Below are positions 1 to 39,174 of a stretch of DNA of 39,174 nt, piece by piece. Position 1 is the stretch's first letter. Every line of letters starts with the position of its first letter. The notes beneath the pieces are model-generated. The model ran no database searches. It had not been told where the DNA came from and was given only the letters and a program-made list of their open reading frames with translations. A program made the translations under genes and the position numbers. Source of the stretch: Spirosoma sp. (GTDB taxonomy: Bacteria > Bacteroidota > Bacteroidia > Cytophagales > Spirosomataceae); NCBI GenBank assembly GCA_014377625.1, contig JACMPG010000196.1, forward strand, positions 1 to 39,174, read 5' to 3'.

Positions 1-35
1 TCGGTCGAACCGACGTTTTTGCTCAATAGGCTCAT
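1..35 (-). CDS. Start of a probable DUF2892 (YgaP-like) small membrane protein, cut by the window edge
   Basis: Only eleven codons are visible, read leftwards from an ATG at 33-35: M-S-L-L-S-K-N-V-G-S-T, with the next codon starting GA. The K-N-V-G-S-T string followed by an Asp/Glu codon matches the usual N-terminus of DUF2892 inner-membrane proteins, which begin with a short cytosolic KNVG(S/T)xDR motif before two membrane helices. It lies 70 bp downstream of the Crp/Fnr gene on the same strand and may be co-transcribed with it. The identification rests on a very short match, so another membrane protein or a spurious frame is possible. Confidence 0.45.
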   Translation of the reverse strand, partial: MSLLSKNVGST

Positions 36-105
36 GTTCGTAGTCGATCACATAAATTAATCAGACAAACGTACGGTACCCCGAAATCTTTATCAGTGAC
101 CTGAG

Positions 106-732
106 TCACTCAGCCAATACCAGACTGATTTTATTACGCGACAAGCTGACCCGGCCCAGCCGCTCCAGCTGTTTCAGCAGCCGCGAAATAACCTCGCGCG
201 AGGTGTTCAGATCACGGGCAATGTCTTCGTGTGTGAGGTACAGATGCCGCCCCCCGGCGAGTTGTGCTTTCTGATCGAGGTAAGCCAGCAGCCGTTCATC
301 CAGTTGCCGAAAAGCTACCGAATCGAGCGTTTGCAGAAGGTCGTCAAAGCGTTTCTGATAGGTCTGGAACACAAACTGGCGCCAGGAATCGTAGCGGCCC
401 ATCCAGTCTTCGGCGCTTTTAATAGGAATCATCAGCACATCGGCCCGTTCTTCCACAACTGCCAGAATAGGGCTGGTATCGCCACTGAGCACACTACTGA
501 TCGATAACGCGCAGGAGTCGGATGGGTTGAGGTAGTAGAGCAGTAACTCACCCGCGTCATCATCGGGACGCATAATTTTGATACTGCCCGACAGTACAAT
601 TGGTATGTACAGCATGGGTTGGCCGGGTTCCATCAGCACGGTACCAGCATCAAACTGCCGGACCTGCGCAACCGCGTCGAGTTCAGCAAGTAATTCCGGC
701 TCGAACGGAAATAGCAATGGGGTATTCATCAT
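106..732 (-). CDS. Crp/Fnr-family transcriptional regulator
   Basis: A 208-residue protein with the two-domain Crp/Fnr plan. Residues ~15-115 form a cyclic-nucleotide-binding-type beta-roll (FDAGTVLMEPGQ, LSGSIKIMR). A long dimerisation helix follows, and residues ~160-205 are a winged HTH (LTHEDIARDLNTSREVISRL) of the Crp type. No Fnr-like N-terminal cysteine cluster is seen, and the cAMP-contact Arg-Ser motif of E. coli Crp is not evident, so the ligand is unknown. Either of two adjacent ATG codons (732 or 729) could be the start. The next gene downstream on this strand may be a DUF2892 membrane protein; the upstream permease gene ends 80 bp away. A short inverted repeat (95-100/105-110) overlaps the stop codon. 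Confidence 0.93.
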   Translation of the reverse strand: MMNTPLLFPFEPELLAELDAVAQVRQFDAGTVLMEPGQPMLYIPIVLSGSIKIMRPDDDAGELLLYYLNPSDSCALSISSVLSGDTSPILAVVEERADVLMIPIKSAEDWMGRYDSWRQFVFQTYQKRFDDLLQTLDSVAFRQLDERLLAYLDQKAQLAGGRHLYLTHEDIARDLNTSREVISRLLKQLERLGRVSLSRNKISLVLAE

Positions 733-812
733 TTAATGGTATGAACGCCAAACGGCCCCCAACAAGTTGCCGGGGACCGTTTGTACCAGATAGGACCAGT
801 AAATACGTTTGC

Positions 813-2315
813 TTACTCTTCAGGGTTATTCAGGTTGCTGTGTTTCCGGCTGTACAGGAAGTACACGGCTAGGCCCACAATACCCCAGATTACAAAGGTT
901 ATCTTGGTGTCGGTACGCAGGTTCCACATCAGGTACAGATTAGCCAGAATACCCAGCGTGGCAACGACGGGCAGAGCCGGTGTTCTGTACGGACGAGCCA
1001 GATTTGGCTCCCGAACGCGCAGTAGCCACACAGCTCCGCAGATCATGGCAAAGGCAAACAGCGTACCTGAACTGGTCAACTGCGATACTTTGTCGATGGG
1101 TGTAACGGCGGCTACCATAGAGACGATAGCCCCTACGAAAATCGTACTCTTCCAGGGCGTTTTAAACTTTGGATGGATCGCGGCAAACAAACCGCGCGGC
1201 AGTAGACCGTCTTTAGCCATACCAAGGAAAATACGGGTTTGCCCCAGCATCATCACCAGCATGACTGACGTCAGGCCACCAATGGCCGCAATCGTAATCA
1301 GATATACCGACCAGGTCAGTCCCACATCGGCAAATGCCTGCGCCACAGGTGCTTTCAAATCCATTTGCTGGTAGGGTACCATACCCGTCAGCACCAGCGA
1401 TACCAGAATGTACAACGTCGTACAGATAATGAGCGACGCGATAATGGCAAATGGAACGTCTTTGGTTGGGTTGATAGCCTCACCCGCCTGCGTCGATACA
1501 GCATCAAAGCCGATATAGGCAAAGAAAACGATACCAGCCGCCGTAACAACCCCACTGAAACCGAAGTGAGTCTGACCTGTTTCGTCAACTACCGGGGGTG
1601 GAATAAAGGGCGTCCAGTTAGCCACATCAACATAGAACGATCCGGCAATGATGACGAAAATAACCGTAGCTACCTTTATAATGACGATTATGTTGTTGGT
1701 ACTGGCCGCTTCTTTGATGCCCTTCACCAGAATGTACGTAACCACCCATACGATAAGCAAAGCGGGCAGATTGATGGCAAAACTGAAATCAGGCACTGCC
1801 TGCCCAGCCGCCCGCATGATCTCCGCCTTTTCCTGCGCCGTAACGGGGTCGTTCATGAGCCAGACCGGCGGCTCAACGTGAAACAGATGCAGGAACTTCT
1901 CGAAATAACCCGACCAGCTAACGGCTACGGTGGTGGCCCCCATCATGTATTCCAGAATCAGGTTCCAGCCAATAAGCCAGGCAAATAACTCCCCGACGGT
2001 ACCGTACGAATACGCATACGCCGACCCCTCAACAGGTAAAATCGATGCAAATTCAGCGTAGCAAAGAGCGGCAAACGTACAGGCAATACCCGCAAAGATA
2101 AACGCCAGGGCCAGGGCCGGGCCAGCCCATTCATTGGCGGCAATGCCGGTTAAGACAAAAATACCACCGCCAATGACAGCTCCAATGCCCAGCGACGTCA
2201 GGCCCCAGCGAGTCAGTACGCGCTTGAGTTCACTCTTCTGCATGTCAGCCGCGTATGCCGATAACGGCTTTTTGCGCATGACACTCATGTTAACGTGTTT
2301 CTGTTTCGATTCCAT
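813..2315 (-). CDS. APC-superfamily amino acid permease (cationic amino acid transporter type)
   Basis: A 500-residue polytopic inner-membrane transporter with about twelve hydrophobic segments. The first helix carries the APC substrate-site glycine motif (GAVIGGGIFVLTG), followed by the CAT/YfnA-type signature around GSAYAYSYGTVGELFAWLIGWNLILEY and, mid-protein, FFAYIGFDAVSTQAGE. Length and motifs fit the amino acid:proton symporters of the cationic amino acid transporter subfamily; the actual substrate cannot be read from sequence. The ATG at 2313-2315 gives the usual ~30-residue cytosolic N-terminus. A -7-like element (TATCTTTC on the minus strand, 2381-2388) lies ~65 bp upstream of the start. 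SecDF lies upstream on the same strand, separated by a large inverted repeat, so it is probably a separate transcription unit. Confidence 0.92.
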   Translation of the reverse strand: MESKQKHVNMSVMRKKPLSAYAADMQKSELKRVLTRWGLTSLGIGAVIGGGIFVLTGIAANEWAGPALALAFIFAGIACTFAALCYAEFASILPVEGSAYAYSYGTVGELFAWLIGWNLILEYMMGATTVAVSWSGYFEKFLHLFHVEPPVWLMNDPVTAQEKAEIMRAAGQAVPDFSFAINLPALLIVWVVTYILVKGIKEAASTNNIIVIIKVATVIFVIIAGSFYVDVANWTPFIPPPVVDETGQTHFGFSGVVTAAGIVFFAYIGFDAVSTQAGEAINPTKDVPFAIIASLIICTTLYILVSLVLTGMVPYQQMDLKAPVAQAFADVGLTWSVYLITIAAIGGLTSVMLVMMLGQTRIFLGMAKDGLLPRGLFAAIHPKFKTPWKSTIFVGAIVSMVAAVTPIDKVSQLTSSGTLFAFAMICGAVWLLRVREPNLARPYRTPALPVVATLGILANLYLMWNLRTDTKITFVIWGIVGLAVYFLYSRKHSNLNNPEE

Positions 2316-2380
2316 GTAGAAAAAGTATTCAGTTTGGCATTAAGGTAGTTTAGAGAAATTTTATTTGGTTATCGAGTGGC

Positions 2381-2388
2381 GAAAGATA
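2381..2388 (-). promoter_or_regulatory. Possible -7 promoter element for the amino acid permease
   Basis: Read on the minus strand this is TATCTTTC, matching the Bacteroidota -7 consensus TAnnTTTG at all fixed positions except the last. It sits 65 bp upstream of the permease ATG. No TTG-type -33 element is visible at 19-21 nt upstream, where a 20-bp palindrome arm lies instead, so the call is weak. Confidence 0.3.
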
Positions 2389-2396
2389 CGAATATT

Positions 2397-2466
2397 AATG
2401 AGTGAATGAGTGAATACCTCCGACGTCATACTATCGGCGTCAGCAATATTCACTCATTCACTCATT
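2397..2466. terminator. 20-bp perfect inverted repeat downstream of secDF, built from octamer repeats
   Basis: Arms 2397-2416 and 2447-2466 are perfectly complementary over 20 bp with a 30-nt loop. Each arm contains two tandem copies of an octamer (GAGTGAAT on the left, ATTCACTC on the right). The right arm ends 2 nt before the secDF stop codon (2469-2471), so on the minus strand the hairpin would form immediately after secDF. It could end or stabilise the secDF transcript, although there is no clear U-tract. A repeat element is the alternative. Confidence 0.55.
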
Positions 2467-2468
2467 GA

Positions 2469-5400
2469 TTACGACTGCGAAGGCCGGATCAGCGGCTTCT
2501 TGTCTTTCTTCTCTTTTTTGGTAGCCGTAAACTCTTCCGGAGTGGCTGGGTTGGCGTCAGTGAAGTCGGTAGGGACGGCGTCGAAGCCAGTTTTCTTCTC
2601 CACTTTAGCCGTGGTGACAGCCGTATCTTCATTGGCCTTATCGCGGCTCAGAGAATCGACCACAATCGGCGTAGCCACGAACAGCGACGAGTACGTACCA
2701 ACAATTACGCCGATCAGCATCGCAAACGAGAAGCCCCGGATGGTTTCGCCCCCAAACAGGAACAGTACCAGTAGCACCAGAATCGTGGAGAAACCTGTTA
2801 CCGCCGTGCGGCTCAGCGTACTATTCAGCGCGTTATTAATAATGGTCGGGATGCTCTCTTTCTTGCCTTTGTTGTCGTTCAGGTACTCGCGCACCCGGTC
2901 AAACACCACTACGGTATCGTTCATTGAATACCCCATAATCGTCAGCAAGGCACCCACAAACGCCTGGTCAATGTCGAGCGAGAAAGGAAGCCAGCCGTTG
3001 AAGATCGTGAACACGGCCAGAATGACCAGCACATCGTGGAACAGGGCCACCACCGCACCGTAGCCAAAGGCCAGCCGCTTAAACCGGATCAGGATGTAGA
3101 CGAACACCACCGCTACGGCCAGCAGAATGGACCAGATGGCCGACGTCAGGATGTCATACGCAATGGTAGGTCCCACCTTCTGAGAACTTTCAATGCGGGC
3201 CGGATTGCCTTTGATACTGCTCAGGCCTTTGTAGATAGCTGTTTCGGCCTGTTTGTCGGCACCGCGCGAGTTGTCGTCAATCAGGTAAGGCGTCGTCAGT
3301 TTCACCTGGTTTGAGCCAATACCCGTACCGCCGTAGGTTTTCACTTCGGGCGCGGCACCCAGCACCGGCGTCAGGGCCGAGCGAATCTCATCGGTATTGA
3401 CCGCCTTCTCAAAGCGTACCACATACGAACGGCCACCTTTAAAATCGACACCCAGACCAAAGCCTTTGAAAATAGCCGAAATCAGACCCAGACCAATGAT
3501 AATGGACGAGATCGTGTAGTACGTCTTCCGGCGCGATACGAAATCGAAGTTCGAGTCGGCAAACAGCGACGTAGCTAATTTGGAGGTAAAGCTCAGCGTT
3601 TTGCCATTGCGGATGTAATACTCCAGAATGAGCCGGGTAATGAAGATAGCCGCAAATAACGACGTCAGGATACCGATGATCAGCGTCGTGGCAAAACCCA
3701 GAATCAGACCTGTACCGAACACAAACAGGATAATACCCGTCAAAAACGTCGTTACGTTCGAGTCGATGATGGACGACAGCGCGTTCTTGAAACCATCGGA
3801 AACGGCGGTTTTGAAGCCTTTTCCTTCAGCCAGTTCCTCTTTGATACGCTCAAAGATCAGGACGTTGGCATCCACTGCCATACCAATCGAGAGCACGATA
3901 CCGGCAATACCCGGCATGGTCAGTACGGCACCGAGCGAGGCCATAACGCCCAGCAGAAAAAACAGGTTGACAAACAGGGCCAAATCGGCGATGAGCCCGG
4001 CACGGTTGTAGTAGAACACCACGAAAATCAGCACCAGAATAATACCAATGATGGACGACAGCACCCCGGCGTTTACAGCCTCCGAACCCAGTGTGGCACC
4101 TACTACGCTCTCTTCCACAATATTAGTAGGAGCAGGCAGCTTACCGGCCTTCAGGACGTTGGCAAGGTCTTTAGTCTCTTCGATGGTGAAGTTGCCGGAA
4201 ATGCTCGACCGCCCGTTCGGAATCTCGTTCTGTACGTTTGGCGCGGTATACACCAGGTTATCGAGCAGAATAGCGACCGGACGGCTAATGTTAGCAGCCG
4301 TCAGATTTTTCCACTTTCGGGCACCGTCGGTGTTCATATTCATGGTCACCTCCGGGCGGCCCCGGTCGTCATAATCGCTCGTAGCATCGGTAATCACGTC
4401 GCCTTCCAGCGGAGCGCGGCCACCGGGTTTCTTCAGGAAGAAAATGGGTAGAATTTCCTTACCATCGGTCGTTTTGAATGACTTACGGTCCCAGGCGAAA
4501 AACACATCGGCGGGGAACAGGCCGCGTACTTCGGGTGCGTTCAGCACGTCGTTAGCGCGGGCGGTATCACGCAGATAAACGCCCAGTTGATCCTGACCTA
4601 CGGGCAGAAACAATTGCGTCAGTGCCGTACCAGCAGCCGTATCGGCAGCGGCTTTACCGGTCGAATCGGTAGTTTTCTTCGCCAGTTGCGAAGCTAGGCT
4701 ATTATCGGTGGCGGCAGTGCCGGTAGCGGGGGCAGTAGCTGCGGTGGCTTTACGCTCTGTTTCCTGACGCAGCAGATAAGCACCCATGCCTTCGAGGGCA
4801 GGGGCCAGTTCGTTCAGGCGATAGACTTCGGTAAACTCCAGTTTGGCCGCGCCCGTCAGCAGGCGACGAATACGATCCGGGTTTTCAACGCCCGGCAGTT
4901 CAATCTGAATCCGGCCCGAACCCGGCAACCGCTGCAAATTGGGATTAGCCACGCCGAACTTATCCACGCGGGCCTGAATGACCTGATACGCACGGGCAAC
5001 GGCACCTTCTACTTCAGTAGTCAGCATTTTCTTTACCTCCGTGTCCGTCGACTGGTAGTTGATCTTGCTGCGGTTGGCACTCGTAGCGAAAATGGTAGCC
5101 AGCTTAGTATCAGGAGCCAGCTTTTTGAAGTTGCCGACAAACAGATCAACAAAGCTGGTACTACTTGTCTTCTGATCTTCCAGCGACTGCTTGATGGCGT
5201 CGTTAAACTTCGGATCACGGTTATTACCCGACAGCGAACGCAGTACGTCGGAAGGCGACACTTCCAGCACCACGTGCATACCACCCTGAAGGTCGAGACC
5301 CAGACCCAGCTCTCGCTCGGTTACTTCCTGAAGCGTACTACCCAGATAAACCGGCTCTTTCCAGAGTGAGTCTAAGTAATGCTGCTTTTTGTCGCGGTCA

Positions 5401-5537
5401 ACCTGACCCTGCTTGTTAGTGCCATAGGCTTCGGCATCAGCCTTGATGCTGCGAGCCACGAAGGTGAACGACAGGAAATAAAGGCAGATAGCGGCCAGTA
5501 CACCCGTCAGAATTAGAATTCCGGTTCTGTTTTGCAT
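2469..5537 (-). CDS. secDF: Fused protein translocase subunit SecDF
   Basis: A 1022-residue inner-membrane protein in which SecD and SecF are joined, as is usual in Bacteroidota. It uses the proton gradient to help pull secreted proteins through the SecYEG channel. Residue ~10-28 is TM1. The SecD periplasmic domain starts with GLGLDLQGG (~78-86), and the SecD membrane half holds the GMAVDANVLIFERIKEEL motif. The SecF half begins near GLGVDFKGG and carries MNDTVVVFDRVREYL. A low-complexity Ala/Thr/Ser-rich insertion sits at ~265-305 of the first periplasmic domain. The C-terminal ~60 residues are a charged, Lys-rich cytosolic tail. The ATG at 5535-5537 gives a proper first membrane anchor. It appears monocistronic, with inverted repeats flanking both sides. 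Confidence 0.97.
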   Translation of the reverse strand: MQNRTGILILTGVLAAICLYFLSFTFVARSIKADAEAYGTNKQGQVDRDKKQHYLDSLWKEPVYLGSTLQEVTERELGLGLDLQGGMHVVLEVSPSDVLRSLSGNNRDPKFNDAIKQSLEDQKTSSTSFVDLFVGNFKKLAPDTKLATIFATSANRSKINYQSTDTEVKKMLTTEVEGAVARAYQVIQARVDKFGVANPNLQRLPGSGRIQIELPGVENPDRIRRLLTGAAKLEFTEVYRLNELAPALEGMGAYLLRQETERKATAATAPATGTAATDNSLASQLAKKTTDSTGKAAADTAAGTALTQLFLPVGQDQLGVYLRDTARANDVLNAPEVRGLFPADVFFAWDRKSFKTTDGKEILPIFFLKKPGGRAPLEGDVITDATSDYDDRGRPEVTMNMNTDGARKWKNLTAANISRPVAILLDNLVYTAPNVQNEIPNGRSSISGNFTIEETKDLANVLKAGKLPAPTNIVEESVVGATLGSEAVNAGVLSSIIGIILVLIFVVFYYNRAGLIADLALFVNLFFLLGVMASLGAVLTMPGIAGIVLSIGMAVDANVLIFERIKEELAEGKGFKTAVSDGFKNALSSIIDSNVTTFLTGIILFVFGTGLILGFATTLIIGILTSLFAAIFITRLILEYYIRNGKTLSFTSKLATSLFADSNFDFVSRRKTYYTISSIIIGLGLISAIFKGFGLGVDFKGGRSYVVRFEKAVNTDEIRSALTPVLGAAPEVKTYGGTGIGSNQVKLTTPYLIDDNSRGADKQAETAIYKGLSSIKGNPARIESSQKVGPTIAYDILTSAIWSILLAVAVVFVYILIRFKRLAFGYGAVVALFHDVLVILAVFTIFNGWLPFSLDIDQAFVGALLTIMGYSMNDTVVVFDRVREYLNDNKGKKESIPTIINNALNSTLSRTAVTGFSTILVLLVLFLFGGETIRGFSFAMLIGVIVGTYSSLFVATPIVVDSLSRDKANEDTAVTTAKVEKKTGFDAVPTDFTDANPATPEEFTATKKEKKDKKPLIRPSQS

Positions 5538-5635
5538 TGTTGTACGAACGGACCCGTGGCCCGCTCAGAAGAAATAAAAATTTGAATTGGAAAGTCTTGA
5601 CCGGTACAGTCGGTCAGGGAAATGTTTCTCAGTCC

Positions 5636-5684
5636 TTTGTTGTCATTTGTAGCGAAGCAATCAGTGACAACAAATGACAACAAA
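5636..5684. terminator. 15-bp perfect inverted repeat directly after the small membrane protein gene
   Basis: Arms 5636-5650 (TTTGTTGTCATTTGT) and 5670-5684 are perfect complements with a 19-nt loop. The right arm abuts the stop codon of the minus-strand gene ending at 5685, so the hairpin would form as soon as that transcript leaves the coding region. It probably acts as terminator or 3' stabiliser and separates this gene from secDF. Confidence 0.5.
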
Positions 5685-6077
5685 TTAAGGGGCGTTGGGC
5701 GCGATAGCGTGGCCGAAAACGTGCCGGAAATACGAGAAGAAGTAATGCGGGAGGGTAAAATGCCGAAGCAACGGAACGCTTAACAGCAGAAGAATCAGCA
5801 GCGTTGGCGCGGGCAACAGGAATACGGTCTGGTTGCCACAGTCGATTGTAATGGCCGGGGCCGCAACGGCCTCAAAGCCAGCCGCACTTAATTTGGTTTC
5901 GTCCTGATGTGCACCCTGCGTCTTGCCCGATTTGGCCGCGTGTTGGGCAACGGCCTTCGCTTTGGTTGCTGCCGCCTGTTTGTACGCCAGCCCGCCAGGA
6001 CTCCAAACTGCCGTAAACAGTAACAGAGATGCCAGCAGCAGACCTGAAAGACGATGGATGACGCGCGGATGATTCAT
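5685..6077 (-). CDS. Small membrane protein of unknown function
   Basis: A 130-residue protein if started at the ATG at 6075-6077; an in-frame upstream start would add 31 residues without signal-peptide character. Residues ~10-32 form a hydrophobic, signal-like segment, then comes an Ala/Lys-rich hydrophilic stretch, a single Cys (TIDCGNQTVF), a strong hydrophobic segment (LLPAPTLLILLLLSVPLL) and an aromatic tail ending FGHAIAPNAP. I recognise no domain. It is divergent from nadC, and the spacer contains a palindromic element. Function cannot be inferred. Confidence 0.65.
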   Translation of the reverse strand: MNHPRVIHRLSGLLLASLLLFTAVWSPGGLAYKQAAATKAKAVAQHAAKSGKTQGAHQDETKLSAAGFEAVAAPAITIDCGNQTVFLLPAPTLLILLLLSVPLLRHFTLPHYFFSYFRHVFGHAIAPNAP

Positions 6078-6144
6078 AATTTTCCTTAGCGGACGACAAA
6101 TTTCGTACCATTTTCGGAGATAGGCAATAGGTAATGGTACGCGA

Positions 6145-6217
6145 ATGACACAGATGTGATAGATTATCACTGATCTTCTCTTTTCTTATCAGCGAAAATC
6201 CGCAACATCTGTGTCAT
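6145..6217. repeat. Palindromic REP-like element between divergent genes
   Basis: Outer arms 6145-6157 (ATGACACAGATGT) and 6205-6217 are perfectly complementary over 13 bp. Two smaller inverted repeats nest inside: GTGATA/TATCAC and CTGAT/ATCAG. The sequence around the right arm (ATCTGTGTCATCC) resembles short dispersed palindromes that I associate with intergenic regions of Bacteroidota genomes; this is from memory and unverified. It lies between the small membrane protein gene and nadC, which diverge. Confidence 0.45.
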
Positions 6218-6248
6218 CCACGTTCTATTTAGTCCCAACTTTACACCT

Positions 6249-7097
6249 ATGAACCTGACCGAATTTATCCGCTTAGCCCTTGCCGAAGACGTTGGCGATG
6301 GCGACCATACATCGCTCTCTACCATTCCTGCCGATGCGCAGAAACGGGCGCGTCTGCTCGTAAAAGAGTCCGGTATCCTGGCGGGCGTAGAGGTGGCCAA
6401 CGCTATTTTCGCCGAAGTCGATCCAACGCTCGTAGTCAATGTGCTGATGAATGACGGGGCTGCTATCAAACCCGGCGACGTGGTACTGACCGTAAGCGGC
6501 AACGCCCGTAACATTCTGACCGCCGAACGGCTGGTGTTGAACTGTATGCAGCGTATGAGCGGCATTGCCACCCATACCCGCCAATTGGTAAACCTGCTCG
6601 AAGGCACCCGCACCCAACTCCTGGATACTCGAAAAACGACGCCTAACTTCCGCATCTGCGAGAAAATGGCCACTAAAATTGGTGGGGCTGTCAATCATCG
6701 CTTCGGGCTATACGATATGATTCTCATTAAAGACAATCACGTCGATTACGCGGGTGGTATCGAAGCCGCCATCACCAAAGCTGTTACGTATTTAAAGGAA
6801 ACGGGTCGGCAACTGCGCATCGAAATCGAAACCCGCAACCGCGCTGAAGTGGAAGAAGTATTACAGGTTGGTCAGTCTGACGCGACCCGGGTCGATGTGA
6901 TTTTGCTGGATAATTTTTCGCCCGACGGTACCCGCGACATGGTGCGGCTCATCAATAGTCGGTTCACTACCGAAGCATCGGGCGGTATCGACGAAACCAA
7001 CCTCCGCGCCTACGCCGAAACCGGCGTCGATTTCATCTCGTCCGGCGCCCTGACCCATCAGGTTAAAAGCCTGGATTTGAGTTTGAAAGCGTATTGA
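6249..7097 (+). CDS. nadC: Nicotinate-nucleotide pyrophosphorylase (carboxylating)
   Basis: A 282-residue quinolinate phosphoribosyltransferase. It converts quinolinate and PRPP to nicotinate mononucleotide, CO2 and pyrophosphate in de novo NAD synthesis. Family motifs are intact: DTRKT at 126-130, NHRFGLYD at 149-156, KDNH at 161-164, the EIETR barrel strand, VDVILLDNF, and ISSGALTH near the C-terminus. Length is normal for the hexameric/dimeric bacterial enzyme. nadA and nadB are not adjacent. The ATG at 6249 matches the family N-terminus. The gene stands alone and ends in a strong bidirectional hairpin. Confidence 0.97.
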   Translation: MNLTEFIRLALAEDVGDGDHTSLSTIPADAQKRARLLVKESGILAGVEVANAIFAEVDPTLVVNVLMNDGAAIKPGDVVLTVSGNARNILTAERLVLNCMQRMSGIATHTRQLVNLLEGTRTQLLDTRKTTPNFRICEKMATKIGGAVNHRFGLYDMILIKDNHVDYAGGIEAAITKAVTYLKETGRQLRIEIETRNRAEVEEVLQVGQSDATRVDVILLDNFSPDGTRDMVRLINSRFTTEASGGIDETNLRAYAETGVDFISSGALTHQVKSLDLSLKAY

Positions 7098-7151
7098 TTT
7101 TCTGTCATGCTTCCTTCCGCACCGGCGGACCGGTCAGCATGACAGAAAATC
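7096..7151. terminator. 16-bp perfect inverted repeat, bidirectional terminator or REP-like element
   Basis: Arms 7096-7111 (GATTTTCTGTCATGCT) and 7136-7151 are perfect complements with a 24-nt loop that is itself GC-rich and partly palindromic (ACCGG/CCGGT). It lies between the convergent nadC and serine hydrolase genes, and the outer arm gives a U-run in both directions, as expected of a bidirectional terminator. The GTCATGCT core recurs in the repeat at 17875-17974. Confidence 0.7.
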
Positions 7152-7170
7152 TTGTTTAGGATACTCAAGC

Positions 7171-8454
7171 TCAATTGTCCACATCTTTTACTGTTGGCCG
7201 GTCGTCGTTCACTCGTTTCTCGTAGTTGATCTTGAAGCGGCTCAGGTCAGGTACGTATCGGCGTTTTCGGGTCAGTTCATGCTGATAAATGGTCTGGCCT
7301 AACTGGTACATGAAGGGTTCGCCAATGCTGTCGATGTCGTATTTGTCATCGTTCAGAATACCGTCGCTATTCACGTAGATTGTGGCGGTCAGCATGTATT
7401 CGACCTTGTTTTTAAAGTCTACTACATACGATGCATCGGTCAGGAAACCGTATGCCCAGCCTACCTTATTGAACACCCGAACGCCCTCCGGCAAATTGTG
7501 GTGCAGGCTGTCCATAAAAAAGAACTTTACGTAGCTATCATAGTACTGCTTCGCGTCGTATTTTGGATAGTTGGTCTCGCCGGGAAACTGCGACATATAC
7601 TGCATCAGAAACCGGTAATCGTCGGTGGTCAGGCCGAACCGTTGCTTTCTGGGTACGGATTCAGGAAACAGCGTAGCCTTCAGAATCTGTTGCAGCGTTT
7701 CGAGCGGCATTTTGTTGCGGCCCGTAAAATCGAACGGCTTATGAATCAGGCTATCACCGGCGTAATGACCAATACCGAGCGTATCGACGCGCCGGGCATC
7801 AAACGGATCAGGATTGTAAGCGGGCGGTTGGGCATATAGTAGCGTTTCGTCGGGATTAATGAACCGGACGGGGTTTGTATGCCGATTTTCATCGGGACTC
7901 ATCCTGACAAAGCGATGGGTGATGCGCGTGTCTACGTAACCCATACCGTGTAGCTGTCGGTTAATGGTCTGTTGTCCCATAAACTCATACATCCGGCTAT
8001 ACGGGTCGTTTTCGCTGACCAGCATCGCTTTACGAATCAGGTGCGCTACCGACGGATAACCACTTTCGGCAGTCTTATCATGCCACTCTTTAGTTTGTTT
8101 ACTATACGCACTATCGAACTGCATGGCCGTAAATTTCGTCACGCCGGGTTGCTTCATTCGGTTGATTTTTTCCAGCGATAACAGCGCAAGGGGTAGCTTG
8201 ACGGTTGAGGCCGGATTGAAATATTCCGTACTATCAACCCGGTAGTAGTAATTGGTGAACGTGGGTTTATTGGCTTTATCGCGGTCAATTCGGGTGTAGA
8301 TAACTTGCAGCCGATGCCGGTCTGAATGACGCAACACGGCCCGAAAAATCGGATTTTGATTGGTAGCCAGCAATTTACCGAGCAGACTATCGGTTCGCGG
8401 TTGCCCGTAACCGATAGTCAATCCAAATGAAAAGGCAAAGGTCAGCAACTTCAT
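7171..8454 (-). CDS. Secreted serine hydrolase, class A beta-lactamase-like fold
   Basis: A 427-residue protein with an N-terminal signal-like segment (residues 1-18, ending near GYGQ). It carries the three active-site elements of penicillin-recognising serine enzymes: S83-T-V-K86 (SxxK, nucleophile and base), S148-E-N150 (SDN-type loop) and K330-V-G (KTG-type). The arrangement fits the beta-lactamase2 family, but the insertion-rich middle and the variant SEN and KVG motifs do not mark it as a drug-resistance enzyme; a peptidoglycan-related or other hydrolase is equally possible. Its ATG overlaps the stop of nth by 4 nt (ATGA), so the two are translationally coupled. Confidence 0.82.
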   Translation of the reverse strand: MKLLTFAFSFGLTIGYGQPRTDSLLGKLLATNQNPIFRAVLRHSDRHRLQVIYTRIDRDKANKPTFTNYYYRVDSTEYFNPASTVKLPLALLSLEKINRMKQPGVTKFTAMQFDSAYSKQTKEWHDKTAESGYPSVAHLIRKAMLVSENDPYSRMYEFMGQQTINRQLHGMGYVDTRITHRFVRMSPDENRHTNPVRFINPDETLLYAQPPAYNPDPFDARRVDTLGIGHYAGDSLIHKPFDFTGRNKMPLETLQQILKATLFPESVPRKQRFGLTTDDYRFLMQYMSQFPGETNYPKYDAKQYYDSYVKFFFMDSLHHNLPEGVRVFNKVGWAYGFLTDASYVVDFKNKVEYMLTATIYVNSDGILNDDKYDIDSIGEPFMYQLGQTIYQHELTRKRRYVPDLSRFKINYEKRVNDDRPTVKDVDN

Positions 8455-9104
8455 AACTTCAGGGATTTACCAGATTGGTAATACTTGCAAATCTCCTGCA
8501 GGGCGCATACGTCACATTTGGGCGAGCGGGCCACGCATACGTACCGGCCGTGCAGGATAAGCCAGTGATGCGCCTTTGGAACGTACCGCTTCGGAATATA
8601 CGCCATCAATGACTTCTCAACCGCCAGTGGCGTCGTAGCCGTAAGCGGAGCCAGCCCCAGCCGGTGCGAAACCCGGAATACATGCGTATCAACGGCCATC
8701 GTAGGCTCATTATACACCACCGATAAAATCACGTGCGCCGTTTTGCGACCCACGCCCGGCAACGTCTGCAAATCGGCCAGCGTAGCGGGTACCTCGCCCC
8801 CGAACCGCTCCATCAACGCCCGCGCCATCCCGACCAGATGCTTCGCTTTATTATTGGGATACGAAACACTGCGGATATAGGTAAACACCTCGTCGGGCGA
8901 TGCGGCTGCCAGCGATTCCGGCTCGGCAAAACGGGCAAACAAGGCGGGCGTGATCTGGTTAATTCGCTTATCGGTACACTGCGCCGATAAGATTACGGCT
9001 ACCAGTAACTCGAACGGATTACCAAAATTTAATTCGGTTTCCGGTTCGGGGTAATGCTCCGTGAAATAGTCGATAAACTGGCGAAATCGTTCTTTTTTGA
9101 GCAT
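8451..9104 (-). CDS. nth: Endonuclease III (DNA glycosylase/AP lyase)
   Basis: A 217-residue base-excision-repair enzyme that removes oxidised pyrimidines and cleaves the abasic site. The helix-hairpin-helix LPGVGRKTA spans 115-123 with catalytic Lys121, and the catalytic Asp is D139 in AVDTHVFRV. The C-terminal 4Fe-4S cluster is complete with C190, C197, C200 and C206 in the standard C-x6-C-x2-C-x5-C spacing. Length matches E. coli Nth. It is the first gene of a two-gene unit with the serine hydrolase. A 19-bp hairpin lies just upstream of its start, so its promoter must lie in or close to that hairpin, or the gene depends on read-through. Confidence 0.97.
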   Translation of the reverse strand: MLKKERFRQFIDYFTEHYPEPETELNFGNPFELLVAVILSAQCTDKRINQITPALFARFAEPESLAAASPDEVFTYIRSVSYPNNKAKHLVGMARALMERFGGEVPATLADLQTLPGVGRKTAHVILSVVYNEPTMAVDTHVFRVSHRLGLAPLTATTPLAVEKSLMAYIPKRYVPKAHHWLILHGRYVCVARSPKCDVCALQEICKYYQSGKSLKL

Positions 9105-9112
9105 AGCGAAAT

Positions 9113-9157
9113 GCCTTTATGGTTTAACTGATGCTATTTCAGTTAAACCATAAAGGC
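9113..9157. terminator. 19-bp perfect stem with 7-nt loop between the ECF sigma unit and nth
   Basis: Arms 9113-9131 (GCCTTTATGGTTTAACTGA) and 9139-9157 pair perfectly across a 7-nt loop, the most compact and stable hairpin in the window. It starts 24 nt beyond the stop of the 84-residue sigma-partner gene (9182) and ends 9 nt before the nth start codon. It probably terminates the sigma unit. Because it is so near the nth start it could also affect nth expression. Confidence 0.7.
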
Positions 9158-9181
9158 GTTACATAGCCAAACCCACTCACC

Positions 9182-9436
9182 TTACCGCGACGGGCGCAGT
9201 TGGGCGGGTGGGTTTGCCGAGTGATTCTGGGAATAGCTAAGAATGGACTGAACCAGGCTTTCGCGGGGCTGTCGTTCGATTTTGTTCATGAGCGAGCGCA
9301 GTTCGAGTGCACTCAAAAAGAACGTCATCATGTCCGGCTCGGCCATCAGGGATTCTTCGATGAGCAGGTTTTCCTCAGGCGAGGTCTCCTCATACACATA
9401 CCGGACTACATCATCTGAGGTAAAGGTTTTTGTCAT
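9182..9436 (-). CDS. Small acidic partner of the ECF sigma factor, possible anti-sigma or regulator
   Basis: An 84-residue acidic N-terminal, basic C-terminal protein with no signal peptide or membrane helix. Its start overlaps the 3' end of the sigma-factor gene by 26 nt, so the two are translated together. The N-terminal half (TSDDVVRYVYEETSPEENLLIEESL) resembles the helical start of anti-sigma factors by layout, but the zinc-binding His/Cys motif of ZAS-type anti-sigmas is absent. I recognise no family. Position suggests a role in controlling the sigma factor; this is inference. Confidence 0.7.
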   Translation of the reverse strand: MTKTFTSDDVVRYVYEETSPEENLLIEESLMAEPDMMTFFLSALELRSLMNKIERQPRESLVQSILSYSQNHSANPPAQLRPSR

Positions 9437-10010
9437 AACTCGGCGAACGTTTACTTAGCTGTTTACGCAAATTAATCAACGCGTAACGCATACGTCCCAA
9501 TGCCGTGTTAATGCTGACGCCGGTAGCATCGGCTATCTCCTGGAAACTCATTTCCTCGTAGTGCCGCATGATAAGCACCTGACGCTGTTGCTCCGGCAGT
9601 CGCTGAATCAACTCGCGCAAATGCTCGTGTGTCTCTTGCCGTATTTGGAGCGACTCAACCGAATCCTCCGCAAACTCGAGCGTATTGAACACACTGCTTC
9701 CGTCCTCAAACACCACACTGGGGTAGCGTTTGTCTTTTCGGAAATAGTCAATAGCCAAGTTGTGGGCGATTCTGACAATCCAGGGGAGAAATTTGCCTTC
9801 CTCATTGTATTTACCCGACTTTATGGTATCAACGGCCTTGATGAATGTATCCTGCATCAGGTCTTCGGCAACATACTGATCTTTGACAATCAGATAAATA
9901 GTCGTGTAAATCTTCGATTTGTGCCGTTGCACTAATTTGGCAAAGGCTTTCTCATTACCGCGGATGTACAGAGAAATCAACTCACTGTCGTTTACCTGGG
10001 CTTTTTCCAT
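9411..10010 (-). CDS. ECF-family RNA polymerase sigma factor
   Basis: A 199-residue sigma-70 family protein with only regions 2 and 4. Region 2 (~25-95) includes DLMQDTFIKAV and the -10-recognition helix FLPWIVRIAHNLAIDYFRK. Region 4 (~135-185) contains LPEQQRQVLIMRHYEEMSFQEIADATGVSINTALGRMRYAL, the -35-recognition HTH. The linker between them is Ser/Glu-rich. It is followed by an overlapping 84-residue gene rather than a membrane anti-sigma factor, so the signal it answers is unclear. Upstream lies a 310-bp AT-rich stretch without a gene. No perfect TAnnTTTG promoter is visible. Confidence 0.95.
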   Translation of the reverse strand: MEKAQVNDSELISLYIRGNEKAFAKLVQRHKSKIYTTIYLIVKDQYVAEDLMQDTFIKAVDTIKSGKYNEEGKFLPWIVRIAHNLAIDYFRKDKRYPSVVFEDGSSVFNTLEFAEDSVESLQIRQETHEHLRELIQRLPEQQRQVLIMRHYEEMSFQEIADATGVSINTALGRMRYALINLRKQLSKRSPSYDKNLYLR

Positions 10011-10319
10011 TTTCAGTAAGACAATTAGGTAACGTAGAGTGCTGTTCCGATAGTGTATATGGTTTTGAGATTTAAGAAGGCTTTAATTAATTCGGCATTA
10101 AAAGTAAGAATAATACATGTTAAATACCAAACTGTCAGTACAAAAAATGGGTCAAATGTCGTTTAGAGGACTTGCCGTATTAATAAAGTCCTAAAATGAA
10201 ATTCCTGTCCTGTGTTTCTTACAAAAGGGAGTTATTCTTGGAATTAATTGTACTTACGTCGGTTTTGGTCTTATAGATTCCGGTAACGCCCAAACCGTTT
10301 AAAAGCTTTTTTATTTTTT
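10011..10319. other. 310-bp AT-rich intergenic stretch upstream of the ECF sigma gene
   Basis: There is no convincing gene. It contains short A/T runs, including a T-rich run at 10305-10320, and the small palindrome AAAAGCTTTT at 10301-10310 beside the stop of the lipoprotein gene. A 26-codon plus-strand frame at 10196-10276 has no supporting evidence. The stretch presumably carries the sigma-factor promoter on the minus strand, but I cannot point to a clear -33/-7 pair. Confidence 0.5.
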
Positions 10320-10874
10320 TTATTTGACTTGCCCATCAACGGTAAAGTCACGCCTGCTTATGTAGGCGAGTTTCTGAAACCCTCTGACACTATAATGCAT
10401 CGATGAGCTACCCGGATTTCTCTCCAACAGCAGATGCCGCTCAGACGTATAAAGGGGATTGTCGGTTTGTAGCACGGCCTCAATTCGTCGGGGCTTCCCG
10501 TTAGGCTTTGCCAACTGTACCATCAGTGAACGTACAGTCAGGGCCTCTTCCGTTGGTTTAAGAGTATATACGTAGGTAAGCGAATCAGGCCGCTCAATCC
10601 GGTAACTGTTACGCAGAGCGGGTTTGTTTATATCGGCCTGCAGAAATAAACCCAATTCGCGGTTCCAGTTGATGTCTGCGGTAGTTTGCTGGCTCTGTTT
10701 ATCATCTATCGACACCGTTTTCTGCACGTCAGGCTGGAGAGCCGTCAAATCGGCAATCTGTTTGTTCACAAACCCAGCCACATCATAGTAAACCGGAGGT
10801 TGGTCCTGTTCGGCGGGGCTATGGCAGGCGGTGAATAGCAGACAGAACAGAAAAACGGGAAAAACAGAGCGCAT
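10320..10874 (-). CDS. Lipoprotein of unknown function
   Basis: A 184-residue protein when started at the ATG at 10872-10874. This start places a lipoprotein signal peptide at the front (MRSVFPVFLFCLLFTAC) with the lipobox Cys at residue 17; a start 31 codons further up would bury it. The mature part has alternating polar strands (NSYRIERPDSLTYVYTLKP, EAVLQTDNPLYTSERHLLLE) suggesting a beta-rich fold. I recognise no domain. It is probably membrane-anchored and facing the periplasm. It diverges from the dihydrolipoyl dehydrogenase gene. Confidence 0.75.
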   Translation of the reverse strand: MRSVFPVFLFCLLFTACHSPAEQDQPPVYYDVAGFVNKQIADLTALQPDVQKTVSIDDKQSQQTTADINWNRELGLFLQADINKPALRNSYRIERPDSLTYVYTLKPTEEALTVRSLMVQLAKPNGKPRRIEAVLQTDNPLYTSERHLLLERNPGSSSMHYSVRGFQKLAYISRRDFTVDGQVK

Positions 10875-11124
10875 AGCGGGATATAACAGAGAGCCGCTTG
10901 GTACGGCTTTACCGAACCCCAACACGATTTTCGGAAAATCGGTTTGGGGAACCAGTTTCTGAACCAAATTTGCACCCGTAACGCTATTTTCTTAGTTGTT
11001 CATTATAAGTATTCAGAGCTTAAAGCTGCCTGTTAGATACTGACACACAAACACTCTGGTGTTAGTGCCTGGCAGGAAACGTTGAGCCCTGAACTCAGAA
11101 CATAAAACGTTGAACATAAAAAAC

Positions 11125-12540
11125 ATGGAATACGACGTAATCATCATTGGTTCAGGTCCGGGTGGCTATACGGGAGCCATTCGCTGCGCCCAACTCGGCC
11201 TGAAAACGGCCATCATCGAAAAATACCCAACGCTGGGCGGTACCTGCCTGAATGTAGGCTGCATTCCATCCAAAGCCCTACTCGACTCGTCAGAGCATTT
11301 TTATAATGCAGCACATACGTTTGCCGAACATGGCATCAAACTCGACCACCTGGCCGTTGACATGCCGCAGATGATTCATCGCAAGCAGGAGGTCGTGGAC
11401 CAGACGACCAAAGGCGTGGCGTTCCTGATGAAGAAAAATAAGATCGATACCTTCTACGGCGTCGGCTCATTTGTGGACGCACATACGGTAAAAATCGCGA
11501 AGAACGACGGGGGAGAGGAAACCATCAAGGGCAAGAACATTATAATTGGCACCGGCTCCAAGCCAATGTCGTTTCCATCGATGCCCATCGACAAAAAGCG
11601 GGTTATTACCTCCACCGAAGCCCTCACACTGGAGCAGGTGCCAAAAAGCATGGTCATTATCGGCGCGGGCGTGATTGGGGCCGAACTTGGTTCGGTCTAT
11701 GCGCGGTTGGGGACGAAGGTATCGTTTGTGGAGTTTGCCGATTCGATGATTCCAACAATGGACAAGACGATGGGCAAAGAACTCCAGAAGGCCATCAAAA
11801 AACTCGGTGCCAGTTTTTATTTCAACCACAAAGTCACAAAGGTCGAAAACACCGGCGACGAAGTAGTTGTGTCGGTCGATACGCCTGACGGCCGTGGCGA
11901 CGGACCGGAACAAATCACGCTGAACGCCGACTATTGCCTCGTTTCGGTTGGACGCAAACCCTATACCGACGGGCTGAACCTCGAAGCCGCCGGGTTGCAA
12001 ACCGACAGCCGGGGCAAAATAGACGTGGACAGCTACCTCCGCACCAGCGTACCGCATATCTACGCGATGGGCGATGTGATTCGGGGAGCGATGCTGGCGC
12101 ACAAGGCCGAAGAAGAAGGTACGTTCATTGCCGAAACCATTGCCGGTCAGAAGCCGCACATCCATTACCGCCTGATTCCAAACGTAGTTTATACCTGGCC
12201 CGAAGTGGCAGCTGTGGGATACACCGAAGAAGAAGTGAAGCAGGAAGGCATTCCGTACAAAACCGGTTCGTTTCCTTTCAAGGCCCTGGGCCGGGCGCGG
12301 GCCAGTATGGACATCGACGGGCTGGTAAAGGTGCTGGCGCACAAAGAAACCGACGAGATTCTGGGCGTTCACATCATTGGCCCCCGTGCTGCCGACATAA
12401 TTGCCGAAGCCGTGGTAGCGATGGAGTTCCGGGCCTCTGCCGAAGACATCAGCCGCATGTCGCACGCGCACCCGACCTATACCGAAGCGTTTAAAGAAGC
12501 CTGCTTAGCCGCAACGGATAACCGGGCGATAAATATGTAG
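11125..12540 (+). CDS. lpd: Dihydrolipoyl dehydrogenase (E3)
   Basis: A 471-residue FAD-dependent oxidoreductase that re-oxidises dihydrolipoamide in 2-oxoacid dehydrogenase complexes and the glycine cleavage system. The N-terminal FAD motif is GSGPGGYTG, the redox disulfide is C41/C46 in GGTCLNVGCIPSK, the NAD motif is IGAGVIGAELGSVYARLG, and the C-terminal dimer-interface catalytic pair sits in HAHPTYTEAF. I chose the ATG at 11125; a TTG five codons upstream is possible but needless. It is not next to E1/E2 genes here, so it may serve several complexes. It is followed by a near-perfect bidirectional hairpin. Confidence 0.96.
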   Translation: MEYDVIIIGSGPGGYTGAIRCAQLGLKTAIIEKYPTLGGTCLNVGCIPSKALLDSSEHFYNAAHTFAEHGIKLDHLAVDMPQMIHRKQEVVDQTTKGVAFLMKKNKIDTFYGVGSFVDAHTVKIAKNDGGEETIKGKNIIIGTGSKPMSFPSMPIDKKRVITSTEALTLEQVPKSMVIIGAGVIGAELGSVYARLGTKVSFVEFADSMIPTMDKTMGKELQKAIKKLGASFYFNHKVTKVENTGDEVVVSVDTPDGRGDGPEQITLNADYCLVSVGRKPYTDGLNLEAAGLQTDSRGKIDVDSYLRTSVPHIYAMGDVIRGAMLAHKAEEEGTFIAETIAGQKPHIHYRLIPNVVYTWPEVAAVGYTEEEVKQEGIPYKTGSFPFKALGRARASMDIDGLVKVLAHKETDEILGVHIIGPRAADIIAEAVVAMEFRASAEDISRMSHAHPTYTEAFKEACLAATDNRAINM

Positions 12541-12551
12541 TCTCTGTAATT

Positions 12552-12603
12552 GTTAACATGAAAGGCCCGATAATCATATGGTTATCGGGCCTTTCACGTT
12601 AAC
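12552..12603. terminator. Bidirectional intrinsic terminator between lpd and the TlpA-like gene
   Basis: Arms 12552-12573 and 12582-12603 pair over 22 positions with one mismatch around an 8-nt loop. The stem core is GC-rich (AAAGGCCCGATAA). It sits 11 nt after the lpd stop and 9 nt before the stop of the convergent gene, so it can serve both. Confidence 0.8.
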
Positions 12604-12611
12604 CAATCGTC

Positions 12612-13868
12612 CTACTTCTCCGCTACCAGTTTGTCAATCAGCCGATTGAACTCACTCACATACTGATCGTAAAACTTGCCGGTACCGGGGCCACTGAATC
12701 CGGTATGGATGTTACGCACCTGACCCTTTTTGTCAATAACTATTGTAGTGGGAAAGGCAACAACGGCGTTCAGGTCGGGCAGGGCTTTACTGGCCTGGTC
12801 TTTCTCGCTGCCACCCGCCAGCAGAATGGGATAGTCAATGTCGAAGCGTCGTTTCATCCGCTCGATTTTCGGCCCCGATACCACCATCTCAGCCGACCGT
12901 TCGAAAGCTAAACCAAGCACCTCGACGCCCCGACTGCGATTTTTGGTATACCAGGGACTGAGAAAATTGGTCTCGTCCATGCAGTTCGGACACCACGTTC
13001 CCAGAATCTGCACTACCGTCACCTTGCCGTTGAAGCGCGGGGCGCTCAGCGAAACGACATTGCCGTTTGGTTCGGGGAAGGCGATATTAAGCGTTTTACT
13101 ACCCGGTTTCAGATACGTCAGGCTGGCCGGATCGGGGAGTTTGGCGTTGGGGTCGAGCCGGGCCGACCAGGGTTCGTAGTACGAGGCTCCCGCCCAAAAA
13201 CCGCCCGTCAGGGTGTTGGCTTTGACATTATGCTTTGCCTTGAACAGAAACACGTGCGAGCCGTCGAAACAGGACAACAGCAAGCTGTCGCCGACGACGT
13301 TACCGGCTAAGTAGCGATAGTCGCCGGTGGGCGTTAGAAACGTGCCGCTGATTTGGTTGCCAGTCTGCTTAAAAATACCGACTGCATTGACGGTATCGGC
13401 CCGGCCCGTGGTGTCGTTGAAATTGGCGGCCCACGTACCAGTTAAGTTGGCACCCGCACGTTTATCTTCTTTCGCGAAGCGATAGTCATAGCCTGCTGTT
13501 GCCTCAAATGGCAACGTAACTATTTCGTTGGGGGTACGGTGGCGTCGCCATTGGCCCCGCAGCGTATTCCCGTCTATCTTTGCGACCAGTTCGGACTCGA
13601 ACAGCCCCGCCGAAATCCGCAGCGAATCGCCTTCAACGCGGGCCGAATCGAGCGGCAGCCGCTCAGAACCGTTGAGCGCGAAAACGGTGTACATGCCGGG
13701 CTTGCTGGCGGTGGGCTGAATATCGAGACCAAAAGGCAACTCACCCCCCGGCGTTTGCAACACGGCGCGGTAGGGACCGGGCTGCACGGTAGCGGGGTCT
13801 GACGACTCGGAACAGGCAGTTGCTAAGACTATTAACGAAGCAAAAACGAACGGAATATTTTTTTTCAT
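12612..13868 (-). CDS. TlpA-like thioredoxin-fold lipoprotein
   Basis: A 418-residue protein starting at the ATG at 13866-13868, which puts a lipobox at the front (ASLIVLATAC, Cys19); upstream starts would hide it. Residues ~25-240 form a beta-rich N-terminal region, and the C-terminal third is a TlpA/ResA-type thioredoxin domain with the redox motif W-C-P-N-C (Cys293, Cys296) after VVQILGTW. Such envelope-anchored proteins reduce disulfides, for example in apo-cytochromes or metal chaperones; no cytochrome biogenesis genes are adjacent, so the partner is unknown. It diverges from rsmH across 59 bp. Confidence 0.88.
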   Translation of the reverse strand: MKKNIPFVFASLIVLATACSESSDPATVQPGPYRAVLQTPGGELPFGLDIQPTASKPGMYTVFALNGSERLPLDSARVEGDSLRISAGLFESELVAKIDGNTLRGQWRRHRTPNEIVTLPFEATAGYDYRFAKEDKRAGANLTGTWAANFNDTTGRADTVNAVGIFKQTGNQISGTFLTPTGDYRYLAGNVVGDSLLLSCFDGSHVFLFKAKHNVKANTLTGGFWAGASYYEPWSARLDPNAKLPDPASLTYLKPGSKTLNIAFPEPNGNVVSLSAPRFNGKVTVVQILGTWCPNCMDETNFLSPWYTKNRSRGVEVLGLAFERSAEMVVSGPKIERMKRRFDIDYPILLAGGSEKDQASKALPDLNAVVAFPTTIVIDKKGQVRNIHTGFSGPGTGKFYDQYVSEFNRLIDKLVAEK

Positions 13869-13927
13869 TGTGAGATCATAGTGCGAAAGCATGACAACAA
13901 CGACTGCCCACACGGGTTAGTTTCTGA

Positions 13928-14872
13928 ATGGCAACCAATTACCACGACCCTGTTTTACTCCAGCCCTGCATCGACGGGCTAAACCTGCAACCCGGCGGCA
14001 TCTACGTCGATGTTACCTTTGGCGGAGGTGGCCATAGCCGCGAAATCCTGCGCCAGCTCCCGCCCGGACCCGACGGACCGGGGCGACTATTCGGCTTCGA
14101 TCAGGATGCCGACGCCCGCGAACAGGCCCAGGCCATCGACGACCCACGTCTGACCTTCGTAGCCAGCAATTTCAGAAATCTGAAACGCTATATGCGACTG
14201 TACCGAGCAGAGCAGGTGGATGGAATTCTGGCCGACCTCGGCATTTCGTCGCACCAGATCGACACGCCGGAGCGCGGTTTCTCAACCCGCTTCGAAGCCG
14301 ACCTGGACATGCGCATGAACCAGCAAGCCAACCGTACTGCCCGGGAAGTGCTAAACGAATACACGGCTACCGACCTGCACCGGATTCTGGGCATGTACGG
14401 CGAGATTACCAACGCCCGCACCGCTGCCGGAGCCATTGTGTCGGCCCGCGCCAACAGCCCGCTCAACACCATTAATGACCTAAAAAATGCGTTGCAGCGT
14501 TTTGCCCCACGAGGGAAAGAGAACAAGTATTTCGCGCAGGTTTTTCAGGCCTTACGTATTGAGGTGAACGAAGAACTGACCGCGCTGGAGGAGTTTCTGG
14601 AGCAGGTACCCGACGTTCTGAAACCGGGCGGGCGGCTGGTGGTCATGGCGTACCATTCGCTCGAAGACCGGCTGGTGAAGAACTTCATCAACAAAGGCAA
14701 GTTTCAGGGCGAGGTCGAGAAGGATTTGTACGGCAACGAGATTAAGCCACTGCGGGCCATCACGCGCAAACCCATCGAAGCCACCCCCGACGAAGTAGCC
14801 CGCAACCCCCGCGCCCGTTCTGCCAAGCTACGTATCGCCGAAAAACCGACGGAAGAAGGAGACGACGAGTAG
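13928..14872 (+). CDS. rsmH: 16S rRNA (cytosine(1402)-N(4))-methyltransferase
   Basis: A 314-residue SAM-dependent methyltransferase (formerly MraW) that modifies C1402 in the ribosomal P site. The SAM-binding loop is the classic GGGGHS at 32-37 of DVTFGGGGHSREIL, followed by DGILADLGISSHQID, GFSTRFEADLDMRMN and, near the C-terminus, VMAYHSLEDRLVKNF. Length is typical. In many bacteria it opens the division and cell wall cluster after mraZ; here neither mraZ nor ftsL/ftsI flanks it, and the next gene is on the opposite strand. Confidence 0.97.
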   Translation: MATNYHDPVLLQPCIDGLNLQPGGIYVDVTFGGGGHSREILRQLPPGPDGPGRLFGFDQDADAREQAQAIDDPRLTFVASNFRNLKRYMRLYRAEQVDGILADLGISSHQIDTPERGFSTRFEADLDMRMNQQANRTAREVLNEYTATDLHRILGMYGEITNARTAAGAIVSARANSPLNTINDLKNALQRFAPRGKENKYFAQVFQALRIEVNEELTALEEFLEQVPDVLKPGGRLVVMAYHSLEDRLVKNFINKGKFQGEVEKDLYGNEIKPLRAITRKPIEATPDEVARNPRARSAKLRIAEKPTEEGDDE

Positions 14873-14891
14873 GGCGTACAAAACCAACCGG

Positions 14892-15740
14892 CTACTTCAG
14901 CACCACTTTGGCTATAACCGGCAGGTGGTCTGACGGGTAACGCTGCTCCTTAGCGTCGGTCAGTGCGCCGTATTTCAGCACGTCAAACTGCTTGCTGACG
15001 AATATGTAGTCAATACGATCTTTGAACGGCGCGTCGAATTTAAAACTATTGAAGGTGCCTACCGGGCCGTAGGGGGGCATTTTTGTCACGGCATACGTAT
15101 CGGACAGCAGCGTCTGGATAGTTTTAATCTGCTCAGTGTCGGGTGTTGAATTAAAGTCGCCGGTTAGGATAATCGGGGTATTTCCGGCAATTTTTTTGAT
15201 TTCCTGCACCATCAATTTTCCCGATTCACGCCGGGCCACTACGCCCTGATGGTCGAAGTGAACGCTGAAAAAAAAGAACGCCTTGCCAGTCGTCTTGTCA
15301 TCGAATTTGGCCCACGAGCAGATACGGTTGCAGCACGTAGCGTCCCAGCCTTTGCCGGGTTTGTCGGGCGTTTCGCTCAGCCAGAAATTTCCTGACTGCA
15401 ACACTGTAAAGCGGCTTTTCCGGTAGAAAATAGCCGAGTGTTCGCCCGCCGTTTTGCCGTCATCGCGGCCCGCACCTAAAAACGCATAATCAGGTAGTTC
15501 AGTAATATCGTCCAGTTGGCCGCGCAATCCTTCCTGCGTTCCGAACAGGTCGAATTCGTGAAACTGAATAAGGGCTTTGACGTTTTCTTTCCGATTTGGC
15601 CAGGCATTCACGCCATCACCGCTATTATTATAGCGCAGATTGTAGGAAGTGACCGTTATGGGAGCTGGCGACTGGGCAAGCAGGGAATGAGTCAGCAGGA
15701 CGTAGCTCAGCGCAATGATAAAACAGATTGATTTTGACAT
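14892..15740 (-). CDS. Secreted endonuclease/exonuclease/phosphatase-family hydrolase
   Basis: A 282-residue protein with a cleavable signal peptide (residues 1-22, ending LLAQ). The EEP metal-dependent fold is intact: the first-strand Asn in TVTSYNLRYNN, the metal-ligand Glu in FGTQEG, the catalytic His in SVHFDHQG, Asp/Asn in LTGDFNSTPD, and the terminal DRIDYIFV plus PSDHLPVIAKV. The family covers DNases, phosphoinositide and sphingomyelin phosphodiesterases. Its exported state and the sequence type suggest action on an extracellular or periplasmic phosphodiester or sugar-phosphate; the substrate is undetermined. It is convergent with rsmH with only 19 bp between stops. Confidence 0.9.
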   Translation of the reverse strand: MSKSICFIIALSYVLLTHSLLAQSPAPITVTSYNLRYNNSGDGVNAWPNRKENVKALIQFHEFDLFGTQEGLRGQLDDITELPDYAFLGAGRDDGKTAGEHSAIFYRKSRFTVLQSGNFWLSETPDKPGKGWDATCCNRICSWAKFDDKTTGKAFFFFSVHFDHQGVVARRESGKLMVQEIKKIAGNTPIILTGDFNSTPDTEQIKTIQTLLSDTYAVTKMPPYGPVGTFNSFKFDAPFKDRIDYIFVSKQFDVLKYGALTDAKEQRYPSDHLPVIAKVVLK

Positions 15741-15876
15741 GACGTACTGATGGAAGAGACACTAAAAAGCGGTGAACAGATATTTTCTCATGCTTTCGAC
15801 GCGCTTTTATCTCATCTGATCCGGTTATGTCCGGTTTACCATACCGCGCCAGTTTTTTTCTTGCCCCCGCCTTCCG

Positions 15877-15884
15877 TAGATTTG
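15877..15884 (+). promoter_or_regulatory. -7 promoter element for the yifB-like gene
   Basis: TAGATTTG matches the Bacteroidota -7 consensus TAnnTTTG at every fixed position and lies 35 bp upstream of the ATG at 15920. A TTG at 15861-15863 is closer than the usual 19-21 nt, so the -33 part is unclear. If real, it excludes the upstream in-frame start at 15827. Confidence 0.45.
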
Positions 15885-15919
15885 GTGTTCGTCACCATCA
15901 CCCATTCTTACGTAACTCT

Positions 15920-17461
15920 ATGTTAGCCAAAACGTTCGGCGCGGCCGTTTTCGGGGTTAATTCAACCATCATCACTATTGAGGTAACCGTTGGGCAGGGG
16001 CTGCATTTTTTCATGGTCGGCCTGCCCGATAGTGCCGTGAAAGAAAGCGAACAACGTGTCGAAGCGTCGCTCAAGCACCTCGGCTACCGGATGCCCCGCC
16101 AGAAAATCGTGGTGAACCTCGCCCCCGCCGACATTCGCAAAGAAGGCTCTTCGTATGATCTGCCCATCGCGCTTTGCGTGCTGCAATCGTCCGAGCAGCT
16201 GGGTCCGAAGCGCAATCTCGAAGACTACGTCATCATGGGCGAACTCTCCCTCGACGGGCGGCTCCGACCCATCAAAGGCGTGTTGCCCATTGCCATCGAA
16301 GCCCGTAAACAGGGTTTCAAAGGGTTTGTATTACCCGTTGAGAATGCACAGGAAGCGGCTATTGTTAACAATCTGGACGTTATCGGTGTGGAGACATTAC
16401 AGGATGCCGCCGAGTTTTTTGAGGGCAAGAAAGACATCGAGCCGCTCACGACCGACACCCGCGATCTGTTTATGACGCAGGTGAACGCCTACGAAGCTGA
16501 TTTTTCGCACGTGCAGGGACAGGAGAACATCAAGCGGGCGATGGAAATTGCCGCTGCCGGGGGTCACAACGTTATTATGATTGGACCGCCGGGCGCGGGC
16601 AAAACCATGCTTGCCAAACGCCTGCCCAGTATTTTGCCGCCCCTGAGTTTGCAGGAAGCTCTCGAAACCACGAAAATTCACTCCGTAGCGGGCAAACTCG
16701 GCACCCGCGCCCAGTTGATTGCCGCCCGTCCTTACCGTTCGCCACACCATACCATCAGCGATGCGGCCCTCGTGGGCGGGGGTAGTTTTCCGCAACCGGG
16801 CGAGATCTCGCTGGCGCACAACGGCGTCTTGTTTCTGGACGAATTGCCGGAGTTCAAACGGTCGGCTCTGGAAGTAATGCGGCAACCGCTCGAAGACCGG
16901 AAGGTAAGCATCTCTCGGGCGAAATGGGCGGTGGAATTTCCGGCGAGTTTCATGCTCATTGCCAGTATGAACCCCTGCCCGTGCGGGTATTACAATCACC
17001 CCGAAAAAGAATGCGTCTGCGGGCCGGGCGTGGTGCAGAAATACTTAGCCAAAATCAGCGGCCCGCTCCTCGACCGCATCGACCTGCACGTAGAAGTAAC
17101 GCCCGTTTCGTTCGACCAGATGACGGCTAATCGCCCGTCCGAAACCAGCGAAGCCATTCGCGAGCGGGTTATCCGGGCGCGGGATATTCAAACGGCGCGG
17201 TTTGCCGATAGTCCGGGTATTTACTCCAACGCCATGATGCCCTCGCAGATGGTGAAGGAACTCTGCGAAATCAGCGATGCGGGTCGGGCGTTGCTCAAAA
17301 CGGCGATGGAGCGGCTCGGTTTGTCGGCCCGCGCCTACGACCGCATCCTGAAAGTGTCGCGCACAATTGCCGACCTCGCCGGAACCAACGAAATTCTCAT
17401 CGAACACCTCGCCGAAGCTATTCAGTATCGCAGCCTGGACCGCGAGAACTGGGCGGGGTAA
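15920..17461 (+). CDS. YifB/ComM-family Mg-chelatase-like AAA+ ATPase
   Basis: A 513-residue protein with an N-terminal Lon-protease-like domain, a central Mg-chelatase-type AAA+ module and a C-terminal helical domain. Walker A is GPPGAGKT at ~221-228, and Walker B/sensor sequence is LFLDELPEFKRSALEVMRQPLEDR. A Cys cluster typical of the family follows (NPCPCGYYNHPEKECVC). Homologue ComM is a helicase that promotes branch migration in natural transformation; a similar DNA-processing role is likely here. The start at 15920 (MLAKTFGAAV) fits the family's N-terminus; an upstream start would add 31 residues with no homology. It is followed after 38 bp by a YciH gene on the same strand. Confidence 0.93.
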   Translation: MLAKTFGAAVFGVNSTIITIEVTVGQGLHFFMVGLPDSAVKESEQRVEASLKHLGYRMPRQKIVVNLAPADIRKEGSSYDLPIALCVLQSSEQLGPKRNLEDYVIMGELSLDGRLRPIKGVLPIAIEARKQGFKGFVLPVENAQEAAIVNNLDVIGVETLQDAAEFFEGKKDIEPLTTDTRDLFMTQVNAYEADFSHVQGQENIKRAMEIAAAGGHNVIMIGPPGAGKTMLAKRLPSILPPLSLQEALETTKIHSVAGKLGTRAQLIAARPYRSPHHTISDAALVGGGSFPQPGEISLAHNGVLFLDELPEFKRSALEVMRQPLEDRKVSISRAKWAVEFPASFMLIASMNPCPCGYYNHPEKECVCGPGVVQKYLAKISGPLLDRIDLHVEVTPVSFDQMTANRPSETSEAIRERVIRARDIQTARFADSPGIYSNAMMPSQMVKELCEISDAGRALLKTAMERLGLSARAYDRILKVSRTIADLAGTNEILIEHLAEAIQYRSLDRENWAG

Positions 17462-17499
17462 GCAACAACTCGTTCGTATGATGTATCTGACCAAACACT

Positions 17500-17853
17500 A
17501 TGAGTAAGAAACACAACACCGGTAACCGGAACGCCAGCGGGGTTATTTACTCTACCAATCCGGATTACGCCTACCAAGCCGATGACGTACCGGAAGCGGA
17601 TACACTCCCCCCGGCGCAGCAAAACCTGAAAATCTGGCTCGTGAAGCAGGGTGGCAATAAAATCGTGACCACCGTGCGGGGCTTCGTCGGTACGGACGCG
17701 GACCTGACCGACCTCGGTAAGCAGCTCAAAGCCGCCTGTGGCGCGGGCGGCTCGGTCAAAGACGGCGAGGTGCTGGTGCAGGGCGATCACCGCGACAAAG
17801 TGCTGACCTGGCTTACCGGAAAGGGCTATAAAGCAAAGAAGGCAGGCGGGTAA
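17500..17853 (+). CDS. YciH/SUI1-family translation initiation factor-like protein
   Basis: A 117-residue protein whose C-terminal ~80 residues form an eIF1/SUI1 domain (VTTVRGFVGTDADLTDLGKQLKAACGAGGSVKDGEVLVQGDHRDKVLTWLTGKGY). Bacterial members (YciH) can influence start-codon selection and initiation fidelity, as shown for E. coli YciH. Length and order of motifs are standard. It may be co-transcribed with the yifB-like gene 38 bp upstream. Confidence 0.93.
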   Translation: MSKKHNTGNRNASGVIYSTNPDYAYQADDVPEADTLPPAQQNLKIWLVKQGGNKIVTTVRGFVGTDADLTDLGKQLKAACGAGGSVKDGEVLVQGDHRDKVLTWLTGKGYKAKKAGG

Positions 17854-17874
17854 GGAGGATGCCTCCTTCGGGGT

Positions 17875-17974
17875 GAGTGTTTTTTGTCATGATGACGGAA
17901 GAAGCATCCCGGTTGTTGATACACCTTAGTTGTTCATGGAGATTCTTCCTATGTCAGCATGACAAAAAACACTC
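17875..17974. repeat. Large near-perfect inverted repeat, REP-like element or terminator
   Basis: Arms 17875-17896 and 17953-17974 pair at 21 of 22 positions with a 56-nt loop, and contain a T6/A6 run followed by GTCATG. The loop holds a second pair (GGAAGAA and TTCTTCC). It lies 21 bp after the YciH stop and could terminate that unit. The GTCATG(A/C)TGAC core and the GGAAG motif are shared with the repeat at 7096-7151, which suggests one dispersed family. Confidence 0.6.
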
Positions 17975-18084
17975 GCCAAATAAAATAGCGTTAGTTTGAG
18001 AATGCAGTTGGTAATATTGTGGCAAACCGGGAAATTCACACCCGATACGTTCCTGCAATCAAAACTAACTGCTCCATCAACATA

Positions 18085-21000
18085 ATGCTCCTCTCCCCGA
18101 CTGCCCGCCTATTGGCCGGTCTTCTTCTGTTAACTTCCGGTATCAGCCGGGCTGTTCTGGCGCAAACGCCCAAACCAACTCCCCAATCTGCCTTTGCCGA
18201 ACCAACTATCTCGCCCGATGGTCGCGAAATTGCCTTTGTGTCCGGGGGTGATATATGGACGGTTCCGGCGGCAGGGGGCGAAGCGCGGTTGCTCGTAGCT
18301 CACGCCGATAACGAATTCCGCCCGCTGTATTCGCCTGATGGCAAGTTTCTGGCCTTCGGCTCGACCCGCTCCGGCAACGGTGATATTTACCTGCTCACCC
18401 TCAACACCGGCGACCTCAAACGACTGACTTACGACGACGGGGCTGAAACACCAACGGGTTGGTCGGCAAACGAGAAGATGGTGTATTTTCAGTCCACGAG
18501 CCGCGACATTTCAGGCATGAACGACATGTATCGGGTGGCCGTTGTGGGCGGCACACCGATGCCCGTTTCTGCCGACCGCTACGCTAACGAGTTCTACGGC
18601 GTCCCCTCGCCCGATGGCAGTACACTGGCATTTTCGGCGCGGGGCATTTCGTCGTCGCAGTGGTGGCGGAAGGGCAGTAGCCACCTCGACCAAACCGAAA
18701 TATGGACGGCGAAACTCGGACAGAAAAAAGGAGAGAAACCCGCGTATGAGCGCGTAACGGAAGGCGGAGCCAAAGAACTCTGGCCACTCTGGGGTCCCGA
18801 AGCGCAATCGCTGTACTACGTTTCGGACCGCAACGGTAACCAGAATATCTGGAACATAGCCGGCAAGGCGCAGCCCGTCATGCTGACGAATTTTACCGAC
18901 GGTCGGGTACTTTGGCCAGCCATCAGCCACGATGGAAAGTCACTTGTGTTTGAGCGGGATTTCCAGATTTGGCGGTACGACGTAGCCACCAAACAGGCCG
19001 CTCCTGTTCCCATCCGGCTACGGGGTGCGGCTGCGGGTTTGTCGGTCGAGCACTTAAAACTAACCAGTCAGTTTCGCGATTTAGCCCTCGCGCCCGATGG
19101 TAAAAAAGTGGCGTTTACGGCGCATGGCGAAGTCTTTGCTGCATCGGCGAAGGACGGGGGTGATGCGGTGCGCATCAGCAGCAGCTCAGCGGTCGAGTCG
19201 CAGGTGGTGTGGTTTCCCAACAGCCGCAGCCTGATATACGTCAGCACCCGCAACGGAATGGGTAACCTCTACCAGTACGACTTTGCTACCAACGCCGAAA
19301 CCCGCCTGACCGACTCGCCACTGGACGACAGTTCGCCGGTAGTATCGCCGGATGGCAAATCGGTGGTGTTTCTGCGGAACGGGCAGGAGTTGCGGCTGAT
19401 GACCCTGAGCAGCAAGAAAGATAAGCTGTTGTACAAAGGGTTTCTGGGTCGCCCACCGCTGGCGCGTTCGGGTACGGTGGTGTGGTCGCCGGACAACAAG
19501 TGGGTGGCGTTTACAACCTACGGGACGAAGAATTTCCGCAACGTGTGGGTCGTACCGGCAGCGGGGGGCGAGGCCAAACCGGTTAGTTTTCTGGCCAACA
19601 CCTTCGGCGGCAACGTGACCTGGAGTCCCGATGGTAAGTACATCCTGTTCGGCACCAACCAACGCACCGAAACCGCGCAGGTAGCCCGCATCGATTTGAT
19701 TCCGAAGCTGCCTAAATTCCGCGAAGACCAGTTCCGGGATTTGTTCAACGAGGAAACGCCCAAAACCGTCGCGCCAGCGCCCGCTAACCCAGCCAAAGAC
19801 AAAAAGCAAACGCCCCGCGATACGGTCGCTACGGCTGCAAAGCCGGGCAAGGAAACCAACATCGTTTTCGACGGTATCCGGCAGCGGTTGAGTATGCTAC
19901 CCGTTGGATTTGAGGTCGATGAACAGACCATCAGCCAAGACGGCAAAACGCTGTTGCTCATTGGCAGCGTGGCCGGGCAACAGAATCTGTACACGTACTC
20001 GCTCGACGAAACCAAATCTGAAAAACCCGTTGCCAAACAGCTTACCACCACATCGGGCAGCAAAAGCGACGCGCAGTTTACCACCGATGGTAAAGACGTT
20101 TTTTACTTAGAATCGGGTAAAATCGCGTCGGTTTCGGTCGACAAGCGCGAACCGAAACCACTGGCCATCACTGCCGAAATGGACGTTGACTTTGCCACCG
20201 AAAAAGCAGTGGTGTTTAGTCAGGCATGGGATATTCAGAACAAAGGCTTTTACGACTCCACCTTTCACGGTGTAAACTGGCCCGCCGTTCGCACCCAATA
20301 CGAAACGTTAGCCGCAGGCAGCCGCACTCCCGACGAACTGCGCCGGGTGCTGAACCTGATGGTGGGCGAACTGAACGCGTCGCACTCCGGAGTGGGCGCA
20401 CCGCGGACCAGCACCGACGCAACTACCGGGCGGCTGGGCCTGAACTTTGACCGGACGCCCTACGAGGAGAGCGGCAGACTGCTCGTTACCGAAGTCATTA
20501 CGCTCGGTCCGGCAGCGTTGGCGGGCATCAAACCGGGTGAGTATCTACTCTCGGTGGATGGTACGACGATTGACAAAAGCACGAATCTGGACCAGTTGCT
20601 GAGCAACAAAATAAACCGGCGGGTTGCACTGGCGGTGGCGGATTTACCGACGGGTACGGGGCGTGAGGTAACGGTGTTGCCGGTCAATCTGGCAACAGAA
20701 AAGGGATTGCTGTATAAGCAATGGGTACAGCAACAGCGTGATTTCGTGGAGAAAGCCAGCAATGGGCGGCTCGGCTACGTGCATATGTTCGACATGTCGG
20801 AAGGGTCGCTGAATCAGTTGTATCTGGATCTGGATGCCGACAATCAGGCCCGCGAAGGTGTGGTAGTCGATGTGCGGAACAATAACGGCGGGTTTGTGAA
20901 CCCCTACGCCATCGACGTGTTTGCCCGCAAAGGGTATCTGACCATGACCTACCGAGGCCTCCCCCCCGCCCCTGCCCGTACACAGTTGGGGCAGCGTGCG

Positions 21001-21360
21001 CTGGAAAACCCCACGATTCTGGTCACCAATCAGCATTCACTGTCCGATGCTGAAGATTTTACGGAAGGCTACCGGACACTGAAACTCGGCAAAGTCGTAG
21101 GCGAACCAACGGCGGGCTGGATCATTTTCACCTCGGCGGCCCAGCTCATCGACGGTTCCACGATTCGGCTACCGTTCTCCAAAATCACCGACAACACCGG
21201 TCAGGACATGGAACTGAACCCGCGCCCGGTCGACATCATGGTATCGCGCCCCATCGGCGAGAGCTACACCGATCAGAACGTACAGTTGGCAACGGCAGTG
21301 AAGGAATTGCTGAATCAATTGGGCGACGCCAAAGCGGGGAAAGTGGGGAGTGGGAAATGA
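18085..21360 (+). CDS. Tricorn-like S41 protease with N-terminal beta-propeller, exported
   Basis: A 1091-residue protein with a signal peptide (MLLSPTARLLAGLLLL...AVLAQ) when started at the ATG at 18085; an upstream GTG frame start would hide it. The first ~650 residues are PD40/WD40-like repeats of the form ISPDGREIAFVSGGDIWTV, predicted to build two beta-propellers that gate substrate entry. A PDZ domain lies at ~790-850 (GPAALAGIKPGEYLLSVDG), followed by an S41 catalytic domain with NNNGG and the Ser-containing HSLSDAEDF at ~984-992. This is the domain order of archaeal tricorn and of bacterial periplasmic homologues that degrade peptides. It probably acts in the periplasm or outside the cell. 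Confidence 0.93.
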   Translation: MLLSPTARLLAGLLLLTSGISRAVLAQTPKPTPQSAFAEPTISPDGREIAFVSGGDIWTVPAAGGEARLLVAHADNEFRPLYSPDGKFLAFGSTRSGNGDIYLLTLNTGDLKRLTYDDGAETPTGWSANEKMVYFQSTSRDISGMNDMYRVAVVGGTPMPVSADRYANEFYGVPSPDGSTLAFSARGISSSQWWRKGSSHLDQTEIWTAKLGQKKGEKPAYERVTEGGAKELWPLWGPEAQSLYYVSDRNGNQNIWNIAGKAQPVMLTNFTDGRVLWPAISHDGKSLVFERDFQIWRYDVATKQAAPVPIRLRGAAAGLSVEHLKLTSQFRDLALAPDGKKVAFTAHGEVFAASAKDGGDAVRISSSSAVESQVVWFPNSRSLIYVSTRNGMGNLYQYDFATNAETRLTDSPLDDSSPVVSPDGKSVVFLRNGQELRLMTLSSKKDKLLYKGFLGRPPLARSGTVVWSPDNKWVAFTTYGTKNFRNVWVVPAAGGEAKPVSFLANTFGGNVTWSPDGKYILFGTNQRTETAQVARIDLIPKLPKFREDQFRDLFNEETPKTVAPAPANPAKDKKQTPRDTVATAAKPGKETNIVFDGIRQRLSMLPVGFEVDEQTISQDGKTLLLIGSVAGQQNLYTYSLDETKSEKPVAKQLTTTSGSKSDAQFTTDGKDVFYLESGKIASVSVDKREPKPLAITAEMDVDFATEKAVVFSQAWDIQNKGFYDSTFHGVNWPAVRTQYETLAAGSRTPDELRRVLNLMVGELNASHSGVGAPRTSTDATTGRLGLNFDRTPYEESGRLLVTEVITLGPAALAGIKPGEYLLSVDGTTIDKSTNLDQLLSNKINRRVALAVADLPTGTGREVTVLPVNLATEKGLLYKQWVQQQRDFVEKASNGRLGYVHMFDMSEGSLNQLYLDLDADNQAREGVVVDVRNNNGGFVNPYAIDVFARKGYLTMTYRGLPPAPARTQLGQRALENPTILVTNQHSLSDAEDFTEGYRTLKLGKVVGEPTAGWIIFTSAAQLIDGSTIRLPFSKITDNTGQDMELNPRPVDIMVSRPIGESYTDQNVQLATAVKELLNQLGDAKAGKVGSGK

Positions 21361-21368
21361 GCCGGGCG

Positions 21369-21391
21369 TTTTGTTTAGTAACTAAACAAAA
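21369..21391. promoter_or_regulatory. Perfect 10-bp palindrome overlapping the -33 box, candidate operator
   Basis: TTTTGTTTAG (21369-21378) is followed by a 3-nt spacer (TAA) and its exact complement (21382-21391). The first arm contains the TTTG that serves as -33 element of the promoter just downstream. A repressor bound here would block transcription of the small genes at 21423-21893. It lies 8 bp after the tricorn stop, so a terminator role is possible, but the stem is A/T-rich and has no proper U-tract. Confidence 0.45.
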
Positions 21392-21401
21392 GCTACCTTT
21401 A
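21370..21401 (+). promoter_or_regulatory. Bacteroidota-type promoter for the small HTH gene pair
   Basis: The -33 element TTTG (21370-21373) and the -7 element TACCTTTA (21394-21401, one mismatch to TAnnTTTG) are separated by 20 nt, within the usual 19-21 nt. The predicted start site at about 21407 lies 16 nt before the ATG at 21423. Confidence 0.5.
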
Positions 21402-21422
21402 TAAGCATCCAGCCACACCTGT

Positions 21423-21611
21423 ATGACCAGAAAACAGATTGACTCACTACTTGCTAACTCAAGATTACAACGTGATCGGGCGCAACGAATGATCCACGAG
21501 CATTTCGACGATCTTGAGACAAAGAATCAGGCATCCTATTGAGTTAATCTGTTTATGGTTCACAAAGCACAGGTAGAATGGCTCGAGAAACAGAAACCAG
21601 ATGACGAATAA
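21423..21611 (+). pseudogene. Small open frame interrupted by an in-frame TGA (39 codons plus 22 codons)
   Basis: From the ATG at 21423 the frame encodes 39 highly charged residues (MTRKQIDSLLANSRLQRDRA...) predicted to be helical, then a TGA at 21540-21542. The same frame continues without shift for a further 22 codons (VNLFMVHKAQVEWLEKQKPDDE) to a TAA at 21609-21611. The second part can also start at an internal ATG at 21555. The whole 62-codon frame sits between a good promoter and the HTH gene, 18 bp upstream of that gene's ATG. It may be a small gene broken by a nonsense mutation, or two short peptides. No family recognised. Confidence 0.4.
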
Positions 21612-21629
21612 TTGTTGACAGATGGAACT

Positions 21630-21893
21630 ATGGTAAAGGAAACGATTGATCTCGACAAAGAACTGGCCCAGGCACAGCACGAAAGTCAGGAAAGTCTGAA
21701 GGTTCTGACACAGCACGGGTTTGTTGTGGACACAGCCAAATGGTTGACCATCAAACACTACGCTGAAAAATACGGGGTTAGTCAGCAGGTAGTTGTTAAC
21801 TGGATTGGCCGGGGCGTTGTTCCCCCCGACTGCACGTTGGTGGTTCCAGAACTGAATAATATTCGATTGGTGAAAGACCAGCCTTTCAAATAA
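21630..21893 (+). CDS. Small helix-turn-helix (excisionase/MerR-like) DNA-binding protein
   Basis: An 87-residue protein started at the ATG at 21630. The N-terminal ~40 residues are acidic and helical (DLDKELAQAQHESQESLKVL); the C-terminal half has a HTH followed by a short wing (LTIKHYAEKYGVSQQVVVNW, then IGRGVVPPDCTLVVPE), resembling AlpA/excisionase or MerR-type domains in layout. Only a few residues separate it from the interrupted small frame upstream, and the pair shares a promoter with an overlapping palindrome, so autoregulation is plausible. The target is unknown. No phage integrase is nearby. Confidence 0.7.
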   Translation: MVKETIDLDKELAQAQHESQESLKVLTQHGFVVDTAKWLTIKHYAEKYGVSQQVVVNWIGRGVVPPDCTLVVPELNNIRLVKDQPFK

Positions 21894-21932
21894 GCCGTAT
21901 CGTCTGACAGGTCAATCTTCTTACCACCCATT

Positions 21933-23516
21933 ATGAACCGCTTTCTCCTCTCCACTGCCGTGTTTCTGCTGCTCATCGGCTTGTCGGCTCACCGTGTCTT
22001 GCCTGACCCGGCGGTTTCGGATGCGCTGCCGTTTGTTCTACCCGAAACGACCATTGCTGACATTCACCGAGCGTTATCGGCCAAAACCTGCACCTGCGAG
22101 CAACTCGTCATGGCCTATCAGCAGCGCATCACTACGTACGATCAGCCGACGAAACTAAACGCTATTATCCTGATCAATCCAAAGGCTCTGGCCACCGCCC
22201 GGCAGTTAGACGCGGAGTTTCGGCAGACGAAAAAGCTGCGCCCCCTGCACTGCATTCCGGTTATCGTGAAAGACAATTACCAGACGGCGGGTTTGCAGAC
22301 TACGGCGGGTTCAGCTCTGTTCAAGGGGTTTGAACCGACAGAAGACGCCTATCAGGTAAGGAAACTAAAGGAAGCCGGGGGCATTGTCCTGGCGAAATCG
22401 AACATGGCCGAATGGGCGTTTAGCCCGATGGTCACGATTAGTTCGATAGCGGGCGAAACGCGGAATCCGTACAACCTGGACCACACAACGGCGGGGTCGA
22501 GTGGTGGGACGGCGGCAGCGGTGGCGGCTAACTTCGGTACGGTGGGTTTAGGGACCGATACGGGCAATTCCATTCGGGGGCCATCGTCGCACAACGCGCT
22601 GGTGGGGTTTCGGACCACGCTGGGTCTGACGAGCCGGGCCGGAATTGTGCCGCTGTACCTACGCAACGACGTGGGCGGGCCGATGTGCCGCACGGTGGAA
22701 GACGCGACCCGGTTGCTCGAAGTTATTGCCGGCTACGACCCCGCCGACTCGCTCACGGCCAACAGTCGGGGTAAAATACCGGCCAACTACCGGCAGTTTC
22801 TGAAGAAAGACGGGCTGCGCGGGGCGCGAATTGGCGTGTTGCGTACCCTGAGCGACCGCAGCCCCGACCCGCAAGTAGCTGCCTTGTTTACGCAGGCCAT
22901 TGCCGATTTGAAAAAGGCGGGTGCCATCATCGTAGACCCGCTCGTGGTGCCTGACTTCGATACGCTGAGCAAAAATCAGTGGTGTTCGCTGTTCAGGTAT
23001 GACATCGGGCAATACCTGACCTCGCTGGGCAACCGCGCTCCGGCGCAGAATCTGGAGCAGATTATCGCGTCGGGTAAGTTCGCGCCGTACATCGAAAGCA
23101 ACCTGAATTCCCAACTCAAAAATGCGGTCGGGCCGGGTGCGGAAACCTGCACCGGACCATACACCGACCGCAAACGCATCGCCTTTCGCAACGCCGTCGT
23201 GGCCGTTATGGACCAGTATAAACTCGGCGCGATTATCTACCCAACCTGGAATCATCCTCCGGCCAAAATCGGCGATTTTAAGGGGTATAAGGGCGATAAC
23301 AGCCAGGTTATCGCCCCGCACACCGGCCAACCCGCCTTCACCATTCCAATGGGCTACACCTACGACAACCTCCCGGCGGGACTGCAATTTCTGGGTCGCC
23401 CATTCGACGAGCCGACGCTCATCCGCTACACCTACGCCTATGAGCAGGCCACGCACCACCGCAAAGCCCCGGCGAAGTTTCCGGCTCTGGCTAACAGTGG
23501 GGGTAAAGTGAAATAA
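21933..23516 (+). CDS. Exported amidase of the amidase-signature family
   Basis: A 527-residue protein with a signal peptide (residues 1-~24, [17 protein letters not shown]). The Ser-cisSer-Lys triad is complete: Lys113 in [12 protein letters not shown], cis-Ser in [13 protein letters not shown] (~189-190), and nucleophile Ser213 in [20 protein letters not shown]. The GNS variant of the usual GGS is common in the exported branch of the family. It lacks GatB/GatC neighbours and is exported, so it is not the tRNA amidotransferase subunit GatA. It likely hydrolyses an amide outside the cytoplasm; substrate unknown. It lies 39 bp after the HTH gene. Confidence 0.92.
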
Positions 23517-23550
23517 TCTGGTTATGAAATATGGGGTGCCTAACTTTTGT

Positions 23551-23558
23551 TAGTTTTG
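23551..23558 (+). promoter_or_regulatory. -7 promoter element for the toxin-antitoxin locus
   Basis: TAGTTTTG matches TAnnTTTG at every fixed position and is 15 bp upstream of the antitoxin ATG (23574), leaving a very short leader. No TTG is seen at the proper -33 distance. Confidence 0.35.
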
Positions 23559-23573
23559 GTAAACGACTTACAA

Positions 23574-23783
23574 ATGGACACGCTCACGATTGAAATTCGG
23601 AATCCCAAAGTGCGAGAGGTACTGACCAGTCTCGCCGAGATGGAGTTACTTACCATTCTTCCTCAGCCACCCACCTGGGCCGAACGTTGGAAAAAACTGT
23701 CGGCCTCGCTGCCCAACGAACCCCGGATTTCTGAGCAGGAAATACTGGATGAAATCAGTCAGGTTCGGGCCGCGCGGAAATGA
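23574..23783 (+). CDS. Antitoxin of a PIN-type toxin-antitoxin pair
   Basis: A 69-residue protein started at the ATG at 23574 rather than the TTG nine codons upstream. It begins with a short beta-like stretch (MDTLTIEIRNPKVREVLTSL), and ends with a helical, charged tail (SEQEILDEISQVRAARK), as expected for an antitoxin that wraps its toxin. Its stop overlaps the start of the PIN-domain gene by 4 nt (ATGA), the typical type II arrangement. No named antitoxin family is recognised with certainty. Confidence 0.72.
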   Translation: MDTLTIEIRNPKVREVLTSLAEMELLTILPQPPTWAERWKKLSASLPNEPRISEQEILDEISQVRAARK

Positions 23784-24188
23784 AAATCGTTATTGATACC
23801 AATCTGTATGTCAGCGCATTAATCAATGTCAACTCCCGATGGCGTCTCGACATGTTACTGTTGAATGATACTCTTGACATTTTGTTGGACGATACACTAC
23901 TGGCTGAACTCCATGAGGTAATCAATCGTCCAAAATTCCGCCGAAACGTTTCCCCCCGTTCAGATTGAAGAATTCATGAAATTGCTGTTCGAACGCGCCA
24001 TTCTGATCGAAACAACATCCAGCGTACTAATCAGTCCCGATCCCAAAGACGATTTTCTGCTTGCTTTGTGCCGCGACGATCAGGCCGATTATCTACTTAT
24101 GGGCAATAAACTGGATTTACTGGCACTTCGTCAGTTTGAGAACACCCAGATTCTTACGCTAACAGAATTTCTGGATTTGTCCAGTTAA
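23780..24188 (+). pseudogene. PIN-domain toxin (VapC-like, COG1569-type), frameshifted
   Basis: The frame begins with the PIN signature (MKIVIDTNLYVSALI, Asp6) and holds an acidic residue in LLAELHEVI (Glu43), then ends early at a TGA after RPKFRRNVSPRSD. The rest of the domain continues in another frame (VQIEEFMKLLFERA...ISPDPKDDFLLALC...ADYLLMGNKLDLLAL). The switch point is a run of six C at 23952-23957; with five C the reading frame would be continuous and give ~135 residues, normal for the family. As read, the ribonuclease is truncated and inactive, unless the run varies or the base is an error. The GD metal-site position reads GN. Confidence 0.8.
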
Positions 24189-24230
24189 CGTTTTCTGCCA
24201 GTAGCCGATTAGTCACGCCTGACCATCACA

Positions 24231-25886
24231 TTACCTCCCGAACTTGGTCCCGAAAAAATCGCCTTTGTTCCAGACCGGGCGGGTGTCGGCCTGGGCGGTG
24301 AGGTAGCCGATGAGGAACTGGAGTTGGACGTGGCGGGCGGCTGCGTTCCAGTCGAAGGGCTGGTTCATGTCGTCCTGCGGAGTGTGGTAGGTACTGGCCC
24401 GCCACGCCAGATTGAGAGCCGTACCGTCGCGGGCGTCGCCGGTGGTGGAGCCGCTTTTGACATAGATAGCCGGGATGCCCTGTCGCACAAAACTGAAATG
24501 GTCGGAACGCATAAACACCGACTGTTCAGGGATGGGATCTTTGGCAATGACAACCCCCACGAACCCGGCGGCTGATTGTACAGCCCCGGCCATGCTGGAA
24601 TGCTCCACGCCATACGGCACGATGTCGAGCAGCGGGTGGAAGAAAAACGGCATGTCGAGGCAGAGGTTGGCCACGATGTCTTTTTTCGGTACGGTGGGGT
24701 TACTGGCGAAATAATCGGAACCGAGCAGGCCCATTTCTTCGGCAGTAACGGCCACGAACAAAATAGACCGGCGCGGTGCTTTGGGCAGCAGCGTAAACAG
24801 CCGGGCCGCTTCCAGATTTATCGCCATGCCCGATGCATTGTCGTGCGCGCCGTTGTTGATCGAATCGCCCGGCATGGAGGTGCCCCTCACGGGTTTAGTG
24901 ATGCCAAGATGGTCGAGATGCGAGACGTAAACCACGTATTCGTTTTTCAGCGTCGGGTCGGAGCCGGGGAGCAGGCCAATCAGGTTTTCGCCCACCAAAT
25001 CGTTATTCAGTTCCGTTTGCGTCGTGGCCCGCACCGAGAAGTTCAGCGGGAATGCCTGCGGCTGACTTTTGTTGGCCGCTATCCGGGCCTGATCGAATGA
25101 CGTGGCGGCCCCGGCAAAGAGCGTTCGGGCGGTGGAATCGCCCATGGATGCAAGGACTTTGAGGTTTGGAAATGTGCGTTGCACCTGGCCTTTCGTATCG
25201 ACCCATTTATAGGTGGCCTGGCGGGTGCGGGGCGCGTTGGCCTCAATGCGGGCCATCATATCGGTGGGCAGGCTGAACGTAATCATGCCCACCGCACCTT
25301 TGGCAGCCGCCACTTCGGGCTTCGCCGAGTTGGAATACGCCCGCTGATTGGACGGGAACGTAGCGGGCGCACCGTTGAAACAGGCCACAATTTTACCTTT
25401 TACGTCGATGTTAGCGTAGTCGTCGTACCCCAGTTCAGGAGCCGATACACCGAAGCCGACGAACACCACTGGGGCAGAGACGATGCTGGTTTCCTGACCG
25501 AACTGCGGGCTGAACACGAAGTTTTTGCCGTATATCAGTTTCTGTTCGGGCGTGCCATCACGGGTAATGGCCATTGTGCTGCCTGCTTCGCGCACCTGCG
25601 CCCGGCGTAACGGCACGACCTGCCGGTAGGTACCATTTTGACCCATTGGTTTGAAGCCGAGCGTTTTAAACTGAGCCTCTACGTATTGAGCCGCTAATTC
25701 AAACCCGCGGGTGCCGGGTTTGCGCCCTTCGAGTCTATCGTCGGCGAGGTAGCGCATGGTTTTCTCGATGTTGCCGGGCTGAACGGAGCGGGCTACCGTC
25801 TGGGCTTCGGCGGGAATGGTCGGATTTTGGGCCGACACGCTGTAAGTCGACGTAATGATTACCAGAACAATCAGGGTGTATGTCAA
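24231..25886 (-). CDS. Exported M28-family zinc aminopeptidase/metallopeptidase with PA insert
   Basis: A 551-residue protein with a signal peptide ending near VSAQ. Residues ~120-200 contain a protease-associated region (VVFVGFGVSAPELGYDDYANIDVKGKIV split by the family's insertion). The di-zinc ligands of M28 are all visible: His in VSHLDHLG, Asp in HDNASG, Glu-Glu in VTAEEMGLLG, Asp in LCLDMP and His in SDHFSFV. It removes N-terminal residues from peptides outside the cytoplasm. The start is a TTG at 25884-25886; no in-frame ATG preserves the signal peptide. It is convergent with the PIN gene 42 bp away. Confidence 0.93.
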   Translation of the reverse strand: MTYTLIVLVIITSTYSVSAQNPTIPAEAQTVARSVQPGNIEKTMRYLADDRLEGRKPGTRGFELAAQYVEAQFKTLGFKPMGQNGTYRQVVPLRRAQVREAGSTMAITRDGTPEQKLIYGKNFVFSPQFGQETSIVSAPVVFVGFGVSAPELGYDDYANIDVKGKIVACFNGAPATFPSNQRAYSNSAKPEVAAAKGAVGMITFSLPTDMMARIEANAPRTRQATYKWVDTKGQVQRTFPNLKVLASMGDSTARTLFAGAATSFDQARIAANKSQPQAFPLNFSVRATTQTELNNDLVGENLIGLLPGSDPTLKNEYVVYVSHLDHLGITKPVRGTSMPGDSINNGAHDNASGMAINLEAARLFTLLPKAPRRSILFVAVTAEEMGLLGSDYFASNPTVPKKDIVANLCLDMPFFFHPLLDIVPYGVEHSSMAGAVQSAAGFVGVVIAKDPIPEQSVFMRSDHFSFVRQGIPAIYVKSGSTTGDARDGTALNLAWRASTYHTPQDDMNQPFDWNAAARHVQLQFLIGYLTAQADTRPVWNKGDFFGTKFGR

Positions 25887-26006
25887 GGCGATATGTATTA
25901 TTCGTTGGGACAGGAGAGCAATATACAGAAAAAGTCATCTTTTTGGGGCAGTATCCGAAAATGCCGCGTTTGGGGCTATCTTGAGCCGTAAAGACAACCG
26001 ACTACC

Positions 26007-28568
26007 ATGAATCATACACTACGCATTCTTTTTCTATTCATCCTGTCAGCTGCGACCCTCCGCGCCCAACCCGCCACAAATGCCCCCGCCGACATTGCCA
26101 AATTCACGGCGGGTATGGCCAAAAATCCGGGTTTTCTAACGTTTTACGACGACGCTAAAAAAGGCAAAATCTGGCTTGAAATCAGCAAGTTCGATACCGA
26201 ATTATTGTACTACCCTACCCTGGCGCAGGGCGTCGGCTCCAATGATATTGGGCTGGACCGGGGTCGTCTGGGGCAGGAACACGTGGTGAAGTTTCAGCGC
26301 AGCGGCAACAAAGTACTGATGATTGAACCCAACTACGCCTACCGCGCCATTACGTCCGACGCTCCCGAACGGCGGGCGGTCGAGGAATCGTTTGCGCAGT
26401 CGGTACACGCGGGTTTCGAGATTGCCGCCGAAGACGCCAACGGCACCGTGCTGGTTGATTTGACGCCGTTTCTGATGCAGGACGCCGTGGGAGCCGCAAA
26501 GGCAATTGCCCAGACCAAACAGGGTACGTATAAATTCGATGCCATGCGGTCGGCCCTGTACATGAACCGGTCTAAAGCGTTTCCGCAGAATACCGAGTTC
26601 GAGACCATTATCACGCTCACGGGCGAGAATCCGGGCGCGTACCTGCGCGAGGTGGTCCCCACGCCCGAAGCCGTGACCATGCATCAGCACCATTCGTTTG
26701 TGCAGTTGCCCCCGCTTACCGGCCCCGACGCCTACCAGCCGCGTTTGTTCGACCCGCGCATTGGCTACGGTGGCATCGAGTTTTTCGATTACGCTACGCC
26801 CGTTAATCAACCCATTACGAAGCGGTACATTTCGCGGCATCGGCTCGTCAAGAAAGACCCGTCGGCAGCCATGAGCGAGGCCGTGAAACCCATCATTTAC
26901 TACATGGACCCCGGCGCACCCGAACCCATCCGGCAGGCCCTCATGGACGGCACCGCCTGGTGGAATCAGGCATTTGAAGCGGCTGGCTTCCGCGATGCGT
27001 TTCAGGTGAAATTGCTCCCACCCGATGCCGACCCGATGGACATTCGCTATAATCTGGTGCAGTGGGTTCACCGCTCCACGCGCGGCTGGAGTTACGGGGC
27101 CAGCATTATTGACCCGCGCACCGGCGAGATTCTGAAAGGAAAAGTAACGCTCGGTTCGCTGCGCGTCCGGCAGGATTACCTCATTGCGCAGGGTCTGGTG
27201 GGTAACTTCGACGGCCCCACGATGGATTCCTCCAAAGAAGACCCCATGATGCAGATGTCAATAGCCCGGCTCCGGCAACTGGCGGCTCACGAGGTGGGGC
27301 ATACGCTGGGTTTACCGCACAACTACATTTCGAGTACGCAGGAACGGGCATCGGTGATGGACTACCCCACGATGGTGGCCAAACTCAACGGCAACACGAT
27401 TGATTTGTCGGACGCCTACGCCAAAAACATCGGCGAGTACGACAAGTGGAGCATCCGCTACGGATACGAGCAGTTTACACCCGGCACCGACGAGAAAATA
27501 GCTCTCCAAAAAATCGTGCAGGATATGCAGAAAACGGGTTTGCTGTTCCTGACCGATCAGGACGCCCGGCCCGAGGGTTCGGTTCACCCCGCCACCCACC
27601 TCTGGGACAATGGCCGCAACGCCGTTGAGGAGCTAAACCGCGTACTGGACGTTCGGCAGGTGGTGTTGCGCAACTTTTCGGAGCGGAAAATTCCCGTTGG
27701 CATGCCCATGGCGACGCTCGAAGAGGTGTTTGTGCCGATGTACATGTTTCACCGCTACCAGGTCGAAGCAGCCGTTAAAGTGGTGGGCGGTATGACCTAC
27801 ACGAATGCACTACGCGGAAACCAGAACGCCGGACCAGAACAGCGAGTTATGTCGGTCGTACCGGCCAACGAGCAAAACCAGGCGTTAGACGCGCTGTTCG
27901 GCACCCTCAACCCACGTTTACTGGCCGTACCCACTGCCGTGCTGAACCTGATTCCGCCCCGCCCGTTCCGGTTTGACCCCAATCAGCGCGAGGTATTCAA
28001 GCGCCACACCGGCATGGCCTTCGACGCGATGGGTCCACCCGAAGCCGCTGCGAGCCTGACCCTCCGGCTGCTGCTCAACCCCGAACGCTGCGCCCGGCTG
28101 GCCCATCAGACAGGTCTGTATTATCAGAATCTTCCCAGTCTGGACGGGGTGCTGGCCAGCCTGGTACGCTATACGTTTGGCACGTCAAAAGACTACCGGT
28201 CGCAGCCATTGGGCGCGTCCTATCTGACGGATATTCAGCGGATGACGCAGCAAAAAGTGCTGGAACACCTGATGCAACTGGCCGTCAATACCAGCAACGA
28301 AGGGGCCGTGCGGGCATCGGCTCACCGGGCCATCATGAGCATCAAGCAGGATTACGCCAGCAAGCAAGTCAGGCAAACCAGCACCCGCTCTGACGCGCTC
28401 GGCGCACCCATCCGCGACGAATATCCCGATTATCTATACTGGCTCATCAATCAGTACGAAGCCAACCCCGGCAACGTGCCGATGACCATGCCCCTCCCCG
28501 CCCCCGACGGTTCGCCCATTGACCCCGGTCAGGAATGGCTCACGCCCGACTGCGACTGGACGCGGTGA
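26007..28568 (+). CDS. Large exported zinc metalloprotease (DUF5117/DUF4953 type)
   Basis: An 853-residue protein with a signal peptide (residues 1-~20, ILFLFILSAATLRAQ). The N-terminal part carries the DUF5117-type region (FLTFYDDAKKGKIWLEI), and the middle holds the metzincin-type zinc site H428-E-V-G-H432-T-L-G-L-P-H438 of DUF4953 proteins. The rest is a mostly helical C-terminal region. This Bacteroidota family is predicted to act on proteins in the periplasm or outside the cell; substrates are not known. It diverges from the M28 peptidase across 120 bp and is convergent with the BREX operon. Confidence 0.92.
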   Translation: MNHTLRILFLFILSAATLRAQPATNAPADIAKFTAGMAKNPGFLTFYDDAKKGKIWLEISKFDTELLYYPTLAQGVGSNDIGLDRGRLGQEHVVKFQRSGNKVLMIEPNYAYRAITSDAPERRAVEESFAQSVHAGFEIAAEDANGTVLVDLTPFLMQDAVGAAKAIAQTKQGTYKFDAMRSALYMNRSKAFPQNTEFETIITLTGENPGAYLREVVPTPEAVTMHQHHSFVQLPPLTGPDAYQPRLFDPRIGYGGIEFFDYATPVNQPITKRYISRHRLVKKDPSAAMSEAVKPIIYYMDPGAPEPIRQALMDGTAWWNQAFEAAGFRDAFQVKLLPPDADPMDIRYNLVQWVHRSTRGWSYGASIIDPRTGEILKGKVTLGSLRVRQDYLIAQGLVGNFDGPTMDSSKEDPMMQMSIARLRQLAAHEVGHTLGLPHNYISSTQERASVMDYPTMVAKLNGNTIDLSDAYAKNIGEYDKWSIRYGYEQFTPGTDEKIALQKIVQDMQKTGLLFLTDQDARPEGSVHPATHLWDNGRNAVEELNRVLDVRQVVLRNFSERKIPVGMPMATLEEVFVPMYMFHRYQVEAAVKVVGGMTYTNALRGNQNAGPEQRVMSVVPANEQNQALDALFGTLNPRLLAVPTAVLNLIPPRPFRFDPNQREVFKRHTGMAFDAMGPPEAAASLTLRLLLNPERCARLAHQTGLYYQNLPSLDGVLASLVRYTFGTSKDYRSQPLGASYLTDIQRMTQQKVLEHLMQLAVNTSNEGAVRASAHRAIMSIKQDYASKQVRQTSTRSDALGAPIRDEYPDYLYWLINQYEANPGNVPMTMPLPAPDGSPIDPGQEWLTPDCDWTR

Positions 28569-28643
28569 GCAAGTGTACTGCATGGCAGGCTATTACCATT
28601 GAAGTTCAGTGCCAAATATGGATGAAATCATCTTACGTTATCT

Positions 28644-30134
28644 CTACTCTTCCACATCGGTGTACGCAACCGGATCTTCGATTGAAACAGGCGGGTGTTC
28701 GTTGCCCGTTGCCGATCCGGGGTTGATGGTGATTTCGTAGCTGGCAAATTCAGGGTCGATGTACGATAGCTGGTCGCGAAGACGCTGGCGAAGGGCAACT
28801 GCCGGTTCAAGGCAGTACCGAACGTATTCGTCTGCCGTAACGAGCGACAGATCGGGGAACAGCAGCTTTAAGAATCCCGATGATAACTTCATAATGGCCC
28901 GCACGTCGCGCAGGTCTTTGGTGACGATCCAATGGTTGCGTTCCTCAACAAACTTATCATATTCAATCCGAAACCGTAGCGCATGGAACATCTCACCGAG
29001 GTAATCCGCTTTCAGCCCGATGCCTTTCGAGAGCGTATCGACGCTCAGGCGGGGCAGGTACCAGCCGGGCAAAATGCCGTGAATCCTGTCGAGCAGGGCC
29101 GATTCCTGCAAGAGCGTTGGGAGTTCGCCGAATAGGTTGTTGGGATTGACGGGTAACCCCTGCGGGCTGATTTGTACGTTGGCGATGAACATGGCCCCGG
29201 CGTCGGCAGAGACGGTAAACTTACCCTTCGAGTATTTGCCCTGTTCTAAGTAGCCTTTCAGCTTGGCGACGGTTTCGTCGGGACTACTGAACGACAGCGT
29301 TTGGGCTTCATCGAACACTACAATGTCGAACTGCGTAAAAAGCCCCGGCACCTTCGTATTTTCGTTGTAGAACAACACGGCGGGCGATACGGCCCCGCCT
29401 TCGATTAATCGCGAGTAGCGCGAAAACTGCCCGAACAGAAACGACTTTCCAGTGCCTTTGGGAGCCAGTTCAAACAGATTCACCCGTCGTTGTACAAACG
29501 GCAGCAGCCGGGTCAGTAACGCCTGGCGGGTTTTGTCGGTCGTATGGCCGTTCCCTTCGGCACTGTATCCCAGCGAGTTAATGAGTAGTTGTATCCATTC
29601 GTCGGTCGAAAATTCGCGTCGTTTCTCAATGTATTCGTCAACGTCAATAGCTGCGGCCTGTAACGGTTTGAACTCGCTGAGCCAGACCTCCCCGCCTTTG
29701 TCGTTGCGTCGGTAGCTGTAAATGGCCAGCCCCCACATACCACCTTTGAGCAAACGCGGGTACTTGGTCAGCAGATACTCTTCGACCTGCACCTTCTCGT
29801 TGCCCAGACTACCCGACTCCAGAAAGGTGCTGTCCTTTTTGAGGTCGACGCGGGGGCTGACGTATTCCAGCACCGACACCTGATCGCCATTGCGGAGCCG
29901 CTGTTTAAGGTCTTCTACGTCGTCTTTGCTGGGCATGAACTTCCGCACGAACGCGATGACCTGCTGTTTCACGGCTTCGTTCCAGTCACCGCCTTTTAGC
30001 TGCCGGTCAATGAGCCATTCGCCCACAAAAACGGGGATACTCTGATCGGCCAGGCCCGAGCCGCTGTATAAACTTTTGTCGATGGCCGACGCTTCAAATA
30101 CGTCGCTTACTTTCTGGCGGAGGGTGGCGTTCAT
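28644..30134 (-). CDS. brxL: BrxL, BREX AAA+ ATPase without the C-terminal Lon-like domain
   Basis: A 496-residue protein from the ATG at 30132-30134, 2 nt after the pglZ stop (a TTG two codons earlier would overlap). It follows the BrxL pattern: N-terminal DNA-associated region, KYPRLLKGGMWGLAIYSY, VDEYIEKRREFSTDEWIQLLINSLG, Walker A PKGTGKS at ~225-231, Walker B FDIVVFDEAQ with DE at 275-276, and LLDRIHGILPGWYLP. Type I BrxL proteins are ~680 residues because a Lon-protease-like domain follows; here the protein ends ~100 residues after the AAA+ core with an acidic tail. BrxL forms a ring on DNA and is needed for phage defence in type 1 systems. Confidence 0.85.
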   Translation of the reverse strand: MNATLRQKVSDVFEASAIDKSLYSGSGLADQSIPVFVGEWLIDRQLKGGDWNEAVKQQVIAFVRKFMPSKDDVEDLKQRLRNGDQVSVLEYVSPRVDLKKDSTFLESGSLGNEKVQVEEYLLTKYPRLLKGGMWGLAIYSYRRNDKGGEVWLSEFKPLQAAAIDVDEYIEKRREFSTDEWIQLLINSLGYSAEGNGHTTDKTRQALLTRLLPFVQRRVNLFELAPKGTGKSFLFGQFSRYSRLIEGGAVSPAVLFYNENTKVPGLFTQFDIVVFDEAQTLSFSSPDETVAKLKGYLEQGKYSKGKFTVSADAGAMFIANVQISPQGLPVNPNNLFGELPTLLQESALLDRIHGILPGWYLPRLSVDTLSKGIGLKADYLGEMFHALRFRIEYDKFVEERNHWIVTKDLRDVRAIMKLSSGFLKLLFPDLSLVTADEYVRYCLEPAVALRQRLRDQLSYIDPEFASYEITINPGSATGNEHPPVSIEDPVAYTDVEE

Positions 30135-30136
30135 AA

Positions 30137-32428
30137 TCAAAAATCAAAGTCAAAATCGTCCAGCTCGCTCGTCTGGATGGGTACGGTAAGCGTTGCTGAT
30201 TGGGCGGACTCTTCAGCGTTAGCGCGGAAGGTGATACTCACAGCGAGGGAAAGTTGTCCTTGTTGAGGCTTGTATTTCTGCGCAATTTTTACGCTTCCCG
30301 TCAACGTAGCGGAAGCGGTTGGCTCTATACGCATGGGAAGGGTAAACTGCGCGTTCTCATCTTCCACAATGCTCAGCGTTAGCAACTCAATGGCAAATGG
30401 ATTTGGGTTACGTACCTGAATGCCGAAGTCTTTGATGGTTTTGCCCTGCGGTAAGCCGTCGCTACTGCCGTAGTACGTCAGCACTAAAGGCTCTACGATA
30501 AAGATGGCCATTTCGGCCAATACTACCGGAACGATGGTTTCTTCGGGCGTCAGGCCGCCGTGCCGGTAGCCCCGGTCGTTGCTGCCGAAATACCGGTAGC
30601 CCCTCGCGGCAACGTAGGCCGTTGGGTTACGCGTGACGTCGGTTGTGAGGTGATACGTCTCGGTAGGGTCCAGGTGTACCGACAGCAGTTTGCCGTCCAG
30701 CTTTACGCTTCGTTCCCGGGGGTTGGCGGCTGCGGCTTCGGTGATCTTAGCATTTTTGATATTTTGCCCGTTTTGCAGGCATTTTGTGGCCCCATGATCG
30801 GTGGAGATGACGAGTTTGATTGGCCGATCGGTTTGCTGATTGATGAAAGCAGCTATTTTTCCGATTCGCTCGTTAAGTAGTTCGATTATTTTCTCGGTCC
30901 GGGGCGTATCAAACTTGGTATCGTCGCGGTGTAACATCTCGTCAATCTCCAGCCAGTGTAAGCAACAGAGGTCGGTGTCTAAACTTAATGTGTGCTGGAA
31001 CTGTCCTAAAGCAGCAGTAAATGCGGTTGTGTAGTTGGGAAATGATCGTTTCAACGCTTCTTCCCGGTTGGTCGTAAATGCCGACGAATCTGGCGTTAAG
31101 CCGTTAAGCAGAGCCGGAATGCCAACTTCGGTAATGGTTGGCAAGGGCGCAAAGGCGTAGCTCGTTGTTTGCCGAATTAGGCCGTGCGCCCGTAACGCCT
31201 GTTGAAGCAGCGGTACGAAAACCGCCGGGAAGCCATCGATAATGAGCCAGATAACCCGGCTATCGTTCGTTTCCAGGCACTCTTTAACCCGTCTCGATAC
31301 GCCGTAATTAGTTGATACGTCGTTATGCGCTAACAGACTGGCGAAGTTGGCAAACAGCCAGTCGCCATATTGTTCGGCCATTTGCGTTACCGGTTCAAGC
31401 TGTGCCAGGGTGGGTTCAGGCAAGCCATCTAACCAAAATTTGTGCGGGATGAAGCCAGAAACGGCCCATTGTTTCCAGGCGTTGGCCTGTTGAGAAAGTA
31501 GTAAGCCGTCGAGATTTGGCAACGGTGGTAACGTGGGCGGAACCCTTGTCTCCAACTGTTGCCGTAACTCTGGTGTAAGCAGGTCGGCGTATTTTTCCTC
31601 TATCTGTTGCCGTTGTTCGGCGGTCATCTTCTGAGTACTGGCCAGCAGAGCCTTCACTTCAGCCTTGTAGAGACCCGGCAGCAAGGTTTTTGGCGCGTCT
31701 TTGCTCAGCTTGAGTTGCTCTATTAACCGTTTCTCAAGCAGCATTTCCAATGCCGGGTCGTCGGCGAAGGCGCGTTTGGTCCAGCTTATGAGCGGGAGTA
31801 ATTCATTTAGCTTAATACCGTACTTTGATTTAAACGTATTCGTATGGCTGTGTTCCCAGTCGGTTAGCAGAACCGGAATGCCCGCCAGGTAAATGCCCTC
31901 GGCTAAAGCCCTGCAAAAGGCGGAGTCGCCTTCGCGCAGGGGTGTTAATACGTGGGGAAACGGTTTCAGATAGTCCCGCCAAAACTGGGCCGGATAGCGT
32001 TTTTGCAAGACCGGCAAATGCTGACCAACAAACTGAGCCAGCATAAGCAACGTCTCTGGTTTTGGCTCAACCTGTTCGGGTAGCTGCCCGAAGTAATGCC
32101 TGAACAATCCCGCGCGCGTTGGCTCGACAGCACTACCCAGCAGATTCAATTCCTGAATGTCAGCGTCGGTAAGTTCTGCCGGAATCCGCGCGGCTGGATG
32201 CTGCCGGGCCAGTTCTGAGCGGGGCGTTACGTCAGTTCGTTCCTCGTCGGGCAGGTCGTTAAACCAGAACAGATACGGCGTTTCGTACACCACAAAAGTG
32301 GGTGCTTTGGATACCGTACCCAGCCGATACGCCAGTATCTGCCGACGTGCTTCGACGTAGGCAGTCTCGCTATCTATGACCAGCGCACCATCGGGGGGCG
32401 ATAGCCGGAACGGGTCGAGTGTCAGCAT
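30137..32428 (-). CDS. pglZ: PglZ, BREX alkaline-phosphatase-superfamily protein
   Basis: A 763-residue protein, the hallmark of BREX. The PglZ domain occupies ~380-650: metal-binding Asp398 in VIWLIIDGFPA, the catalytic-Thr region PTITEVG (~430-436), and Asp544-His545 in KLVISTDHGATK, with a further His in RGYRHGGLTPEE. The N-terminal ~370 residues are helical and family-specific, and the C-terminal ~110 are beta-rich. Known PglZ proteins are metal-dependent phosphodiesterases/nucleases; in BREX they are needed for modification and restriction. Its ATG shares one base with the brxC stop (TGATG), so it is coupled. Confidence 0.93.
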   Translation of the reverse strand: MLTLDPFRLSPPDGALVIDSETAYVEARRQILAYRLGTVSKAPTFVVYETPYLFWFNDLPDEERTDVTPRSELARQHPAARIPAELTDADIQELNLLGSAVEPTRAGLFRHYFGQLPEQVEPKPETLLMLAQFVGQHLPVLQKRYPAQFWRDYLKPFPHVLTPLREGDSAFCRALAEGIYLAGIPVLLTDWEHSHTNTFKSKYGIKLNELLPLISWTKRAFADDPALEMLLEKRLIEQLKLSKDAPKTLLPGLYKAEVKALLASTQKMTAEQRQQIEEKYADLLTPELRQQLETRVPPTLPPLPNLDGLLLSQQANAWKQWAVSGFIPHKFWLDGLPEPTLAQLEPVTQMAEQYGDWLFANFASLLAHNDVSTNYGVSRRVKECLETNDSRVIWLIIDGFPAVFVPLLQQALRAHGLIRQTTSYAFAPLPTITEVGIPALLNGLTPDSSAFTTNREEALKRSFPNYTTAFTAALGQFQHTLSLDTDLCCLHWLEIDEMLHRDDTKFDTPRTEKIIELLNERIGKIAAFINQQTDRPIKLVISTDHGATKCLQNGQNIKNAKITEAAAANPRERSVKLDGKLLSVHLDPTETYHLTTDVTRNPTAYVAARGYRYFGSNDRGYRHGGLTPEETIVPVVLAEMAIFIVEPLVLTYYGSSDGLPQGKTIKDFGIQVRNPNPFAIELLTLSIVEDENAQFTLPMRIEPTASATLTGSVKIAQKYKPQQGQLSLAVSITFRANAEESAQSATLTVPIQTSELDDFDFDF

Positions 32429-35400
32429 CAGACGTGTCCGTTCGGCGATTGCTCGCCCAGAATATCGTTGACAATTTTCTGCATCTGGCTCGCGGATAGC
32501 CCGTAGTCCTGACGAGTTTTCAAAAGCACTTTGCTCAGTTCAGCTTTGGCGTCGGCCATTTTCCGGTCCTCCGGGAAACGCCATGCTTTCAGCGCGGCAA
32601 TCTGCTCTTTTGTGCTGCGAACAAACGTCAGTTGCTCCTCACGCGACCAGACATGATGGTCTTCGGGCAAGCCGAACTGCCCGGCCAGCGTTGGCACAAT
32701 AACGTCAAAGCCCGTGTTCTGGCGTACCTCCCGCAACAGCAGCCGGGGAATGTCGCCCAGGAGCAACGTAGCATCTTTGTCAGCTTTATTCTCAAAGGCT
32801 TCGGTATCTCTGAGTGCTGCGTAGAGCGTGTTTTGGTACTCGGCAACCGTGTCGTGCGGCTTTTTCTCCAGTATGCCGATAACCTCGTTTATCGGACGGC
32901 GGTACGTTTCTATTCGTGTTCTGATGCTTTCCAGTTTTCGCTCCATGACCAGCAGAGTTGCGTCGTCCATCGTTTGCAACGTTGGCAAGCCGTACTGCTT
33001 TGACAGTGTCTGGGTCATGAAGTCGTAGAAGTCGCTACCCGTCAGGTGCGTCATAAACTGCGCTTCGATGGTATTCATAGCCGACCATGATTTCGTGCGG
33101 GTACGTTCGGGCAGGCCGGGCATCCATTGATTGATTAGTCCCTGTTTTAGCGCGTCGATTGTCTCGGTGTTGCTCAGGCCGAATACATCGCCAACCTTAC
33201 CGAAATACTCCGCTTCGCTAACGGCGGGTTTCCAGTCATTTATTAGCTGATAGCAACGTTGGTACTCACTGGCAACAGCCCGGGTTTGCGACTCGGACCA
33301 ATCCTCCCATTCTGCTGGCAAATAGCTGGGTAGTTTTTCAACGTCCCGCCAGCGCGTTGGAATTACGACCAGAAATCGCTGTCTGGTCGATAAGCTTGAA
33401 TTGACAGTGTCAAGGAAAGAATGCACCGCTTTGTCGTCGAACAAATGCGATTTTACCTGGTTCGATAGCCTGGCGTACCAGTTGGCAAACAGTGTTGAAA
33501 AGGTTACTTCGTCAGGACACTCAGTTTCTGATACCTCAAATACGGCGCGGGCAATGGTACGATACGTGGGAATTGGCCCCTTTGTATATTCCTCTATCGT
33601 TTTTCGATACGCTTTGAATTCGTTGATGTACTGCGCCTGACAGACCATCAGGTTACCCGTCCAGTCTTTATCCGGGTTTTCGGTCAGATCGGAGAGGTAC
33701 ACCTCAAGCAGGTCTTTGCGGCCCGGTCCATTTCTGATGATGCCGATCCAGTCGTTTAGTTTTGGCTGTTCGTGAACGGCTCTTTTTTTGCCATCTCCCA
33801 GTTGCCTGAACCAGTCTTCCGTTATTTTGCGAATATCTTCTTTATTCACCAGTGTTTCGCCAAAGACTTGCTTTGCCATTAGTGCCAGCGTTTCCAACCG
33901 GAACTCGCGTTCTTTGCGGATCGGGAATTCTTTGAACTGCCGGATGAGGTCAACAATGCGAACACCATTATCGATGTCGTCTTCAAATTGCTCCTGCGTT
34001 AAATGCAGCAGACTGGCCGGTAGGGTGTCCAGCAGGAACTCTTTTGCTTCCTTTTCCTGATTGGCCCCTGACTTGCTCATTCGGTCGGTAAACAGGTAAA
34101 GCGACTCATAAAAAGTGACTTGAACTGCGTTGCTCTGTTGAATCAAAACACGTTGCAGAGGAGTGAGGAAGTTAACCCAACCAACCATCTGCTTTCCTAC
34201 CTCGGCAAACGAGCGGGCGGTCTGCTCCGTAAATAGTTCGCGCAATCGGTTCAGATAGCGTTTCTGGGGCCCCGACATGTCGATCCGGCGCAACCGGTAG
34301 TCCTGTGGTTTGCGCATGAGTGTCTCAAACAAGTCTATCGAAAGCGACTGGGCGAGGTTTCGCTTTGCGTCGCTCACAACCAACTCATCGCGGTTGGCAC
34401 GGGCGTAGGCCGTGAGCATAAACAGCGTTAGCGGACGAGACAAGCCGAAAGGTTTTTGCAACAGACTGGCCAGTGCCTCAGTTGGATCAATCGGGGCGGC
34501 TCCTTTTACTAACGCTTTGTCGAAGTGCCTGAAAATGGCCCCGGTAGCCGTACCCGGCTCGGGATTTTTCAGTTCACCAAAAACAGTACCATTCAGGGTT
34601 TTGCCGTCTTTAGTTAGTTTGAGATTGCGCAGGAAGTTTTCCAAAATGCGCTCTTGAGCCGACCTGTTCGTTCCGCTGCTCGACAGATGCAGTCCATCTT
34701 TGTCAGCATCCCACAATATATCCAACGCTTTCCGGCGATTGGGTTTCTCGGCATCCTTAAACCATAAAACTGATTCTCGAACAACCGGTACTGATCCCTT
34801 TGTGAAGAGGTCGTTAATTTTCGTGTTGAACCAATTCTGAAATCCAGTTGGACTTTTGAATTCCTGTGGACCTGGTTCGGGAGCGTAGAACCAAATCCAT
34901 TCGCTCGGTTCGTAAACTTTTTTGATTGCCGTTTTCAGGGAAGCTTCCGTCATGCGTACCTGTTCCCGTACGTTGTGCTGCTGGTTGGGATTCGCTCTGA
35001 CCTCTTCCCGGCTCAGGGTTGCTTCCAGTGCACAGTAGTCTATCGTTCGGGTCTGAACAGTTTCGAACATAGCTCCGTCTTTTGGGACCGCGTAAAACGT
35101 GTAGGGCTGCGCGGGGGACGAATACTGCAAAGCATCGACCATAGGCCGACGCTCAGCCTCGGTTGGTGCGAGCAGGTAAAACAGGAGTCCGTTGCCAACA
35201 TAATTGTCAGATAAGCCCCAGTAATACTTCGTCAGTTCCTCAACCGGGCCGTTCATATCAACAATACGCTGGGCAACAACGGGCCGCACGTACCGGTTGG
35301 CCCCGAACTCTTCTTCCTGATCGGTTAGTTCTATGTTCAGCCTGGGTTCCAGCCGTTGCCAAATAACCGCACAATCGGTTAGCGACAACCCGGCCAGCCT

Positions 35401-37086
35401 TTTCTTCTCCTCCTGAACAATCTTAGACACCGATCTGCCGCCCAACATTGGAAACTCATAAACCTCCGTTGTAGGGTTTCGCTCCAGCGACTCACCCGTA
35501 ACAAGGTCATCCAGCAGGTTATCGAAGTCGGTTCGTTTGGTTGTCGGCCAGTTCATGGCCCAGAATAGAATGTCTTTTTTAGGCTGCACTTTGCCGCCAA
35601 TGACGCTCAGCAAGAGCAGGTTCCCGTAAAGTTGCTTTGTTTCGGGCGCGTCATTCAATTTGTGCAGGGCTGTCCGGTACGAGTCAACCAAATTCACAAT
35701 GCTGTCTTTCTTAGCTTCGGCGAGGTTTTGCTCAAAAAATTTCAGTAATCGGTCGGGTGTAAAAAGGTTCAACTGGCCATCTGCCGTTTGAATTTCCGTT
35801 GCCTCCAGGAATGGCTCCAACGCGCCCGCCTTCGTTTCGTCTGGACTCAGGAAGTTGAACATCGAGCGCGTACTCTGCGCAAATTCGCCCGATAGAAGCG
35901 GTAGAAGATAAGCCGATAGCGGGTGTAAAGGATACAGGTTCCTGAGTACTTTCTCCGTAATCCAGCTCTCGGGCTTATCGGGATAGAGATTGTACTTTCT
36001 GGTTCGCAACCAGGCATCGGCCAGGTAATCGTATAAAGGCAGCGCGGCAAAACCCGCCGGGTCAGGATGCAGAAAGACCATTCCCAAAATCTCTTCTGCT
36101 TCCGATTCTGTCACTTCTAACAGGTGACTTTTAAACCGACCAACAACTTTCTTTACGTCCTGCTGCTGATCTTTTCGGAGCGTAGCCGGGTCCTGGTGGC
36201 TGGCGGCTACGAACAGGATATTTGCTCCTGTACCAGGTCGTTTTATGTCCTCAATGAAGTTCTGAACAGCCAAACCCCTGCCTTCTGGCGAATTAATGAG
36301 GTTTGAGAGCATCGTACCAAACTCATCGCACAGGATAACAATTCCCCGATACCCTTTGTCGGCTACATGCTTTGCTGTTTCGGCGTAGACGGTGTAGGCG
36401 TCGTCGGCATGACCTTCCGAAAATTCGCTGCTTATGACCTCTCTAAAATGTTGTTTAAACTGCCGGTAGGCCGATTCATCAGTATTGTTCAGGAGCCGTA
36501 TAAACTCATCGGGCGATTGACTTTGTAGCCGCTTCGTAAATAAACTGTAAAGGGAAGATTGCTGATTTTTCCAGTTTGTAAGTGTTTCGGCAGCCCGGCG
36601 GTAGTTAGTGGCCGGTACGTAGTCGATACCCTCCTTCAGCAAGGCTTCGTTCAGGCCCTGCACCAAGGCGTGCGTGAAGTCTGAATCAGAAGTATTTGGA
36701 ATAACGATCAGATACCGGGTGCCGTCGCCAACATAGTTGTCAAGCGTCTGGCCCAACTTGTCGTTATAAAAATCGTCTTTGCCGGTTATCGTCTGCCGGA
36801 ATGCATCAAGTACTGCCGGGCGGTTGTTGCCCAGCAAATGACCCAGCATTAGCAGCAGGTACGACTTGCCCGTACCGTATAATGCCGTAATCAGGTGTGC
36901 CTTGCGGTCGGTACTGGCGGGGAGTGTTTCGAGTATTTCCCGAAAAATCTTCCGCGAACTGGCATTAGGCAGATAGCCGTCTATTTTCTGGTCCCTTTCT
37001 GTGAGTTGGTACTGAAAATCGCGACCTACGTTAACTTCGGTTGAAAAAGCTTTAGAAAGCTGAACAAGGGTACTTAGCTTGGTCAT
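32428..37086 (-). CDS. brxC: BrxC/PglY-type large P-loop ATPase of the BREX system
   Basis: A 1552-residue protein with an ATPase module at the N-terminus: Walker A YGTGKS at ~70-75 and Walker B IVILCDEFG with D254/E255. The remaining ~1200 residues are mostly helical with no domain that I can name, which is typical of BrxC/PglY proteins (DUF499-like ATPases). It is longer than the ~1200 residues usual for type 1 BrxC. BrxC is thought to act as an ATP-driven scaffold that brings the other BREX proteins to DNA. It starts 5 nt after the 141-codon gene's stop and overlaps pglZ by one base. Confidence 0.88.
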   Translation of the reverse strand: MTKLSTLVQLSKAFSTEVNVGRDFQYQLTERDQKIDGYLPNASSRKIFREILETLPASTDRKAHLITALYGTGKSYLLLMLGHLLGNNRPAVLDAFRQTITGKDDFYNDKLGQTLDNYVGDGTRYLIVIPNTSDSDFTHALVQGLNEALLKEGIDYVPATNYRRAAETLTNWKNQQSSLYSLFTKRLQSQSPDEFIRLLNNTDESAYRQFKQHFREVISSEFSEGHADDAYTVYAETAKHVADKGYRGIVILCDEFGTMLSNLINSPEGRGLAVQNFIEDIKRPGTGANILFVAASHQDPATLRKDQQQDVKKVVGRFKSHLLEVTESEAEEILGMVFLHPDPAGFAALPLYDYLADAWLRTRKYNLYPDKPESWITEKVLRNLYPLHPLSAYLLPLLSGEFAQSTRSMFNFLSPDETKAGALEPFLEATEIQTADGQLNLFTPDRLLKFFEQNLAEAKKDSIVNLVDSYRTALHKLNDAPETKQLYGNLLLLSVIGGKVQPKKDILFWAMNWPTTKRTDFDNLLDDLVTGESLERNPTTEVYEFPMLGGRSVSKIVQEEKKRLAGLSLTDCAVIWQRLEPRLNIELTDQEEEFGANRYVRPVVAQRIVDMNGPVEELTKYYWGLSDNYVGNGLLFYLLAPTEAERRPMVDALQYSSPAQPYTFYAVPKDGAMFETVQTRTIDYCALEATLSREEVRANPNQQHNVREQVRMTEASLKTAIKKVYEPSEWIWFYAPEPGPQEFKSPTGFQNWFNTKINDLFTKGSVPVVRESVLWFKDAEKPNRRKALDILWDADKDGLHLSSSGTNRSAQERILENFLRNLKLTKDGKTLNGTVFGELKNPEPGTATGAIFRHFDKALVKGAAPIDPTEALASLLQKPFGLSRPLTLFMLTAYARANRDELVVSDAKRNLAQSLSIDLFETLMRKPQDYRLRRIDMSGPQKRYLNRLRELFTEQTARSFAEVGKQMVGWVNFLTPLQRVLIQQSNAVQVTFYESLYLFTDRMSKSGANQEKEAKEFLLDTLPASLLHLTQEQFEDDIDNGVRIVDLIRQFKEFPIRKEREFRLETLALMAKQVFGETLVNKEDIRKITEDWFRQLGDGKKRAVHEQPKLNDWIGIIRNGPGRKDLLEVYLSDLTENPDKDWTGNLMVCQAQYINEFKAYRKTIEEYTKGPIPTYRTIARAVFEVSETECPDEVTFSTLFANWYARLSNQVKSHLFDDKAVHSFLDTVNSSLSTRQRFLVVIPTRWRDVEKLPSYLPAEWEDWSESQTRAVASEYQRCYQLINDWKPAVSEAEYFGKVGDVFGLSNTETIDALKQGLINQWMPGLPERTRTKSWSAMNTIEAQFMTHLTGSDFYDFMTQTLSKQYGLPTLQTMDDATLLVMERKLESIRTRIETYRRPINEVIGILEKKPHDTVAEYQNTLYAALRDTEAFENKADKDATLLLGDIPRLLLREVRQNTGFDVIVPTLAGQFGLPEDHHVWSREEQLTFVRSTKEQIAALKAWRFPEDRKMADAKAELSKVLLKTRQDYGLSASQMQKIVNDILGEQSPNGHV

Positions 37087-37091
37087 CGGGT

Positions 37092-37517
37092 TTAAGAAGA
37101 TTCCTCCGACAAGTTAAGAGTATGACTCTGGGTCGCAGGGGTACGTTGGAAGATTTGATCAAACTTTTTGAAGATTTTTCTGGAATAAAGCAGAATTATA
37201 AGGGCCTGACGTGGTTCTTCAGCAGCCAGCTTAGGACCAAACAAGTCCAAAGTTCCCTCTGGCATGCGTGGTGCTATGAACAACTCTAAATTTAAAAGCA
37301 GTACTGCCTTGTTCCCACCTGCTTCCCTAATCTTTTTTAATAGCTCGTCGTCAGTGAGCAAAAGGTGCTTGTCATACAGGTCGGCGCAATCAACAACTGT
37401 CGCGTTGGTCTGCCTGAGGTTCGTCACAACCTGACCGTATAGTTCATATGCCAGTACTATACCTGTTCGTTTTTTACCGTCAGACTGTATATGCTGAACA
37501 AACTCAGAGATTCTCAT
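37092..37517 (-). CDS. Small BREX-operon protein of unknown function
   Basis: A 141-residue protein overlapping the DUF4007-like gene by 14 nt and ending 5 nt before brxC. It has alternating strands and helices (TGIVLAYELYGQVVTNLRQ, KAVLLLNLELFIAPRMPEGTLDLFG, RQALIILLYSRKIFKKFDQIF) suggesting an alpha/beta fold; the pattern of a buried strand followed by an acidic residue resembles a degenerate P-loop or BrxF/BrxB-like partner, but no Walker A motif is present. Position and length recall the small accessory proteins BrxB/BrxF that sit beside BrxC in other BREX types. This comparison is by position, not by clear homology. Confidence 0.75.
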   Translation of the reverse strand: MRISEFVQHIQSDGKKRTGIVLAYELYGQVVTNLRQTNATVVDCADLYDKHLLLTDDELLKKIREAGGNKAVLLLNLELFIAPRMPEGTLDLFGPKLAAEEPRQALIILLYSRKIFKKFDQIFQRTPATQSHTLNLSEESS

Positions 37518-38289
37518 TGTAATACCGTTCTACAAGTGATAGGGGAGTTCCATCGTATAGGTAGTTAATCATGTTCAAATCTGCCGATTGCACACGCTTA
37601 GCGAGTCCCAACTCTTGAAGTGAACTCAACTGCATCTCAAGTGATCTTGAATCGTATCCAAAGAATTTTCCAATATTACCAGGCTCCTGCATCAACTCGT
37701 TGATAGAAATAGATACCCGCCCATGCCTGTTGTCATATAAAATATAAGCGACTAGTAGCGGATGGACGTTATATGGATCAGATCGGTAAAGGCGGTTATT
37801 ATGTAGTGCGAACAAATTTAGGGACTGAAAATTATCAGATTTTCGTTCAATCAATGCGTTTATGGTTCTGTTCAGTATGCCAGAGATATAGTCTTTTTCG
37901 TAGTTTGTACTGAAATCGTTGTTAAATGCCCAAGTTTCGAATTCATTAATTAATTGTACTCTTTCGGCACCACTTGCCATTTCATTCATAATGTAGTGCA
38001 AAATTGTATTTCTGTTTTTTAACGACCAATTGTATAGACAAATCCATTTCGAAAAATATTCATTTAATTTCTTGTCCTTGGATCGAATAACGTACCCTAA
38101 CTCAGAAATTTCTCTAGAACTGCTAATAAGCCCAAAATCTGTCAGATACTCTTTTATTCCCCTGACCTTTGCATAGTTTAGTCCAGATTCTGCTTGAAGA
38201 CTTTGTTCATCTTGTTCAATTAGAACCAGTATCTTAGTTATTTCCCTGATATCAACTCCAAATTTCTGGTAATTTCTCAGTGTTTGCAT
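37504..38289 (-). CDS. DUF4007-like protein of the BREX type 4 operon
   Basis: A 261-residue protein from the ATG at 38287-38289, 8 nt after the brxP stop; a start ten codons earlier would overlap brxP. The N-terminal region looks like a winged-helix module (AESGLNYAKVRGIKEYLTDFGLI, then ISELGYVI) and the following segment LNEYFSKWICLYNWSLKNRNT fits the DUF4007 pattern of G..I..D..L.E..T.WLLHY. DUF4007 genes are found beside PAPS-reductase genes in DNA phosphorothioation and BREX type 4 loci. A DNA-binding or adaptor role is inferred. The gene is distinctly AT-rich. Confidence 0.68.
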   Translation of the reverse strand: MQTLRNYQKFGVDIREITKILVLIEQDEQSLQAESGLNYAKVRGIKEYLTDFGLISSSREISELGYVIRSKDKKLNEYFSKWICLYNWSLKNRNTILHYIMNEMASGAERVQLINEFETWAFNNDFSTNYEKDYISGILNRTINALIERKSDNFQSLNLFALHNNRLYRSDPYNVHPLLVAYILYDNRHGRVSISINELMQEPGNIGKFFGYDSRSLEMQLSSLQELGLAKRVQSADLNMINYLYDGTPLSLVERYYNENL

Positions 38290-38297
38290 AGATTTGT

Positions 38298-39038
38298 TTA
38301 TATAAAACAAGCAGCACAACCCTCTTCACCTTCGTTTAAGTCATGAATTTTGTACATCAATAGATCAGAATTTTCCTCACGTGACTCAGCAACCTTTTGT
38401 TGCTTTTGGAGAAAATCTCTCTTTATTTGATTTACACGATCAGGTTGTGTCAGATCACCTAATGATTCCTTTTCATTCCAAGTATATCCTTCCTTCTCAA
38501 ACTCAGCCGCTTTTTTATAGAGTTCTGGATGCTGCTCGTACAACCAAACCCATTCAATTTTCTGCTGAAAGAAGCAAAAATAGCATCCAGAGCGACTACG
38601 GGCGTATTTGCCCACTTTGCCATCTACTTCAAAGTCAATTTCCTCGTAGTATTTAGGCACACCCACGCCACTGCCTCGAAGGATAGAAAATATGTCTTCT
38701 TTAATTGAAACTGTCTCATCATTTACAACCGGGTACGATTGGAGATGTGAGATAGGATACTGGGTAGTCTTCAGGAACCTGAAAACTAATTGGTTGAAAA
38801 GTTTTGTATTTGCATTAAGCAGTAAGTCAAGTTTCCTGTCAGATGAAAACTTCAGACTTATTACTTGATTCAATATTTCCTCGAATCCGCTGTCCGGTTC
38901 ACTGACTATCTCGGCTAAGTATGATAACAGTAAAGGGATATTCCCATTCGATAAAACCTTAACAATTACATCCTTGCTCCAGATATTTTTTCTGAATGGA
39001 AATATAGACTGGATACTTGGCTTCTTAGAGATATATAA
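38298..39038 (-). pseudogene. brxP: BrxP, PAPS-reductase-family protein, 5'-truncated by an insertion sequence
   Basis: About 246 codons of open frame remain, running without a stop from the IS boundary to TAA at 38298. The C-terminal signature is clear: HLQSYPVV, an EDIFSILRGSGVGVPKYYEE stretch, then RSRSGCYFCFFQQKIEWVWL with paired Cys, and a final GCAACFI. These are features of the PAPS-reductase/DndC-related proteins of BREX type 4. The N-terminal ATP-pyrophosphatase half with its SGGKDS loop is missing: upstream sequence switches to the left end of an IS3-family element at ~39039. A TTG at 38873 could initiate a 191-residue remnant, but it would lack the nucleotide site. Confidence 0.78.
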
Positions 39039-39174
39039 TGCTCCCCAAAACTTGGACAGGTAGGCTAACTTGAATCAATTAGTTTCGACCTACAAAATGT
39101 CCAAAAATGACCAAGTCAACTCGGCGCGTCCACGACGCAACCTTCAAGACCAAAGTGGTCCTCGAAGCACTCAA
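39039..39174 (+). mobile_element. Left end of an IS3-family insertion sequence, partial
   Basis: The proposed terminus begins TGCTCCCCAAAACTTGGACA at 39039, a 5'-TG end with a CCCCAAAACTTGGACAG core like the terminal repeats of IS3-family elements. It is followed after ~68 bp by the start of orfA. The right end and any target duplication lie outside the window. A hairpin is formed by 39052-39064 and 39089-39104 just ahead of the start codon. The exact boundary is inferred and could shift by a few bases. Confidence 0.7.
39107..39174 (+). CDS. IS3-family transposase OrfA, first 22 codons
   Basis: The ATG at 39107-39109 opens a frame reading MTKSTRRVHDATFKTKVVLE, then Ala-Leu, and runs off the window. 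The pattern RRxxxxxFKxKVxLEAL is the conserved start of the HTH of IS3-family OrfA (HTH_Tnp_1). In complete elements OrfA is joined to the DDE-containing OrfB by a -1 frameshift; that part is not visible. An ATG at 39097 is in another frame. Confidence 0.8.
   Translation, partial: MTKSTRRVHDATFKTKVVLEAL

What the first reader, a model, noticed from the sequence alone, without database searches (positions are those of the whole stretch)
28644..39038. BREX type 4-like operon that lacks a methyltransferase and uses a sulfur-chemistry protein
Six adjoining minus-strand genes carry BREX hallmarks: PglZ, BrxC and BrxL, with a PAPS-reductase-family gene and a DUF4007-like gene at the front. The published six-type BREX classification puts brxP, brxC, pglZ and brxL in type 4, the group I know least experimental work on. 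PAPS-reductase-family proteins such as DndC take part in DNA phosphorothioation, so a sulfur-based mark could replace PglX adenine methylation. That is inference; nothing here shows the mark itself.
Basis: partly seen in the sequence, partly recalled or inferred. Interest (0 to 1): 0.8.

Follow-up and report, generated by a model that had tools for sequence, protein, structure and literature searches.

The report
Sulfur-marking genes joined to BREX operon
A bacterial anti-virus gene cluster seems to pair a complete set of genes that mark the cell's own DNA with sulfur with a BREX-type blocking machine, in one operon found in several bacteria, although the copy in this genome is broken by a jumping gene.

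Summary
The six minus-strand genes are real, but the window holds only half of the locus. An insertion sequence cuts the "PAPS-reductase" gene at about 39,040; its other half lies on contig C280 of the same genome, behind intact sspB and sspC. The inferred locus reads sspB-sspC-sspD(::IS)-DUF4007b-X-brxC-pglZ-brxL, with no methyltransferase among the genes scanned. It is not textbook BREX type 4: PglZ, BrxC and the sulfur protein miss the models that a canonical type-4 locus hits, and there are two large ATPases and two DUF4007 proteins. The order recurs in Hymenobacter, Mucilaginibacter, an Arcicella MAG, a Chloroflexi MAG and, much diverged, another genome of the Hymenobacter genus. Two relatives have SspA beside it, one DndB. 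Best reading: SspBCD writes a phosphorothioate self-mark and a separate BREX module blocks DNA without it; related modules carry a methyltransferase instead. Phosphorothioate in type-4 BREX is already published; a complete Ssp writer beside a separate BREX module I found described nowhere I could read. No mark or activity was tested. In this genome sspD is broken, so the copy probably does not work.

The parts
28644..30140 (-). brxL, Lon-like AAA+ protein, 498 aa, short form
   Evidence: TIGR02688 427 bits, cut-off 329; solved BrxL 8emc E 6.5e-62; GTGKS and DEAQ motifs
30137..32428 (-). pglZ, 763 aa, divergent from all curated PglZ types
   Evidence: NCBIfam PglZ_4 45 bits (cut-off 140), PglZ_3 44 bits (cut-off 250); D398, D544, H545, H623 invariant in 8 of 8 rows
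32428..37086 (-). brxC, large AAA+ ATPase, 1552 aa, closer to SspC than to BrxC models
   Evidence: PADLOC SspC 160 bits, BrxC 45 bits; YGTGKS and DEFG motifs
37092..37517 (-). X, 141-aa protein in the position of BrxB/BrxF; inferred inactive AAA/STAND-like fold
   Evidence: alignment of 8; AlphaFold pLDDT 82, five strands; only weak Foldseek matches, best E 7.6e-3, many of them AAA+/ORC; no Walker A in 7 of 7
37504..38319 (-). DUF4007b, second SspB-fold protein, probable DNA-binding subunit of the restriction module
   Evidence: PF13182 38 bits, cut-off 27; model matches SspB crystal structure 6juf, E 1e-9, TM 0.78
38298..39038 (-). sspD, C-terminal 246 codons (with GCYFC and GCAAC motifs); the N-terminal half is on contig C280
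   Evidence: PADLOC SspD 127 bits; matches residues 131-374 of the intact homologue L020 at 63% identity; the C280 half matches from residue 1 to about 133, with a partly IS-coded tail to 142
39040..39174 (+). end of a multi-copy insertion sequence that interrupts sspD (family not tested)
   Evidence: same end on contigs C129, C261, C132 at 99-100%; the opposite IS end abuts the sspD N-half on C280 and recurs on C279

Best explanation
The window holds the 3' part of an eight-gene phage-defence operon made of two modules. Writer: SspB, SspC and SspD, with sulfur from a cysteine desulfurase (encoded beside some copies, presumably a housekeeping one elsewhere), put a phosphorothioate on host DNA at a sequence motif. 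Reader and effector: DUF4007b (SspB-fold DNA binder), X (BrxB-like inactive ATPase fold), BrxC (ATPase), PglZ (metal-dependent nuclease by homology) and BrxL find incoming DNA without the mark and stop its replication, as BREX does. The operon thus carries two DUF4007 + large-ATPase pairs, one for writing and one for reading, where the canonical type-4 loci read here have one. Shown: gene content, gene order, recurrence, conserved motifs. Inferred: that the two modules work together, that phosphorothioate is made, that it protects. In this genome sspD is interrupted by an IS, so this copy is probably a natural knockout.
For: C280 carries SspB (DUF4007 222 bits; solved SspB 6juf E 4e-29), SspC (1304 bits) and the SspD N-half (169 bits). 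sspC-sspD-DUF4007b-X-brxC-pglZ lie on one strand in this order in 5 of 7 loci fetched with BrxC as query (L031, L033, L034, L036, L037), with sspB in the four whose contig reaches it; L035 has sspC/sspD on the other strand past brxL; L032 starts inside DUF4007b and says nothing. Gaps in those five run from -56 to +63 bases. A separate SspD search found a further, very divergent locus of the same order, L118, gaps -40 to +42. SspA beside L035 and L037; DndB directly after brxL in L031. Pairwise identities of SspB and SspC track those of BrxC (r 0.96 over 10 pairs, 0.86 over 21). The three composite SspCs in the tree group together (94/99). A five-gene BREX module of the same order with a methyltransferase upstream exists in L064 and plasmid AP024153.1, so the upstream part looks like an exchangeable writer. 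SspBCD with IscS makes phosphorothioate in known systems (PMC8092258, passages).
Against: No chemistry or phage data. The C280-window join is inferred across an unassembled IS in a draft genome (85% complete, 378 contigs). sspD is broken here. In L034 the pglZ frame stops after 259 codons, 110 bases before the contig end, so that copy may be broken too. In L118 sspC is in two ORFs and the DUF4007-position protein matches SspB only weakly (37 bits). In L035 the Ssp genes lie on the other strand with a GmrSD-type gene and a kinase gene, so they could serve another effector. SspD identities track BrxC only moderately (r 0.64). Six other SspBCD loci have no BREX hit in the stretch read, so SspBCD does not need this module. 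Short PglZ motifs as I spelled them are absent in L036 (all three) and L037 (one). The X to BrxB link is weak: Foldseek E 7.6e-3 at best, hhalign to the small P-loop-type protein of L064/L096 not significant. Deep branches of the PglZ tree are unresolved; the Ssp-linked rows as one group get 48/39.
Confidence: 0.6

Rival explanations
1. Canonical BREX type 4 in a divergent form: SspD plus DUF4007b are a split BrxP, BrxC does the writing as in type 4, and SspB/SspC are accessory or relics.
For: DUF4007b of L020 matches the C-terminal part of the BrxP model (39 bits, residues 524-761), that of L037 weakly (21 bits); gene content beyond SspB/SspC equals the type-4 list in PMC12839542 section 34; L118 BrxC groups with type-4 BrxC at 94/93, but long branches meet there.
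Against: The type-4 PglZ model and the BrxC and BrxP models that fit canonical L060 score 45, 21 and 22-27 bits here against 149, 2595 and 950 there. The window's DUF4007b gave no BrxP hit. SspC keeps its Walker motifs in this genome, L031, L033 and L037.
Confidence: 0.2
2. Two independent systems, an Ssp system and a BREX-like system, that merely sit together in a defence island.
For: Each module occurs without the other elsewhere; in L035 they are on opposite strands.
Against: Besides the own locus, six loci (L031, L033, L034, L036, L037, L118) in four genera or MAGs have the same order with overlapping or close genes, found by two different queries; SspD occurs in only 11 of 247 genomes sampled from the class, so repeated adjacency by chance is unlikely. 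No SspE or SspFGH match among 10 selected flanking proteins from five relative loci.
Confidence: 0.12
3. The effector module is activated by phosphorothioate, as SspE is, instead of attacking DNA that lacks it.
For: SspE needs phosphorothioate for activity and is harmless without it, whereas SspFGH damages unmarked host DNA (PMC8092258, passages). A host that lives with broken sspD fits an effector that needs the mark.
Against: Type 1 BREX brxX mutants are viable and lose both mark and protection (PMC6326788, passages), so the broken copy does not discriminate. Related modules carry a methyltransferase, which fits a self-mark.
Confidence: 0.2
4. In this genome the locus is a decaying remnant with no current function (compatible with the best explanation for intact copies).
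For: IS inside sspD.
Against: The other seven ORFs are open and about as long as in the relatives, with conserved motifs where checked.
Confidence: 0.5

Closest known systems
BREX type 4 (brxP-brxC-pglZ-brxL), phosphorothioate-based
   Same: PAPS-reductase-family protein, DUF4007, BrxC/SspC-like ATPase, PglZ, BrxL, no methyltransferase found; sulfur mark expected
   Different: The two canonical loci read (L060, L061) have one BrxP of 786 aa and one large ATPase. Here SspD is separate, there are two DUF4007 proteins and two ATPases plus X, and the type-4 PglZ cut-off is not met
SspBCD with SspE or SspFGH (phosphorothioate defence)
   Same: SspB, SspC and SspD in the same order; SspA beside some copies
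   Different: The neighbour module is a BREX-like five-gene set; no SspE or SspFGH match among 10 selected flanking proteins
Methyltransferase-bearing relative (L064; plasmid pIAD-21, AP024153.1)
   Same: DUF4007 - small protein - BrxC - PglZ - BrxL in the same order
   Different: An Eco57I/N6-type methyltransferase stands where SspBCD does; its small protein has weak AAA matches, X has none; PglZ of L064 is only 19% identical to the window's
BREX type 1 and type 3
   Same: PglZ, BrxC, a BrxB/BrxF-like small ATPase fold (X, inferred); BrxL as in type 1
   Different: No PglX found; the type-3 cut-off and that of the one type-1 PglZ model hit (type B) are not reached

Membership tests
BREX type 4 | BrxP: PAPS reductase, usually fused to DUF4007 | tested here: not met
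   SspD is a separate gene; BrxP model 22-27 bits on the N-half and three intact relatives against 950 on canonical L060
BREX type 4 | Type-4 PglZ (NCBIfam NF033445, cut-off 140 bits) | tested here: not met
   45 bits in the window, 37 in L037, none in L118; canonical L060 149, L061 139
BREX type 4 | BrxC of the kind in canonical loci (PADLOC PDLC02480) | tested here: not met
   21 bits in the window against 2595 in L060; that this model stands for type 4 is my inference from L060
BREX type 4 | BrxL, short form | tested here: met
   TIGR02688 427 bits, cut-off 329
BREX type 4 | No PglX methyltransferase | tested here: met
   None among the six window genes and three C280 genes scanned; the rest of the window, the two other C280 ORFs and most flanks of relatives were not scanned
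Ssp phosphorothioate system | SspB, SspC and SspD | tested here: met
   307, 1304 and 169/127 bits (SspD halves) in this genome; intact SspD 302-344 bits in the three relatives scanned
Ssp phosphorothioate system | Known partner SspE or SspFGH | tested here: inconclusive
   No match among 10 selected flanking proteins from five relative loci in PADLOC; the own genome was not searched for them
Ssp phosphorothioate system | Phosphorothioate in DNA | not testable with these tools
   Needs LC-MS or PT-seq
BREX (superfamily) | PglZ with conserved putative metal-site residues and BrxC with Walker motifs | tested here: met
   D398, D544, H545, H623 invariant in 8 of 8 PglZ rows (role recalled); Walker A and DEFG in 7 of 7 BrxC
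BREX type 1 / type 3 | PglX methyltransferase and a PglZ over the type's cut-off | tested here: not met
   No methyltransferase among the genes scanned; PglZ_3 44 bits against 250, PglZ_1_B 24 against 400

The most novel reading that the evidence does not exclude
The five-gene BREX module is a portable restriction chassis that takes interchangeable writers: a methyltransferase in some lineages and a complete SspBCD phosphorothioate writer in others. In the Ssp form, writing and reading are split between two DUF4007-ATPase pairs, so marking should not need any BREX protein, unlike type 1, where brxB, brxC and pglZ are needed for the mark. SspD plus most of DUF4007b, a poorly conserved (50-73% DNA identity against 71-84% in sspB/sspC) and low-GC stretch, may be a swappable specificity cassette.
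Probability: 0.45. Interest if true: 0.7.

Novelty: new variant of a known kind. Interest (0 to 1): 0.58.

Why it matters
How BREX tells self from foreign DNA and which subunits write or restrict is hard to separate, because in type 1 most subunits are needed for both. It would also link two defence families, Ssp and BREX, through a natural swap of the DNA mark.

Tried and rejected
A methyltransferase beyond the IS: not found, C280 carries sspC and sspB. Canonical type 4: rejected on model scores, although the trees do not settle ancestry. In one search the composite PglZ with L064 formed one group (94/92) next to type 3; with L096 and L118 added those deep joins were no longer supported. Long branches (L118, L036, L064, L043, L089) make them unsafe. 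X as a BrxF homologue: hhalign against the small protein of L064/L096 gave 0.4%, so the link rests on position, fold type and missing Walker A.

Viral contigs: 15 pattern hits, no relative by tblastn. Plasmids: 3 and 2 records with distant partial matches. Rarity: BrxC profile 1 of 395 genomes of the class, the own one (E up to 1e-40); PglZ 4 of 291 in the order, own included; 3 of 150 in the family of G258. These counts miss divergent forms: the genome of L118 was in the samples and gave no match there. SspD neighbourhoods: all 10 other genomes with a match were read: L118 has the BREX genes, L119 ends at the contig edge, L120 shows sspD without an sspB or sspC hit, L126 is a short distant relative without them, and six have SspBCD and no BREX hit. 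The specificity cassette rests on one pair of loci and a GC dip, so it stays a lead. Yuan et al. (BREX type 4 phosphorothioate, bioRxiv 2024) is not held; what I say of it comes from citing papers. The supplements of PMC12839542 could not be opened, so this arrangement may be among its 457 type-4 taxa.

Recalled, from no call: PglZ metal-site roles, the history of the BREX types.

Full report
Observation. BrxL is clear (TIGR02688 427 bits, cut-off 329). PglZ is recognisable but under every curated cut-off. BrxC matches SspC models better than BrxC models (160 against 45 bits). The 141-aa ORF, called X here, has no family. DUF4007 passes its Pfam cut-off. The gene at the front, 38298-39038, is an SspD fragment (127 bits) that stops at an insertion sequence at about 39,040.

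The other half. The window is contig C56 of a 378-contig genome. A PAPS-reductase search of that genome found, among five places, a fragment near the edge of contig C280. C280 begins with what appears to be the opposite end of the same insertion sequence, then carries, in the matching orientation, the N-terminal half of sspD, a full sspC and a full sspB, and then two other ORFs. The N-half matches intact SspD of L020 from residue 1 to about 133 (the alignment runs to 142, its tail partly IS-coded) and the window half from residue 131 to the end. Both IS ends occur on other contigs, which explains the assembly break. The join is an inference, but a strong one. The locus is sspB-sspC-sspD(::IS)-DUF4007b-X-brxC-pglZ-brxL.

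Relatives. A scan with the BrxC alignment gave seven loci. Five have sspC-sspD-DUF4007b-X-brxC-pglZ on one strand in the same order: Hymenobacter nivis (L031), H. negativus (L033) and Mucilaginibacter myungsuensis (L037) with all eight genes; an Arcicella MAG (L034) with sspB to pglZ, whose pglZ frame stops after 259 codons close to the contig end; and a Chloroflexi MAG (L036) from a cut sspC to brxL, whose 176-aa ORF in the X position had no BLAST hit and aligns at 15% identity. Flavobacterium sp. LHD-80 (L035) has SspA and the five BREX-module genes on one strand, and sspD and sspC on the other strand after brxL, beside a GmrSD-type gene and a kinase gene. H. caeli (L032) begins inside DUF4007b and is uninformative. 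Neighbouring genes in the five are -56 to +63 bases apart. L033 has an extra 288-aa gene between sspD and DUF4007b (GIY-YIG-like by eye; a 17-bit PADLOC hit, no Pfam hit). L031 has DndB directly after brxL (Pfam 113 bits), and L037 has SspA next to brxL on the other strand.

Independent check. A search for SspD in 247 genomes of the class found 11 with a match, the own one included. The surroundings of all 10 others were read. One, L118 (same genus label as the three Hymenobacter genomes), has SspB, SspC as two ORFs, SspD, a protein with a weak SspB match, a 179-aa ORF, BrxC, PglZ and BrxL in the same order, with BrxC and PglZ only 23-25% identical over parts. Six have SspBCD and no BREX hit, L119 ends at the contig edge, L120 showed sspD without an sspB or sspC hit, and L126 is a short distant relative. 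So SspBCD has several kinds of neighbour, and the BREX module is one of them.

Is it type 4? Of 296 genomes of the phylum, one had a PglZ over the type-4 cut-off (L060, 150 bits, 149) and one just missed it (L061, 139). Both loci have one BrxP of 786 aa, one BrxC, PglZ and BrxL. The L060 proteins score 950 bits for BrxP and 2595 for BrxC in PADLOC. The window's PglZ and BrxC score 45 and 21 bits, and SspD (N-half and three relatives) 22-27 bits for BrxP. In trees, the window PglZ groups with other Bacteroidota Ssp-linked copies (5 rows, 100/100), and BrxC likewise (6 rows, 100/100). Deeper relations to type 3, type 4 and the methyltransferase form are not resolved, and L118 BrxC falls by type 4 with long branches that make this unsafe. 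SspC forms its own group (6 rows, 100/100), and the three composite SspCs included sit together in it (94/99).

A methyltransferase counterpart. L064 (at a contig edge) and plasmid AP024153.1 (L096) have methyltransferase - DUF4007 - small protein - BrxC - PglZ - BrxL. Profile comparison of DUF4007b with theirs gives 99.1%; X against their small protein gives nothing. The X model (pLDDT 82) has five strands in an alpha/beta layout; its Foldseek matches are weak, many of them AAA+ and ORC proteins (best E 7.6e-3); Walker A is missing in 7 of 7. PMC12839542 describes BrxB and BrxF as inactive STAND ATPases (passages), so X is most simply their counterpart. The DUF4007b model matches the SspB crystal structure (E 1e-9, TM 0.78).

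Mechanism. SspBCD with IscS makes phosphorothioate in known systems (PMC8092258, passages). PglZ of type 1 BREX is a metal-dependent nuclease whose activity matters for defence, not for methylation (PMC12205998, passages). In type 1, loss of the writer abolishes both marking and defence, loss of BrxL defence only (PMC6326788, passages). I therefore read the operon as writer plus BREX reader/effector, with the mark protecting the host. Whether the mark protects or activates is open. The break in sspD tells little: type 1 BREX and SspE systems tolerate loss of the writer, whereas SspFGH harms unmarked cells.

Known or new. Phosphorothioate in type-4 BREX is in print (PMC12839542, sections 14 and 34 and passages; PMC11931770 and PMC12707154, passages; Yuan et al., cited there, not held). 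In the library held here, no paper has both SspBCD and PglZ, and the listings showed me no described operon of SspBCD with a BREX module; of the hits I read only the passages named, and supplements could not be opened. I therefore call it a new variant of a known kind.

Co-evolution and cassette. Pairwise identities of SspB, SspC and SspD against BrxC correlate at r 0.96 (10 pairs), 0.86 (21) and 0.64 (21); for this genome only the SspD C-half was used, and SspC of L035 and L036 is partial. Shared species history alone could give this. Between L031 and L033, sspD and most of DUF4007b fall to 50-73% DNA identity, against 71-84% in sspB/sspC and 72-82% in brxL; brxC (58-82%) and pglZ (59-79%) vary too. 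In this genome GC is 36-44% in sspD, DUF4007b and X and 51-55% in the other genes. This hints at an exchanged specificity cassette but is thin.

Noticed in passing
L018:356-1798 (own genome, contig C302): A DndC gene (PADLOC 523 bits) lies beside a moaA-like gene (by eye) near the contig edge, so the host may also carry a Dnd phosphorothioation system.
   Followed up: partly
L033:7903-8769 (H. negativus): A 288-aa gene with a GIY-YIG-like C-terminal part by eye is inserted between sspD and DUF4007b; Pfam gave no family.
   Followed up: partly
L033:18853-21177 (H. negativus): A gene with a DpdF match (PADLOC 52 bits) lies beside the operon.
   Followed up: no
L117, L121-L125: Six other Bacteroidota SspBCD loci have different neighbour sets (GHKL-like, PLD-like and SMC-like proteins by eye; not scanned against families): possible further SspBCD partners.
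   Followed up: no
L096:26-1732 (plasmid AP024153.1): A gene annotated rpoD (Pfam finds only Sigma70 region 4 in 568 aa) heads the methyltransferase form of the module.
   Followed up: no
L035:13313-15487: A protein kinase gene and a GmrSD N-terminal-domain gene sit between brxL and sspD in Flavobacterium.
   Followed up: partly
window 37001-39000: GC falls to 37-41% here against 44-59% in the other 1-kb steps of the window, matching sspD, DUF4007b and X.
   Followed up: partly
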